A stretch of 64,000 bases of DNA from Burkholderia multivorans ATCC BAA-247 (GTDB taxonomy: Bacteria; Pseudomonadota; Gammaproteobacteria; Burkholderiales; Burkholderiaceae): the NCBI RefSeq assembly GCF_000959525.1, contig NZ_CP009831.1, positions 2,232,001 to 2,296,000 of the forward strand, given 5' to 3'. A model generated the notes under the pieces. It ran no database searches, was not told where the DNA came from, and saw only the letters and a program-made list of their open reading frames with translations. Made by a program: the position numbers and the translations under genes. Below, one piece after another: positions 1 through 64,000 of the stretch; positions within the stretch are counted from its first letter, which is position 1; each line of letters starts with the position of its first letter.

Positions 1-55
1 ATGCGCTGGAGACGGGAAGAGGATTAGAGCGACGCATTTCGGCCGCCGCAAATGC

Positions 56-84
56 AAAAACCCCCGCCTGCTCGGGCGGGGGTT
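56..84 (-). terminator. Rho-independent terminator of the rrn operon
   Basis: Read on the minus strand, a 10-bp GC-rich stem (arms 59-68 and 75-84, 6-nt loop) is followed at once by a run of five T (complement of 56-60). It lies about 14 bp beyond the 3' end of the 5S gene, in the right orientation to end rrn transcription. Confidence 0.9.
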
Positions 85-97
85 CTTGGCTTAGGGA

Positions 98-212
98 GCC
101 TGACGATTACCTACTTTCACACGGGAATCCGCACTATCATCGGCGTAGAGTCGTTTCACGGTCCTGTTCGGGATGGGAAGGGGTGGGACCGACTCGCTAT
201 GGTCATCAGGCA
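98..212 (-). rRNA. rrf: 5S ribosomal RNA
   Basis: The reverse complement begins TGCCTGATGACC and ends GTAATCGTCAGGCT, as in Burkholderia 5S rRNA, with complementary ends forming helix I. It is about 115 nt long. It is the last gene of the rrn operon, about 115 bp after the 23S gene. The exact ends are judged from the conserved terminal helix and could be off by a few bases. Confidence 0.95.
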
Positions 213-326
213 AAGAGGGTTGTTGCGCAGCTTCGCAGCGCAACCAATCGGGAAGAAGCAGTAATTTTGGTTGTGCGTATCGCACACGAGAATCGACAAG
301 TTCTGTAAGACAGACTTGTTATAGGA

Positions 327-3203
<2,877 letters not shown>

Positions 3204-3388
3204 CTATAACGAGTCTGTCTCATGGACAGTCGCTACAGGTTGAGTTCTCGCGTTGTGCCGTATTCCAATTGAGTCGAACATGAAGTTCGAATCATCTTGA
3301 GATACATCGATACAATCACAACCCGGATAGTTTCCACGTCCATCTCATAAGACGCTTCCGCTATCCAAATTACTTACTTCTTCCTGAT

Positions 3389-3401
3389 TGTTAAAGAACG
3401 A
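3389..3401 (-). promoter_or_regulatory. boxA-like antitermination site, 16S-23S spacer
   Basis: The minus strand reads TCGTTCTTTAACA, close to the boxA consensus TGCTCTTTAACA, in the spacer between tRNA-Ala and 23S. In proteobacterial rrn operons this is the NusB/NusE loading site that keeps polymerase resistant to Rho. A second copy lies upstream of 16S. Confidence 0.75.
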
Positions 3402-3493
3402 CAGCCGATACAGTTTCCTGCATCACTCTGACTGGCTCAATCGCCAATGCAAAGCGCTCGCTGAATTTTCAGCAAACTCTTAGCGTTGGTGAT

Positions 3494-3569
3494 TGGTGGA
3501 GGCAGACGGGATCGAACCGACGACCCCCTGCTTGCAAAGCAGGTGCTCTCCCAGCTGAGCTATGCCCCC
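3494..3569 (-). tRNA. tRNA-Ala (anticodon TGC)
   Basis: This is a 76-nt cloverleaf on the minus strand with encoded CCA. The acceptor stem is GGGGGCA/TGCCTCC with a GTTCGATCC T-loop, and the anticodon loop CTTTGCAAG contains TGC. It sits in the 16S-23S spacer after tRNA-Ile, the standard arrangement. Confidence 0.97.
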
Positions 3570-3609
3570 ATGTACAGAGACCACCCAGGTTTCTTCTCGC
3601 CAGACAACT

Positions 3610-3686
3610 TGGTGGGTCTGGTTGGATTCGAACCAACGACCCCCGCCTTATCAAGACGGTGCTCTAACCGACTGAGCTACAGACCC
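3610..3686 (-). tRNA. tRNA-Ile (anticodon GAT)
   Basis: This is a 77-nt cloverleaf on the minus strand with encoded CCA. The acceptor stem is GGGTCTG/CAGACCC, the anticodon loop CTTGATAAG contains GAT, and the T-loop is GTTCGAATC. It lies between the 16S and tRNA-Ala genes. Confidence 0.97.
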
Positions 3687-3747
3687 CTGAGTCTGTCTTG
3701 ATTACAGCCGATAAGCGTGAGCGCTCAACTTCGCGAGATAGCTCTGG

Positions 3748-5280
<1,533 letters not shown>

Positions 5281-5527
5281 AAACCTGTTACTGTTTTCGG
5301 TTCTCTCGAACCGGTCGCTCACTCAAAGCTGACAGGTCATATGAATTGCTTCATAAACCTGACTTACTTTAGTGTGAGACTCTTGATACTTTTGCTATCC
5401 CGATCCGAAGATCAGGTCTCGCTCACATCAAGCGCCCACACTTATCGGCTGTTAGTTTTTAAAGAACATGTCTGCGAGCAGATCGTCTTGCTCAGCAGCG
5501 CTGCGTTGTCAGCAGCAGAGAAGCGAG
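5281..5527 (-). promoter_or_regulatory. rrn leader region with boxA
   Basis: This non-coding stretch between the rrn promoter and the 16S 5' end contains, at 5456-5468 on the minus strand, TGTTCTTTAAAAA, a boxA-like site matching the one in the spacer. The rest would form the 16S processing stalk. Short reading frames here have no coding character. Confidence 0.65.
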
Positions 5528-5556
5528 ATTATGAACACTGTTTCGCAGATCGTCAA
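5528..5556 (-). promoter_or_regulatory. rrn P1-type sigma-70 promoter
   Basis: On the minus strand a -35 TTGACG (5551-5556) and a -10 CATAAT (5528-5533) are separated by exactly 17 bp. Just upstream is an A-rich block (complement of the T run near 5561-5566), as expected for an UP element. Transcription would start near 5521, about 240 nt before 16S. Confidence 0.8.
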
Positions 5557-5727
5557 CAACTTTTTTCACTACATCGTTGCGACTGCGGGGTTCTTCTTCC
5601 TTCGTCGGGCGGGTGCTCACACTGCAGCACACGTCCGACTTCGCTTCCCCTTCCGCGCCGCGTTTCCGTTAGCGCGAAAGAGGCGTGATTCTATGCAGCC
5701 CACGCCCGATGCGCAAGGGGTTTCGCG

Positions 5728-5773
5728 AAAAAAATCCAGGGCCCCGCACGCTATCGCGCGCGGGGCCCTGGAT
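5728..5773 (-). terminator. Rho-independent terminator of the phn operon
   Basis: A 14-bp perfect stem (5734-5747 with 5760-5773, 12-nt loop) is followed on the minus strand by seven T. It lies 17 bp beyond the stop codon of the HD-domain gene and separates the phosphonate operon from the rrn promoter. Confidence 0.92.
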
Positions 5774-5789
5774 CGACACGCCGGAACGC

Positions 5790-6341
5790 TCAAGCCGCGC
5801 GTACCTGCCGCGCGACGATCTCCATATAGTGATCGAGATCCGGCGTCGGCTTGCCCTCGGCCTTGGCCGTATCGTCCCAGCGGCGCAGACGCAGCGCGTC
5901 CTCCGCATACGGACGCCGCATGAACGTCGCCGCCTCCTCTTCGCTGAACACGCCGCCCTGCAGCGCGAGGCTGCGCACCGAGTCCGGCGACAGACTCTGG
6001 AGGTAGCCGGCGTCCGTCCGGCACAGGCAGCGCTTCGCGTCGACATGTAGCCGGATCGGCTCGAGCACCGCGTCCGAAAACAGCGGCCGCAGAAACGGCA
6101 GCACGAAATACTGATGCAGATCGTCGATCCCGCGCGCGCTCGGTGTCTCGCCCTGGCGATTCAGCAAATGCCCGAGGTCGTGCAGAAACGCGGCCGCGAC
6201 GAGCGCCTCGTCGGCGCCGGCCTCTTCCGCCAGCAGTCCGCTCTGCAGCGCATGCTCGAGCTGCGTCACCGGCTCGCCGCTATAGGCGACATGGCCGTGC
6301 TCGCGATACAACCGATCGATGTCTTCCACTGTCAGCGCCAT
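5790..6341 (-). CDS. PhnZ-like HD-domain phosphonate-associated protein
   Basis: This 183-aa HD-superfamily protein is of the kind found in phosphonate-degradation operons, related to the mixed-valence di-iron oxygenase PhnZ. Visible residues match the PhnZ active site: a YSGEPVTQLEH motif (Tyr20, Glu23, His30), the HD pair His54-Asp55, His76, His99 and Asp156/157. In PhnZ the Tyr and Glu of this motif handle the iron and the substrate amine, so oxidative C-P cleavage of an alpha-hydroxylated aminophosphonate is a reasonable inference. No PhnY*-type 2-oxoglutarate hydroxylase, the usual source of PhnZ substrate, is visible. It is the last gene of the phn operon, 4 bp after phnY, and is followed by a strong terminator. 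The start is the ATG at 6341. Confidence 0.85.
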   Translation of the reverse strand: MALTVEDIDRLYREHGHVAYSGEPVTQLEHALQSGLLAEEAGADEALVAAAFLHDLGHLLNRQGETPSARGIDDLHQYFVLPFLRPLFSDAVLEPIRLHVDAKRCLCRTDAGYLQSLSPDSVRSLALQGGVFSEEEAATFMRRPYAEDALRLRRWDDTAKAEGKPTPDLDHYMEIVARQVRAA

Positions 6342-6345
6342 TGCG

Positions 6346-9953
<3,608 letters not shown>

Positions 9954-9964
<11 letters not shown>

Positions 9965-10874
9965 CGTTTCCTCCCGTCGCACGACGGTTCACGCGGCGAT
10001 AGACGGCATAGAGCGCAAGCGACAACGCAAGCATCGCGACCGCGCCGGCCGAGGCGGTCGGCAGGTCGAGATCGACGGTCGCGCTGCTGTAGATCGCGAC
10101 CGGCAGCGTGACGAGCCTTGCGCTGCCGAGCACGAGCAGAATCCCGAATTCGTTCAGCGTCAGCAGGAAGCACAGCACGGTGCCGGCCGCGATGCCGGGC
10201 CACGCGATCGGCAGCACGACGCGACGCGCGAGCATCCAGCCGGACGCGCCGAGGCTGCGCGCCGCTTCGATCAGCCGCAGGTCGAGCGTCGCGAGCGACG
10301 CGAGCGTCGGACGTACCACGAACGGCGTATAGAACACCGTCTGCGCGAGGATCACGCCGCCGATGCCGAACAGGAAATCGAGCGGCGGCGCCTCGAGATG
10401 GAACAGCTGCTGCAGCGCGATGCTGACCGAGCCCTGCGAGCCGTACAGGAAGATCAGCGTGAACGCGACGAGGAACGACGGGAACGCGACATAGAGCTCC
10501 AGGAATCGCGTCACGAGTGCCGCGCCGGGGAACGGCCTGAAAAACAGCAGCGCGGCCAGCATCACGCCGAGCAGCGATGCGGTGCCGGCGCTCGCGAACA
10601 GCACGCCGAGCGTCGTCAGCAGCACCTGGCGCGTGTCGGGGTTGCCGAAGAAAGTCCGGTACGCGGCGAAACTCAGCCCGTGATCGCCGGACAGGCTCAG
10701 CAGCACGAGCCGCACCAGCGGATAGACGACGAGCGGGCCGAGCACGACGATCGCAAGCGCGAGCAAATGGAAATCGGCGATGCGCTTGCGGCGCTTCGCC
10801 GCGGCCGCGTGCGCGGCGGCCGACGCGCGCACTTGCGGCGGCAGTCCGGCTTCAGGGGTCGATAAGGACGACAT
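9954..10874 (-). CDS. phnU: AEP ABC transporter permease (PhnU type)
   Basis: This 306-aa permease has about six membrane segments and the EAA-type loop EAARSLGASGWMLARRVVLPI. It pairs with PhnV to form the channel of the AEP importer. An Ala-rich polar segment of about 35 residues precedes the first helix. The ATG at 10874 follows a GAGG ribosome site. An in-frame ATG 18 codons upstream lies deep inside phnT and is less likely. It overlaps the end of phnT by 23 bp. Confidence 0.86.
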
Positions 10875-11967
10875 CGTCTGCCTCGCAATGCAGGGAAACG
10901 CGCGCGCCGCGCGTCGGCGCCGCCGCACGGCCGCGTTGCATCGTCACGCGCACCGGTTCGTCCGGCGCGGCGTCGAGCACGACCGCGATCGACAGGTCCG
11001 CGCCCTGCCATTCGACCGACGCCACGGTGCCGTGCAGCCCACCCGCGGCAAGCGGCATCACGGTCAGGCGCTCGGGCCGTACGCAGGCGACCTTGTCGCG
11101 CGCGTCGTGGCGCGCATCGCCGAGCGGGAAAATCACGTGCGGCGGCAGCAGGTTCGCCGGGCCGAGATAGCGCGCGACATAGCCGTCGTTCGGCGCGTCG
11201 TACAGCTGTTGCGGCGTACCGAGCTGGGCGATGCGTCCGTCGCGCAGCAGCAGCGCGCGATCGGACAGCACGAGCGCATCGTCGCGGTCGTGCGTCACGC
11301 AAACGACGGTCAGATTCGGCAGCCGCTCGTGCAGCGCCTTCAGTTCGCTGCGCACCGACGCGCGCAGGTTCGCATCGAGTGCGGACAGCGGCTCGTCGAG
11401 CAGCAGCACGTCGGGCTCGATCACGAGCGCGCGGGCCAGCGCGACGCGCTGCTGCATCCCGCCCGACAGCTGCGCCGGCAGATGATGGCCGGCATCGCCG
11501 AGCTGCACGAGCTTCAGCGCGTCGGCGACGCGCCGCGTGACCTCGGGCGACGCCATCCGGCGCGCGCGCAGCCCGAATGCGACGTTCTCGAACACCGACA
11601 GGTGCGGAAACAGCGCGTAATTCTGGAACAGCAGACCGAGATTGCGCTTGTGCGGCGGCGCATCGGTCAGATCGCGGCCGGCAACGGTCAACGTGCCGGT
11701 CAGGCCGTCGGCCTTCACGAACCCGGCGATGAAGCGCAGCAGCGTCGTCTTGCCGCAGCCGCTCTTGCCGAGCACGGTCAGAAATTCGCCGGCGCCGATC
11801 GACAGCGACAGATCCTCGAGCACCGTGCGCGCGCCGTAGCGCACGCTCAGATGCTCGATCTGCACGCCGCCCGGCGCGCCGGACCGCAGCGTCGTGCGCG
11901 GCTCGGCGGCGCCGAATGCGCCGGGATGGGTCAGGGCGGTATCCACCAGGGTCATCCTCTTGCTCAC
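10852..11967 (-). CDS. phnT: AEP ABC transporter ATP-binding protein (PhnT type)
   Basis: This 371-aa ATPase energises AEP uptake. It shows Walker A GKSGCGKTT, Q-loop FQNYALFPH, signature LSGGMQQR, Walker B VLLLDEP and an H-loop histidine in VTHDRD. A C-terminal TOBE-like domain contains the run RPERLTV. This is the architecture of Fe3+/putrescine/AEP-type importers. The start is taken as GTG 11967. An in-frame ATG at 11955 is possible, but an AGG sits directly against it, too close for a normal ribosome site. It lies 22 bp after phnS. Confidence 0.9.
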   Translation of the reverse strand: MSKRMTLVDTALTHPGAFGAAEPRTTLRSGAPGGVQIEHLSVRYGARTVLEDLSLSIGAGEFLTVLGKSGCGKTTLLRFIAGFVKADGLTGTLTVAGRDLTDAPPHKRNLGLLFQNYALFPHLSVFENVAFGLRARRMASPEVTRRVADALKLVQLGDAGHHLPAQLSGGMQQRVALARALVIEPDVLLLDEPLSALDANLRASVRSELKALHERLPNLTVVCVTHDRDDALVLSDRALLLRDGRIAQLGTPQQLYDAPNDGYVARYLGPANLLPPHVIFPLGDARHDARDKVACVRPERLTVMPLAAGGLHGTVASVEWQGADLSIAVVLDAAPDEPVRVTMQRGRAAAPTRGARVSLHCEADDVVLIDP

Positions 11968-11989
11968 GGGAACGGGCAGCGCGCGCCGC

Positions 11990-13081
11990 TCACTTCGGCT
12001 TCACGACGTCGAGCGGCTTGCCCGAGCTGCCGATCACATCCTTCTTCCAGCGCTCGAGCCACACCGGCTTCTTCGCCATCACCTGGTTCCAGTCGACCGG
12101 AATCAGCTTCACGCCCGCAATCGCCTTTTTCACCGCCTCGCCGTTCTTGCCGGTCAGCGGCACGTCGGTGCGGCCCGGAATGCCGTACATGTCCGGCACC
12201 TTCGACTGCACGTCGGTCGACATCAGATAGTCGATCAGCTTCTTGCCGGCGTCCTGGTTCGGGCCGCCCTTGATCAGACCGATGCCGTACGGGAGCTGGA
12301 ACGTCGTCGGCTGGTCGCCTTCCTTCGCCGCGAGAAAGATCGGCTTGACCGACAGCGCGCCGTGCTCGGCGTCGTCGAGATCCATCTGCAGATCGCCGTT
12401 CGCGACCGCGATCTCGTTGCGCGACAGCAGCACGTTCAGGTAGCCCGTGCCCTTCGTGTGGAACTTCACGCTCTGCGACAGCTTCGCGAGATAGTCGAAC
12501 GCCTTGTCCTCGCCCATCAGCGACGTCGTCAGGATCAGCACGGCCATCCCGTCGCCGGCCGTCGCCGGGTTCGAGTACGCGACCTTGCCCGCATAGCTCG
12601 GCGACAGCAGATCGGCAAACGTCTTCGGCTGGTTCTTCACGACTTCCGGGTTGATCGCGAACGAGAAGTAGTTGTTCACGAACGTCGCCCACGTGCCGTC
12701 CTCGGCCTTCGCGATCGCCGGCACGTTCTTGTAGTTCACGCTCTGATATGCCTGCAGCAGCCCCATCTGGCCCGCCTGCTGGATGAACGGCGGCAGCGTG
12801 ACGATCACATCGGCCTTCGGCGAATTCTTCTCGATGTTCGCGCGGTTCACGACCTCGCCGCTGCCGGCCGTCACGATGTTCACGCGCACGCCTTCCTTCT
12901 TCTCGAAGGCAGGAAGCACGTCGCGATACAGGTTCTCGAGGCCGTCGGCCGTATACAGCACGACCGCGCTCGCCGCATGCGCGGGCAGCGCCGCGCCTTG
13001 CAGCAGGCCCGCCGCGCACGCGGCCAGCGCCAGCTTGCGGAACGCGCCGGCAGCGGCGCGCGTGGAATTCTGCAGTGTCAT
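11990..13081 (-). CDS. phnS: AEP ABC transporter periplasmic binding protein (PhnS type)
   Basis: This 363-aa type-2 periplasmic binding protein has a cleavable signal peptide ending in LPAHAAS (cut near residue 37). The mature protein starts SAVVLYTADG and resembles iron/AEP-binding proteins, with SNPATAGDG in the ligand lobe. It is the first gene of the minus-strand phn operon and captures AEP in the periplasm. The ATG at 13081 has a GGAG ribosome site 8 bp upstream. It diverges from phnW across 300 bp. The frame stays open past the start but becomes the antisense of phnW. Confidence 0.9.
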   Translation of the reverse strand: MTLQNSTRAAAGAFRKLALAACAAGLLQGAALPAHAASAVVLYTADGLENLYRDVLPAFEKKEGVRVNIVTAGSGEVVNRANIEKNSPKADVIVTLPPFIQQAGQMGLLQAYQSVNYKNVPAIAKAEDGTWATFVNNYFSFAINPEVVKNQPKTFADLLSPSYAGKVAYSNPATAGDGMAVLILTTSLMGEDKAFDYLAKLSQSVKFHTKGTGYLNVLLSRNEIAVANGDLQMDLDDAEHGALSVKPIFLAAKEGDQPTTFQLPYGIGLIKGGPNQDAGKKLIDYLMSTDVQSKVPDMYGIPGRTDVPLTGKNGEAVKKAIAGVKLIPVDWNQVMAKKPVWLERWKKDVIGSSGKPLDVVKPK

Positions 13082-13382
13082 CTCACTTCTCCGTAGGCGG
13101 TACACCAAACGGCCGGGGCACGTCCGGCTCTGCTCTGCGCGCCGGCCGCGCGCCATGCGGCGGTTCCGGCCCGAGCGGTTGTCGATCGGGGGCGAGCCGG
13201 CCGATCGGCCCGCGTCGCCGCCGCGCACGGCGCTCGTGCGCGGCACCCGAAGGATCACAGCGTTCGATGACAAACCCGTGACGTGCGCCACAATTTCCAC
13301 AAAATGACACATTTTGCCAATATCCTGCAAGTCGCTCAGAAATGCCGCCCGGCGTTTCGTCCGATCCTTGCTGGAGAAAACC
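13082..13382. promoter_or_regulatory. Divergent phnS/phnW promoter region with palindrome
   Basis: This 300-bp intergenic region should hold promoters for both phn directions. At 13301-13315 it contains the perfect inverted repeat AAAATG-ACA-CATTTT, the only strongly AT-rich symmetric element here and a good operator candidate. No regulator gene lies in the phn cluster. No convincing -35/-10 pair could be assigned by eye. Confidence 0.5.
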
Positions 13383-14492
13383 ATGTCCGATCCGATCCTG
13401 CTGACGCCCGGCCCGCTCACGACGTCCGCCACAACTCGCCACGCAATGCAACATGACTGGGGCTCGTGGGATGCCGCGTTCAACCGGCTGACGGCGAGCG
13501 TCTGTGCGGACCTCGTCGAGATCGCGCACGGCGCGGACGAATACGTCTGCGTCCCGATGCAGGGCAGCGGCACGTTCGCGGTCGAGGCCGCGCTCGGCAC
13601 GCTCGTGCCGCGCGACGGCGTCGTGCTGGTGCCCGAAAACGGCGCGTACTGCACGCGCATTGTGACGATCCTGGAACGACTGGGCGTCGCCGCGATCGCG
13701 CTGCCGTTCGGCGAGGATGCGGCGGTCGACCCGGCCGCGGTCGACGCGGCGCTCGCGCGCGAGCCGCGCATCACGCACGTCGCGCTCGTGCATCTGGAAA
13801 CGAGCGCCGGCATCCTGAACCCGCTCGACGCGATCGCCGCCGTGTGCCGGCGGCACGGCAAGCGGCTGATCGTCGACGCGATGAGTTCGTTCGGCGCACT
13901 GCCGATCGCGCTTGCGGGCAGCGGCATCGACGCCCTGATCTCGGCCAGCGGCAAATGCCTCGAAGGCGTGCCCGGCATGGGATTCGCGATCGTGCGGCGC
14001 GGCACGCTCGACGCGTGCGCCGGCAACGCGCGCTCGCTCGCGCTGGATCTGCACGATCAGTACGCGTATCTGCGGAGGACCGGCCAGTGGCGCTTCACGC
14101 CGCCGACGCACGTGGTCGCCGCGCTGCGTGCCGCACTCGATCAGTATCGGGCGGAAGGCGGGCAGCCTGCGCGCGGCGCGCGCTACCGCGAGAACTGCCG
14201 CACGCTGATCGAATCGATGCGAGCGCTCGGCTTCGTGCCGTTTCTCGATGCAGGCATTCAGGCGCCCGTGATCGTCACGTTCCATGCACCGGCCGATCGC
14301 GCGTATGCGTTCCGCCCGTTCTACGATGCCGTACGCGATGCGGGTTTCACCCTGTATCCGGGCAAGCTCACGCGCGTCGAGACGTTCCGCGTCGGCTGCA
14401 TCGGCGCGATCGATGCCGCGGACATGCGCCGCGCCGTCGCCGCGATCGCGCATGCGATCGAGTCGCTCGGCATCGCGCTGCAACCGGCGTGA
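13383..14492 (+). CDS. phnW: 2-aminoethylphosphonate:pyruvate aminotransferase
   Basis: This 369-aa fold-type I PLP transaminase moves the amino group of AEP to pyruvate, giving phosphonoacetaldehyde and alanine. The PLP lysine is Lys191 in [10 protein letters not shown], and the aspartate that pairs with the pyridine nitrogen is Asp165 in [10 protein letters not shown]. The N-terminal LLTPGPLTT is characteristic of the family. A GGAG ribosome site lies 8 bp before the ATG. It is transcribed away from the phn transporter operon but supplies the substrate for PhnY. No phosphonatase (PhnX) gene follows, so the PhnY/PhnA branch is used. Confidence 0.94.
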
Positions 14493-14498
14493 AGATAT

Positions 14499-14531
14499 AA
14501 AAAAGCCCGGCGGCCTGGGAGGCCGCCGGGC
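14499..14531 (-). terminator. Rho-independent terminator after the quinate-type transporter
   Basis: An 11-bp perfect stem (14505-14515 with 14521-14531, 5-nt loop) is followed on the minus strand by TTTTTT. It lies 30 bp beyond the MFS stop codon and 6 bp after the convergent phnW. It has no T run on the plus side. Confidence 0.92.
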
Positions 14532-14561
14532 GAATGCACGACTGCTGCGTGGAGCCGGTGC

Positions 14562-15896
14562 TTAGAGTTCGATCCGTTTGATGTCGCCGACGACGAAGAT
14601 GTACGACAGCGCGCCGATCAGCGCGATCGCGCCAATGAACACGAGCGCGCCGACGAACGAGCCGGTCGAGGCGACGATGAAGCCGACGACGAGCGGCGTG
14701 ACGATGCCCGCCAGGTTCGCCGCGAGGTTGAAGATGCCGCCCGTCACGCCGAGCAGGCCGTCCGGCGCGATGTCGGACACGAGCGTCCAGCCGAGCGCGG
14801 CCATCCCCTGCGCGAAGAACGCGACCGACATGATGGCGATCACGGCCTCGTTGCTCTGCACATAGTTCGCGAGAATGATCGTCGATGCGAGCAGCAGGCC
14901 GGCGATGATCGGCAGCTTGCGCGCGAGGTTCGCGGACTTGCCGCGACGCAGGAGCCAGTCGGAGAAGATCCCGCCGAACATCACGCCGACCGATGCGGCG
15001 ATGAACGGCATCACCGCGAAGAAGCCGATCTTCAGCCAGCCCATATGGCGCTCGGTCGCAAGATAGGTCGGGAACCAGGTCAGGAAGAACACGAGCGTCG
15101 AGTTGCCGGCGAACTGGCCGAGGCAGATGCCCGCGAGCTGGCGCTTCTTGAGCAGCCGGCCGGCCATCGACCAGCTGAACGCCTTCTGCGCCGGCTTGTC
15201 GTTCTTGCGCACGCCGTGCACGAGACCGCCGCCCGCCTCGATATAGGCGAGTTCCGCGGCGTTCGCGCCCGGATGATTGCGCGGCTCGTGATAGAACTTC
15301 CACCAGACGAGCCCGAACAGGATGCCGGCCGCACCGACGACCCAGAACAGCGAACGCCAGCCGAACGCGCCCATCAGCGCGAACAGCACGGGGCTGAAGA
15401 ACGCCAGGCCGATGTATTCGCCGACCGTGTAAGTGCCGGTCGCCATCGCGCGCTCGTTCTGCGGGAACCACGTCGCGACCACGCGGCTATTCGTCGGAAA
15501 GCACGGCGCCTCGCTGAGGCCGAGGCCGAGCCGGCATGCGAGCAGCGTCGCGACGCCCGGCACGAAGCCCTGCAGGAACGTGCAGAGCGACCACAGCGTC
15601 ATCGACCAGTAATAGGTGACCTTGCTGCCCAAGCGGTCGAGAACGAGACCGCCCGGCACCTGCGCGACCACGTACGTCCACGAGAACGCCGAGAACATGA
15701 TGCCCATCACTGCCGCGTTGATGCCGAGCTCCTTCGTCAGCTGCGGCGCCGCCACGCCGAGCACGGTGCGGTCGAGATAGTTGATCATCGTGCCGATCGC
15801 GAGCAGCGCGAGGATCTTGTAGCGCGCCGACGTGCGCCGGGCCGCGCCGGCGGCGGCCTGCGCCGGCGCGGCGCTCGTACGGGTGGGGTGCTGCAT
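14562..15896 (-). CDS. MFS transporter, anion:cation symporter type (probable quinate/shikimate uptake)
   Basis: This 444-aa, 12-helix major facilitator is of the anion:cation symporter (glucarate/hexuronate/phthalate) group. It has the NYLDRTVLGVAAP first-helix signature and the loop 2-3 motif LDRLGSKVTYY. It is the last gene of an apparent operon after the dehydroquinase and dehydrogenase genes. Substrates such as quinate or shikimate are inferred from that position, not from sequence. An AGGAG ribosome site precedes the ATG at 15896. It has a second relative in the window (37.9-39.3 kb). Confidence 0.85.
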   Translation of the reverse strand: MQHPTRTSAAPAQAAAGAARRTSARYKILALLAIGTMINYLDRTVLGVAAPQLTKELGINAAVMGIMFSAFSWTYVVAQVPGGLVLDRLGSKVTYYWSMTLWSLCTFLQGFVPGVATLLACRLGLGLSEAPCFPTNSRVVATWFPQNERAMATGTYTVGEYIGLAFFSPVLFALMGAFGWRSLFWVVGAAGILFGLVWWKFYHEPRNHPGANAAELAYIEAGGGLVHGVRKNDKPAQKAFSWSMAGRLLKKRQLAGICLGQFAGNSTLVFFLTWFPTYLATERHMGWLKIGFFAVMPFIAASVGVMFGGIFSDWLLRRGKSANLARKLPIIAGLLLASTIILANYVQSNEAVIAIMSVAFFAQGMAALGWTLVSDIAPDGLLGVTGGIFNLAANLAGIVTPLVVGFIVASTGSFVGALVFIGAIALIGALSYIFVVGDIKRIEL

Positions 15897-15929
15897 GGTC
15901 GTCTCCTGGTCTCTCTTTATGTCGATGGG

Positions 15930-16799
15930 TCAGCGCGCGACGAGCGACTGAAAGTGCTCGAACATCCGCTCGGCGTCGGGCGTGCGTCCGGTGAAGAGTT
16001 CGAACGCATCGACCGCCTGGTAGACGGCCATGCCGCCGCCGGGCAGCGTCGCGCAGCCCGCCGCGCGTGCCGCGCGGATCAGTTCGGTTTCGAGCGGGAA
16101 ATACACGATGTCGGCCACCCACATGCCGGCGTGCAGCAGTTCGGCGGGCAGCGGCAGGCCGGGATGCTTGATCATGCCGGTCGGCGTCGCGTGGATCAGG
16201 CCGGTCGCCGCACGCATCGCGGCCGCCAGCGCATCGCCGGACGGCGTGCCGCCCGCCGTAACGCGCGCAACCGGAAAACGCTGCTGCAGTTCGCCGGCGA
16301 GCGACGCGGCACGCGTGGGGTCGACGTCGAACAACGTCAGTTCGGCCGCGCCCATCTGCAGCGCCGCATGCGCGACGGCCGCGCCCGCGCCGCCCGCGCC
16401 GAGCTGCACGACGCGCTCGAGGGACGCGCCCGGCAGCCCGCGCCGGAACGACTTCGCGAAACCGGACCAGTCGGTGTTGTGGCCGATCCGGCGGCCGTCG
16501 CGGAACAGCACCGTGTTGACCGCGCCGAGCGCACGCGCATCGTCGGACAGTTCGTCGAGGTGCTCGATCACGCGCTGCTTGCACGGATGCGTAATGTTCA
16601 GGCCGTCGTATCCCATGCGCTGCGCGGCATCGAGCAGCGCGGGCAGCGCGTCGACGCTCAGCCCGAGCGCGTCGAGATCGATACGTCGGTACACGTAGCC
16701 GAAACCCTGCCGGAATCCTTCTTCTTCATGCATCGCGGGCGACAGCGATCCGCCGATGCCCTGGCCGATCAGGCCGATCAGAAACGACGGACGATTCAT
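15930..16799 (-). CDS. aroE: Shikimate/quinate dehydrogenase (AroE family)
   Basis: This 289-aa NAD(P)-dependent dehydrogenase has the substrate-binding serines in [10 protein letters not shown], catalytic Lys74 in NITHPCKQ, Asp110 in HNTDWSGF and the nucleotide loop GAGGAG (134-139). The stretch [21 protein letters not shown] resembles catabolic quinate/shikimate dehydrogenases more than housekeeping AroE. With dehydroquinase and QuiC as neighbours it most likely oxidises quinate or shikimate for growth. The ATG overlaps the aroQ stop (ATGA). The gene symbol is for the family; quiB/ydiB-type function is likely. Confidence 0.88.
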
Positions 16800-17251
16800 C
16801 GCGCGGCTCCCCGCGCAAGAAGCGTCGCCATGCGCTGCAGCGCGAAAATGTAGCCGTCGGTGCCGCAGCCGCAGATCACGGCTTCGGCGAGCGCCGCCAC
16901 GTACGAATGGTGACGGAATGCCTCGCGGCGGTGCACGTTCGAAATATGCACCTCGATCACGGGCTTCGCGATCGCGGACAGCGCATCGGCCAGCGCGACC
17001 GACGTATGCGTATAGGCGGCCGGGTTGATCACGATGCCGTGCGTGTCGTGGCGCGCGGCATGCAGCCAGTCGATCAGCTCGTGTTCGGCGTTCGACTGAC
17101 GGAACTCGAGATCGAGCCCGAGCGACTCGGCCTCGGCGCGGCAGCGCTGCTCGACGTCGGCCAGCGTTTCGGCGCCGTAGATATGGGGCTCGCGGGTGCC
17201 CAGCAGATTGAGGTTCGGCCCGTTCAGCACCAGGACCTTGTGCTTGCTCAT
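16796..17251 (-). CDS. aroQ: 3-dehydroquinate dehydratase, type II
   Basis: This 151-aa protein has the type II dehydroquinase signature [17 protein letters not shown], with the catalytic Tyr near residue 25, and the [10 protein letters not shown] segment with the active-site His. It interconverts 3-dehydroquinate and 3-dehydroshikimate as a dodecamer. It is the first gene of the minus-strand aroQ-aroE-MFS operon and diverges from quiC, so a catabolic role is inferred; a housekeeping copy would be expected elsewhere. The start is at 17251. Confidence 0.92.
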
Positions 17252-17370
17252 CAGGATTCTGCTCCAAAAATCGGGGCGGACCGTTGCGGCGACCGCCCCG
17301 CGACATCGGGAATGGACGCTAGTGTGCGCCCGCACATGCCGGTTGTCTTTTCGGGTTTTCGCTTATTTGT

Positions 17371-17393
17371 ACCATCTAGTTAGTTTGTATAAT
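17371..17393. promoter_or_regulatory. Divergent aroQ/quiC promoter: TATAAT box and CTAG pseudo-palindrome
   Basis: The 252-bp gap between aroQ and quiC contains a perfect -10 hexamer TATAAT (17388-17393) reading toward quiC. A TTGTAC 15 bp upstream of it (17367-17372) is a short-spaced -35 candidate. Overlapping the spacer, ACCATCTAGTTAGT (17371-17384) matches its own reverse complement at 10 of 14 positions, centred on CTAG, as many TetR-type operators do. Binding is inference only. Confidence 0.5.
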
Positions 17394-17503
17394 TCGCTAC
17401 ACTCCCCCAGTAAACTCGGGATATGGCGCGCGCGGCGAATTCAACGACTGGTTCATTCAGGGTCGGTTCGGGCGCCGCCGCCCGTTCTCCGCAGGATCCG
17501 CCC

Positions 17504-19396
17504 ATGCAGCGCTCGATCGCCACTGTTTCCCTGTCCGGCACGCTCGCCGAAAAGCTCGCCGCCATTCAGGCCGCGGGCTTCGACGGCGTCGAAATCTTCG
17601 AGAACGATCTCGTCTACTTCGACGGATCGCCGGCCGACGTCCGGCGCATGGCGGCCGATCTCGGCCTCGACATCGTGCTGTTCCAGCCGTTTCGGGATTT
17701 CGAGGGCGTGAGCGCCGCGCAGCTCGCGCGCAATCTCGACCGCGTGCGACGCAAGTTCGACGTGATGCATGCGCTCGGCACCGACCGCATTCTCGTCTGC
17801 AGCAACGTGTCGCCCGACACCATCGCCGACGATGCGCTGCTCGTCGACCAGCTCGGCGCGCTCGCGGAAGCCGCGCGCGAAGCGGGTGTCGTCGTCGCAT
17901 ACGAGGCGCTGGCGTGGGGCCGCGTCGTGAAGCGCTACGGGCATGCGTGGCAGCTCGTGAACGCCGTGAACAGCCCGCATCTCGGCCTCGCGCTCGACAG
18001 CTTTCACACGCTGTCGCTCGACGACTCGCCCGATGCGATCGCCGACATTCCCGGCGAGCGCATCGCGTTCGTGCAGATCGCCGACGCGCCGAAGCTCGCG
18101 ATGGACGTGCTCGAATGGAGCCGCCATTACCGCTCGTTCCCCGGCCAGGGCGACTTCGACCTCGCGCGCTTCACCGCGCGCGTGATCGAATCGGGCTATA
18201 CGGGGCCGCTGTCGCTCGAGATCTTCAACGACGGCTTTCGCGCGGCGCCGACCGCGATCACGGCCGCCGACGGCCATCGCTCGCTGCTGTATCTGGAAGA
18301 GCTCACGCGTGCGCAGCTCGCCGCCGACGGCCGCTCGCCCGCGGCCGATCAGCCGCTGTTCGCGCCGCCGGCGCCGCCCGCGCACGTCGGATTCCAGTTC
18401 ATCGAATTCGCGGTCGACGCGCAGGCGGCGACGACCGTCGGCGACTGGCTGCGCCGGATGCGCTTCCGGCTCGCCGGCCGCCACCGCTCGAAGGACGTCA
18501 CGCTGTTTCAGCACGGCGCCGCGTCGATCGTGCTGAACGCCGAGCGCGACTCGTTCGCCGATGCGTTCTTCCAGCAGCACGGGCTGTCGCTCTGCGCGTC
18601 GGCGTTCCGCGTCGACGATGCGAAAGTTGCGTTCGAACGCGCGGCGGGCTTCGGATATGCGCCGTTTTCCGGCCGCGTCGGGCCGAACGAGCGCGTGTTG
18701 CCGAGCGTGAAGGCGCCGGACGGCAGCCTCGACTATTTCGTCGACGAAGCGCCGAACGGGCCGACGCTGTACGAATCCGATTTCGTGCTGACCGACATCG
18801 ACGGCCCGACCGAGGTCGGCCCGCTGAGCGGCATCGACCATGTCTGTCTCGCGCTGCCGGCCGACGCGCTCGACACGTGGATCCTGTTCTTCAAGACCGC
18901 GTTCGGGTTCGAGGCCGAGCGGAGCTGGCTCGTGCCCGACCCGTACGGGCTCGTGCGCAGCCGCGCGGTGCGCAGCGCCGACGGCTCGGTGCGGATCGCG
19001 CTGAACGCGTCGGTCGACCGGCACACGGCCGTCGCCGAATCGCTGAACCGCTACCACGGGACCGGGCTGAACCACGTCGCGTTCCGCACCGACGACATCG
19101 TGAAGGCGACCGCGGCGTTCGCCGCCGATGGCGTGTCGTTCCTGCGCATTCCGGCCAATTACTACGACGATCTCGCGGCGCGCTACGGATTGTCGGACGA
19201 GATGATCGACACGCTGAGCACGCACCATCTGCTCTACGACCGCGACGAACGGGGCGGCGAATTCCTGCACGCGTATACGGAGCTGGTCGACAACCGCTTT
19301 TCGTTCGAGCTCGTCGAGCGCCGCGGCGGATACGACGGTTACGGCGCCGCGAATGCGGCCGTGCGGCTCGCCGCGCAGGCGCAGCGGCGCAAGTAG
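17504..19396 (+). CDS. quiC: 3-dehydroshikimate dehydratase, QuiC1-type two-domain protein
   Basis: This 630-aa protein has two parts. Residues 1-270 form a xylose-isomerase-like TIM barrel (start MQRSIATVSLSG, with metal-ligand regions VAYEALAW, LALDSFHT, VQIADAP and LSLEIFND). Residues 310-630 form a tandem vicinal-oxygen-chelate domain like 4-hydroxyphenylpyruvate dioxygenase (GIDHVCLALP, GLNHVAFRTDDI, EFLHAYTE). Pseudomonas QuiC1 has this architecture; its barrel dehydrates 3-dehydroshikimate to protocatechuate, feeding the beta-ketoadipate pathway. An upstream ATG at 17423 is in frame, but the family begins MQRSIAT. It diverges from aroQ-aroE-MFS and completes the quinate route. Confidence 0.9.
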   Translation: MQRSIATVSLSGTLAEKLAAIQAAGFDGVEIFENDLVYFDGSPADVRRMAADLGLDIVLFQPFRDFEGVSAAQLARNLDRVRRKFDVMHALGTDRILVCSNVSPDTIADDALLVDQLGALAEAAREAGVVVAYEALAWGRVVKRYGHAWQLVNAVNSPHLGLALDSFHTLSLDDSPDAIADIPGERIAFVQIADAPKLAMDVLEWSRHYRSFPGQGDFDLARFTARVIESGYTGPLSLEIFNDGFRAAPTAITAADGHRSLLYLEELTRAQLAADGRSPAADQPLFAPPAPPAHVGFQFIEFAVDAQAATTVGDWLRRMRFRLAGRHRSKDVTLFQHGAASIVLNAERDSFADAFFQQHGLSLCASAFRVDDAKVAFERAAGFGYAPFSGRVGPNERVLPSVKAPDGSLDYFVDEAPNGPTLYESDFVLTDIDGPTEVGPLSGIDHVCLALPADALDTWILFFKTAFGFEAERSWLVPDPYGLVRSRAVRSADGSVRIALNASVDRHTAVAESLNRYHGTGLNHVAFRTDDIVKATAAFAADGVSFLRIPANYYDDLAARYGLSDEMIDTLSTHHLLYDRDERGGEFLHAYTELVDNRFSFELVERRGGYDGYGAANAAVRLAAQAQRRK

Positions 19397-19558
19397 CGCG
19401 CGGCATCGCACCGCGCATCGGGCCCGGCGGCGTTACATGCGGTAACGCGATGCTGGCGCGATCGCACGTCGCGCGGTGCCGTTTTAAGAATCGCTTAAGT
19501 CTCGGCCGGCACCATCCGCATCCAGCCCTGAAGAATTTCTCAAAAAAGGAGGACAGCG

Positions 19559-19822
19559 ATGAGCGCCGTAGAAGCACCCGCGGGCCGCCCGGCCGCGCCC
19601 CCTGCCAAGAAGACGATGCTGCGCCGCCTGCTCAGCCATCACGAAATCGCGACGCTGCTCGTGCTGCTGCACGCGCCGATCGGCGCGAACGCGAAACCGG
19701 AATTGCCCGCGCTGCAGGAAGCGGGCCTCGTCGAGATGGTCAAGCTCGACGCCGATGCCGCGCCGAGCTTCCGCCTGACGAAAGACGGCACGGCCGTCCT
19801 CAAGGGGCTCGGCTACCGCTGA
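19559..19822 (+). CDS. Small hypothetical protein
   Basis: This 87-aa protein of unknown family is preceded by a near-ideal ribosome site (AAAAAAGGAGGACAGCG), which strongly supports translation. The N-terminal 20 residues are Ala/Pro-rich. The rest looks like a small helical then winged domain (LSHHEIATLLVLLHAP, ending FRLTKDGTAVLKGLGYR), faintly like a winged-helix transcription factor. No catalytic motif is visible. Its last 10 bp overlap the end of the convergent AraC gene. Confidence 0.75.
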   Translation: MSAVEAPAGRPAAPPAKKTMLRRLLSHHEIATLLVLLHAPIGANAKPELPALQEAGLVEMVKLDADAAPSFRLTKDGTAVLKGLGYR

Positions 19823-20652
19823 GCCGCCGCCTCTGCCGCGCCGCCGCGCGCGCTCCGTTCCCCTGCCCGATCCTGCAGCATCATCCGGTACTCCGTCGGC
19901 GTCACGCCGACGGTCGCCTTGAACTGGCGCGTAAACGCGCTGTGATCCGTATACCCGCATAACGCTGCGACGTCGGTCACCTTGTCGTGGGTGACCAGCA
20001 GCGCCGTGGCCGCATCGAGACGTGTCTTCAACAGCACCTGACGCGGCGTCAGGTGAAACACCTTGTGGAAATAGCGCTCGAGCTGCGCGACCGACATCCC
20101 CGCCATCTGCGCGAGCTGCTTCAGGTTCAGCGGCTGCACGTAGTGATCCTGGATGTGCTGGACGACGTCCGCGAGCTTGCTGTACGCCGGATGCGAACCT
20201 TCGTGCGCCTTCAGGTCGCGCGAAATGCCGGCGAGGCCGACGACCTTGCCCGACGCATCGCGCAGCGGCTCCTTGCAGGTCAGGCACCAGCCGGGCTGAC
20301 GCCCCGGATACAGATGCAGCTCGAGCTGATCGGTCAACTGCTGGCCCGCGTTGATCGTCGCCATGTCCTGCTCGAAATAGCTGCGCCCGAAACGGCGCGG
20401 AAAGACTTCGTCGGTCGTCTTGCCGAGCAGGTCGCGCTTGTCCTTGTAGCCGCAGCGCAGCGCCAGCGTGCGATTGACGAGCGCGTAGCGGCCGTTGGCG
20501 TCCTTCACGAAGAACGCGACGTCGGGCAGCGCGTCGAACACCGGCTCGAGCAGGCGAAAGTGCGCGAGCATCGCGCCGAGATCGGCGTTGTCGGTCCGAT
20601 ACCGCAACGTATCGGACAGGCTGTGAGGCGGTACGGCAAGCGTGGGCGTCAT
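19813..20652 (-). CDS. PAS-domain AraC-family transcriptional regulator
   Basis: This 279-aa regulator has an N-terminal PAS-like sensory domain (about 30-150: FFVKDANGRYALVNRT, then PGWCLTCKEPLRDASGKVVGLAGISRD). A C-terminal AraC DNA-binding domain follows (about 165-262) with two helix-turn-helix units (LKQLAQMAGMSVAQLERYF; TDVAALCGYTDHSAFTRQFK). PAS-AraC proteins sense small ligands or redox state. No obvious target gene is adjacent: the upstream side faces a 590-bp gap before an ABC binding protein. The start at 20652 has no strong ribosome site. Confidence 0.87.
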   Translation of the reverse strand: MTPTLAVPPHSLSDTLRYRTDNADLGAMLAHFRLLEPVFDALPDVAFFVKDANGRYALVNRTLALRCGYKDKRDLLGKTTDEVFPRRFGRSYFEQDMATINAGQQLTDQLELHLYPGRQPGWCLTCKEPLRDASGKVVGLAGISRDLKAHEGSHPAYSKLADVVQHIQDHYVQPLNLKQLAQMAGMSVAQLERYFHKVFHLTPRQVLLKTRLDAATALLVTHDKVTDVAALCGYTDHSAFTRQFKATVGVTPTEYRMMLQDRAGERSARGGAAEAAAQR

Positions 20653-21239
20653 CCCGGCATCCGTGAAACAAGTAAGCGATGGCGACGATTATAGAAGTGC
20701 GCGCGTAATGCATCGCGAGCCGACGGCGCGCGCGTGCGCGCAGCGTGGCGTGCGACGGTCGGCGCGGGCTGCCGCGCGCGGCGCACGCAACCCGCCGCGG
20801 CACTGGACGCATGCGGCCACGACGGTGCCGACGCGTGCCGCGCCGCGGCAGGCCGCCATCGTAGAAAGCCCCGCGCGCCGCGTCTTGGCCGGATTACGCA
20901 CGTGAAATGACGATCTCCGCATATATCAGGGTAATCGACGATATGCCGAAATCGTCGCGGCCCGCGCACCGAACGCGCAAGACGTGCGCATTTTCGCTAC
21001 CTAGACTTCGCTGCACAGTCACGAGACGACAACCGGTCGCCGCCGCGGCGCGCCGTCCGGTACGCCCGAACGGAAAGCCCGGCACGCCGATTCCGGCATA
21101 GCGGTCGACACTCGCGACATCCGGTGCGCGACGCGCGCGCGGCTTCCGGCCAGTCCGGCCGCCCGCGTCCCGCGCCCGCTGACCGCCGCAGGCCCGACGG
21201 CCGGCGGCGGCCCAACCACGCCATCAAGGGGAAGTGAAA
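20653..21239. other. 587-bp intergenic region
   Basis: This gap lies between two divergent genes (the AraC regulator and the ABC binding protein). Reading frames here lack ribosome sites and credible products. A local dip in GC around 20880-21005 (CCGCATATATCAGGG and following) is the likely promoter area, but no clear -35/-10 pair was identified. Confidence 0.5.
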
Positions 21240-22376
21240 GTGAAGCTGAAGGTATCGCACGTCGCGCTGGCTGCCGCCTGCGCATTGTCCGGCGCGCACG
21301 CCATCGCCGCCGACGTCGTCAAGATCGGTTTCGCCGCGCCGCTGACCGGCCCGCAGTCGAACTACGGCACCGACATGCAGAAAGGCGTGCAGCTCGCGAT
21401 CGCCGACTTCAACGCGACCAATCCGACGATCGGCGGCAAGCCCGTCACGTTCCAGCTCGACTCGCAGGACGACCAGGCCGACCCGCGCACCGGCACGACG
21501 GTCGCGCAGCGCCTGATCGACAACAACGTGCGCGGCATCATCGGCCACTTCAACTCGGGCACGAGCATTCCGGCGTCGGATCTCTACGATCGCGCGGGCC
21601 TGCCGCAGATCTCGATGGCGACGTCGCCGCAATACACGGCGCGCGGCTACAAGACCACGTACCGGCTGCTGACGAGCGACGCGCAGGCGGGCCGCATCGT
21701 CGGGACGTACGCCGTGAAGAACCTGCACTTCAAGCGCATCGCGATCATCGACGACCGCACCGCATACGGCCAGGGCATCGCCGACGAATTCGCGAAGGCC
21801 GTGCAGGCCGCGGGCGGCACGATCGTGAAGCGCGACTTCACGAACGACAAGGCGCTCGATTTCTCCGCGATCCTGACGAACCTGAAGGGCATCAATCCGG
21901 ACGCGGTGTTCTACGGCGGCGGCGACGCGCAATCGTCGCCGATGATCCGCAAGATGCGCCAGCTCGGGATGAAGTCGGCGTTCGTGACGGGCGAAATGTC
22001 GCGCTCGCCGACGTTCCTGAAGGTCGGCGGCGACGCGGCCGAAGGCGCGATCGTCTACATGGGCGGGCTGCCGAAGGAAAAGATGCCGGGCTTCGCCGGC
22101 TACGCGGCGCGCTACAAGGCACGCTTCAACGAAGACGTGATCACCTACTCGCCCTACTCGTACGACGGCACGATGGCGCTGCTGACCGCGATGAAGAACG
22201 CGAACTCGACCGATCCGAAGGTCTACACGCCGTATCTCGGCAAGGTGTCGATCAAGGGCGTGTCGGCCGATCGCATCGCGTACGACGCGAAAGGCGACCT
22301 GAAGGACGCGCCCGTCACGATCTATCGCGTCGAACACGGCGCGTTCAAGCCGGTCGACACGATCGCCGGCAACTGA
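21240..22376 (+). CDS. Branched-chain amino acid-type ABC transporter binding protein
   Basis: This 378-aa periplasmic type-1 binding protein (LivJ/LivK-like) has a signal peptide ending AHAIAAD and mature start VVKIGFAAPLTGPQ. The family motifs GVQLAIADFN and LDSQDDQADPRTGTTVAQRLID are typical. Ligands of this group include branched-chain amino acids, amides and aromatic acids. No permease or ATPase genes are adjacent, so it is an orphan component. Two GTG codons (21234 and 21240) are in frame; 21240 is placed better, 8 bp after AAGGGG. Confidence 0.85.
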   Translation: MKLKVSHVALAAACALSGAHAIAADVVKIGFAAPLTGPQSNYGTDMQKGVQLAIADFNATNPTIGGKPVTFQLDSQDDQADPRTGTTVAQRLIDNNVRGIIGHFNSGTSIPASDLYDRAGLPQISMATSPQYTARGYKTTYRLLTSDAQAGRIVGTYAVKNLHFKRIAIIDDRTAYGQGIADEFAKAVQAAGGTIVKRDFTNDKALDFSAILTNLKGINPDAVFYGGGDAQSSPMIRKMRQLGMKSAFVTGEMSRSPTFLKVGGDAAEGAIVYMGGLPKEKMPGFAGYAARYKARFNEDVITYSPYSYDGTMALLTAMKNANSTDPKVYTPYLGKVSIKGVSADRIAYDAKGDLKDAPVTIYRVEHGAFKPVDTIAGN

Positions 22377-22702
22377 CGCAGGCGGACGCCATCCGTCGTC
22401 ACGGCGCGCGCACGGCAGGCCCGTCGCGCGCCGCGCTCGCCCGGCGCGGCGCGGGCGCAGTCGAGGCCGCCCTCGAACCGCGCCGCCTCGCGCATTTCGC
22501 GCTCCTGTAGAATCCCCCACTCAGTTTGACGCATCGTCCCCGCCGCGCCCCATCCCGGTGCGGCGGCGCGTGTTCCGTGCTCTACCCGGCGCTCAGCACA
22601 CCTTCCGACGACGCGGGCCGCGGCCGTGCGCCTGTTCACGCCAACAGCGGGCCCTGGAGACGCAGCACCGACAACTACATTCGAAAACCGATCGTCCTGA
22701 CC
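22377..22702. other. 326-bp intergenic region before the MFS gene
   Basis: No gene is visible. The MFS reading frame extends back to 22526, but that part (THRPRRAPSRCGG...) has no membrane character and no good start signal. No clear terminator follows the binding-protein gene and no definite promoter could be assigned. Confidence 0.5.
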
Positions 22703-24013
22703 ATGCAAGCTTCCGAACTGAGCGGCGTGCCTCGCGCCGCCGAACGCGCGCTCACGCGCAGCGACTACAAAACCCTTGGCCTCGCCGCGCTCGGCGGCGC
22801 GCTCGAGTTCTACGACTTCATCATCTTCGTGTTCTTCGCGCCCGCGATCGGCCAGCTGTTCTTCCCGCACGACATTCCCGACTGGCTGCGCCAGTTGCAG
22901 ACGTTCGGCATCTTCGCGGCCGGGTATCTCGCGCGTCCGCTCGGCGGCGTGATCATGGCGCACTTCGGCGACCTCGTCGGCCGCAAGCGGATGTTTACGC
23001 TCAGCGTGCTGCTGATGTCCGTGCCGACGCTGCTGATGGGCCTGCTGCCGACCTACGACACGATCGGCATCCTCGCGCCGGTGCTCCTGCTGCTGTTCCG
23101 CATCCTGCAGGGCGCGGCCGTCGGCGGCGAAGTGCCGGGCGCGTGGGTGTTCGTGTCCGAGCACGTGCCGTCGCGGCACATCGGCTATGCGTGCGGCACG
23201 CTGACCGCCGGGCTGACGGCCGGCATCCTGCTCGGCTCGCTCGTCGCCGCCGGCGTGAACAGCCGCTATTCGACCGCCGAAGTCGCCGCGTTCGCGTGGC
23301 GCATTCCGTTCCTGCTCGGCGGTGTATTCGGGCTGTTCTCCGTGTATCTGCGCCGCTGGCTGCACGAAACGCCGGTGTTCGCCGAGATGAAGGCGAAGAA
23401 GGCGCTTGCCGCCGAGATTCCGCTGAAGGCCGTGCTGCGCGATCACGGCCGCGCGGTGATCGTGTCGATGCTGCTCACGTGGATGCTGTCCGCGGCGATC
23501 GTCGTCGTGATCCTGATGACGCCCGCGCTGCTGCAGAAGCAGTTCCACCTGACGCCCGCGATCACGCTGTTCGCGAACAGCGTCGCGACGCTGTGCCTGA
23601 CGGCCGGCTGCATCAGCGCCGGCTCGCTCGCCGGCTGGTTCGGCGCGAAGCGCGTGCTCGGCATCGGCGGCCTCGTGCTCGCCGCGTGCTACTACCTGCT
23701 GTTCGCACAGGTCGCCGCCGACGCGTCGACGCTGCCGCTGTACTACGGCATCGCGGGCTTCACGGTCGGCACGATCGGTGCCGTGCCGTTCGTGATGGTG
23801 AAGAGCTTCCCGCCGGTCGTGCGCTTCTCGGGCATCTCGTTCTCGTACAACGTCGCGTATGCGATCTTCGGCGGCCTGACGCCCGTGATCGTGTCGCTGA
23901 TGATGAAGTGGAACCCGATGGCGCCGGTCGTGTATGTCGCGGCGATCTGCGTGCTCGGAGCGATCGCCGTGCAGTTCGCGAAGGATGCGAAGGACGTGAC
24001 GGCCGCGCGCTGA
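22703..24013 (+). CDS. MFS transporter, metabolite:H+ symporter family
   Basis: This 436-aa, 12-helix transporter is of the metabolite:H+ symporter group (KgtP/ProP/citrate-like). Signatures include LEFYDFIIFVFFAPAIG in helix 1, the loop motif HFGDLVGRKRMFTLSVLLMS, and LQGAAVGGEVPGAWVFVSEH in helices 4-5. Substrates in this family are small organic acids or osmolytes. The actual one cannot be read from sequence or neighbours. The ATG at 22703 begins a standard N-terminus (MQASELSGVPRAAERALT). Confidence 0.88.
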   Translation: MQASELSGVPRAAERALTRSDYKTLGLAALGGALEFYDFIIFVFFAPAIGQLFFPHDIPDWLRQLQTFGIFAAGYLARPLGGVIMAHFGDLVGRKRMFTLSVLLMSVPTLLMGLLPTYDTIGILAPVLLLLFRILQGAAVGGEVPGAWVFVSEHVPSRHIGYACGTLTAGLTAGILLGSLVAAGVNSRYSTAEVAAFAWRIPFLLGGVFGLFSVYLRRWLHETPVFAEMKAKKALAAEIPLKAVLRDHGRAVIVSMLLTWMLSAAIVVVILMTPALLQKQFHLTPAITLFANSVATLCLTAGCISAGSLAGWFGAKRVLGIGGLVLAACYYLLFAQVAADASTLPLYYGIAGFTVGTIGAVPFVMVKSFPPVVRFSGISFSYNVAYAIFGGLTPVIVSLMMKWNPMAPVVYVAAICVLGAIAVQFAKDAKDVTAAR

Positions 24014-24037
24014 GCGCGCCCAGGCGCCCGACGAACG

Positions 24038-24080
24038 AAGGGCCGAATTCCGCACGCGGCGGAATTCGGCCCTTTCGTCT
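24038..24080 (+). terminator. Rho-independent terminator between convergent genes
   Basis: A 16-bp perfect stem (24038-24053 with 24059-24074, 5-nt loop) is followed on the plus strand by TCGTCTTT. It lies 25 bp after the MFS stop and 83 bp before the end of the convergent DoxX gene, so it may work in both directions. Confidence 0.8.
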
Positions 24081-24162
24081 TTGCGCCGCCGCAGCGGCGC
24101 AGCGGCGCGGTGGTGCGGTGGTGCGGCACGCAGCGCGCGGCACCCGGCGCCGCGCGAGCGGA

Positions 24163-24600
24163 TCAGCGCAGCCCGCCGTACGACGAACTCGGCCGTCGCA
24201 AACCGTCGATGCTCGCGCCGCCCGCACCCGTCACGAACAGCAGCAGGAAGCCGCCCGCGATCGCGATGTTTTTCCAGAAGTGGATCACCATGTCGTGCTG
24301 AACCGCCGCATCGGTCGCGTCCCAGAAGTTGTGGCCGACCATTGCGGTCGCGACCGTGTAGATCGCCATCAGCAGCGCGAGCCGCTTCACGCGGTAGCCG
24401 ACGATCAGCAGCAGACCGCCGAGCGCTTCGATCGCGACGACGATCGGCGCGACGAACTGCGGATACGGCACGTTCAGCCCGCGCAGATAGCCGACGAAAT
24501 CGCCGTAACCGAGCAGCTTCATCACGCCGCCCCACAGAAACAACGCCGCCAGCGCCAGGCGCGCGAAAAAAATGACGCCGGAATCGACGGAACGCGTCAT
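24163..24600 (-). CDS. DoxX family membrane protein
   Basis: This 145-aa inner-membrane protein has four predicted helices. The DoxX/DoxD pattern is visible: ARLALAALFLWGGVMKL at the start, IEALGGLLLIVGY, AMVGHNFWD and HFWKNIAIAGGFLLLFVTG. Family members are linked to thiol or respiratory redox stress, but the molecular role is poorly defined. The ATG at 24600 has a GGAG ribosome site. It has a solitary position with no operon partner. Confidence 0.85.
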   Translation of the reverse strand: MTRSVDSGVIFFARLALAALFLWGGVMKLLGYGDFVGYLRGLNVPYPQFVAPIVVAIEALGGLLLIVGYRVKRLALLMAIYTVATAMVGHNFWDATDAAVQHDMVIHFWKNIAIAGGFLLLFVTGAGGASIDGLRRPSSSYGGLR

Positions 24601-24772
24601 GCCTCTCTCCTCGTATGCAGTACGTCCGGTCGCGCGAGCGCGGCCGGGCCGCTCGGCACCGCGCGCTGCGGTGCGCGCGGCAAATGGGCCAGCATAGAGC
24701 GTCCGTGCGCGTCGTCCAAGAGTTGTAGCAAAACTTTACATGGCCGCGTGCAGCACGGCCCGCCGCGCGTGT

Positions 24773-25228
24773 TTAGCCGGCGTCGCTCAACAACACGCCT
24801 TTCTTGAACAGGAAGCAGCCGTAGCCGCGCAGTTCGCCGGTGACGATCACCGCGTACGCCTGCTGCGCACGTTCGTAGAACGCGAAGCGGTCGATGCCGG
24901 CGAGCGGCACCGCGCGCCCTTCCGCACGGTCGATCTCGGCCTGCACCTCGCGTTGCACCGGCGGCAGCGCGGCCGGATCGCCGACGACTTCCATGCGCCA
25001 CGCGGGCGTCTCCACGAACGTGTCGAGCGGCAGCACGGACAGCACCGCGCGCACGACGCGCGCGGAATCGGCGCCGTCGATCCGCAGCGCGCGGCCGACG
25101 ACCGTATGCTGTGCGACCGATTCGGCCGGAAAATTCGCATCGCAGATCGCCACTTCGTCGCCGTGGCCCATCGCGCGCAGCGTGTGGAGGATGTCGGCGT
25201 GCAGCAGCGGATCGAGGTTCTTCAGCAT
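24773..25228 (-). CDS. RbsD/FucU family sugar mutarotase
   Basis: This 151-aa member of the RbsD/FucU family of ring-forming sugar mutarotases and pyranases has the characteristic LKNLDPLLHADILHTLRAMGHGDEVAICDANFPAES with the conserved His and Asp, and a FYERAQQAYAVIVTGE segment. The sequence resembles the FucU (L-fucose mutarotase) branch. No fucose or ribose genes are nearby, so the sugar is unknown. The start MLKNL at 25228 is the family start; an upstream in-frame codon adds 11 unconserved residues. Confidence 0.87.
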   Translation of the reverse strand: MLKNLDPLLHADILHTLRAMGHGDEVAICDANFPAESVAQHTVVGRALRIDGADSARVVRAVLSVLPLDTFVETPAWRMEVVGDPAALPPVQREVQAEIDRAEGRAVPLAGIDRFAFYERAQQAYAVIVTGELRGYGCFLFKKGVLLSDAG

Positions 25229-25306
25229 GTCGGGAGCTCCGGGAGCGGGAACGAACCGCATAACGTTACCCGATCCCGGCGCCCGCTGCGCATGCCGCGA
25301 TGTGCG

Positions 25307-25693
25307 TTACGCCGCCGCAGCCGGCATTTCGTCGATGAAGCCCGTGATCGACTTCAGGCGGCCCGACGCATCGACGGTGCCGAAATCCGAGCCCTTCACG
25401 ATCGCGGTACCGTCCGGCGCCTCGAGCGCCCATGAGAAGCGCAGGTGCTGGCCGAAACCGTCGACATCGGTGGTGCGGCGAAAGCGGTATGCCGGAAAGC
25501 GCTCCTGCACGGCCGCGATCATCGTGTCGATGCCCGCGTGACCGTCGCCGGCCATCAGCGGATCGCGATAGGCGGCATCGCTCGCGTACGTCGCGTCGAT
25601 CAGCGCGCGGCGGCGCGCGACGTCGGGCTCGTTCCACGCATCGAAGTAGCGGTCGATCAGGTCGGTATGGACGGATTGGGCACTGGTGTTCAT
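25307..25693 (-). CDS. NTF2-like (SnoaL-type) protein
   Basis: This 128-aa protein has the NTF2/SnoaL cone fold: helix LIDRYFDAWNEPDVARRRALID, TYASDAAYRDPLMAGDGHAGI, and strands FRFSWALEAPDGT and KGSDFGTVDASGRLKSITGFIDE. Such proteins are small isomerases, dehydratases or ligand-binding modules. Function cannot be set from the sequence. An AGGAG ribosome site precedes the ATG at 25693. It follows the 5' side of garD on the same strand but is separated from it by 212 bp with a terminator-like hairpin. Confidence 0.82.
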   Translation of the reverse strand: MNTSAQSVHTDLIDRYFDAWNEPDVARRRALIDATYASDAAYRDPLMAGDGHAGIDTMIAAVQERFPAYRFRRTTDVDGFGQHLRFSWALEAPDGTAIVKGSDFGTVDASGRLKSITGFIDEMPAAAA

Positions 25694-25860
25694 GCGAGAC
25701 TCCTGGTCGGATGGATGGGAGACGATGCCGCGAACGTTTCGTGTCCGCGTGTCGCTATCGTCGCCGGCGTCGCGCGGGCCGTCGATTACGTGCGAGGTAA
25801 GCGATTCGCGATGCGCGCACACGGCACGCGACGAACGACGCGGCGCCCCGAAACGACAAC

Positions 25861-25878
25861 GGGCGCCCGAAGGCGCCC
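25861..25878 (-). terminator. Hairpin after garD, possible terminator
   Basis: A 7-bp perfect GC stem with a CGAA tetraloop lies 28 bp beyond the garD stop codon. The minus-strand tail GTTGTCGTTT is only moderately T-rich, so termination strength is uncertain. Confidence 0.5.
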
Positions 25879-25905
25879 GCATCGTTCGACCGAGATAGCC
25901 GCGCG

Positions 25906-27462
25906 TCAGGTCACCGGCGCCGGATTGAACAGCACGAGCGCATTCGCGAGCTTCCATTGCTCGGCCCACGTGCGGCGCTTGCCGCTCGCGACGTCGAGCA
26001 TCATGTGGAACAGCTCCCAGCCGACGTCCTCGATCGTCGCCGCGCCGGTCGCGATGCGGCCCGCGTCGAGATCCATCAGGTCGTGCCAGCGGCGCGCGAG
26101 ATCGCTGCGCGTCGCGACCTTGATCACCGGCACCTGCGCGAGCCCGTACGGCGTGCCGCGGCCCGTCGTGAACACGTGCAGGTTCATGCCGGCCGCGAGC
26201 TGCAGCGTGCCGCAGATGAAGTCGCTCGCGGGCGTCGCCGTGTAGAGCAGCCCCTTTTGCCGGGCACGCTCGCCCGGTCGCACGACGCCGGCGATCGGCG
26301 CGCTGCCCGATTTCACGATCGAGCCCATCGCCTTCTCGACGATATTCGACAGGCCGCCCTTCTTGTTGCCCGGCGTCGTGTTCGCGCTGCGGTCGACGCG
26401 GCCGCGCTGCAGATAGCGGTCGTACCAGTCCATCTCGCGGATGATCTCGCGCGCGACGTCCTCGTTCGCCGCGCGCGACGTCAGCTGCGCGACGCCGTCG
26501 CGCACTTCGGTCACTTCGGAGAACATGATCGTCGCACCCGCGCGCACGAGCAGGTCGGCCGCGAAGCCGACCGCCGGATTGGCCGTCAGCCCCGAGAACG
26601 CATCGCTGCCGCCGCACTGCACGCCGACGACGAGATCCGACGCCGGACACGTCTCGCGACGCCGGCGGTTCAGCCGCTCGAGATGCGATTCGGCCATCGT
26701 CATGATCGAATCGATCATCGACTGGAAGCCGACATGCGCGGCGTCCTGCAGACACACGACGCCGCCGTTGTCGGGCTCGCCCTCGGCCGCGACCACCGGG
26801 ATCGCGCCCGGCGGCAGCAGGCGGTCCGGCTGCAGCTTCTCGCAGCCGAGGCTGACCGTCATCACCTCGCCGCCGAAGTTCGGATTCAGGCTGATGTTGC
26901 GCAGCGTGCGGATCGGGATGTCGGCATCGGGCGCGTCGATCGCGACGCCGCAGCCGTACGTGTGCTCGAGGCCGACGACGTCGTCGACGTTCGGATAGCG
27001 CGGCAGCAGTTCGGCCTTGATCCGCTTCACTGCATGCTCGACGACGCCTGCCACGCACTGCACCGTCGTCGTGATCGCGAGGATGTTGCGCGTGCCGACC
27101 GAGCCGTCCGGATTGCGGAAGCCCTCGAACGTGTAGCCTTCGAGCGGCGCCAGCGGCGGCGCGCGGCGCGTCGCGAGCGGCAGGTCGTCGAGGCCCGGCG
27201 GCTCCGGCATGCGCATCGTGCGCTCGTTGACCCAGCTGCCGCGCCGCAGGTCGGTCAGCGCGTAGCCGATCACGACGTTGTAGCGCACGATCGGATCGCC
27301 GGCCGCGAGATCGGTCAGCGCGACCTTGTGGCCCTGCGGGACGCCTTCGCGCAGCGTCAGCCCGTCGGCGAACGTCGCGCCCTCCGGCAGACCGCCGTCG
27401 TTGACGACGATCGCGACGTTGTCGTCCGGATGCACACGGATGTAGAGCGGGGATGCAGTCAT
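25906..27462 (-). CDS. garD: Galactarate dehydratase
   Basis: This 518-aa protein is of the UxaA/GarD family. An N-terminal SAF-like domain ([16 protein letters not shown] ... VPQGHKVAL) precedes the dehydratase domain ([29 protein letters not shown] with a metal-ligand Cys/His region, [21 protein letters not shown]). It dehydrates galactarate, or D-glucarate in some relatives, to 5-dehydro-4-deoxy-D-glucarate, the substrate of the divergent kdgD product. The ATG at 27462 has an AGGA ribosome site. The two genes share a 229-bp promoter region with palindromic elements. Confidence 0.9.
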
Positions 27463-27691
27463 CGGAATTCCTGAAAGCGGCAAGTCATATCGTTAGTCAT
27501 CATACGACATTGAACACCGATCGCGCATAGTTCGTAAACCCTTATCCGGAAAGACCCTACTATTCCCCGGCGAGCAAACCGCTTGCGCCGCCTGTTCTTG
27601 CGTTGTACGATGACATACAACGACATCGCCACTATGGCTCGTATGCCGTTCCCGACGAACCCAGCACTCGCGCTAGACGGACGACCCAACC
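27463..27691. promoter_or_regulatory. Divergent garD/kdgD promoter region with two related putative operators
   Basis: Two sites share the pattern GTYRTAYGAYGAC. Site A is 27496-27508 (minus strand, GTCGTATGATGAC) in front of garD. Site B is 27602-27614 (plus strand, GTTGTACGATGAC) in front of kdgD. Site B is embedded in a perfect inverted repeat, CGTTGTA (27601-27607) and TACAACG (27616-27622), 8 bp apart. Two more copies occur in the 37.7-37.9 kb promoter of the other pathway genes. A shared regulator (GntR-type would fit) is inferred. Confidence 0.6.
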
Positions 27692-28606
27692 ATGACCTCA
27701 CCGCAAGAACTCAAACAGATCATTTCCCACGGCCTGCTGTCGTTTCCGCTGACGGACTTCGACGCCGACGGCAGCTTCCGCCCGACCACGTACGCCGAGC
27801 GTCTGGAATGGCTTGCGCCGTATGGCGCGAGCGCGCTGTTCGCCGCCGGCGGCACCGGCGAATTCTTCTCGCTCACGCAGCGCGAGTATTCGGACGTGAT
27901 CCGCGTCGCGACCGAAACCTGCAAGGGCAAGGTGCCGATCCTCGCCGGCGCGGGCGGCGCGACGCGCGTCGCGATCGAATATGCGCAGGAAGCCGAGCGC
28001 CTCGGCGCGAGCGGCGTGCTGCTGATGCCGCACTATCTGACCGAAGCGAGCCAGGAAGGGATTGCCGAGCACGTCGAGCAGGTCTGCCGCGCGCTGAAGA
28101 TCGGCGTCGTCGTGTACAACCGCGCGAATTCGAAGCTCAATGCGGACATGCTCGAACGCCTCGCCGATCGCTGCCCGAACCTGATCGGCTTCAAGGACGG
28201 CGTCGGCGACATCGAAAGCATGGTCACGATCCGCCGCCGCCTCGGCGAGCGCTTCGCGTATCTCGGCGGCCTGCCGACCGCCGAAGTCTATGCGGCCGCG
28301 TACAAGGCGCTCGGCGTGCCGGTGTATTCGTCGGCCGTGTTCAACTTCATCCCGAAGACGGCGATGACGTTCTACGAAGCGATCGCGAAGGACGATCACG
28401 CGACCGTCGGCCGCCTGATCGACGAGTTCTTCCTGCCGTATCTCAAGATCCGCAACCGCCGCGCGGGCTATGCGGTCAGCATCGTGAAGGCCGGCGCGAA
28501 GCTGGTCGGCCACGATGCGGGCCCGGTGCGCGCGCCGCTCGTCGATCTGACCGAAGAAGAAGTCGCGCAGCTCGATGTGCTGATCAAGAAGATGGGCCCG
28601 CAGTAA
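27692..28606 (+). CDS. kdgD: 5-dehydro-4-deoxyglucarate dehydratase
   Basis: This 304-aa TIM-barrel protein of the DHDPS/NAL class I aldolase family has Schiff-base Lys168 in LIGFKDG, catalytic Tyr142 in VVYNRAN and the AAGGTGEFF loop. It converts 5-dehydro-4-deoxy-D-glucarate to 2,5-dioxopentanoate (alpha-ketoglutarate semialdehyde) with loss of water and CO2. The dehydrogenase for that product lies 8 kb away at 36.1-37.7 kb. Diverges from garD. Confidence 0.93.
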
Positions 28607-28698
28607 GAACGACGCGGCCGGCGGCGGCGCCATCGCGGCGCGGCGGCCGGCCCGCTCGCATCGACGATGCCGCGCGGCTCGACGAGCCGGCGCGGCCG

Positions 28699-29253
28699 TC
28701 ACATCCGCCCGATGGCGCCGAGGATCCGGTAACGCGCGTCGCTCAGCTTGCGCTTCGCCTCCTCGATTCCCTTTTGTTCGGCCGGCGCGCGCCCGCGCGT
28801 GGTCGACGTCGCATCCAGAATCTGTTTCAGCACGTCGCGGTCGACGACCGCATCGAACAGCCGCCCGACCGTGAACTGCGCGTACTGCTTCGCGGTCGCG
28901 AGGTGCGCGTTCGCCTGCGTGAGCGCTTCGCCTCGCTGTGCGCCGTCGCGTGCGTCGATGCTGCGGCGGTGCTTCATCGCGAACACGACCGCCTGCATGT
29001 CGAGCCGGAAGCGGTCGACGACCGTGCCGAAAATCAGCGAGTGGGTATCGTGGCCCGAGAAGGGCCGGCCGCGATTGATCGTCAGGTCGAATTCGTTGCC
29101 GCCGAGTTCGCGCTGCATCGCGAACAGTTCGTCGGCCAGTACGCGCCCTTCGCTGTATTCGCCGATCTGCGTGCGGACGAGTTTGGCGACGTCGCCGATC
29201 GTTTTCGGCAGGCCGGTTGCGAACAGGTGGTCGCCGCGTTTGCTGATGTTCAT
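28699..29253 (-). CDS. Hypothetical protein
   Basis: This 184-aa soluble, mainly helical protein is not recognised. It has no signal peptide or membrane segment. Features are a charged N-terminus (MNISKRGDHLFATGLPK), a run NEFDLTINRGRPFSGHDTHSLIFGTVVDRFRLDMQ and a Lys/Arg-rich C-terminus. The start MNISKRG at 29253 lies 9 bp after a GAGGGA stretch. The frame extends upstream without coding character. It is solitary, at the left edge of the accessory segment that splits the galactarate cluster. Confidence 0.7.
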   Translation of the reverse strand: MNISKRGDHLFATGLPKTIGDVAKLVRTQIGEYSEGRVLADELFAMQRELGGNEFDLTINRGRPFSGHDTHSLIFGTVVDRFRLDMQAVVFAMKHRRSIDARDGAQRGEALTQANAHLATAKQYAQFTVGRLFDAVVDRDVLKQILDATSTTRGRAPAEQKGIEEAKRKLSDARYRILGAIGRM

Positions 29254-29374
29254 GCGTTCGGGTCCCTCGTTGTTTTTGGGTGAGCTCTCAGGTTCGCCTT
29301 TGCGGTTTGGGGCCGGGAGGCTTCGGTAATGTAGAGGAAAGTGGGGGTGGGGGGAAGGTGGGTTGGGCGATCGG

Positions 29375-30274
29375 CTAAACCGCCGGCCCCTCAGGCGGCT
29401 CTTCCCGAATCGCAACAGCGATCGAGCTTCCGACGATTGCGATTATCCCGAGGACCGGCACGAGGTCTAACGTCTCGCCCCATACGACGAATCCGAAAAG
29501 CGTTGCCCAGATGATGCTTGTGTAGGTGTAAGGGGCGAGTGTCGCCGCGTTTTCGCGCCTCACTGCGACCGTAAAGAGAAGCTGGCCGGCAGTGGCGAAT
29601 ATCGCGAGCAGCGCCATGATGAACAGGTCCCTGAGTGTCGGTGTCCGCCACGCAAACAATAGGGAAATACCGGTCACGACGGTCCCGAAAGTGGTAAAGA
29701 AAAGCACGGTGAGGCTCGAGTCGTCGCTCACCTTGAGCCTGCGAATCTGAATCATCGAAAGCGCGCCGCACACAGCGCTCAACAGCAGCAGACACGGGCC
29801 GATGAAAGTCGACAAGCTACCGTGTGGACGGACAACCAGAATGACGCCGATAAAGCCGACGCACGCTGCGACTGCGTTCCGCGCGATCAAGCGCTCCCCG
29901 AGGAGCAACGGGGCAAGGATAACGACAAAGATCGCCTCCGAATAAACGATTGCGACGGCCTCGCTCAACGGCAGGTAAGGCAAGCCGGCGAAGAATAGTC
30001 CGGAAGCGCCGAGTAGCGTCAGCGCGCGCGTAGTCTGTCCGCGAAGATCGATATTCTTGACACGAGCGATCAACGGCTCGCCACGAAGACTGACGAGAAC
30101 GGCCGGCACGATGCCGAACAGCATGCGGAAGAACGTTACTTCGTTTGCCGGATAACCGAGCGCCACGGCTTTGCCGAGTGCGTCGACGATCGCGAAACAG
30201 AACATCGATATGAGGATCAGCGCGATCGTTTGATACTGGGCGGTACGATTGGAGACCAGAAAGTTTGAGCGCAT
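29375..30274 (-). CDS. EamA/DMT-family transporter
   Basis: This 299-aa drug/metabolite exporter has ten predicted helices in two EamA repeats (first VDALGKAVALGYPANEVTFFRMLFG; second starting near CLLLLSAVCGALSMIQIRRL). Such proteins export amino acids or metabolites; the substrate is unknown. A GGAAG ribosome site precedes the ATG at 30274. Codon and base use is clearly less GC-rich than in the flanking catabolic genes, and an IS remnant lies 100 bp upstream of its start, so recent acquisition is plausible. Confidence 0.85.
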   Translation of the reverse strand: MRSNFLVSNRTAQYQTIALILISMFCFAIVDALGKAVALGYPANEVTFFRMLFGIVPAVLVSLRGEPLIARVKNIDLRGQTTRALTLLGASGLFFAGLPYLPLSEAVAIVYSEAIFVVILAPLLLGERLIARNAVAACVGFIGVILVVRPHGSLSTFIGPCLLLLSAVCGALSMIQIRRLKVSDDSSLTVLFFTTFGTVVTGISLLFAWRTPTLRDLFIMALLAIFATAGQLLFTVAVRRENAATLAPYTYTSIIWATLFGFVVWGETLDLVPVLGIIAIVGSSIAVAIREEPPEGPAV

Positions 30275-30377
30275 ATACGCTTCCGGTAGCCGCGGGCAGT
30301 CATTGCAGGGTGGCTAGATTGTCAGCGATTCGTCAGTGACTGTCCAACGACCGATCGCGGCCGAAAGCTGCCGCCCT

Positions 30378-30549
30378 CGGAGGTATCCGGAATTCCGTGT
30401 GTGAGGCGGGTTGAGATTCAGATTCCAATGTTGAATCGTTCCGGGTAAAGCAGCGCGAACTGAGTCATGGCGCGCTTCCAAAAGTGGCCGCACGCCTTGA
30501 TGATCTTCCGAAGCTGCATGTGCAGCGACTCGATCGCATTGGTCGTATA
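30378..30549 (-). mobile_element. IS256-family insertion sequence remnant (transposase 3' end and right terminal repeat)
   Basis: The minus strand encodes TTNAIESLHMQLRKIIKACGHF, the conserved C-terminal motif of IS256-type transposases. This runs directly into WKRAMTQFALLYPERF, the very C-terminus of the same family; the roughly 25 residues normally between them are missing. After the stop, 30378-30404 (GGAGGTATCCGGAATTCC then GTGTGTGAG) looks like an IS256-type terminal inverted repeat. All of the 5' part of the element is gone. Confidence 0.8.
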
Positions 30550-30732
30550 GACGTCCGCCGTGTCGATCAGGTTGACGCCACGTTCCACGGCCATCGCGAC
30601 AAGCCGGGTGCCCTGATCGCGGTCCAAGCCTGCAATATCGCCCCAGATGCCTGAGCCAGCACCGAACGTCATTGCGCCGAGGCTCAACCGTGAAACGCGT
30701 AGACCAGTTCTGCCCAGCGCGCCGTATTCCAT
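30418..30732 (-). pseudogene. Truncated aldo/keto reductase fused in frame to an IS256 transposase tail
   Basis: This 104-codon frame has residues 1-62 that are the N-terminus of an aldo/keto reductase (start MEYGALGRTGLRVSRLSLG, ending NLIDTADVY, where the catalytic Asp and Tyr of the family lie). Residues 63-104 are an IS256 transposase C-terminus. The catalytic Lys and His and the rest of the barrel are absent, so it cannot be an active reductase. The original start and ribosome site (AAGGAGTACACG) are intact, so the chimera could still be translated. The junction at the DVY/IYTTN tyrosine codon suggests deletion through short homology. Confidence 0.85.
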
Positions 30733-30811
30733 CGTGTACTCCTTGTATCAACGAGAACCTGGTGCTTCGGTAGAGTGGGACTCTGAGTCCACGCGTCGCT
30801 GCCGGCTCCGA

Positions 30812-31678
30812 TCAGATTCGACGTGACACAAGCTCGCCGACAACAGTCTCCAGTTCGACGTGCCCGCGCAAGATTTCGTCAGAATTACTTTCGAAACGGA
30901 TCCAGCCTTCGTTGAAGCCGTCCAGCATGCGCATGCGAGGTAGAGGATGCTTCATGCCCTGCGTGCGGAACAGCGCTTCCCACGTGTGCCGTTCGACGAC
31001 TTCCGCGCGTACCTGACGATGCAACACACTGGCGAAAGCCGCTGCGAGATCGTTAGGACTTACCCGGCGTGGACCTTCAAGCTCGACGACGCGCACGCCG
31101 TACCAAGTTTGCCGAAGCAGGTCGGCGGCAACCTGGCCTACGTCCGCAGTGGCGACCATCGGCACCGGCTTGTCGAGCGGCTGCAGGTAACTGGCAATCA
31201 CGCCATCGTCGCTTGCAGACGCAACATCCCATGCGGCGTTCTCCATGAACCAGCCTGGGCGCAGGAACGTCACGGGCATCGGCATATCGCGCAGCGCCTG
31301 CTCCATCAGCGTGCGTTGAGTGAGCAGGTTGACCTCGTCGGCCTGCGCGCCGATCGTCGAGAGGCAGACGACCTTACCGGGTCGCGCCTTCAGGAGTGCG
31401 GCGGACACAGCGTCAATCACTGTGCGCGCTTCGGGAAACCCGGGCTCCGGATCGAACTCCGAAGGCGGCAGGATGAAAACGCCGGTCGCGCCTTCGAATG
31501 CGGCGGCGAGCGACGAAGAGTCTTCCATGAAAGCCGTCGCGATTTCGCACCCTCGCTCTGCCCAAGCTTCTGCCCGTGTCGCATCGCGCACGACGGCGCG
31601 CACCGGCTGACCGGCAGCCAGCAGCTCGCGGGCCAGTGCACCGCCCACCTTGCCGGTGATTCCTGTGATTGCATACAT
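30812..31678 (-). CDS. NmrA-like NAD(P)-binding oxidoreductase
   Basis: This 288-aa atypical short-chain dehydrogenase (NmrA/QOR2-like) has the Rossmann glycine motif as GITGKVGGALARELLAAG, followed by VRAVVRD and an NAD(P)-binding FLRPGWFMEN region. The classical YxxxK catalytic pair is not evident, as in many NmrA-type redox sensors or quinone reductases. A GGAG ribosome site precedes the ATG at 31678. It is preceded on the same strand by a broken Tat-signal gene and faced by a LysR gene, which probably regulates it. Confidence 0.84.
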   Translation of the reverse strand: MYAITGITGKVGGALARELLAAGQPVRAVVRDATRAEAWAERGCEIATAFMEDSSSLAAAFEGATGVFILPPSEFDPEPGFPEARTVIDAVSAALLKARPGKVVCLSTIGAQADEVNLLTQRTLMEQALRDMPMPVTFLRPGWFMENAAWDVASASDDGVIASYLQPLDKPVPMVATADVGQVAADLLRQTWYGVRVVELEGPRRVSPNDLAAAFASVLHRQVRAEVVERHTWEALFRTQGMKHPLPRMRMLDGFNEGWIRFESNSDEILRGHVELETVVGELVSRRI

Positions 31679-31733
31679 TGCTCGTTCTCCGTGTGTGGTG
31701 ATATCGGTTGATCCAGTGTTGGCGTGCCGACGG

Positions 31734-31916
31734 TCAATCGTTCAGACGCGACGCAAACCGTCGTAAAACGCCTGCTCGACGCCCGTATAGGTCCACGGCG
31801 CGCGCATCGTAGAAAGGTGCCTGCGCGTCGCGGCTTACAACGCCACCAAGCGTCGCAAGCGCCAGCAGGCTCGATGCTCCCTTCAGGAGACGGCGACGAT
31901 CTGTTTGACCTGCCAT
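31734..31916 (-). pseudogene. Truncated Tat-signal secreted protein
   Basis: This 60-codon frame begins with a clear twin-arginine signal peptide (MAGQTDRRRLLKGASSLLALATLGGVVSRDAQA) and a GGAAG ribosome site. It stops 27 residues after the likely cleavage site, with no recognisable domain. It appears to be the 5' end of a longer exported enzyme gene that lost its remainder by deletion or frameshift. A very small exported protein is the alternative. Confidence 0.6.
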
Positions 31917-32196
31917 TTTGGTTTCTTCCCGAATGAATGAATCGCGGCATTGCAGTGCTCGGCGATGGCGAAAAACCGGGCCGCGACCGGTTTGCGTCGA
32001 TGTCCAACGAATGCGTCGGCGAGACGTATTCTGGACAAGCACCAAACGAAACAAAATGATATGGATGTCATCAGATAAGTGACAATGGATCATTAATTTG
32101 GCATGATCAACGGACCCCGCCAGCACTGCTGCGCGGCGCAGCGTTCGCCTTCACGCGGTCGATCGCGCTCCGCCAACCGTATTAACTTGAGCAACC

Positions 32197-33111
32197 ATGA
32201 GATCCAGTAGCGAGAAACTTTCCGGCAGCATTAGCGTGTTCGCCGCCGTAGTGGATGCGGGGACCTTTGTGGGCGCTGCGGAGGTGATAGGAATGACGCC
32301 GCCGGGCGTCAGTCGCGCGATTGCGCGGCTGGAAAAGAGGTTGAACATCCGGCTCTTCAACCGGACAACGCGCTCTGTCTCCCTGACTGAAGAGGGCCGC
32401 CGCTTTTACGAGCAGGTCATGCCCCATCTGGCCGGCCTTGAGGAAGCGGCGGCCGCTGCGGCGGGTGGCGCGTCGGCTGTGCGTGGAAAGCTGAGAATCA
32501 ATCTGGATCCTGTCGTCTACCGGACCGTTCTCGGGCAGCCACTCGATGCGTTCATGGACACACACCCGGAACTCGAAATCGAGTTCATCGCGCGGGACAG
32601 TCTTGGCGACCTCGTCATGGACGGCTTCGACCTCGCCGTTAGATTCGGCGAACCGAAAGCCTCTACCCTGATCGCGAGAAAGCTGCTCGACTCCCGCATC
32701 GTGACAGTTGCAGCACCGTCGTACGTTGCACGTTGGGGACGGCCGGCAAAACCCGAGGACCTGGAAGGTCGACACCACAGATGCCTCGAATTTCGAAACC
32801 CGGAGACTGGCAAGCCGTTCCAGTGGGAATTCCATCGCAAACGAAAACGCATTGTGGTGAACACTCAGGGACGACTCACGGTCAACGACCCGGGCGCTCT
32901 GCTTAACGCATGTCTCGCCGGTTCCGGGATTGCGCAGATGTTGCTGCTCGGTGCCGAGCCCCTGATTGCCGACGGGCGGTTGATCAATCTCTTTCCCGAA
33001 TGGGTAGACGAACGGTATCCGTTATACGTCTACTACGCATCCCGGCACCACGTGCCGGCAAAGACCCGCGCTTTTCTGGACTTCGTGGTGGAACTGATGC
33101 GCAATCACTAA
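32197..33111 (+). CDS. LysR-family transcriptional regulator
   Basis: This 304-aa regulator has an N-terminal winged helix (SISVFAAVVDAGTFVGAAEVIGMTPPGVSRAIARLEKRL, then LFNRTTRSVSLTEEGRRFYE) and a periplasmic-binding-like effector domain (GKLRINLDPVVYRTVLG ... LDFVVELMRNH). It is of the CrgA/YafC-like group often found opposite NmrA-type or oxidoreductase genes. It diverges from the Tat-signal/NmrA pair across 280 bp, so these are likely targets. The start at 32197 is taken from alignment of the HTH. Lower GC than the core region. Confidence 0.88.
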   Translation: MRSSSEKLSGSISVFAAVVDAGTFVGAAEVIGMTPPGVSRAIARLEKRLNIRLFNRTTRSVSLTEEGRRFYEQVMPHLAGLEEAAAAAAGGASAVRGKLRINLDPVVYRTVLGQPLDAFMDTHPELEIEFIARDSLGDLVMDGFDLAVRFGEPKASTLIARKLLDSRIVTVAAPSYVARWGRPAKPEDLEGRHHRCLEFRNPETGKPFQWEFHRKRKRIVVNTQGRLTVNDPGALLNACLAGSGIAQMLLLGAEPLIADGRLINLFPEWVDERYPLYVYYASRHHVPAKTRAFLDFVVELMRNH

Positions 33112-33410
33112 CGCGCCGGCACGCGCTGCTGCTGTTACGGCGGACCGGCGAGGCAACATCGAATGGCCCGTTACGGATCCGTTGCGGTCTCCCATGATCA
33201 GATTGCGAACGTTCACTTTTGGTCGAAAGCCACCAGCGTCAACTCCCGAAACGCTAGCTGCGCCGGCTTTCCCCGGTCGCTCGCCAGATCGCGCGCAAAC
33301 ATCGGTTGTCCAACCTGTCCGTTTGCCCCGCATCACGCAGCCGCCCCTCTTCCAAAGTGCGCACCCCGAGGATGAACGCGGCGCCTCAACGACGGCGCCG
33401 CCCCCACCCA
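33112..33410. other. 299-bp convergent intergenic region
   Basis: This gap lies between the 3' ends of the LysR and monooxygenase genes. It contains a hairpin at 33378-33401 (8-bp stem GCGGCGCC/GGCGCCGC, 8-nt loop) without a T run, perhaps a weak terminator. No gene is visible. Confidence 0.45.
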
Positions 33411-33749
33411 TCACCGCCCTCCCAACCTCCGCGAGTCCTGCACAAAGTGCTCGACCGTCCCGTCTCCATACGCCCGCTCAACCTTCGAAATGACGACGTG
33501 ATACCCGCCGTACCACTTGCGGAATTGTCGTTTCGCATCGAGATGCTGCGGCGCGGACGCAAATGCCTTCAGCGACGCTTCGTCACGCCAGTAGTAGCTG
33601 GCATTCACGAGCCGCCCGTCGGCCGATCGCCAGGATTCCGCGCCGACGAAGCCCGGCAAACTCGCCGCGATGCCATCGATGATGGCGCTCAGCCGGTGGA
33701 ACTCCTCGTCGACTTCACCGGGCTTGTAGATGAACGCTGCGATGTACAT
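33411..33749 (-). CDS. ABM-like (dimeric alpha/beta barrel) protein
   Basis: This 112-aa protein resembles the antibiotic biosynthesis monooxygenase/DUF4188-like ferredoxin fold: MYIAAFIYKPGEVDEEFHRL, LPGFVGAESWRSADGRLVNASYYWRDEASLKAFASAPQHLDAKRQFRKWYGGYHVVISKVERAYGD. The WRDEASLKAFA...H segment is typical of these small oxygenase or lyase-like proteins. The substrate is unknown. A GGAG ribosome site precedes the ATG at 33749. It is 44 bp downstream of the LysE-type gene on the same strand and may be co-transcribed. Confidence 0.82.
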   Translation of the reverse strand: MYIAAFIYKPGEVDEEFHRLSAIIDGIAASLPGFVGAESWRSADGRLVNASYYWRDEASLKAFASAPQHLDAKRQFRKWYGGYHVVISKVERAYGDGTVEHFVQDSRRLGGR

Positions 33750-33793
33750 CGAGGATTCTCCATACGTTGCGAGTACGACACGCCGTCTGCCGC

Positions 33794-34423
33794 TCAGACG
33801 GGGCGAGACATCACGGCCAGCCGAACGGCCAGCAGCACGAGCAACGCCGCCAATCCGCGAGACTGCAGTTTCGCCGCGCGCGCATGGCGGCCCAGAAAGC
33901 GGCGCACCGAACCGCCGACACTGCCGAGCAGCGTGTGAAACACCGTACTGATCGCCGTCAGCACACAACCGAGCACGATCAACTGGTGGCCCACCGCGCC
34001 TTTGCCGGGGTCCGCGAACTGCGGCAGAAAAACCATGAAGAACAGCAGCGCCTTCGGATTCAGCAGGCTGTTGAGCATCGCACGCACGAACACCGAGCGC
34101 AGCGTCGCCTGGGAAGCGGCGACCTGGCCCAGCTCACCCGGTCGACGCATAGCCTTGTAGGCCATCCACAGCAGATAAGCCGCACCGGCATAGCGGATCA
34201 GGTCGAACGACGGCGGCCAGGCGGCGACCATCGCCGTCACGCCGGTCGCCGTCAGCAGCGTGAGGATCAGGTCGGCGACGCCGATACCGAGCGCCGCAGC
34301 CGCGCCGCCGCCGAGCCCGTAGGCCATGCCGTGCGCCATCACGAACGCCATGTTCGGCCCCGGAGACAAAAGCAGCGCCATCACCGCGCCGGAGAAGATC
34401 AATAAGGTCGAGGTGTCGATCAT
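33794..34423 (-). CDS. LysE/RhtB-family amino acid exporter
   Basis: This 209-aa protein has five to six membrane helices and the LysE/RhtB signature LLSPGPNMAFVMAHGMAYGLGGG near the N-terminus, plus LNPKALLFFMVFLPQF. It exports amino acids or analogues; specificity is not readable. It diverges from a MocR-type regulator 81 bp away, a common pairing in which the PLP-binding regulator senses the amino compound and controls its export. The start MIDTSTLL at 34423 is the family start. Confidence 0.88.
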   Translation of the reverse strand: MIDTSTLLIFSGAVMALLLSPGPNMAFVMAHGMAYGLGGGAAAALGIGVADLILTLLTATGVTAMVAAWPPSFDLIRYAGAAYLLWMAYKAMRRPGELGQVAASQATLRSVFVRAMLNSLLNPKALLFFMVFLPQFADPGKGAVGHQLIVLGCVLTAISTVFHTLLGSVGGSVRRFLGRHARAAKLQSRGLAALLVLLAVRLAVMSRPV

Positions 34424-34472
34424 GCTGGCGGCCGTTTGCGTGAGTGGAGGTCCCAGCGTAATCTCTGCAGGC

Positions 34473-34523
34473 GATACAAACAAAAAATTGTTCTAGATAC
34501 ATCGATGGCCGAACCTCGATACA
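34473..34523. promoter_or_regulatory. Direct GATACA repeats at the MocR/LysE promoter
   Basis: The hexamer GATACA occurs at 34473-34478, 34496-34501 and 34518-34523, spaced 23 and 22 bp, close to two helical turns. The first and third continue as GATACAAA. The third lies inside the first codons of the MocR gene. MocR/GabR-type regulators bind direct repeats, so these are candidates for its own operator. Confidence 0.45.
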
Positions 34524-35833
34524 AATCCATCGTCGACGATCTGGTCGGCCACATACGGGCAGGCACGCTGCCGCCCGGCACGCAGCTCCCCACGATCCGC
34601 GCACTGATGAAGCAGCACGGCGTCGCGCTGGCGACCGCGTCGCGCGTGTACGGCGAACTCGAAGCGATGGGGCTCGTAGTCGGCGAAGTGGGAAGAGGCA
34701 CCTTCGTGCGCGATACGTCGTTGCCGCGCCGACTCGGGCTCGAGCAAAATCCGGCGTGCTCCGGAACGATCGATCTGACCTTCAACTATCCGTCGCTGCC
34801 CGGGCAGGTCGAGTTGCTCCGCACGGGGTTGCGCACACTCGCCGCGTCGGGCGATCTCGATGCACTGCTGCATTCCGCGCCGCAAGGCGGACGCAGGCAC
34901 GAACGGCAAACCGTCGCCAAACATTTACGCAATCGCGACATCCGCGTGCCCGGCGAACAGGTGCTGATCGTCAACGGCGCGCAGCAGGGGCTCGCCGTGA
35001 CAGTCATGGCGCTACTGCAGCCCGGCGACATTCTGGCCATCGACGCGCTGACCTACCCCGGCATGAAAGCGCTGGCGCAACTGCACCGGCTCGACCTCGC
35101 GCCGCTGCCGTCATGCGTGGGCGGCGGCCCGGATCTGGATCGGCTCGACGCACTCTGCCGGCGACGCCCCGTGCGCGCACTCTATACGATGCCCACGCTG
35201 CACAATCCGCTCGGCTGGGTGATGAGCGAACCGGACCGGATTCGCCTCGCCGAACTCGCCGAACGTCACGACTTTCTCGTCATCGAGGACGGCGCCTACG
35301 CGTTCCTCGCCGAGCCCGCGCCGAAGCCGGTTTTCACGTATGCGCCCGAGCGGACGGTCTACGTATCGGGGCTGTCGAAAAGCGTCGCATCGGGATTGAG
35401 GGTGGGCTTCGTTGCGGCGCCGGCGCGCCTGATACCGCCACTCGAGCGCGCGATCCGCGTATCGACATGGAACACGCCGTCGCTCACCGTTGCACTGGCG
35501 TGCCAGTGGATCGAAAGCGGGATGGTCGACACGCTCGAGGAGCGAAAGCGCAAAGATGCGCGGCGCAGACAGTCGCTCGCGCGCCGCATCCTGCGCGGCG
35601 GCGCAATCGTCGCGCACCCGAACTCCTACTACGTGTGGCTCGAATTGCCCGACGACCTGCGCGCCGATCGCGTCGCGGCCGATCTCGAACGTGACGGTGT
35701 ACTCGTGACCACGGCCGAGCCGTTCTCGACCACGCCGAATACGCGTCATGCCCTTCGCTTGGCGCTCGGTTCGCTGTCGCTGGATGCGCTCGGCGATGCT
35801 TTGCACAAGGTTCGCCGAGCCGTGATCGGCTGA
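34505..35833 (+). CDS. MocR-family regulator (GntR HTH fused to PLP aminotransferase domain)
   Basis: This 442-aa protein has an N-terminal GntR winged helix (YKSIVDDLVGHIRAGTLPPGTQLPTIRALMKQHGVALATASRVYGELEAMGLV). A fold-type I aminotransferase domain follows (about 100-440) with NGAQQGLAVTVMALLQPGD, the PLP aspartate region VIEDGAYAF and Schiff-base Lys in VSGLSKSVASGLRVGF. Such proteins use PLP adducts as effectors rather than as enzymes. It is divergent from the LysE-type exporter gene. The start MAEPRYKS at 34505; an upstream frame extension has no support. Confidence 0.9.
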   Translation: MAEPRYKSIVDDLVGHIRAGTLPPGTQLPTIRALMKQHGVALATASRVYGELEAMGLVVGEVGRGTFVRDTSLPRRLGLEQNPACSGTIDLTFNYPSLPGQVELLRTGLRTLAASGDLDALLHSAPQGGRRHERQTVAKHLRNRDIRVPGEQVLIVNGAQQGLAVTVMALLQPGDILAIDALTYPGMKALAQLHRLDLAPLPSCVGGGPDLDRLDALCRRRPVRALYTMPTLHNPLGWVMSEPDRIRLAELAERHDFLVIEDGAYAFLAEPAPKPVFTYAPERTVYVSGLSKSVASGLRVGFVAAPARLIPPLERAIRVSTWNTPSLTVALACQWIESGMVDTLEERKRKDARRRQSLARRILRGGAIVAHPNSYYVWLELPDDLRADRVAADLERDGVLVTTAEPFSTTPNTRHALRLALGSLSLDALGDALHKVRRAVIG

Positions 35834-35978
35834 AACGGTTCGCGGAATCGGATGATCGGCGACGCGTCGTACAGTTTGCGAACGTGCCGTTGTCGCTGGG
35901 AAATCGGCTGGCCGCCAATCGCCGTACGGCCAACGACGGCCACCCCGCCGAACTCGCGCAACGCGCCGCTCTCGACGA

Positions 35979-36013
35979 TAAAAAAGCGGAACCGACCGCC
36001 GGGCCGATTCCGC
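35979..36013 (-). terminator. Rho-independent terminator of the semialdehyde dehydrogenase gene
   Basis: The minus strand carries a stem of 11 pairs (six at the base GCGGAA/TTCCGC, then five including G-T wobbles; loop CCGGCG) followed by TTTTTTATC. It lies 60 bp beyond the dehydrogenase stop codon. Confidence 0.85.
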
Positions 36014-36075
36014 CTCCTCATTTCCCGCCGTCATTCCAGCGGCCGACCGCCCACCGAAACGACGCGTTCAGCACA

Positions 36076-37653
36076 TCACTCCGCCTTCCCGTCCCGCAGC
36101 CGCGGAATCGAAAGCGGATTGTCCTGCTGCAGCGCTTCGGGCAACAGATCGTCCGGGAAGTCCTGATAGCACACCGGCCGCAGGAAGCGGTCGATCGCGG
36201 TCGCGCCGACCGACGTGAACGCCGCGTTCGACGTCGCCGGGAACGGGCCGCCGTGCACCATCGCGTCGCACACCTCGACGCCGGTCGGGAAACCGTTCAC
36301 GAGCAGACGACCGGCCTTGCGTTCGAGGATCGGCAGCAGACGGCGCGCGAGCGGCTTGTCGTCGGCGTCCATCTGCAGCGTGGCCGTGAGCTGGCCTTCG
36401 AGCGCGTCGAGCACGCGCGCGACCTCGTCGAAGTCGCGGCAACGCACGATCAGCGACGACGGCCCGAACACCTCGTGACCGAACGCCGGCTCGGACAGGA
36501 ATGCCTGCGCGCCGACTTCGTACAGCGCGCCGCCCGCCTGGCATTCGGTCTGCGCCGGTTCGCCCGCGCCGATCTCGCGCACGCCCGGCAGTTCGGCGAG
36601 CGTGCCGCGGCCGTTGCGATACGCGTCCGCGATGCCGCGCGTCAGCATCACGCCGGCCGGCTTCTTCGCGAGCGCCTGCGCGGCGGCCGCCTCGAAGCGG
36701 TCGAGCTCGGGGCCGTCGATCGCGAGCACGAGGCCCGGGTTCGTACAGAACTGGCCGACGCCGAGCGTCAGCGATTCGACGAAGCCGGTCGCGATCGTGT
36801 CGCCGCGTGCGGCAAGCGCGGCCGGGAACAGCACGACGGGGTTGATGCTGCTCATTTCCGCGTAGACGGGAATCGGCTGCGGCCGCGCGTTCGCGAGCTG
36901 CACGAGCGCCATGCCGCCTTGCCGCGAGCCGGTGAAGCCGACCGCCTGAATCGCCGGATGGTTGACGAGCGCCGTGCCGACCACGCGGCCCGGCCCGACC
37001 AGCAGCGAAAACACGCCGGCCGGCATCCCGCACTTCTCGACCGCCGCGCGGATCGCGCGGCCGACGAGCTCCGACGTGCCGAGGTGTGCCTCGTGCCCCT
37101 TCACGATCACCGGGCAGCCGGCCGCCAGCGCCGACGCGGTGTCGCCGCCCGCGACCGAAAACGCGAGCGGGAAATTGCTCGCGCCGAACACCGCGACGGG
37201 GCCGAGCGGAATCTTCTGCAGCCGCAGGTCCGAGCGCGGCAGCGGCGTGCGCGTCGGCTGCGCGGGATCGATCGACGCGGCGAGAAAGCGGCCGTCGCGC
37301 ACGACGCGCGCAAACAGACGAAGCTGGCCGACGGTGCGCGCGCGTTCGCCCTGCAGCCGCGCGGCAGGCAGCCCCGTTTCCGCGTGGGCGCGCTCGATCA
37401 GCGCGTCGCCGAGCGCGACGATCTCGTCGGCGATCGCCTCGAGAAACGCCGCGCGCGCCGCGAGCGGCTGCGCGCGATAGGCGTCGAACGCGCCGCGCGC
37501 GAGTTCGCACGCGCGATCGACGTCGGCCTGCGTCGCGATGCCGAAGGCCGGCACATCGATCGGCGCGTCCTTCGACGGGTCGAATGCGTACAAGGTGCCG
37601 GCCGAGCCGGTCACCGCGTCGGCGCCGATCAGCATCTCTCCTGTCAGTTGCAT
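36076..37653 (-). CDS. Alpha-ketoglutarate semialdehyde dehydrogenase (2,5-dioxovalerate dehydrogenase)
   Basis: This 525-aa aldehyde dehydrogenase is of the NADP-type ketoglutarate semialdehyde group. The catalytic Cys is in GQFCTNPG, the general base Glu in [11 protein letters not shown], and the cofactor-loop Lys in [15 protein letters not shown]. It oxidises 2,5-dioxopentanoate (KdgD product) to 2-oxoglutarate, finishing the galactarate/glucarate pathway. An upstream GGAG ribosome site supports the ATG at 37653. It diverges from an MFS transporter. Its pathway partners garD and kdgD lie 8 kb to the left, beyond an accessory segment. Confidence 0.9.
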
Positions 37654-37900
37654 GGGTGTGCTCCGTGGGTTCGGTGGGATCGAACATTGTAGCGCAACAG
37701 ATACGATGTCTGCCGACGTAGGCGTGCTTTCCTTGTCGTCCGAAGCCGGCCTGCGAAAGGCGGGCCGCACGCGATCGCATGACGCGCACCACGGAGATAC
37801 GATGACTAGCAGTCGGATAACCAAGGGGAAACCCGAACTTTGCACGCCAGCATGCGGCCCCTACACTGCTCACCATGTCATATGACGACGTACATTTAAA
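37654..37900. promoter_or_regulatory. Divergent promoter region of the semialdehyde dehydrogenase and MFS genes with two putative operators
   Basis: Two sites resemble the garD/kdgD elements: GAGATACGATGAC at 37794-37806 and GTCATATGACGAC at 37877-37889, the latter containing the perfect palindrome GTCATATGAC. A plausible sigma-70 promoter toward the MFS gene is TTGCAC (37840-37845), 16 bp, TACACT (37862-37867). The second site would then sit just downstream of the transcription start, a repressor position. Confidence 0.55.
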
Positions 37901-39277
37901 GTGACGAATCAGACTCGCTCTCGCGACCTCCCGATCGACCTCGCGCGCACCGAACGCCGAACCGCGGTGCGCTACTGGATCCTGGCGATGCTGTTCGTCG
38001 TCACGACGCTGAACTATGCGGACCGCGCGACGCTGTCGATCACCGGCACGCCGATCCGCCAGGCGTTCGGCATCGATCCGGTGACGATGGGCTATATCTT
38101 CTCCGCGTTCAGCTGGGCGTACGTGCTCGCGCAATTGCCGAGCGGCTGGCTGCTCGACCGGTTCGGCGCGCGGCGCGTGTATGCGGCAAGCATCTTCCTG
38201 TGGTCGGCGTTCACGCTGCTGCAGAGCACGATCGGCCTCGGCGGCAGCGCGGCATTCGCCGTCGTCGCGCTGTTCGCGATGCGCTTCGCGGTCGGCATCG
38301 CGGAGGCGCCCGCGTTTCCGGCGAACGCGAAGGTCGTCGCGAGCTGGTTCCCGACCGCCGAGCGCGGCACCGCGTCGGCAATCTTCAACGCCGCGCAGTA
38401 TTTCGCGGCGGTCGTGTTCTCGCCGCTGATGGCGTGGCTCACGCACGCGTACGGCTGGCATCATGTCTATCTGTGGCTCGGCCTCGCCGGCATCGCGCTC
38501 GCGCTGCTGTGGCTGCGCGTCGTGAAGGACCCGGCCGACCATCCGGCCGTGAACCGCGCGGAGCTCGAGCATATCGAGCAGGGCGGCGGCGTCGTACGCG
38601 CGGCCGCGCGCCGCGACGGCACGCGCACCGAGGGCTCGCGCGTCGCCGGCTGGTACTACGTGCGCCAGCTGCTGTCGAACCGGATGCTGATCGGCGTCTA
38701 TATCGGTCAGTACTGCGTGAACGTGCTGACCTACTTCTTCCTCACGTGGTTTCCGATCTACCTCGTGCAGGCACGCGGGATGTCGCTGCTGAAGGCCGGC
38801 TTCATGACGTCGCTGCCGGCGATCTGCGGCTTCCTCGGCGGCGTGCTCGGCGGGATGCTGTCGGACGCGCTGATCCGCCGCGGCGTGTCGCTGACGCTCG
38901 CGCGCAAGATCCCGATCGTCGGCGGGATGCTGCTGTCGATGGCGATCATCGGCTGCAACTACGTCGACAGCGAAGCGCTCGTGATCGTGCTGATGGCCGT
39001 GTCGTTCTTCGGCAAGGGGATCGGCTCGCTCGGCTGGGCGGTGGTCGCGGATACCGCGCCGAAAGAGGCGATCGGCCTGTCGGGCAGCCTGTTCAACATG
39101 TTCGGCAACACGGCCGGCATCGTGGCACCGATCGCGATCGGCTACCTCGTCGGCGCGAGCGGCTCGTTCAACGGCGCGCTCGTGTTCGTCGGCCTGAACG
39201 CGCTCGTCACCGTGTTCAGCTATCTCGTGATCGTGAAGGACATCCGGCGCGTCGAGTTGCGCCATCGGGCGGCCTGA
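37901..39277 (+). CDS. MFS transporter, galactarate/glucarate type
   Basis: This 458-aa, 12-helix anion:cation symporter is of the GudP/GarP type. It has the NYADRATLSITGTPI first-helix motif, the loop LLDRFGARRVYAASI, and PAFPANAKVVASWFPTAERGTA in the helix 4-5 region. The position opposite the semialdehyde dehydrogenase and the shared putative operators suggest uptake of galactarate or glucarate. The start is the GTG at 37901, since the next Met lies inside the first helix. It lacks a good ribosome site (TTTAAA directly upstream), which is unusual for this region. Confidence 0.87.
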   Translation: MTNQTRSRDLPIDLARTERRTAVRYWILAMLFVVTTLNYADRATLSITGTPIRQAFGIDPVTMGYIFSAFSWAYVLAQLPSGWLLDRFGARRVYAASIFLWSAFTLLQSTIGLGGSAAFAVVALFAMRFAVGIAEAPAFPANAKVVASWFPTAERGTASAIFNAAQYFAAVVFSPLMAWLTHAYGWHHVYLWLGLAGIALALLWLRVVKDPADHPAVNRAELEHIEQGGGVVRAAARRDGTRTEGSRVAGWYYVRQLLSNRMLIGVYIGQYCVNVLTYFFLTWFPIYLVQARGMSLLKAGFMTSLPAICGFLGGVLGGMLSDALIRRGVSLTLARKIPIVGGMLLSMAIIGCNYVDSEALVIVLMAVSFFGKGIGSLGWAVVADTAPKEAIGLSGSLFNMFGNTAGIVAPIAIGYLVGASGSFNGALVFVGLNALVTVFSYLVIVKDIRRVELRHRAA

Positions 39278-39423
39278 GCGCGCGTCGCGTCAGGCGGCGG
39301 GCCGACCGGCGCTTAGCCATCGCTCGGCCGTCTCCCGTACGCCACCGCATCGCCCGCCCTGCACCGCGACGCTTACTTCGCAGGTAATGCCCGCCGCGCA
39401 CCGGATTGCTTATCATCCGGTGC

Positions 39424-40272
39424 ATGAACCCGACCGCCGCCCTCCACTCGATCCCCCCGTCCGCCGGCCGTGCGTCCGGCGTCGGCCCGCTGCTGCGCAC
39501 GTGGCGCCAACGGCGACGTCTGAGCCAGATGGCGCTCGCGCTCGAAGCCGACGTGTCCGCGCGCCATCTGAGCTTCGTCGAATCGGGCCGCGCGCAGCCG
39601 AGCCGCGAGATGGTGCTGCATCTGGCCGAGCGTCTCGACGTGCCGCTGCGCGAACGCAACGCGCTGCTCGTCGCGGCCGGCTACGCGCCGCTGTTTCGCG
39701 AACGGCCGTTCTCCGATCCGCAGCTCGACGCCGCACGCCATGCGGTCGAAGCGGTGCTGCGCGGTCACGAGCCGTATCCGGCGCTCGCGGTCGATCGTCA
39801 CTGGACGCTGCTGGCCGCGAACCGCATGCTCGGCGCGCTGGTCGCGCAGGCCGATCCGGCATTGCTGCAGCCGCCCGTCAATGTCCTGCGGCTGAGTCTT
39901 CATCCGGATGGTCTCGCGTCGCAGATCGTCAATTGGCAGGAATGGCGCGCGCACATCCTGCATCGCCTGCAACGGCAGATCGACGCGAGCGGCGATCGCA
40001 CGCTGCATACGCTGCGCGACGAACTCGCCGCGTATCCGGCACCGCCGGGTGCGCCCGACGACACGCACACGTGCACCGACTATGCGGATATCGCGGTGCC
40101 GCTGCGCCTGCGCACCGCGGCCGGCGAACTGACGTTCTTCAGCACGACGACCGTGTTCGGTACGCCGGTCGACGTGACGCTGTCGGAACTGGCAATCGAG
40201 GCGTTTTTCCCGGCGAACGCGCAGACGGCCGACGCGATGCGCACACTGGCCGACGCCCTCCCCGCGACCTGA
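39424..40272 (+). CDS. XRE-family regulator with MmyB-like ligand domain
   Basis: This 282-aa protein has an N-terminal XRE helix-turn-helix (LLRTWRQRRRLSQMALALEADVSARHLSFVESGRAQPSREMVLHLAERLDV). A C-terminal MmyB-like, PAS-related domain follows (YPALAVDRHWTLLAANRMLGALVAQADP, ending ELAIEAFFPANAQTADAMRTLADAL). MmyB regulators sense small ligands such as fatty acids; the target is unknown. The ATG at 39424 is chosen over an upstream TTG. It converges on the sulfur operon with a 28-bp gap. Confidence 0.88.
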   Translation: MNPTAALHSIPPSAGRASGVGPLLRTWRQRRRLSQMALALEADVSARHLSFVESGRAQPSREMVLHLAERLDVPLRERNALLVAAGYAPLFRERPFSDPQLDAARHAVEAVLRGHEPYPALAVDRHWTLLAANRMLGALVAQADPALLQPPVNVLRLSLHPDGLASQIVNWQEWRAHILHRLQRQIDASGDRTLHTLRDELAAYPAPPGAPDDTHTCTDYADIAVPLRLRTAAGELTFFSTTTVFGTPVDVTLSELAIEAFFPANAQTADAMRTLADALPAT

Positions 40273-40300
40273 CGCGCGCGCGACGGCGTCGATCGTGTCG

Positions 40301-41512
40301 TCACGTATAGAGCGACGCCTGCGGCAGCGTGCCCGTCAGCGCGAACCGGCCGACGTCCCGCAGCCGATAGTCGAGCGGATCGTGCAGCGTATGCGTACGC
40401 GCGTTGCGCCAGAAGCGGTCGAGCGCGAGCGACGCGCCCGTCGCGCGGGCGCCGCATGCGTCGAACAACGCTTCGCCGTTCGCGAGCGCCGCACGCTGCG
40501 CGACGATCTTCGCTTCCGATACGGCGAGCGCGACTTCCGCACGCGCATCGGCACTCAGCGTGTCGTGCTGCACCCATGCATGCTGCAGCGCACGTGCCGC
40601 GCGGTCGGCAAGCGATGCCGCAGCCACTGCCTGCACGCGCATGTCGCCGAAACGCTGCAGCGTATACGGATCGTCGCTCGCATGCGCGACGTCCGCGTGA
40701 ATCCACGGCCGCCCATGCTGCCGCACGTAATCGCGTGCGGCCTCGAGCGCGCCTTCGGCGAGCCCAACGAACAGGTTCGTCAGCACGAGCTGCGACACCA
40801 GCGTGCGCAGCGTCGCACGCGGCGTCGGCGGCGACTCGGAGCGGTGCAGCACTTCGTCGGGCGCGAGCGTCACCGCGTCGAAACGCACGCTGCCGCTGTC
40901 GGTCTGACGCTGGCCGATCGGATCCCAATCGTCGTTGACTGTGATGCCGTCGCGATCGGTCGGCACGACGCCGAACACGGTGCGCCCGGTGTCGCGATCG
41001 TGCGCGGACACCGTCATGCGCTGCGAGCCGCGCGTGCCCGAGCAAAACCCCTTCACGCCGTCGAGCCGGTAGCCGCCGTCGGGCGTCGCGGTCGCGACGA
41101 GCCGCGTGTCGAGCGGATTGACGGCATTGCCCCACCACCAGCGATGCTCGACCGTGCCGCGCAGATAGCGTTCGCGCTGCGCGGCGTTGCCCCACACGTC
41201 GATGCTGACGACCTGCAGGCACTGGAACCCGACCAGATGCGCGAGCGCGCTGTCGACGCGCGCGATCTGCCGAATCGCATCGTAGATCGCGGGCCACTCG
41301 GCGCCGCGCCCGCCGAATGCGCGCGGCACCGCGAGCGTCAGCAAGCCGGCGTCGGCGAGCCACTGCTTCTCGCGCGCCGCATGCCCGCCCGCGCGGTCGC
41401 GTACGGCCGCCGTGTCGCGCAACGCGTCGATCGTGCGTGCGAGCGCATCGCGGTCGATCGCGGACGAATCGTCGTCGCGCGCAAGCGTCGCCGGGCCGCG
41501 TGGATCGTTCAT
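40301..41512 (-). CDS. SfnB/DszC-like flavin-dependent oxidoreductase (acyl-CoA dehydrogenase fold)
   Basis: This 403-aa protein has the acyl-CoA dehydrogenase fold. Motifs include LTLAVPRAFGGRGAEW, WWWGNAVNPLDTRLVATATPDGGYRLDGVKGFCSGTRGSQRM and DDPYTLQRFGDMRV. Lack of the usual acyl-CoA base and the operon with MetQNI and an LLM monooxygenase place it with FMNH2-dependent sulfur-scavenging enzymes (SfnB, SfnC, DszC). It is likely a monooxygenase or dehydrogenase acting on an organosulfur compound; the exact substrate is unknown. It is the last gene of the operon; its ATG overlaps the preceding stop (ATGA). Confidence 0.82.
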   Translation of the reverse strand: MNDPRGPATLARDDDSSAIDRDALARTIDALRDTAAVRDRAGGHAAREKQWLADAGLLTLAVPRAFGGRGAEWPAIYDAIRQIARVDSALAHLVGFQCLQVVSIDVWGNAAQRERYLRGTVEHRWWWGNAVNPLDTRLVATATPDGGYRLDGVKGFCSGTRGSQRMTVSAHDRDTGRTVFGVVPTDRDGITVNDDWDPIGQRQTDSGSVRFDAVTLAPDEVLHRSESPPTPRATLRTLVSQLVLTNLFVGLAEGALEAARDYVRQHGRPWIHADVAHASDDPYTLQRFGDMRVQAVAAASLADRAARALQHAWVQHDTLSADARAEVALAVSEAKIVAQRAALANGEALFDACGARATGASLALDRFWRNARTHTLHDPLDYRLRDVGRFALTGTLPQASLYT

Positions 41513-42363
41513 GCGACGACTTCCCGATCGTGTTCCTGACCGACGCTATCGCGCGACAACGGCACGAGCGCGTCGAGACGACGGCCCGTCAGCCGCGACA
41601 GCATTTCGCGCCGCCAGTCGTCGTAGATCGCGCGGTAGTCGGCGATATCGGCGCCGAACACGTGCGCGGTGTGCGCGTATTCGTCGTGCAGATAGCCGTC
41701 GAGGCGCGCCTGCATCTGCTCGTCGGCCGCGATCACGCGATCGATCAGCGCATCGCGCTCCGCCGCAGGCAGCGCGGCCAGCGTCGCGAACCACCAGTTG
41801 ACGATCTGTACGCGATGCCATTCCTCGTCCGGCCGGATCCGGTTCTCGCCGTGCTCGCGCATCGCGCCGTCCGCGATGCGGCCGGTCTTGCGCTGAATCC
41901 ACAGCTTCGCGAGGATGTGCAGCTCGTAATGCCATTCGAAGGCGAGAAAGCCGGCGAGGTCGCGCACCGCGAGATCGCCGATGCGCGCCCAGTGCGCGGC
42001 GACGAGCCGGTCGACGTCCGGCAGCGGATCGCGACCGGTCAGCTCGGTCACGCGTTCGCGGCCGAGCGCTGCATGCGCGCCGTCGTCGCCGAGCTGGCGC
42101 GACAGGATCAGCTGAAAGTGCGGATCGTCGCGAAACAGCGTATCGATCGCCTTCGCGACGACCTGCACGATGACCAGGTCGTGCGACGCCATCTTCGTGT
42201 AGTAGTCGGCGACGGCGGCCACTTCGTCCGCCGTGCGCGGTTCGCGCGGCGCCGCCGCGAGCTTGTCCGGGAAGTCGGGACGATGACGTCGCGCGACGTC
42301 GACGAATAGCGCTTCCTCGAATTGTCCGTTCCATTCGCGCGGTGCGCCGATGGGCAAAGTCAT
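41509..42363 (-). CDS. Ferritin-like protein of the sulfur-acquisition operon, unknown function
   Basis: This 284-aa soluble, all-helical protein has no recognised name. Four Glu/Asp-His clusters occur in order: LGDDGAHAALG, FEWHYELHIL, PDEEWHRVQIV and LHDEYAHTAH. They look like helix-borne ligands of a di-metal ferritin-like or heme-oxygenase-like centre. The N-terminal half carries a VADYYTKMASHDLVIVQVVAKAID helix pair. It sits between metI and the SfnB-like gene with a 4-bp overlap to the latter, so it probably belongs to the same organosulfur pathway, perhaps as an oxygenase. The metal site is an inference. Confidence 0.75.
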   Translation of the reverse strand: MTLPIGAPREWNGQFEEALFVDVARRHRPDFPDKLAAAPREPRTADEVAAVADYYTKMASHDLVIVQVVAKAIDTLFRDDPHFQLILSRQLGDDGAHAALGRERVTELTGRDPLPDVDRLVAAHWARIGDLAVRDLAGFLAFEWHYELHILAKLWIQRKTGRIADGAMREHGENRIRPDEEWHRVQIVNWWFATLAALPAAERDALIDRVIAADEQMQARLDGYLHDEYAHTAHVFGADIADYRAIYDDWRREMLSRLTGRRLDALVPLSRDSVGQEHDREVVA

Positions 42364-42418
42364 GATGATTCGGTCTCTCAGGATCGTTGATGAAGCGGGC
42401 AGGCGCGCGCGGCGCCGT

Positions 42419-43075
42419 TCAAGCGCGCCGGGTCACGCGTCGGACCAGGCGGTCGCCCGTGAATTGCACGGCCGAGACGAGCGCGATCAGGATCACGATC
42501 ACGGTCGCCATCACGGCGGTGTCGAAACGCTGGTAGCCGTAGCGGATCGCGAGATCGCCGAGCCCGCCCGCGCCGACGGCGCCGGCCATCGCGGTCGAAC
42601 CGATCAACGCGACGACGGTGATCGTGAAGCCGCCGAGCATGCCGGGCAGCGCTTCGGGCAACAGCACGTGCCACACGATGTGACGCCGCTTCGCGCCCAT
42701 CGCGAGCGCGGCTTCGATGAGCCCGCGATCGACTTCGCGCAGGCTCACTTCGGCGATCCGCGCGAAGAACGGAATCGCGGCGATCGACAGCGGTACGACG
42801 GCCGCCCACACGCCGATCGTCGTGCCGATCAGCACGCGCGTAAACGGCAGCAGCGCAACCAGCAGGATGATGAACGGCGTCGAGCGGAACACGTTTACGA
42901 GCGCGCCGAGTACGGCGTTGACGCCGCGCCGTTCGTAGATGCCGCCGGGCGCGGTCGTCACGAGGATCACCGCGAGCGGAATGCCGAGCAGCGCGGCGAT
43001 CGCGGCCGACGCGGCGACCATCGACAGCGTGTCGCGGATCGCGTCGAGCAGTTCGGGCCACCACAGTTCAAACAT
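42419..43075 (-). CDS. metI: Methionine-type ABC transporter permease
   Basis: This 218-aa MetI-family permease has five predicted helices. Motifs include [27 protein letters not shown] near the middle and the coupling loop [27 protein letters not shown]. With MetN and MetQ it imports methionine or, in this context, another organosulfur compound. The start is the ATG at 43075, 8 bp inside the end of metN. Confidence 0.9.
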
Positions 43076-44246
43076 AGCCGAGCACCTCCGCGTGATTCGC
43101 ATGCCGGCGCGCGCGTTCGAGCAGCGCGGCGACCGCGCCGGCGTGTGCCGTCGACGGGCCGGCGTCGTCCGCACGCGGCGTCGCGGCGATCACGAGACGC
43201 CCCTGCGCATGGCCCTGGATGCGTTCGATGCCGCCGTGCAGGAACCGCACGGAACCGCCGAGCGCCGCCGCGAGCGCGCCGACGTCGGGCTCGCCGCCGC
43301 TCTCGCCCGTATAGCGGACGTCGAGCACGATCTGCGCGCCGTCGGGCAGCGCGGCCTCGTCGTGCAGCGGCTGCACGCGCGCCGCGAGCTCGGCCGGCAG
43401 GTCGTGCACGAGCGTGCTGAGCAGCGCGCGCGTCGCGCCGTGCCGCGGATCGCCGAACACGCGCCACACGGGGCCCGTCTCCACGACTTCGCCCTGCTCG
43501 ATCACCGCGACCGTGTCGCACACCGCGCGGATCACTTCCATTTCATGCGTGATCAGCACGATCGTCAGCCCGAGGCGGCGGTTGATGTCCGCCAGCAGCG
43601 CGAGAATCGACTGCGTGGTTTCGGGATCGAGCGCCGACGTCGCTTCGTCGCACAGCAGCACCTCGGGGTCGTGCACCAGCGCGCGCGCAATGCCGACGCG
43701 CTGCTTCTGGCCGCCCGACAGGCTCGCCGGATAGGCGTCGCGCTTCGCGGCAAGCCCGACCAGTTCGAGCAGCGCTTCGGCCTTGCGCGTGCGCTCGGCC
43801 TTCGGCACGCCGGCGATCTTCAGCGGCAGCGCGACGTTCTCGAATACCGTCTTCGCGGACAGCAGGTTGAAGTGCTGAAACACCATCCCGGTCCGGCGGC
43901 GCAGCGCGACGAGGCCGTCCTCGTCGAGCGTGCCGACGTCGACGCCCTGCACGCGCACGCGCCCCGAACTCGGGCGCTCGAGCCCGTTCATCAGCCGCAG
44001 CAGCGTCGATTTGCCGGCGCCGCTGCGGCCGATGATGCCGAACACCTCGCCGCGCCGCACGTCGAGCGTCACGTCACGCAGCGCGGCGGCCTGCCCGCGC
44101 GGCGAGGCAAATACCTTGCCGACGTGCTCGAGCGAGACGGCCGCGCCGCTCGTCGCCTCAGCCGACTGCACGCGCGCCTGGGCGTGCGCGCCGGCCTGCG
44201 CGGCCGCTGCATCGATGAATCCCAGCGTATCGAACCAATGCGTCAT
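43068..44246 (-). CDS. metN: Methionine-type ABC transporter ATP-binding protein
   Basis: This 392-aa ATPase has Walker [10 protein letters not shown], signature [15 protein letters not shown], Walker [13 protein letters not shown] and a C-terminal NIL (ACT-like) domain that in MetN binds methionine for trans-inhibition. An Ala-rich N-terminal extension of about 35 residues ([23 protein letters not shown]...) precedes the usual [10 protein letters not shown] start and is unusual for MetN. A GGGAG ribosome site before the ATG at 44246 supports it as real. The gene lies between the LLM monooxygenase and metI. Confidence 0.91.
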
Positions 44247-44264
44247 CGCTTGCTCCCGTAATCG

Positions 44265-45662
44265 TCATGCATGCGCGGATTCGCGCGCGGCGGCCGGCCG
44301 GTGCTGCGCGCCCGTATGCCACGCCGGCAGCCGCGCGCCCGCGCCGAACAGCTTTTCGCGCAGCGTCGGCGCGGGATCGTAGTCTTCCTTGTAGACGCCG
44401 CGGTTCTGCAGCTCGGGCACGACCCAGTCGACGAAATCCTCGAACGATTCAGGCATCACCGTGCGCGTCAGGTTGAAGCCGTCGATGCCGGTCTCGTCGA
44501 TCCACGACTGCAGCTCGTCGGCGACCTGCGACGGCGAACCGACGATCGGCGCATAGCGGCCGCCGAGCGACATCTGCTCGAGCATGCGGCGCACGGTCCA
44601 CGCGCCGCTCGTGCTCTTGCGCGAGATCGCGTCGACGGCCGACTGGATCGAGTCGGTCTTCACATACGAGATCGGCTCGTCGAGGCCGTACTTCGCGAAG
44701 TCGATGCCGGTCGAGCTCGCGAAATGCGCGAGTCCCGCTTCCGGGCTCGCATAGCGCCGGTACTCGTCGAACTTCTCGCGCGCGAGCCGTTCGGTCTCGG
44801 CCGTGACGACGCTCACGCCCGCGAAGATGCGGATCGATGCCGGATCGCGGCCCTGCCGCGCGGCCGCCGCGCGGATGTCGAGCGCCGCCGCGCGCGCCGC
44901 GGCCTTGCTCTGGCCGTTGACGAACACGCACTCCGCATGACGGCCTGCGAACTCGACGCCGCGCGCGGACGATCCGGCCTGATAGAGCACCGGCGTGCGC
45001 TGCGGCGACGGCTCGCTCAGGTGGATCGCATCGATCGAATAGAACGGCCCGTCGTGCTTCACGCGCCGCACCTTGTCGGGCCGCGCGAACACGCGTGCGC
45101 GCGCGTCGCGGATCACCGCGTCGTCGTCCCAGCTCTGCTCCCACAACTTGTAGACGACGTCCATATAGTCGTCCGCGCGCTCGTAGCGGTCGTCGTGGCC
45201 GATCTGTCGCGCCAGCCCCATCCCGCGCGCGGCGCTGTCGAGATAACCGGTCACGATGTTCCAGCCGATGCGGCCTTTGGTCAGATGATCGAGCGTCGAC
45301 ATCCGGCGCGCGAACAGATACGGCGGCTCGTACGTGAGATTCGAGGTCACGCCGAAGCCGAGATGCCGCGTGACCTGCGCCATCGCCGGCACGAGCAGCA
45401 GCGGATCGTTGACCGGCACCTGCACCGATTCGCGCAGCGCGACCTCGGGGCCGCCGCCGAACACGTCGTACACGCCGACGATGTCCGCGAGAAAGATGCC
45501 GTCGAACTTGCCGCGCTCGAGCGTCTTCGCGAGATCGGTCCAGTAGTCCAGATCGGTGTAATGCGCGGAGCGGTCGCGCGGATGCGTCCACAGCCCGTGA
45601 TTGATGTGCCCGACGCAGTTCATGTTGAACGCGTTGAGCAGGATCTTCTTGCGATTCGCCAT
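44265..45662 (-). CDS. LLM-class flavin monooxygenase, NtaA/SnaA/DszA family
   Basis: This 465-aa bacterial-luciferase-like TIM barrel uses FMNH2. Family motifs are MANRKKILLNAFNMNC at the start, FLADIVGVYDVFGGGPE, YLFARRMSTLDHLTKGRIGWNIVTGYLD, LYQAGSSARGVEFAGRHAECVFV and DGFNLTRTVMPES. Relatives oxidise dibenzothiophene sulfone, nitrilotriacetate or thioethers such as modified cysteines. Given the MetQNI importer it probably releases sulfur from an imported organosulfur compound. No dedicated flavin reductase is seen. The start at 45662 has GGAGG 6 bp upstream, better than an upstream in-frame codon. Confidence 0.88.
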   Translation of the reverse strand: MANRKKILLNAFNMNCVGHINHGLWTHPRDRSAHYTDLDYWTDLAKTLERGKFDGIFLADIVGVYDVFGGGPEVALRESVQVPVNDPLLLVPAMAQVTRHLGFGVTSNLTYEPPYLFARRMSTLDHLTKGRIGWNIVTGYLDSAARGMGLARQIGHDDRYERADDYMDVVYKLWEQSWDDDAVIRDARARVFARPDKVRRVKHDGPFYSIDAIHLSEPSPQRTPVLYQAGSSARGVEFAGRHAECVFVNGQSKAAARAAALDIRAAAARQGRDPASIRIFAGVSVVTAETERLAREKFDEYRRYASPEAGLAHFASSTGIDFAKYGLDEPISYVKTDSIQSAVDAISRKSTSGAWTVRRMLEQMSLGGRYAPIVGSPSQVADELQSWIDETGIDGFNLTRTVMPESFEDFVDWVVPELQNRGVYKEDYDPAPTLREKLFGAGARLPAWHTGAQHRPAAARESAHA

Positions 45663-45673
45663 ATGCGCCTCCG

Positions 45674-46525
45674 TCACCATGCGACCGCGTACAGCGAGCC
45701 GAACGCGTTATCGAGCGCCTTGCGCACCGCCGGCGAATGCTGGTAGATCGCGATGAACTTGCGGATGCGCGGATCGTTGACGCTGTCGGGGCGCACGACC
45801 CACTGAATCGCGAAGTTCTTGTTCTCGGTGCCGTCGAACAGCAGCGCGCTGTTCGGGTCCGTCGTGCCGGCAAGCTTGATGAAGCTCGGATAGCCCTGCG
45901 CGAGATCGACGTCGTCGAGCGAACGCGCGAGCTGCGACGCCTCGAGCTGCACGATCTTCAGATGCTTCGGGTTCGCGACGATGTCGCGCGTGGTCGCGCG
46001 ATAGTCGACGCCCGGTTTCAGCGTGATGAGCCCCGCGCGCTGCAGCAGCAGCAAGCCGCGGCCGCCGTTGACCGGATCGTTCGCGATCGCGACCTTCGCG
46101 CCGTCCTTGAGCTCGCCGAAGCTTTTCACCTTCTTCGAATAGAGGCCGATCTTCATGATCGTGCCGGGCGCGATCGCGACGAAGTCGTAGCCGCCCTGCT
46201 TCTTCGCGTTCTCGAGAAACGGGATGTGCTGGAAGTAGTTGACGTCGATGTCCTTGTTCGCGAGTGCCGCGTTCGGCGTATTCCAGTCGGTGAATTCGAT
46301 GATCTTCACGTCGAGACCCTGCGCCTTCGCCTCCTTCGCGGCGACCTTCAGCGCATCGATCTGCGGACTCGTCGCGATGCCGACCTTCAGCGGCGCGGAA
46401 TCGGCGTGCGCGCCGTTCGGCAGCGCGATGCCGAGCGACGCGGCGAACAGCGCAGTCGCGAACAGCCGGGCGGTGCGCGCGACCCGCGCAGCGACGAAGC
46501 GGACGGACAAAACGGCATGCGGCAT
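45674..46525 (-). CDS. metQ: Methionine-type ABC transporter binding protein (MetQ/NlpA family)
   Basis: This 283-aa NlpA/MetQ-family binding protein has the mature region beginning APLKVGIATSPQIDALKVAAKEAK. Family motifs are IIEFTDWNTPNAALANKDIDVNYFQHIPFLE and AIANDPVNGGRGLLLLQRAGLI. The signal peptide ends NGAHADS without a lipobox Cys, so the protein is soluble in the periplasm, unlike lipoprotein MetQ. It is the first gene of the six-gene sulfur operon. Start 46525 has AGGAG 11 bp upstream; the frame also extends seven codons further. Confidence 0.9.
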   Translation of the reverse strand: MPHAVLSVRFVAARVARTARLFATALFAASLGIALPNGAHADSAPLKVGIATSPQIDALKVAAKEAKAQGLDVKIIEFTDWNTPNAALANKDIDVNYFQHIPFLENAKKQGGYDFVAIAPGTIMKIGLYSKKVKSFGELKDGAKVAIANDPVNGGRGLLLLQRAGLITLKPGVDYRATTRDIVANPKHLKIVQLEASQLARSLDDVDLAQGYPSFIKLAGTTDPNSALLFDGTENKNFAIQWVVRPDSVNDPRIRKFIAIYQHSPAVRKALDNAFGSLYAVAW

Positions 46526-46735
46526 GGGAACCACTCTCCTGTGCAACGAGGAATCGACGAATGCGCGACGCCGCGGCGAACGCGCAGGCGTTCTCCGGAC
46601 AGTCGCGGTATCGGAAAAGGATCAGCCGATGATAGAGAGCGGCACGGGGGCGGTCTACGAAGCGATTGTGCGAAGAAAATCGCATCCGGCGATATGGCGC
46701 GCGAACCGGCGTGCGGCGCGGGCGGCGGCGCACCT

Positions 46736-46782
46736 GGCCGAAATCTCGGCCTGCCGCCGGCGCGTTTTCCGAAATCTCGGAA
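46736..46782 (+). promoter_or_regulatory. Twin 16-bp palindromes, putative enhancer (UAS) for the DctD-like regulator
   Basis: Two perfect palindromes share the core CCGAAATCTCGG: GGCCGAAATCTCGGCC at 46736-46751 and TTCCGAAATCTCGGAA at 46767-46782. Their centres are 31 bp apart, about three helical turns. They lie roughly 110-150 bp upstream of the start expected from the sigma-54 promoter, the usual place for NtrC-class activators. Confidence 0.7.
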
Positions 46783-46864
46783 CGGCCCGTCGAGGCGGCT
46801 TTCTTCAGACGACACTAACGTCTTTTAAATCAATGCGTTATGTGCGCATCGCGAGACGCAATCC

Positions 46865-46880
46865 TGGCACGGCCGTTGCG
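46865..46880 (+). promoter_or_regulatory. Sigma-54 (RpoN) -24/-12 promoter
   Basis: TGGCACGGCCGTTGCG matches the consensus TGGCAC-N5-TTGC exactly, with the invariant GG and GC 12 bp apart. Transcription would begin near 46890, about 50 nt before the transporter start codon. A sigma-54 activator (DctD-like, GAFTGA motif) is encoded 3.4 kb downstream. Confidence 0.85.
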
Positions 46881-46940
46881 TAATAGAGCGCACACGATGC
46901 CGCGCACCGGCGTCGGCATGCCAACATCAGGAGACACGTC

Positions 46941-48305
46941 TTGCAGACCTCAATCCCTACCCCGTCCCATCCGGAATCGGTCGTCGACGCCGGTTCGGCC
47001 GCGCGCACGCGCTTCTGGCCCGAAGGCTGGTGGAAGCTGATGGAAATCCGCATCGGCATCATTCCGCTGCCGGTCTACCTCATCCTGTTCGCGCTGATCG
47101 TCGGCTTCGCGGTGACGGGCAAGGTGCCCGGCGAAATCTCGATGGCGATCGCGGTGCTCGCGTTCTTCGGCTTCACCTGCGCGGAACTCGGCAAGCGTCT
47201 GCCGCTGCTGCGCAATATCGGCGCGGCCGCGATCTTCGCGACCTTCGTGCCGTCCGCGCTCACCTACTATCACGTGCTGCCGAAGCCGGTACTGAACCTG
47301 ACCGTCGAATTCACGAAGTCGACGAACTTCCTGTACCTGTTCATCGCATCGATCATCGTCGGCAGCATCCTGAGCATGGATCGCCGCGTGCTGATCCAGG
47401 GCTTCCTGAAGATCTTCGTGCCGCTCGCGCTCGGCTCGGTCGCCGCGGCGATCGTCGGCACGGCCGTCGGCACCGCGCTCGGCCTCGGCGCGCGCCACAC
47501 GCTGCTGTACATCGTCGTGCCGATCATGGCGGGCGGCGTCGGCGAAGGCGCGATCCCGCTGTCGATCGGCTATTCGGAAATCCTGCATCTGCCGCAAGGC
47601 GAGATGTTCGCGATGGTGCTGCCGTCGGTGATGCTCGGCAGCCTCACCGCGATCATTCTGTCGGGCGCGCTCGACATGCTCGGCAAGCGCCTGCCGCATC
47701 TGACCGGCAACGGCCGCCTGCAGGTCGGCGAAACCGGCGACATGTCGCCGGAACACGAGGAAAAGCGCGGCCTCGTCGACGTGACGCATATCGCGGGCGC
47801 CGGCATCACCGCGATCACGCTGTACCTCGTCGGGCTGATGGCGCACAAGCTGTTCGGCCTACCGGCGCCGGTCGCGATGCTGTTCCTCGCGGTGCTCGTG
47901 AAGCTCGCGCGCGCCGTGTCGCCGCCGCTCCAGGAAGGCGCGTTCGTCGTCTACAAGTTCTTCTCGACTGCCGTCACGTATCCGCTGCTGTTCGCGATCG
48001 GCGTCGCGATGACGCCGTGGGACAAGCTGACCGCCGCGTTCACGCTCGTCAACGTCGTGACGATCGTCGCGACCGTCGCGACGCTGATGGGCACCGGTTT
48101 CGTGGTCGGCCGCCTGTTGAAGATGTACCCTATCGACACCGCAATCGTGAACGCCTGCCACAGCGGGCAAGGCGGCACCGGCGACGTCGCGATCCTGACC
48201 GCCGCGAACCGGATGCAGCTGATGCCGTTCGCGCAGATCGCCACCCGCATCGGCGGCGCGATCGTCGTCACGGTCACGCTGATCCTGCTCGCGCACTTCG
48301 GATGA
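46941..48305 (+). CDS. 2-hydroxycarboxylate transporter (CitS/CimH type)
   Basis: This 454-aa secondary transporter of the 2HCT family imports citrate, malate or lactate-like acids with Na+ or H+. Both re-entrant loop motifs are present: GGVGEGAIPLSIGYSE in the first half and CHSGQGGTGDVAILTAANRMQLMPFAQIATRIGG at the C-terminus. Eleven helices fit the family. The start is read as TTG 46941 because AGGAG stands 8 bp before it; the next ATG (47040) would remove 33 residues. It is under a sigma-54 promoter and followed by a DctB/DctD pair. Confidence 0.9.
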   Translation: MQTSIPTPSHPESVVDAGSAARTRFWPEGWWKLMEIRIGIIPLPVYLILFALIVGFAVTGKVPGEISMAIAVLAFFGFTCAELGKRLPLLRNIGAAAIFATFVPSALTYYHVLPKPVLNLTVEFTKSTNFLYLFIASIIVGSILSMDRRVLIQGFLKIFVPLALGSVAAAIVGTAVGTALGLGARHTLLYIVVPIMAGGVGEGAIPLSIGYSEILHLPQGEMFAMVLPSVMLGSLTAIILSGALDMLGKRLPHLTGNGRLQVGETGDMSPEHEEKRGLVDVTHIAGAGITAITLYLVGLMAHKLFGLPAPVAMLFLAVLVKLARAVSPPLQEGAFVVYKFFSTAVTYPLLFAIGVAMTPWDKLTAAFTLVNVVTIVATVATLMGTGFVVGRLLKMYPIDTAIVNACHSGQGGTGDVAILTAANRMQLMPFAQIATRIGGAIVVTVTLILLAHFG

Positions 48306-48387
48306 CGCACGGCCGCGCGCATCGTCGCGCACGCCGCGTCGCACGCGCCGCCGCCGGGCCGACCGGCGCGCGGCGCGTGTCGTTGAG

Positions 48388-48442
48388 GACGGCCAGTTGG
48401 ACGGCCAGTTGGACGGCCAGTTGGACGGCCGGTTGGACGGCC
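48388..48442 (+). repeat. 12-bp tandem repeat (minisatellite)
   Basis: GACGGCCAGTTG is repeated head to tail at 48388, 48400 and 48412, then as the variant GACGGCCGGTTG at 48424 and a partial unit at 48436. The unit is a multiple of three, so copy change would not shift a frame. It ends 26 bp before the likely kinase start, where it could affect expression. Confidence 0.9.
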
Positions 48443-48468
48443 GATGCGGCAACCGATTGCGGGCTTCG

Positions 48469-50341
48469 ATGAGGGCGAACGTGCAGAAGAGCTTCAAGGG
48501 AATCCCGTGGTGGGGCTGGGCGTCGGCGGCCGTGCTGTATGTCGGCGTCGCGGGCGCGGTCGTCGATTTCGCGTGGGAACGCGCGATCGACGCGCTCGAG
48601 GAAGCCGGCGCGCATCGGCTCGACCTCTACGCATCGAGCCTGAAGAGCGAACTCGGCCGCTTCGAGATCCTGCCCGCACTGGTCGCGCGGCAGGACAGCG
48701 TGCGTGCGTTGCTGAAGGCGTCGCCGCAACAGGCGCGCGACCTGCTGCATCCGGTCGACGTCTATCTCGAAGCCGTGAACCGCGACGCAGGCAGCGGCGC
48801 GGTCGACGTAATCGATCTGCGCGGCGACGTGATCGCCGCGAGCAACTGGAACGAGCCGGTCAGCTTCGTCGGCACGAACGTGTCGTACCGGCCGTATTTC
48901 AAGGATGCGCTCGCGCGCGGCAGCGGCCGCTTCTTCGGGATCGGCACGAACACCGGCGTGCCGGGCGTCTATTTCGCGAGCGCGGTGCGCGACGGCGGTA
49001 CGCCGATCGGCGTCGCGGCCGCGAAAATCAGCGTCGATCCGCTCGAATCCGCGTGGCGCGCGCCCGGTGTCGCGGCGATGGTCGTCGACGGCAACGGCGT
49101 CGTCGTGATCTCGACCGAACCCGCATGGAAATTCACGGCACTGCGCCCGATCACCGCGCAGCAGCAGCGCGATATCCAGGCGTCGCGCCAGTATGCGGGC
49201 CGCACCGTCGACGCGCTGCCGTACCGCCGCATCGGCGAGCACAGCGCGGCGGCGTGGTTCGGCACGCTTCCCGATCCGCATCGCGCGGGGCGCACCGTGC
49301 GCTACCTCGTGATGTCGCGTCCCGCGCCGCAGGCCGGCGATTCGCTGATGGTGCTGCTCGACACCGCCGGCGCGCGCCGCCAGCAGCAGACGGCCTTCGT
49401 GTTCGTGACAGGTGCGTTCCTGATCGTCGCACTGCTGGTCGGTTATGCAATCCAGCGGCGCCGGGCGATCGCCGCGCGGCTGAACGCGCAGGACGCGCTG
49501 CGCCGCGCGAACGATCGGCTCGAGCTAACCGTCGCGCAGCGCACCGCGGCGCTCACCGAGGCGAACGAGCGGATGCAGCGCGAGATCGTCGAGCGCGAGC
49601 GCACCGAGCAGCGGCTACGCGATTCGCAGCAGGAAGTCGTGCACGCCGGCAAGCTCGCCGTGCTCGGGCAGATGGCGGCCGGCCTCACGCACGAGCTGAA
49701 CCAGCCGCTCGTCGCGATCCGCACGCTGTGCGACAACGCGCGCACGTTCTTCGAGCGCAATCAGCCGGCGCAAGCGTTCGCGAATCTCGAGCGGATCGGC
49801 AAGCTCGTCGACGGGATGGCCGTGCTCACCGGCGAACTGAAGACGTTCGCGCGCAAGCCCGACGTCGAGCGCGTCGCGGTGTCGCTGAACGAAGCCGTCG
49901 CGCATGCGCGGCTGATCTACGATGCGCGGCTGCGCGACGAAGGCGTTCAGCTCGACGTGAACATTCCGGCCGGCACGACGGTATCAGCCGAATCGAGCCA
50001 GCTGCAGCAGGTGATCGTGAACCTGCTCGGCAACGCGCTCGATGCCGTTCACGATGCGCCGGTGCGCCGCATCGCCATTGCCGCCGACGCCCCGGACGCG
50101 CACGGGCGCGTACGCTTCAGCGTGACGGATTCCGGCGCCGGCATCGCACCCGACGTGCTGCCGCACCTGTTCGAGCCGTTCGTCACGACGAAGCCGCGCG
50201 GCCAGGGCCTCGGACTCGGGCTAGCGATCACGTCGCGGATCGTCGAAGGATTCGGCGCGAAGATCGCCGCGACGAATCGTGACGGCGGCGGTGCGCAGTT
50301 CACCATCGAATTCGCGGCGGCCACGCCGCAAAGGACAGAAC

Positions 50342-50352
<11 letters not shown>
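48469..50352 (+). CDS. DctB-like sensor histidine kinase
   Basis: This 627-aa membrane kinase has a helix at about 12-30, a periplasmic double-Cache/PDC domain (about 30-300, with NVSYRPYFKDAL and GVYFASAVRD), and a second helix (about 306-326). A coiled coil follows (NDRLELTVAQRTAALTEANERMQREI), then HisKA with phospho-His in LTHELNQP and an ATPase domain (N-box NLLGNALDA, DSGAGIAPD, GQGLGLGLAI). DctB kinases sense C4-dicarboxylates or related acids. The start is taken at ATG 48469; GTG 48481 after GAGGG is equally plausible. It overlaps the regulator gene by 11 bp. Confidence 0.9.
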
Positions 50353-51703
<1,351 letters not shown>

Positions 51704-51726
51704 CGCGAACGAGGACACGCACCGGC

Positions 51727-52056
51727 ATGGATCGCATCGACATCACCGAGCACGGCCGCATCGACGGCTACCTGATCCGCGGCATCACGCACGCGCGGAA
51801 AACCTTCCGACCGAGCGACTGGCCCGAGCGCCTCGCGGGCGTCATCACGCTGTTCGTCGGCGAACGGCGGCCCGGTTATCCGGGTGCGCTGTCGCGGCTC
51901 GCGATGCCGGTCGTCGACGGCGGCGTCAAATGCCTGTTCGTGTCGGGCGAATTGCGCGCCGTGTGCGTGGATGCGTTCGACTTCGCGATGCAGTTCGCGG
52001 CGGATAACGATCTGCCTGTCGAGGTGAAGACGGCGCCGGTGTTGGCGGTGCGGTGA
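51727..52056 (+). CDS. DUF3579-like protein
   Basis: This 109-aa protein resembles the DUF3579 family found in betaproteobacteria: GYLIRGITHARKTFRPSDWPERLAGVITLF, then VKCLFVSGELRAVCVDAFDFAMQFAADNDLPVE. Function is unknown. An in-frame ATG at 51700 overlaps the dctD-like stop (ATGA) and would add MTRTRTRTG. That start would give translational coupling and is a real alternative. Confidence 0.8.
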   Translation: MDRIDITEHGRIDGYLIRGITHARKTFRPSDWPERLAGVITLFVGERRPGYPGALSRLAMPVVDGGVKCLFVSGELRAVCVDAFDFAMQFAADNDLPVEVKTAPVLAVR

Positions 52057-52120
52057 TTCATGCGAAACCCGGCATAACGATCGCGGGGGTATTTCATCCG
52101 TTATCGGTGCGACTGATCGA

Positions 52121-52429
52121 TCAGGTCACGTAGGTGGCGAGATGAAACAGAATTGCCAACAGGGTCACGACGACGAACGCGATGCACCATTTGCGTAATG
52201 ACCAACGTCTGTAGGCAATAGCATTGAGCACTGCACACGCGATCGATGGCCATAGAAGAATGAAGAGCATCGTCGCGACCAAGCCAGCGTGAGATGCGCA
52301 GGACTCGCCGCAACCGACTGCCGGGCGTGACGGCTTGGCCCAGTCCTGGCGGTTGAAAACATAGAACGATGCCCCCGTCACGAGAAGTCCCCATACGAAG
52401 CCTAGAAGGGCGCAAGCCATACGCTTCAT
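52121..52429 (-). CDS. Small hypothetical membrane protein
   Basis: This 102-aa protein has three predicted helices (about 3-22, 46-66 and 79-99) and a CGESC motif in the first loop (AVGCGESCASHAGL), which could form a disulfide in the periplasm. No family is recognised. The ATG at 52429 follows GGAAGTAAG. Base use is less GC-rich than the neighbours, a hint of acquisition. Confidence 0.65.
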   Translation of the reverse strand: MKRMACALLGFVWGLLVTGASFYVFNRQDWAKPSRPAVGCGESCASHAGLVATMLFILLWPSIACAVLNAIAYRRWSLRKWCIAFVVVTLLAILFHLATYVT

Positions 52430-52821
52430 CTTACTTCCCAAAACAAAATCTGTGGCGGTTCAGCCAGCTCCGATATCGAGTTCTCGTTCTCGCCGGGACG
52501 AAGCCCGGACCGTAGGTCTGACTGCCCCCGCGGAAAGCCGCAATCGTAACGCCGCTGCTCGCCTGTATATCTCGATATGACTGGATATCTCGATCCGCAC
52601 TGTCACCGTCGCGGCCAGGCACCGGGTCGACACCTTCATGGACCGGCTGAACGTCGGCACGCCGATGGCCGTAAGCCGATCGCCTACCCTCTTGTTCCGA
52701 CAAGGCTTTGCGCCCGATCCATCAACAAAATTGATCGTCACGATGAAAATTATGCGTTTTGCTTGCAGCTCGCCCTGAGGCATAGTTGCGTCGTGTTGAC
52801 GCACCTTCGAGTCTTTCAGTC
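52430..52821. other. 392-bp intergenic region
   Basis: This is a relatively AT-rich gap between two divergent genes. It has an imperfect direct repeat, TATCTCGATATGACTGGATATCTCGAT around 52566-52592. Short open frames on both strands lack ribosome sites. One plus-strand frame (ending KIMRFACSSP) may be a decayed gene, but this is not supportable. Confidence 0.45.
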
Positions 52822-53676
52822 ATGAACATGCGAATCGAGCCTTCGGTGCTCGCGAACCCCGACCTGCAATTTGCGACGCTTTCGTCGGGCATCAGCCTGC
52901 CGTATGTCGAGCGGGGCAGCGGCGCGCCGATGGTGTTCGTTCATGGTTCGCTGTGCGATTACCGCTACTGGGATCCGCAGCTCGCCGCGCTGTCGGCCCA
53001 CTATCGCTGCATTGCGCCGAGCCTCAGCCACTACTGGCCGGCCGTCGAAGCCGGCATCCAGGACGAGTTCGGCTGGCAGAACCACGTCGACGAGCTTGCC
53101 GAATTCATCGACGCACTCGATCTCGGCCCCGTGCATCTCGTCGGCCACTCGCGCGGCGGCAGCGTCGCGTTCAACGTCGCGCGCCAGCATCCGCACCTCG
53201 TCGAATCGCTGACGCTCGCCGATCCGGGTGGCCCGCTGCAACGCGACGGCGTGCGAGAAGAGGCGAAGCTGCCGGCGGCCGCCATGGCGCTACGGGCGAA
53301 GGCGGTGGAGCTGATCGGCAGCGGCAGCGTCGAGGCGGGCCTCGAAATGTTCGTCGATTCGGTGAGCCTGCCCGGTGCGTGGAAGAAGAGCACGCCGCGC
53401 TTCCGCGCGATGGCGATCGACAACGCAAGCACGCTGCCGAAGCAGCTGCGCGATCCGCTGCCCGCGTATTCGGCGAGCACCGCGGGCGATATCGCCTGCC
53501 GCACGCTGCTGATCGACGGCCAGCGCAGCCCGAAGATGTTCCGCAACAACGTCGAGGCGCTGTCGCAATGGATCCCCAACGCGCAACGGCAGACCGTCGC
53601 CGGCGCGTCGCACGGGATGAACGCGGCAAGCCCGGCCGTGTTCAACCGCTTCGTGCACGAGTTCGTCGCGGCTTAA
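52822..53676 (+). CDS. Alpha/beta hydrolase
   Basis: This 284-aa alpha/beta hydrolase has the oxyanion-hole HG in MVFVHGSLCDYRYWDPQ, the nucleophile elbow VGHSRGGS (Ser near 109) and the catalytic His in AGASHGMNAASP. The acid residue probably lies in the TLLIDGQRSPKMF segment (IDG). It is of the epoxide-hydrolase/haloperoxidase-like type; the substrate is unknown. No signal peptide. The start MNMRIEPS at 52822 has no strong ribosome site. Confidence 0.85.
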   Translation: MNMRIEPSVLANPDLQFATLSSGISLPYVERGSGAPMVFVHGSLCDYRYWDPQLAALSAHYRCIAPSLSHYWPAVEAGIQDEFGWQNHVDELAEFIDALDLGPVHLVGHSRGGSVAFNVARQHPHLVESLTLADPGGPLQRDGVREEAKLPAAAMALRAKAVELIGSGSVEAGLEMFVDSVSLPGAWKKSTPRFRAMAIDNASTLPKQLRDPLPAYSASTAGDIACRTLLIDGQRSPKMFRNNVEALSQWIPNAQRQTVAGASHGMNAASPAVFNRFVHEFVAA

Positions 53677-53818
53677 GCGCGCCGTCGTGTCGGGCGGCTT
53701 CGGGGCCGCCTTGCCGTGATCCTCGCCAAGGACGACGCGGGGACCGCCCGCGTCGCGTCTTCATCATCCGGCGTGCATCGCCGACGCCTCCGTTTCGCCA
53801 TACACGCAGCGCGCGGCT

Positions 53819-54259
53819 TCAAGCCGCCGGCTCGCCGTTGCGCGTCACCGCATCCGGCAGGCCGAACACGCAATCGAACGACCAGTTGTACACGAACGTG
53901 AAGATCGGGAAGAACACGATCAGCACGGCGTCGAACAGGAACGCCTGGAGCAGCGATACATCGAGCCACCACGCGATCAGCGGAATCAGGAAGGTCACGA
54001 GCGCGACCTGGAATCCGACCGCATGCACGACGCGGCGACCGACCGTGCGCGTCGTCGCCGCGCGCCGCCGCTCCCACGCCTCGAACGCAAGGTTGTAGAC
54101 GAAATTGACGGTGACGCCCGTCGTCGAGATCATGACGCCGAGCAGACCGCTCGTCTCCACGCTCGCGCCGCTCAACGCGCCGAGCACCGTCGACGCGATC
54201 AGGATCCCGAGCGCCTCGAACATCACGACGTAAACTACGCGTCTCTTCCAGCCCTGCAT
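53819..54259 (-). CDS. PACE-family multidrug efflux protein (AceI type)
   Basis: This 146-aa protein has four helices, a tandem of two bacterial transmembrane pairs as in AceI. The essential membrane Glu is Glu15 in VVMFEALGILI, and the family landmarks VNFVYNLAFEAWERR and FFPIFTFVYNWSFDCVFG are both present. Such proteins export chlorhexidine and other biocides by proton exchange. A GGGAG ribosome site precedes the ATG at 54259. It diverges from a LysR gene, the usual arrangement. Confidence 0.9.
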   Translation of the reverse strand: MQGWKRRVVYVVMFEALGILIASTVLGALSGASVETSGLLGVMISTTGVTVNFVYNLAFEAWERRRAATTRTVGRRVVHAVGFQVALVTFLIPLIAWWLDVSLLQAFLFDAVLIVFFPIFTFVYNWSFDCVFGLPDAVTRNGEPAA

Positions 54260-54358
54260 GAATCGCTCCCTTCGAATCGAACAAGGTGGCGAGACTAGCA
54301 GCGCGTCCCCCGCCTGCAAAAGTCATGTCCTTTCAATTTTTCTGACAGGAGGCATCGC

Positions 54359-55249
54359 ATGCTGACCAGCGACCACATCGACATGCTGCTGACCGTCATC
54401 GACAAGGGCTCGTTCTCGGCGGCCGCGCGGGCGCTCGGCCGCACGCCGTCGGCGATCAGCATGGCCATTGCGAATCTCGAGGCCGAGCTCGACCTCGTGC
54501 TGTTCGACCGCGGCACGCGCGAACCGACACCAACGGCCGCAATGGCCGCGCTGCTGCCCGATGCGCGCGCGATTGCCGAGCGGCTGCACGCGCTGCGCGC
54601 GCATGCGCAGCATCTGTCGGAAGGCGTCGAGGACACGCTGCGGCTCGGTCTCGCCGCGGAAGTCGACGGCGCGCCCGTCGCACGCGCGCTCGCGGCAGTC
54701 TCCGCGACATATCCGGCGCTAGCGGTCAGCATCGTCACGGCGCCGCAGGACGCGATCGTCGATGCACTGCATCGCGGCGCCGTCGATCTGTGCGTCGCGT
54801 ACGGCGGGGTCGATCTTCATCCGCAGGAACAGATCCACGCGCTGTGGACCGAGACGCTCGTCGCGGTCGCCACGCCGACTCATCCGCTGATCGCCGAAGC
54901 CGCGCATCCGGAAGCGATCGAGCAGCTGTCGGGCTTCCGGCAGATCGTGATCGCCGATCCAGACCGGCCGCTGACCGACGTGCGCCCCGTGATCGGCAAC
55001 CGCACGTGGAAAGTGACCGACATGGCAACCGCGATCGCGCTCGTCAAGGCCGGGCACGGGTGGGCAAACTTGCCGGAATCGGCGATCGGCGCGCATGTCG
55101 CCGCGCGCGAACTGGTGCCGCTGCGCTTCGCGAACATCCGCAACGGGCTGCCACTGCCGGTGTATTTGCGCAGGCCGAAGCATACGGGGCTCGGCAAGGC
55201 GGCAGGAGAACTGCTGCGGGCGTTGCAGGGTACCGCCGACCGTCCGTAG
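54359..55249 (+). CDS. LysR-family regulator, probable regulator of the PACE efflux gene
   Basis: This 296-aa protein has the LysR HTH (HIDMLLTVIDKGSFSAAARALGRTPSAISMAIANLEAEL, then LFDRGTREPTPTAAM) and a substrate-binding-like effector domain. AGGAGG stands 8 bp before the ATG at 54359. It is divergently placed 99 bp from the PACE gene; in Acinetobacter a LysR protein (AceR) activates aceI, so a similar role is inferred. Confidence 0.9.
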   Translation: MLTSDHIDMLLTVIDKGSFSAAARALGRTPSAISMAIANLEAELDLVLFDRGTREPTPTAAMAALLPDARAIAERLHALRAHAQHLSEGVEDTLRLGLAAEVDGAPVARALAAVSATYPALAVSIVTAPQDAIVDALHRGAVDLCVAYGGVDLHPQEQIHALWTETLVAVATPTHPLIAEAAHPEAIEQLSGFRQIVIADPDRPLTDVRPVIGNRTWKVTDMATAIALVKAGHGWANLPESAIGAHVAARELVPLRFANIRNGLPLPVYLRRPKHTGLGKAAGELLRALQGTADRP

Positions 55250-55432
55250 CGGTGGCGGCAAAAAGCCGCTGCAGCCGCCATTACGGGGCGGTCACGCCGC
55301 CCGGCGCGCACACGTCGTCAGGTAAGTATCCAGTAAGCATCGCGGCCTACAGTGGGTTCGCTCGCACGAAGCCGTCGCGGCATCGAATCGCATGTCATGA
55401 ATCGCTCGCCAGATCGGACGAAAGGAGAACGC

Positions 55433-56368
55433 GTGATCAGCCGGCCAGCCATGAGGGACGTCTGCGCGCTTGCGCCGAACGGAAGCCGCGTAAGCTGGCA
55501 TCCGCCGCACAAGTGGAAAAGGCAGCCCGTCGCACCATCGTTCGCCGCGGTATCGATCGAGCACTACATCGCCGGCGCAACGGAAATCGTCGATCTGGAG
55601 ACGACCGGCCCGATCCTGGCCATGTACCTGCGGGCGCCGGCGACGCTCGAACTGCGAACGACCGATGGCCGGTGGACACGGGCCCGCATCCACGGGCCGC
55701 TGGCTTACGTTCCGCCCGGCTTTTCGTTTTCCGGCCGGTGGTCCGATGAAATCGAATGGATCAGCGTCCACTTCGAACCGTCATGGCTGTCGCGGACGGG
55801 ACTGCAAAGCGACGTGTGGTTTGCGTCGGCAACGCTCCGGATGGACGTAATCGACGACCTGCTCGCGCAAATCGTCCGCAGCCTCCATGAAGATGCCGTC
55901 GCGGGGATGCCGCAGGGGCCGACCTACGCGGAGGCGCTCGGATGCGCCGCGCTGCACCGCATGCTGCATCTGGAGTCGCGGCCACAGGCGAAGCAATATG
56001 CGCGTGCCGGCATGATGCACAAGGCCGGCGAATACATCAGGGACCATTTCCGCGGCCCCCTGACGCTGACGATGGTGGCCGATGCCGTCGGCTATCCGGG
56101 CGATCTCTATTCGTTCATTCGGAGCTTCAGAAAGGCCAACGGACTGACGCCGCACCAGTACATCATCGAGAATCGCCTTCAAGCGGCCCGCCGTCTGATC
56201 GAGCGAGGAGAATGCGACGTGACGGAAGCCGCGCTCGACTGTGGCTTCTCGTCGGCCAGCCACTTTTCGGCGACATTTCGCAAGCGATGGGGTGTGTCGC
56301 CGTCCGCACTCAAGCCGCGCGCCGCCACCGCTACGCCAGCGGAAGCGAGAGAATCCACAGGCCGGTGA
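55433..56368 (+). CDS. AraC-family transcriptional regulator
   Basis: This 311-aa protein has a cupin-like N-terminal sensor (about 20-150, IHGPLAYVPPGFSFSGRWSDEIEWISVHFEPSW) and a C-terminal AraC domain (LTMVADAVGYPGDLYSFIRSFRKANGLTPHQYIIENRLQAA; VTEAALDCGFSSASHFSATFRKRWGVSPSAL). The start is read as GTG 55433 because AAAGGAG lies 6 bp upstream; an ATG at 55397 has no such site. Its 3' end overlaps the convergent membrane-protein gene by 38 bp. The target is unknown, possibly that operon. Confidence 0.87.
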   Translation: MISRPAMRDVCALAPNGSRVSWHPPHKWKRQPVAPSFAAVSIEHYIAGATEIVDLETTGPILAMYLRAPATLELRTTDGRWTRARIHGPLAYVPPGFSFSGRWSDEIEWISVHFEPSWLSRTGLQSDVWFASATLRMDVIDDLLAQIVRSLHEDAVAGMPQGPTYAEALGCAALHRMLHLESRPQAKQYARAGMMHKAGEYIRDHFRGPLTLTMVADAVGYPGDLYSFIRSFRKANGLTPHQYIIENRLQAARRLIERGECDVTEAALDCGFSSASHFSATFRKRWGVSPSALKPRAATATPAEARESTGR

Positions 56369-57851
56369 TCGTCAATGCGATCGTCAGCACCAGCAGCGGC
56401 AACTGGCCGACGGTCGACCTTCCTGCCCGACTGCCGCTCCGGGCGGCAATCGCGTGCGTGAGCATCACGCTCACGACGTGCCCCGCGAGAATCAACAGCA
56501 CCTGCGCATGCCAGATGTATCCGACGTCGATGAGCGCCTGAGTCGCAGACACTTCATCGGCCGCGGCGGCCATCGGCAGTAGATTCCACCCGAGCCCCAG
56601 CGGATCGGACACGAGCCGGACGATCTGCCGCCCTTGATCCCAGAACAGCGTGAAGTAATGACAGACGTTATAGAAAAACGCGATCGGCAGCAGTATCAGG
56701 CAGAACTGCCGCGAGAAAAACGCCCCGCCCGAAGACGACCGCGTACAGGTCGCGCCCGCGGTGCAGCAGCCGAGGAACACCAGGTAGTACGCGATGCCGA
56801 TGGTCGCGAACGCCAGCCATTGCCACGTCAGCAGAATTTCCGCTGAAAAGGCGTAGTGCCCGCCAATCGACGGAAACAGATCGACGACGTGTGGATAGAT
56901 GCTGCGCCAGAAGAACCCGTTCCACGTAGCCGTATCGCGCAACCCGTCGTAAGCGGTAGACGACAGCATGAACGACAGCATCGCGACGATGCCGGTATCC
57001 GCCAGCCCGTCGCGCGACATGTCGGCAATCGGGTTTCTCCATTCCACGATCACGTGACCGCGGGCTGCCCGACGCCATTTCAGCGGCGACAGCCTCGCGC
57101 ATAGCCTGCACAGCACGCCGAACGTATCGCCGTGGGCAAGCCAGCGCTCGCGACCGAAGCAGAACGCACCGGTCAGCGCATACAAGACATACACGACGAG
57201 GAACAGACCGACGTCGCGCGGCCGTCCCGCCCCGAACAGTTCCAGCGCAATGAGCGCGATGTAGCCGCCCAACGCGGGCCATGAAGCGACGCGTGGCGGA
57301 TAGCGATAGCGCCCGCGTTCCAGCACGGGCAAACAGCGTGAGGCGGCCCGCAACAGCAGCGCAAGCGGATTGGTGAACGCATAAACGTCGCCCAGTATCG
57401 CGCTGACATACAAAGCACCCAGATAGAACCAGATCCAGAAACCCGACATCGCAGGATTCAGGAACGGATTCGCGGTTCCCGCGATGCCGGCAACGACGAG
57501 GAGCGCGACGAATACCGCGCTCGCGATTTGTCCTGCGTTCATGAGCGACGCCGGAATTCGCAGCGCTTTCGCCCGGGTTTCCGGTTGCCGTCCCGGCTCG
57601 GGGGCGCGCGCACCCGACGCAAACGCGAGGATCATGAAAGACACGATCAGCGTGCCCGTCGCCGCATACGCATACAGCCACAACGGCACCGGGAGGTAGT
57701 ACGGGATGTTCCACGCATGCGCGTTCGCTCCGGTTGGCATGCACAGGGCAATCGATGCGAGCGCGGCGCTCAACCGTCCCTTTCCGCACGATGCGGAGCG
57801 TCCGACGCGGCCGTGCGCGCGCGCCGATTCATGCGCGATGTCGTCACACAT
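56331..57851 (-). CDS. Polytopic membrane protein of the unknown envelope operon
   Basis: This 506-aa inner-membrane protein has about ten to twelve predicted helices and an N-terminal signal-like helix (LSAALASIALCMPTGANAHAW). Notable are periplasmic or loop His and Trp residues (HAWNIPYYLPVPLW; SIGGHYAFSAEILLTWQW; YNVCHYFTLFWDQGRQ; GYIWHAQVLLILAGHV), reminiscent of heme or quinone membrane proteins, though no family is recognised. It is the last gene of a four-gene operon, 16 bp after the PLC-like gene; the ATG at 57851 has GGGAA 11 bp upstream. Confidence 0.75.
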   Translation of the reverse strand: MCDDIAHESARAHGRVGRSASCGKGRLSAALASIALCMPTGANAHAWNIPYYLPVPLWLYAYAATGTLIVSFMILAFASGARAPEPGRQPETRAKALRIPASLMNAGQIASAVFVALLVVAGIAGTANPFLNPAMSGFWIWFYLGALYVSAILGDVYAFTNPLALLLRAASRCLPVLERGRYRYPPRVASWPALGGYIALIALELFGAGRPRDVGLFLVVYVLYALTGAFCFGRERWLAHGDTFGVLCRLCARLSPLKWRRAARGHVIVEWRNPIADMSRDGLADTGIVAMLSFMLSSTAYDGLRDTATWNGFFWRSIYPHVVDLFPSIGGHYAFSAEILLTWQWLAFATIGIAYYLVFLGCCTAGATCTRSSSGGAFFSRQFCLILLPIAFFYNVCHYFTLFWDQGRQIVRLVSDPLGLGWNLLPMAAAADEVSATQALIDVGYIWHAQVLLILAGHVVSVMLTHAIAARSGSRAGRSTVGQLPLLVLTIALTITGLWILSLPLA

Positions 57852-57867
57852 TTCGACGTTTTCCCGA

Positions 57868-59202
57868 TCAGTAGTCGGCGGACGAGACCCACCCCGTCAC
57901 CTTCCAGCCGATTCCATTGCGCTTCTCCGACACGATCCCGAGGGTGTCGTACGGCGAGTCGAGCAATTTGACGAGTGCAACGGCGCGCAGGTTGCCATCG
58001 CTCGAGCGCGGCAGCGCAAATATCAGGAAAGGCAGGACGGGCGACGGTTTCTCGCCCTCGACGATCAACGGCAGCACGGCATCGTTCAGTGACGTGAACA
58101 CCTGGAACGATGCGCGGTTGCGCGCAGGCGAGGACGAATGCGCCGTAGAACGAGGCAGACCTTCGCCGGCCAGATACGCACCATGATCCCTCAGCCTCCA
58201 TCCGACGAGCGCGTCGACCAGCGCATTGTCGGGCTTCTGCCCGCGCGCGGCCGAAATCGCGGGCAACCAGCGCTTGTCGACCGGCGACGTCGTGACCCAG
58301 TCGCTGAAAAAGCCCGTGTAGAAATCGACGATGTCCTTGTCGACGCCGGGCTGCACCGCCGACGGCAGCGGCACGGGCAGGTCGCGCCGCCCGCGCCATC
58401 GTACGGCTTTCCACGCAGGCCCGTCAGGCAGACTGATGCCGTCGAGAAACGACGTATCGGCGATACCGTTCGCGACGAACCAGTCGGATTTGGCGCGCTT
58501 CGTTCGTGCGGCGATGAACCCGGGAAGCCGTTGCCGCACCTGATCCCACGGTACGGCCCGCCGCGCCGCTCCATTGATATTCGGATACCTCGTCATCTGA
58601 AGATAGGTCGCCTGCGCCATCGACTCCACGTCGGCCGCCCGACGCCAGGTCAGTTCGGCCGCGTGGCTCGACGGCGTGGGTTGATCGAGTGGAGCGGCCA
58701 TCGCGAGGCCGGCATCGCACATGATTCCGTCGCGGCTCCAGTCCGGAACGGATGGCACACCGCGATGCGCCCACGAATCCTGCCAGCCATGAAGCGCGCG
58801 TCCGAATTCGCCCAGCATGAACGCGGCCTTGCCGCCGCCCGCCTTGACGAGCGCCGCGTCGATGGGCGCGAGCGCCGCCGGCCCCCCGGGCGCGACTGCT
58901 CTTGCCTGCGCATCGGCCGGCACGGTCCGTGTGCCCGGATAGTGCCGAGCCTGCGCATCGACGGCATCGGGAAGAAAGCGCGACAGGCACGCGTACTGCA
59001 GCGGAGACGTCATGTACTCGATCGACCCTGCATCGATGCGCTGATCCGCGAGTGCAATGGCCTCGGCGTCGGGCGGCGCGAAGCCGGCCTGCCGTGCGAG
59101 CCACAGCGTGAGGCCAAAGTGCACGTCGGCTTCGAAACCGGCACACCTCAGCGGCATCGCGAGCGCGATCGCGCAAACCAGCCAGCCACCGTGAAAGCGC
59201 AT
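57868..59202 (-). CDS. Secreted PLC/P1-nuclease-like protein of unknown function
   Basis: This 444-aa protein has a signal peptide (MRFHGGWLVCAIALAMPLRCAGFEADVHFGL). The segment FMLGEFGRALHGWQDSWAHRG matches the His-x3-Asp-x2-His pattern of zinc-dependent phospholipase C / S1-P1 nuclease folds, and an early ADVHFGLTLWLA His also fits. An approximate second half (FQVFTSLNDAVLPLIVEGEKP ... GWKVTGWVSSADY) looks like a beta domain. Activity is not established. Its ATG shares one base with the upstream stop (TGATG), so translation is coupled. Confidence 0.72.
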   Translation of the reverse strand: MRFHGGWLVCAIALAMPLRCAGFEADVHFGLTLWLARQAGFAPPDAEAIALADQRIDAGSIEYMTSPLQYACLSRFLPDAVDAQARHYPGTRTVPADAQARAVAPGGPAALAPIDAALVKAGGGKAAFMLGEFGRALHGWQDSWAHRGVPSVPDWSRDGIMCDAGLAMAAPLDQPTPSSHAAELTWRRAADVESMAQATYLQMTRYPNINGAARRAVPWDQVRQRLPGFIAARTKRAKSDWFVANGIADTSFLDGISLPDGPAWKAVRWRGRRDLPVPLPSAVQPGVDKDIVDFYTGFFSDWVTTSPVDKRWLPAISAARGQKPDNALVDALVGWRLRDHGAYLAGEGLPRSTAHSSSPARNRASFQVFTSLNDAVLPLIVEGEKPSPVLPFLIFALPRSSDGNLRAVALVKLLDSPYDTLGIVSEKRNGIGWKVTGWVSSADY

Positions 59203-60836
59203 CAATTTCCGATCTCCGTTGCCTTCGTGCTTTCCGGGAACGGCCAACTGCCGTTCTCGAACGACAGCACAAGCATGCCGTTGTCCTGGCACGCGGTGGT
59301 CAGCAGATGGCGGTCGAAATCGAAATCGAGACGCGACGCGCACCAGTCCGGCCCGCCCGCACGGTACTGGCCGAACATGAGGTGCGCGGAGCCCGCGCCG
59401 GGCGACTTCACGGAAGCCGGGTTGTAGTACGCGATCTCCTTCGGCTTCGACGGATCGCGGATGTCGAACACGCGAATGCCGGAGTTGAAGTAACTGCACG
59501 CGAGCGCCGTCGCGTTTTGCCGGTTATCGACGCTGCAGTAGTGCGCGCCGTACGTGAACGTGGTCAGGCCTGCGATATCGGGAATGACCTTGCTGCAGTT
59601 CGCGATCGCGTGCGTTTCGAGCCGGAGCTCCGACACCAGCCGGGGCGCGGCTTCGTTGGACATGTCGTAGATGTGCCCCATCGGGAATGGCGCCACGCCG
59701 GCGTTGCACGCGGCCTTGACGGCCGTTGCGCCCGGGTCCTGGAGCCCGCCGCCCCCGCCCTCGTCGACTTCGATCAGATACGGTTTGCCTGCCACGGCGA
59801 ACGAGATCGTATGCTGCGCAATGCTCCCGTTTCGCACCGGCACGGTCGCGATGCGGTGCATCTTCGCGTTGGGACGCCGGCTCTGCACTTCGCTGGTGTC
59901 GACGACGAAAAAGCCGTTGTCGCCGGTCGCGTTGGCATCGTTCAGCGGCGGCGCGCCCATGCCGACGGCCGCGCCGCCGTTCCCCGACGCAACGAAGTAT
60001 GCGCGCGTCCCGTCCTGGCTCACCGACAGGCCGTGCGAAAAGCTGCCCATGCCGAGCTCCGGCAGACTGATCGCGGAAATCATCTTCGGCCGGGTCGGCA
60101 CGGTCAGGTCGATCGCGTAGTAGCTTTTCGTGAAGGCGCCGCCGACGTAATACGTGAGCCCGTCGGGTGAAAATCCGCCTTCGTGACCGAGCGACTTGGT
60201 CGTCGGTACGATACCGCCGTCCTCGCCCGTGCCGACGGGCACGCTGGCCAGCAACTGCGGACGCGTGCAATCCGAAGCGATGTCGTACAGGTCGATCTCC
60301 GGACCGCCGCCGCCGCCCAGGCCGTTGTCGGCAGCGAGGATCCCGCGCGCGACGTTCACTCGCAGCGATTCCCACGGATCGATCATCGACGTCGAGGTCA
60401 GCGAAGTCACCCGCACCGGCTGCGCCGGGTGGGTGATGTCGATCACCGGCACGCCCGGGTTCACGCGTGGCGGCGCATCGGGATTGGCGAACAGCGCGCT
60501 GGCGCCCATCGTCGCGTGATAGAAGCAGGTCTGACCTTTCCTGTCGGTATAGGTGGCGGCCGACCACGACGCACCTTCGCCCTGAACCTGGCTGACGCGC
60601 TTGAGGTTGCAGCTGAAGCCGCCGAATCCGGCTTGTCGTAACGCGGCGGGAACCTGCCCTTGCAGCGCGGTCTCCGGCGTATCGCCCGGGCTGCAGCTCG
60701 GCACACGCGGGACGACATAGTCGGCCACGGACACGCCGGGCGCGGCGGCCGACGTGTCGTCGGCTTCCCCGCCGCAACCGGCCAGCACGAACATGCAGAG
60801 CGACAGCGCGAACGCTGTGCGAATCGGTAGTTGCAT
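59202..60836 (-). CDS. LVIVD-repeat beta-propeller lipoprotein
   Basis: This 544-aa exported lipoprotein has the lipobox LAGC (Cys21) and a propeller built of LVIVD-like blades, for example PVIDITHPAQPVRVTSLTS, MHRIATVPVRNG, GHIYDMSNEAAPRLVSELRLE and RVFDIRDPSKPKEIAYYNP. Cys residues in the mature part (SCSPGDTPE, SDCTRPQ, HYCSVDNR) may form disulfides. Such proteins act as surface or periplasmic scaffolds; enzymatic activity is unknown. AAGGAG precedes the ATG at 60836. Second gene of the operon. Confidence 0.82.
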   Translation of the reverse strand: MQLPIRTAFALSLCMFVLAGCGGEADDTSAAAPGVSVADYVVPRVPSCSPGDTPETALQGQVPAALRQAGFGGFSCNLKRVSQVQGEGASWSAATYTDRKGQTCFYHATMGASALFANPDAPPRVNPGVPVIDITHPAQPVRVTSLTSTSMIDPWESLRVNVARGILAADNGLGGGGGPEIDLYDIASDCTRPQLLASVPVGTGEDGGIVPTTKSLGHEGGFSPDGLTYYVGGAFTKSYYAIDLTVPTRPKMISAISLPELGMGSFSHGLSVSQDGTRAYFVASGNGGAAVGMGAPPLNDANATGDNGFFVVDTSEVQSRRPNAKMHRIATVPVRNGSIAQHTISFAVAGKPYLIEVDEGGGGGLQDPGATAVKAACNAGVAPFPMGHIYDMSNEAAPRLVSELRLETHAIANCSKVIPDIAGLTTFTYGAHYCSVDNRQNATALACSYFNSGIRVFDIRDPSKPKEIAYYNPASVKSPGAGSAHLMFGQYRAGGPDWCASRLDFDFDRHLLTTACQDNGMLVLSFENGSWPFPESTKATEIGN

Positions 60837-60882
60837 CGTTGTCTCCTTCGGTGTTGTTTGTCGTGATGAAAATGCGCGACGG

Positions 60883-61323
60883 TCACGGCGCCGGATAGAT
60901 TTCGATCACGGCGACTTCGATCGTGTCGCCTGTCCGGCTGTGGAAATGCAGCGAGAAACGCCCGGTGATGCCGATCGGGAGAATGTCCAGCGACTGCGCA
61001 CCGCCGGACGCGCATGCCGCCAACGCGCCCGGGATTTCGTGCACCATCAGGACGCCGGTTTCCGTCGCATGCACGTCGATATGCACGGGCACGCCTTCGC
61101 GTATCGCGATCACCGGCCGCTCCCACGGCGCCCTGCCGCGATCCACGTAGACGGAGAAATGCCGTTGCTCCGGCGGTGCCGGCGATGCGCGCGGCACATG
61201 CCTGGCGACGCCGTACGCCAGCAACAGCGCCAATGCGATCGCGATCCATGCCGGCGCGCGCCTGCGCCACGGCCGCGGCCCTTCCTCGATGCTCGTGCTT
61301 CGTTCCATCGGCACTTGCGCCAC
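60883..61323 (-). CDS. Membrane-anchored cupredoxin-like protein
   Basis: This 146-aa protein has one N-terminal membrane anchor (about 25-41, PAWIAIALALLLAYGVARHV) and an exported beta-sandwich domain (HFSVYVDRG, AIREGVPVHIDVHATETGVLMVHEIPG, GITGRFSLHFHSRTGDTIEVAVIEIYP). It resembles plastocyanin/EfeO-type cupredoxins in layout, but a complete copper ligand set is not obvious (His in VHID, VHEIP and HFH). The start is read as GTG 61323 after GGAG; ATG 61308 is possible. First gene of the four-gene operon, 46 bp before the LVIVD gene. Confidence 0.7.
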   Translation of the reverse strand: MAQVPMERSTSIEEGPRPWRRRAPAWIAIALALLLAYGVARHVPRASPAPPEQRHFSVYVDRGRAPWERPVIAIREGVPVHIDVHATETGVLMVHEIPGALAACASGGAQSLDILPIGITGRFSLHFHSRTGDTIEVAVIEIYPAP

Positions 61324-61678
61324 GCGATGTGGCTCCGTCAAACCGCCCGCCCATCGGGTGGATTCGATATCGATGGATGGTAGTGAGCGGTGCCGCGGCG
61401 AGATATCGGCTTATTGCGGACTGTCGAGAAATTGCGTACCGAGTAACCCCAGTGGCGGCGACGGACGACGCACGGTGCCGACCTCGTTTCGGCGGATGGG
61501 GTGGCCGGAAAAGGTACCGGAGCCCGGCAGGAGGGCTTGCCCGGAAGCGCGCCGAGGACGGCGGGATTCAGCGTGTCGGCCACGCGCGGAACGCGTGGCC
61601 GAGCGTATCGCCGCCGCGGTTGGCCGATACGTGGTCGCGCTTGCCGAGCGGACGTACGGCGGAGCGCGAGCGGCATGC
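61324..61678. other. Intergenic region upstream of the unknown operon
   Basis: About 355 bp between the operon start and the opcM terminator. It should hold the promoter of the minus-strand envelope operon. The stretch 61380-61450 is mildly AT-richer (minus strand TTTCTCGACAGTCCGCAATAAGCC). No clear promoter or gene is seen. Confidence 0.45.
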
Positions 61679-61714
61679 ATAAAAAAACCCGATCCGCGTC
61701 ACCAGGGATCGGGT
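61679..61714 (-). terminator. Rho-independent terminator of the ceo efflux operon
   Basis: A 10-bp perfect stem AACCCGATCC/GGATCGGGTT (61685-61694 with 61705-61714, 10-nt loop) is followed by further T on the minus strand. It lies about 90 bp beyond the opcM stop codon. Confidence 0.9.
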
Positions 61715-61801
61715 TCTTCCGGCTTTCATCTGCCTTCGTCAATCGAATGTCGGTGTCGGCGATGTGTGGCGACCGCCCCACCACCGGCACCGGCGGCCAT
61801 C

Positions 61802-63343
61802 TCACCGCACGGCGACGTCCTGCGTGCCCGTCGCCGCATCGCCGACCGCCGTCGACGCCGGCATATCCCCCCAGCCGCCGCCCAGCGCACGGATCAGGTT
61901 CACCGTCGACACCGCCTGCGCACCCGTCAACTGATTCGCCTGCAGCTGCGACTGCAGCACCGAGCGCTCGCTGTCGATCACGTCGAGATACGCGACTTCA
62001 CCTTCCTGATACTGCGTCCGCGACAGCGTCGCCGCACGGCGCGACGCATTGACGGCCGCATTCTGCGCGCGGATCTGATCGTCGAGCAGCCGCAGATCGG
62101 CGAGATTGTCCTCGACCTCGCGGAACGCGACGAGCACCTGCTGCCGATAGTTCGCGACCTGTTCGTCGTACTGCGCGCGCGCCTGCTGCACACCGGCCGC
62201 GCGGCGTCCGCCGTCGAACAGCGGCAGCGTCAGCGCGGTGCCCGCGAACGGGCCGAGCAGGAACGTGCGGCTCGACCACAGGAACAGGTTGCCGAGCGTC
62301 GACGCTTCATAGCCGAACGATCCGGTGATGTCGAGCTTCGGGAAATACGCGGACTTCGCGAGCCCGATCCGTGCGTTCGCAGCCGCCATCGCACGCTCGG
62401 CCGCCGCGACGTCCGGACGGCGTTCGAGCAGCGCGGACGGCAATCCCGGCGGAATCTTCACCGCGACCGGCACGAGCGGCGTTTCCTTGAACGCGAAATC
62501 GGCCGGCGCCTTGCCGAGCAGAATGGCGAGCGCATGCTCGGACGCCGCGCGGCGGCGCGCGACGCCGACCGCATCGGCCTGCGCCGACGCAAGCTCGTTC
62601 TTCGCACGCGACACGTCGAGCTCGCTGATGTCGCCTTCGTTGAACCGGCGCTGCACGAGCTTCAGCGCCTCCTCGCGCAGTTCCACCGTGCGGCGGTACA
62701 AGTCCTGATCCGAATCGAGCTGGCGCAGTTCGAAGTAGTTCTGCGCGACGTCGGCCTGCAGCGCGAGCTGCACCGAACGGAACAGCGCTTCGCTTTGCGC
62801 CTGATCGGCGCGCGACGCCTCGACGTTGCGGCTCACGCGGCCGAACAGGTCGGCCTCGTACGACACGGTGCCCTGCGCGCGCCACAGCGTCGCGTTGGTC
62901 GGCCCCGTGCCCTGCGGCTGGAACTGCGACGCCGACGAAAGCCCTTCGCGCGTCGGCCCGAAGCCGACGCCGACCTGCGGGAACCACTGCGAGCGCGCGG
63001 TGCGCGTCGCGGCGCGCGCCTCCTCGACGCGTGCGGCCGCGGCCTTCAGGTTCTGGTTCGCGGCGAGCGCCTGTTCCTCGAGCGCGTCGAGCACGGGATC
63101 GCCGAACACCTTCCACCATTCGCCGCGATGCGCGCCATCGGCGGGCTCGGCCGGCTTCCACGTGCCGGCCTGCTCGCCGGGCGCGAGCGTCGGCGCTTCC
63201 TTGAACGCCGCGGGCGTCGTGACGTCCGGGCGCTTGTAGTCGGGGCCCACCGCGCACGCGGCGAGCAGCGTCGCGAGCAGCGTGCTTGCGGCCGCCACCT
63301 TCGCGATACGCATCAGGCCGTTTGTGTTGTGCATGTTGTCCAT
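61802..63343 (-). CDS. opcM: RND efflux outer-membrane lipoprotein (OpcM-like)
   Basis: This 513-aa TolC-like outer-membrane factor of the OprM/NodT group has the lipobox LLAAC (Cys30) followed by AVGPDYKRP, two long coiled-coil helical repeats (NLKAAAARVEEARAATRTARSQWFP; NARIGLAKSAYFPKLDI) and a C-terminal GGGWG. It forms the exit duct for the CeoB pump in cepacia-complex bacteria, exporting chloramphenicol, trimethoprim and quinolones. The ATG at 63343 has GAGGA 7 bp upstream; an ATG at 63361 overlapping ceoB by 8 bp also exists. Confidence 0.88.
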   Translation of the reverse strand: MDNMHNTNGLMRIAKVAAASTLLATLLAACAVGPDYKRPDVTTPAAFKEAPTLAPGEQAGTWKPAEPADGAHRGEWWKVFGDPVLDALEEQALAANQNLKAAAARVEEARAATRTARSQWFPQVGVGFGPTREGLSSASQFQPQGTGPTNATLWRAQGTVSYEADLFGRVSRNVEASRADQAQSEALFRSVQLALQADVAQNYFELRQLDSDQDLYRRTVELREEALKLVQRRFNEGDISELDVSRAKNELASAQADAVGVARRRAASEHALAILLGKAPADFAFKETPLVPVAVKIPPGLPSALLERRPDVAAAERAMAAANARIGLAKSAYFPKLDITGSFGYEASTLGNLFLWSSRTFLLGPFAGTALTLPLFDGGRRAAGVQQARAQYDEQVANYRQQVLVAFREVEDNLADLRLLDDQIRAQNAAVNASRRAATLSRTQYQEGEVAYLDVIDSERSVLQSQLQANQLTGAQAVSTVNLIRALGGGWGDMPASTAVGDAATGTQDVAVR

Positions 63344-63353
63344 CTTGTTGTCC

Positions 63354-64000
63354 TCAAGCATCCGGTGCGGGCACGCCGTAACCGGCCGAATCCTTGCCGG
63401 CGACGTGAATCTTGCCGCCCGCGAGCGTGCGCAGCACGACGTAGAACACCGGCGTCAGCATCAGCCCGAACAGCGTGACGCCGAGCATCCCGAAGAACAC
63501 CGCGACACCCATCGCATGGCGCATCTCCGAGCCCGCGCCCGTCGACGTGACGAGCGGCACGACGCCCATGATGAAGGCGATCGACGTCATCAGGATCGGG
63601 CGCAGACGCAGCCGGCTCGCCTCGATCGCGGCCTCGAGCGGCGTCTTGCCGTCGTGTTCGAGCTCGCGCGCGAATTCGACGATCAGGATCGCGTTCTTCG
63701 CCGACAGCCCCACCAGCACCATCAAGCCGATCTGCGTGAAGATGTTGTTGTCGCCGTGCGTGAGCCATACGCCGGTCAGCGCCGACAGAATGCTCATCGG
63801 CACGATCAGGATCACCGCGAGCGGCAGCGTCAGGCTTTCGTACAGCGCGGCGAGCACGAGGAACACGAGCAGCACGCTGATCGGGAACACCCAGATCGCC
63901 GAATCGCCGGCCAGGATCTGCTGGTACGTGAGGTCGGTCCACTCGAACCGCACGCCGCGCGGCAGCGTTTCGTGCGCGATGCGCTCGATCGCGGCCTGCG
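63354..64000 (-). CDS. ceoB: RND efflux inner-membrane transporter, 3' end (CeoB-like), truncated by the window
   Basis: Only the C-terminal 215 or so residues are in the window; the gene continues past 64000. It shows transmembrane segments 8-12 of an HAE1-type RND pump: IWVFPISVLLVFLVLAALYESLTLPLAVILIVPMSIL, GLMVLVGLSAKNAILIVEFA, RLRPILMTSIAFIMGVVPL and GMLGVTLFGLMLTPVFYVV. The Asp/Lys proton-relay residues of helix 4 would lie outside. Its stop overlaps the possible upstream start of opcM. The assignment to CeoB rests on this neighbour. Confidence 0.87.
   Translation of the reverse strand, partial: QAAIERIAHETLPRGVRFEWTDLTYQQILAGDSAIWVFPISVLLVFLVLAALYESLTLPLAVILIVPMSILSALTGVWLTHGDNNIFTQIGLMVLVGLSAKNAILIVEFARELEHDGKTPLEAAIEASRLRLRPILMTSIAFIMGVVPLVTSTGAGSEMRHAMGVAVFFGMLGVTLFGLMLTPVFYVVLRTLAGGKIHVAGKDSAGYGVPAPDA

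Follow-up and report, generated by a model that had tools for sequence, protein, structure and literature searches.

The window, by which we mean the whole 64-kb stretch of DNA analysed (C2:2232001–2296000 of a 6.32-Mb genome in three contigs), contains a plus-strand gene for a 2HCT-family carrier (46941–48305; TTG start, 454 amino acids) that is preceded by a set of control elements. A ribosome-binding site, AGGAGA, was read from the sequence at 46929–46934 on the plus strand, in columns that are conserved among orthologues. A sigma-54 −24/−12 promoter, TGGCACGGCCGTTGC, lies on the same strand at 46865–46879 and agrees exactly with the consensus TGGCACG-N4-TTGC (TGGCACGNNNNTTGC), in the form printed in PMC4482717. 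The initial annotation had run this box on to 46880; the box is real, and its true end is 46879. Nowhere else in the 64-kb window is there an exact match; a search with one mismatch allowed, however, returned two matches in the window where 1.92 were expected, which makes the box on its own weak evidence.

Further upstream are two near-palindromic dyads, GGCCGAAATCTCGGCC (46736–46751) and TTCCGAAATCTCGGAA (46767–46782), each a candidate enhancer site with a recognition unit of the form CYGA-N4-TCRG. The 12-mer CCGAAATCTCGG is identical in both (46738–46749 and 46769–46780), giving the shared core at 31-bp spacing that had been reported for them. Their description as perfect 16-bp palindromes did not survive a reading of the bases: each dyad pairs at seven of eight positions, with the same A/C mismatch at positions 7/10 in both, and comparison of the 16-mers with their reverse strands gives two mismatches. 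Between the dyads and the −24/−12 box, at 46828–46840 (plus strand), is AATCAATGCGTTA, a probable integration host factor (IHF) site by its likeness to WATCAANNNNTTR, which we take to be the IHF consensus. The control region is genuine and, with the probable IHF site included, contains more than was first described. No Rfam match for a structured RNA was found between 45600 and 48600 at E values up to 1.

The carrier matches Pfam 2HCT (PF03390) with 483.5 bits against a cut-off of 26.2 (E = 5.7e-145), is the sole PF03390 match in the genome and bears the family signature (GGVG, GGTG and R436), which bears out the earlier placing of a 2HCT transporter downstream of the box. It is 98.9% identical to a carrier in a Burkholderia multivorans record. 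A DctB/DctD pair had been said to follow it directly; the pair is indeed next, after a gap of 163 bp. This gap holds a 12-bp tandem repeat, GGACGGCCAGTT, in 4.7 copies (48387–48442). The DctB-like sensor histidine kinase gene (48469–50352, plus strand) encodes Pfam dCache_1, HATPase_c and HisKA domains, HisKA scoring 24.9 bits, slightly below the Pfam cut-off of 26.9; its histidine kinase core and double PAS/Cache sensor are those of a DctB-type protein, and the sensor half matched three PDB entries: 2zbb and 3e4o, both with the name DctB, and 3by9, listed as Sensor protein. Overlapping its end (50342 versus 50352) is the gene for a DctD-like response regulator (50342–51703, plus strand) with the NtrC/DctD enhancer-binding architecture of a REC domain, a sigma-54 AAA+ domain and a Fis-type helix-turn-helix; the GAFTGA sigma-54 contact motif noted earlier is encoded at 51002–51019. 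The REC domain matches DctD (1qkk), the best PDB matches overall are other NtrC-family regulators, and among the 25 listed of 105 NCBIfam families none reached its cut-off. A gene for a DUF3579 protein (51727–52056, plus strand; PF12112, 74.3 bits) is perhaps the last of the operon; at E 1e-30, which is stringent for a protein of 109 amino acids, a relative was found in 37 of the 80 loci compared below and also in the diverged operon of one Burkholderia genome (G016).

On the minus strand, the divergent genes encode MetQ (45677–46546) and an FMN monooxygenase (44265–45680), followed by putative ABC-transporter genes (42419–44246). The stretch 46614–46698 is conserved, with gaps, and contains a sigma-70-like promoter match (46657–46629, minus strand) and a GCGATT...AATCGC inverted repeat; it is probably the control region of the metQ-side operon itself.

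Searching relatives for the palindromes, the check proposed in the initial annotation, showed both sites to be conserved. Of 65 genomes of the genus searched for 2HCT proteins at E up to 1e-20, 55 had a match and 10 had none; the 55 comprise 52 with orthologues of at least 93% identity (the window included), one with an 88% orthologue (G016) and two with only a 53–54% paralogue. Among the 52 orthologues, site 1 (pattern GGCYGARATCYCGGCC) was present upstream of all 52 and site 2, by a relaxed pattern, of 51, the orthologue missed by the pattern (L019) reading TCCCGG; 33 of the 52 retained the exact 12-mer at both sites, 31 bp apart. The box TGGCAY-N5-TTGC was found in 52 of 52, and the strict TGGCACG-N4-TTGC in 44. 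In the 51 orthologues measured, the dyads were 31 bp apart, start to start, in 47 and 32 bp apart in 4, and site 2 began 98–101 bp before the start of the −24 box throughout. Mean column conservation was 0.987 for site 1, 0.93 for site 2 and 0.945 for the box, compared with 0.827 between the sites and 0.784 from site 2 to the box. An IHF block stands out within this last interval, AATCAA being present in 52 of 52 orthologues and the full WATCAANNNNTTR in 38. The 88% orthologue has GGCTGAAATTTCAGCC, which is fully symmetric, together with TTCCGAATTTTCGG, a complete IHF match and a −24/−12 box one base off, and behind this module come kinase (77% identical), regulator (89%) and DUF3579 (68%) genes. 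In the genus paralogues (L068–L078), no kinase or regulator relative was found in the stretches fetched, and neither core nor box within 400 bp upstream.

Beyond the closest relatives the sites diverge. Related genera carry GGCTGAGATTTCAGCC, TTCTGAACTCTCAGAA, TTCTGAAATTTCAGAA and similar dyads, in which the middle four bases are variable and the half-site CYGA is kept; beyond the genus the recognition unit resolves to CYGA-N4-TCRG. The dyads diverge yet often stay symmetric, as in GGCTGAAATTTCAGCC and TTCTGAAATTTCAGAA. Our search patterns required GA and TC and also imposed the pyrimidine or purine beside them (C or T at positions 3 and 4); under these constraints, position 3 was C in all 63 first sites and all 68 second sites. 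For pair 4/13, the 63 first sites had C-G in 47 and T-A in 4, and because half-matched T-G (7) and C-A (5) also occurred, this is modest evidence for compensatory change. The outer arm of site 2 is often asymmetric, with TTCCGAAATCTCGGCC in 29 of 68 sites. At the 48 two-site loci of the 80-locus comparison below, the spacing was 31 bp at 42 and 32 bp at 6. Of the 66 modules in that comparison, 38 have a strict IHF match in the interval from dyad to −24 box, compared with 0.07% of shuffles, and 57 have ATCAA there.

Within the genome TTCCGANNNNTCGGAA occurs exactly once, and the exact 12-mer CCGAAATCTCGG four times, two of these at this promoter and the other two (L001 and L002) inside predicted coding frames. 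On these exact matches a wide regulon for this dyad is not supported, but with up to one mismatch 48 genome matches to the 12-mer were listed (44 of them with one mismatch), against 8 for a reversed-pattern control.

The presence of the sites also tracks that of the two regulatory genes. We compared the best 80 of 308 loci encoding a 2HCT relative, counting as a module a dyad followed at 60–150 bp by a −24/−12-like box (up to two mismatches), within 1.8 kb upstream, and scoring the gene pair as present when adjacent genes had more than 60% (kinase) and more than 70% (regulator) identity. The module was found at 66 of the 68 loci with both genes and at none of the 12 without both; dyad and box at this distance arose in 5 of 4,000 single-base-shuffled upstream regions. 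For orthologues of at least 80% identity the counts were 66/68 with the pair and 0/7 without (Fisher 1.8e-8, uncorrected for relatedness), a P value that overstates the support and is only indicative because the loci are related and presence and absence follow phylogeny. The pair occurred without a recognisable module at L174 and L192. Two of the seven, L187, where only the kinase passed the threshold, and L193, where only the regulator did, lack the module like the rest. So do the remaining five of the 12 loci without the pair, which fall below 80% identity (L199, L200 and L203–L205; 71–75%), the upstream DNA covered at L199 and L200 being only 555 and 186 bp. At L175, which has the pair, the module sits some 1.4 kb upstream.

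A second set of 40 loci came from 38 non-genus genomes, out of 68 that gave a strong match; it partly overlaps the 80-locus set and is not summed with it. Here the module accompanied 21 of 23 gene pairs (L092 and L103 being the misses) and 0 of 17 loci without the pair, with L102 counted through its twin L189 and L104, without the pair, cut by a contig end. At the more distant 2HCT genes L106–L118 (56–73% identity) no module was found in the 0.2–1.8 kb of upstream DNA covered; isolated single dyad-like or box-like matches were seen at L107, L110, L112, L115 and L116. Burkholderia sp. OK233 has three carrier copies (L180, L183 and L193; 83–84% identity), two with module and gene pair and one without the module and without a kinase above 60% identity.

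Parts, order, spacing and conservation, and the co-occurrence of sites with the kinase and regulator genes, are direct observations. The likeliest mechanism to join them is the textbook enhancer mechanism serving one local carrier. The DctB-like kinase would sense an external hydroxy- or dicarboxylate through its dCache domain and phosphorylate the DctD-like regulator, dimers of which would bind the two phased dyads, 31 bp or about three helical turns apart and preceding the predicted start by about 117 and 148 bp. IHF would bend the DNA between dyads and promoter, and the AAA+ ring would touch sigma-54 via GAFTGA, opening the carrier promoter for an RpoN-dependent start of transcription; the inducer and the cargo, presumably citrate and/or L-malate, are taken up below. 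The architecture fits the scheme of sigma-54, bacterial enhancer-binding protein and IHF set out in a review (PMC7057263), according to which looping with the help of IHF is frequent at promoters of the sigma-54 type.

We put the probability that this is a local, self-regulated sigma-54 uptake module, with the neighbouring pair switching on the 2HCT carrier, at roughly 0.87. The self-contained sense-and-import circuit of the initial annotation is well supported, by conservation and by the co-occurrence of sites and gene pair (66/68 versus 0/12). The dyads might instead bind another regulator, for example one serving the divergent metQ and monooxygenase genes, with the sigma-54 box close by incidentally: they do lie in a divergent intergenic region whose metQ side (about 46614–46698) is itself conserved. 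We consider this improbable, as the sites track the kinase/regulator pair, the 11.4 kb of L067 include the module and show no relative of MetQ, and site 2 keeps a start-to-start spacing of 98–101 bp from the −24 box in 51 orthologues. That the pattern reflects chance or a terminator-like hairpin has a negligible probability and is contradicted by the conservation (site 1 in 52/52) and by the shuffled regions (5/4000), even though short palindromes with imperfections abound where DNA is GC-rich and the 12-mer has 48 genome matches with up to one mismatch; there is no T-run beside the dyads, and a terminator scan found none there.

The same genome carries a separate dctA-dctB-dctD operon on C3, with a kinase 38% and a regulator 52–54% identical to those of the 2HCT locus. 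The locus in the window is not a dctABD system proper, as the target is not dctA (SDF family) but a 2HCT gene. Upstream of the genome's own dctA is a −24/−12-like box, TGGCATCGACCTTGC, with two mismatches. We rejected an operator common to the two systems, as a search of the 0.9 kb that precede the dctA match gave no CYGA-N4-TCRG dyad. In the 2HCT-locus regulator the recognition helix is MPKKTLYHKLRHL, against VGKATLYEKMKRY in the genome's DctD, and most of the former is invariant among 69 orthologues of the 2HCT-locus regulator. Another NtrC-type regulator, at G000:C3:1302579-1303955, appeared in the search output with one in-frame TGA.

The carrier had been labelled a citrate-type symporter, a label that the sequence does not sustain: it scores 226.1 bits against the CitS equivalog NF047943 (cut-off 600) and 466.8 bits against the ccs subfamily TIGR00783 (cut-off 549.05). 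In CitS, N186, R402 and Y348 hold the 3-carboxylate of citrate or stack on it (PMC5451387 and PMC4718727); the carrier has V200, Q410 and M357 in their place, and keeps the 2-hydroxyacid contact (S405, here T413) and R428 (R436). LmCitP, with V, L, M and T, carries malate and citrate, and LlMleP, with M, L, M and T, malate only (PMC5451387). Q410, T413, R436 and Q432 are identical at all 80 loci, V200 at 75 and M357 at 78. An Azospirillum relative (63.6% identical) adjoins citCDEFXG, and in Enterococcus a relative (40.6%) is flanked by malic enzyme and citCDE; both have V, Q, T and R at CitS positions 186, 402, 405 and 428, with V and K at the Y348 position. In Azospirillum thermophilum (L208), the 2HCT gene stands behind citCDEFXG with one alpha/beta hydrolase gene between. 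Because these relatives with nearly the same pocket adjoin citrate-lyase genes despite the lost CitS contacts, a malate-only carrier read from pocket residues was dropped; cargo and inducer may be citrate, malate or both.

Two versions of the module's function were weighed against this evidence. That the module is as described and its carrier a plain, citrate-induced citrate importer would suit the company that the Azospirillum and Enterococcus relatives, with V, Q, T and R, keep beside citrate-lyase genes, and the presence of a dctA-dctB-dctD operon already available for C4 acids. We find it somewhat unlikely, given V, M and Q at the positions of CitS N186, Y348 and R402, a sensor domain like that of DctB, itself a C4-dicarboxylate sensor, and a genome with no match to citrate lyase CitF and with two CitMHS-type matches, one of which (G000:C3:1556053-1557351) has an in-frame TGA. 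A carrier mainly for L-malate (a 2-hydroxy C4 acid), malate-induced and forming a second route beside DctA, would agree with the DctB-like sensor and with loss of the contacts to the third carboxylate of citrate, as modelled for LmCitP and LlMleP (PMC5451387). This too is somewhat unlikely: LmCitP shares the V at that position and transports both acids (PMC5451387), and relatives with nearly the same pocket adjoin citrate-lyase genes. A distant second 2HCT carrier (40–43% identical), at L073 and L075–L078, lies beside genes that their translations mark as putative two-subunit isopropylmalate dehydratases, hinting at possible uptake of another 2-hydroxyacid.

A broader reading, which we hold as a tentative possibility, is that, in Burkholderia sensu lato, a branch of the DctBD family shifted its target to 2-hydroxy tri- and dicarboxylates: its dCache sensor would read citrate, or citrate and malate, and its re-specified Fis-type helix would use the CYGA-N4-TCRG operator to control a sigma-54-dependent 2HCT importer that is gained and lost as a unit. 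The analysis provides a precise, testable operator. The genome's DctD and the 2HCT-locus regulator, 54% identical and in one cell, form a natural pair for asking how related enhancer-binding proteins separate their targets, and the locus points to another route of organic-acid uptake, beside the first, in Burkholderia and its plant-associated kin.

The components are known, and the pairing of a DctBD-type pair with a 2HCT carrier is the less familiar part. No title among the open-access literature matches listed describes a DctBD-like pair driving a 2HCT carrier; as these cover open-access literature only, the pairing may well be in print elsewhere. CitS of Klebsiella and Salmonella, which is regulated by CitAB, shares with our carrier the 2HCT family and the conserved arginine R428, and differs at N186, Y348 and R402 and in the equivalog cut-off that our carrier misses. 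MaeP is likewise a 2HCT protein. The rhizobial DctB/DctD-dctA system has the same DctB-like sensor kinase, DctD-like activator, sigma-54 promoter and carboxylate importer, and its DctD sites may, as the initial annotation proposed, have a core comparable to that of the dyads, but its carrier is DctA rather than a 2HCT protein. MaeN of Bacillus is named in the legend of the CitS alignment in PMC4718727. In Lactobacillales, MaeKR-maeP likewise places a putative malate importer under two-component control, but by a citrate-family (DcuSR-like) system, and the parts of PMC5457438 available to us describe no sigma-54 module. The nearest precedent found is MifS/MifR-PA5530 of Pseudomonas aeruginosa, where DctBD homologues and RpoN are required for a dedicated carboxylate carrier outside the C4 system; there the substrate is alpha-ketoglutarate (C5), and PMC4482717 treats the mifS and PA5530 promoters as separate.
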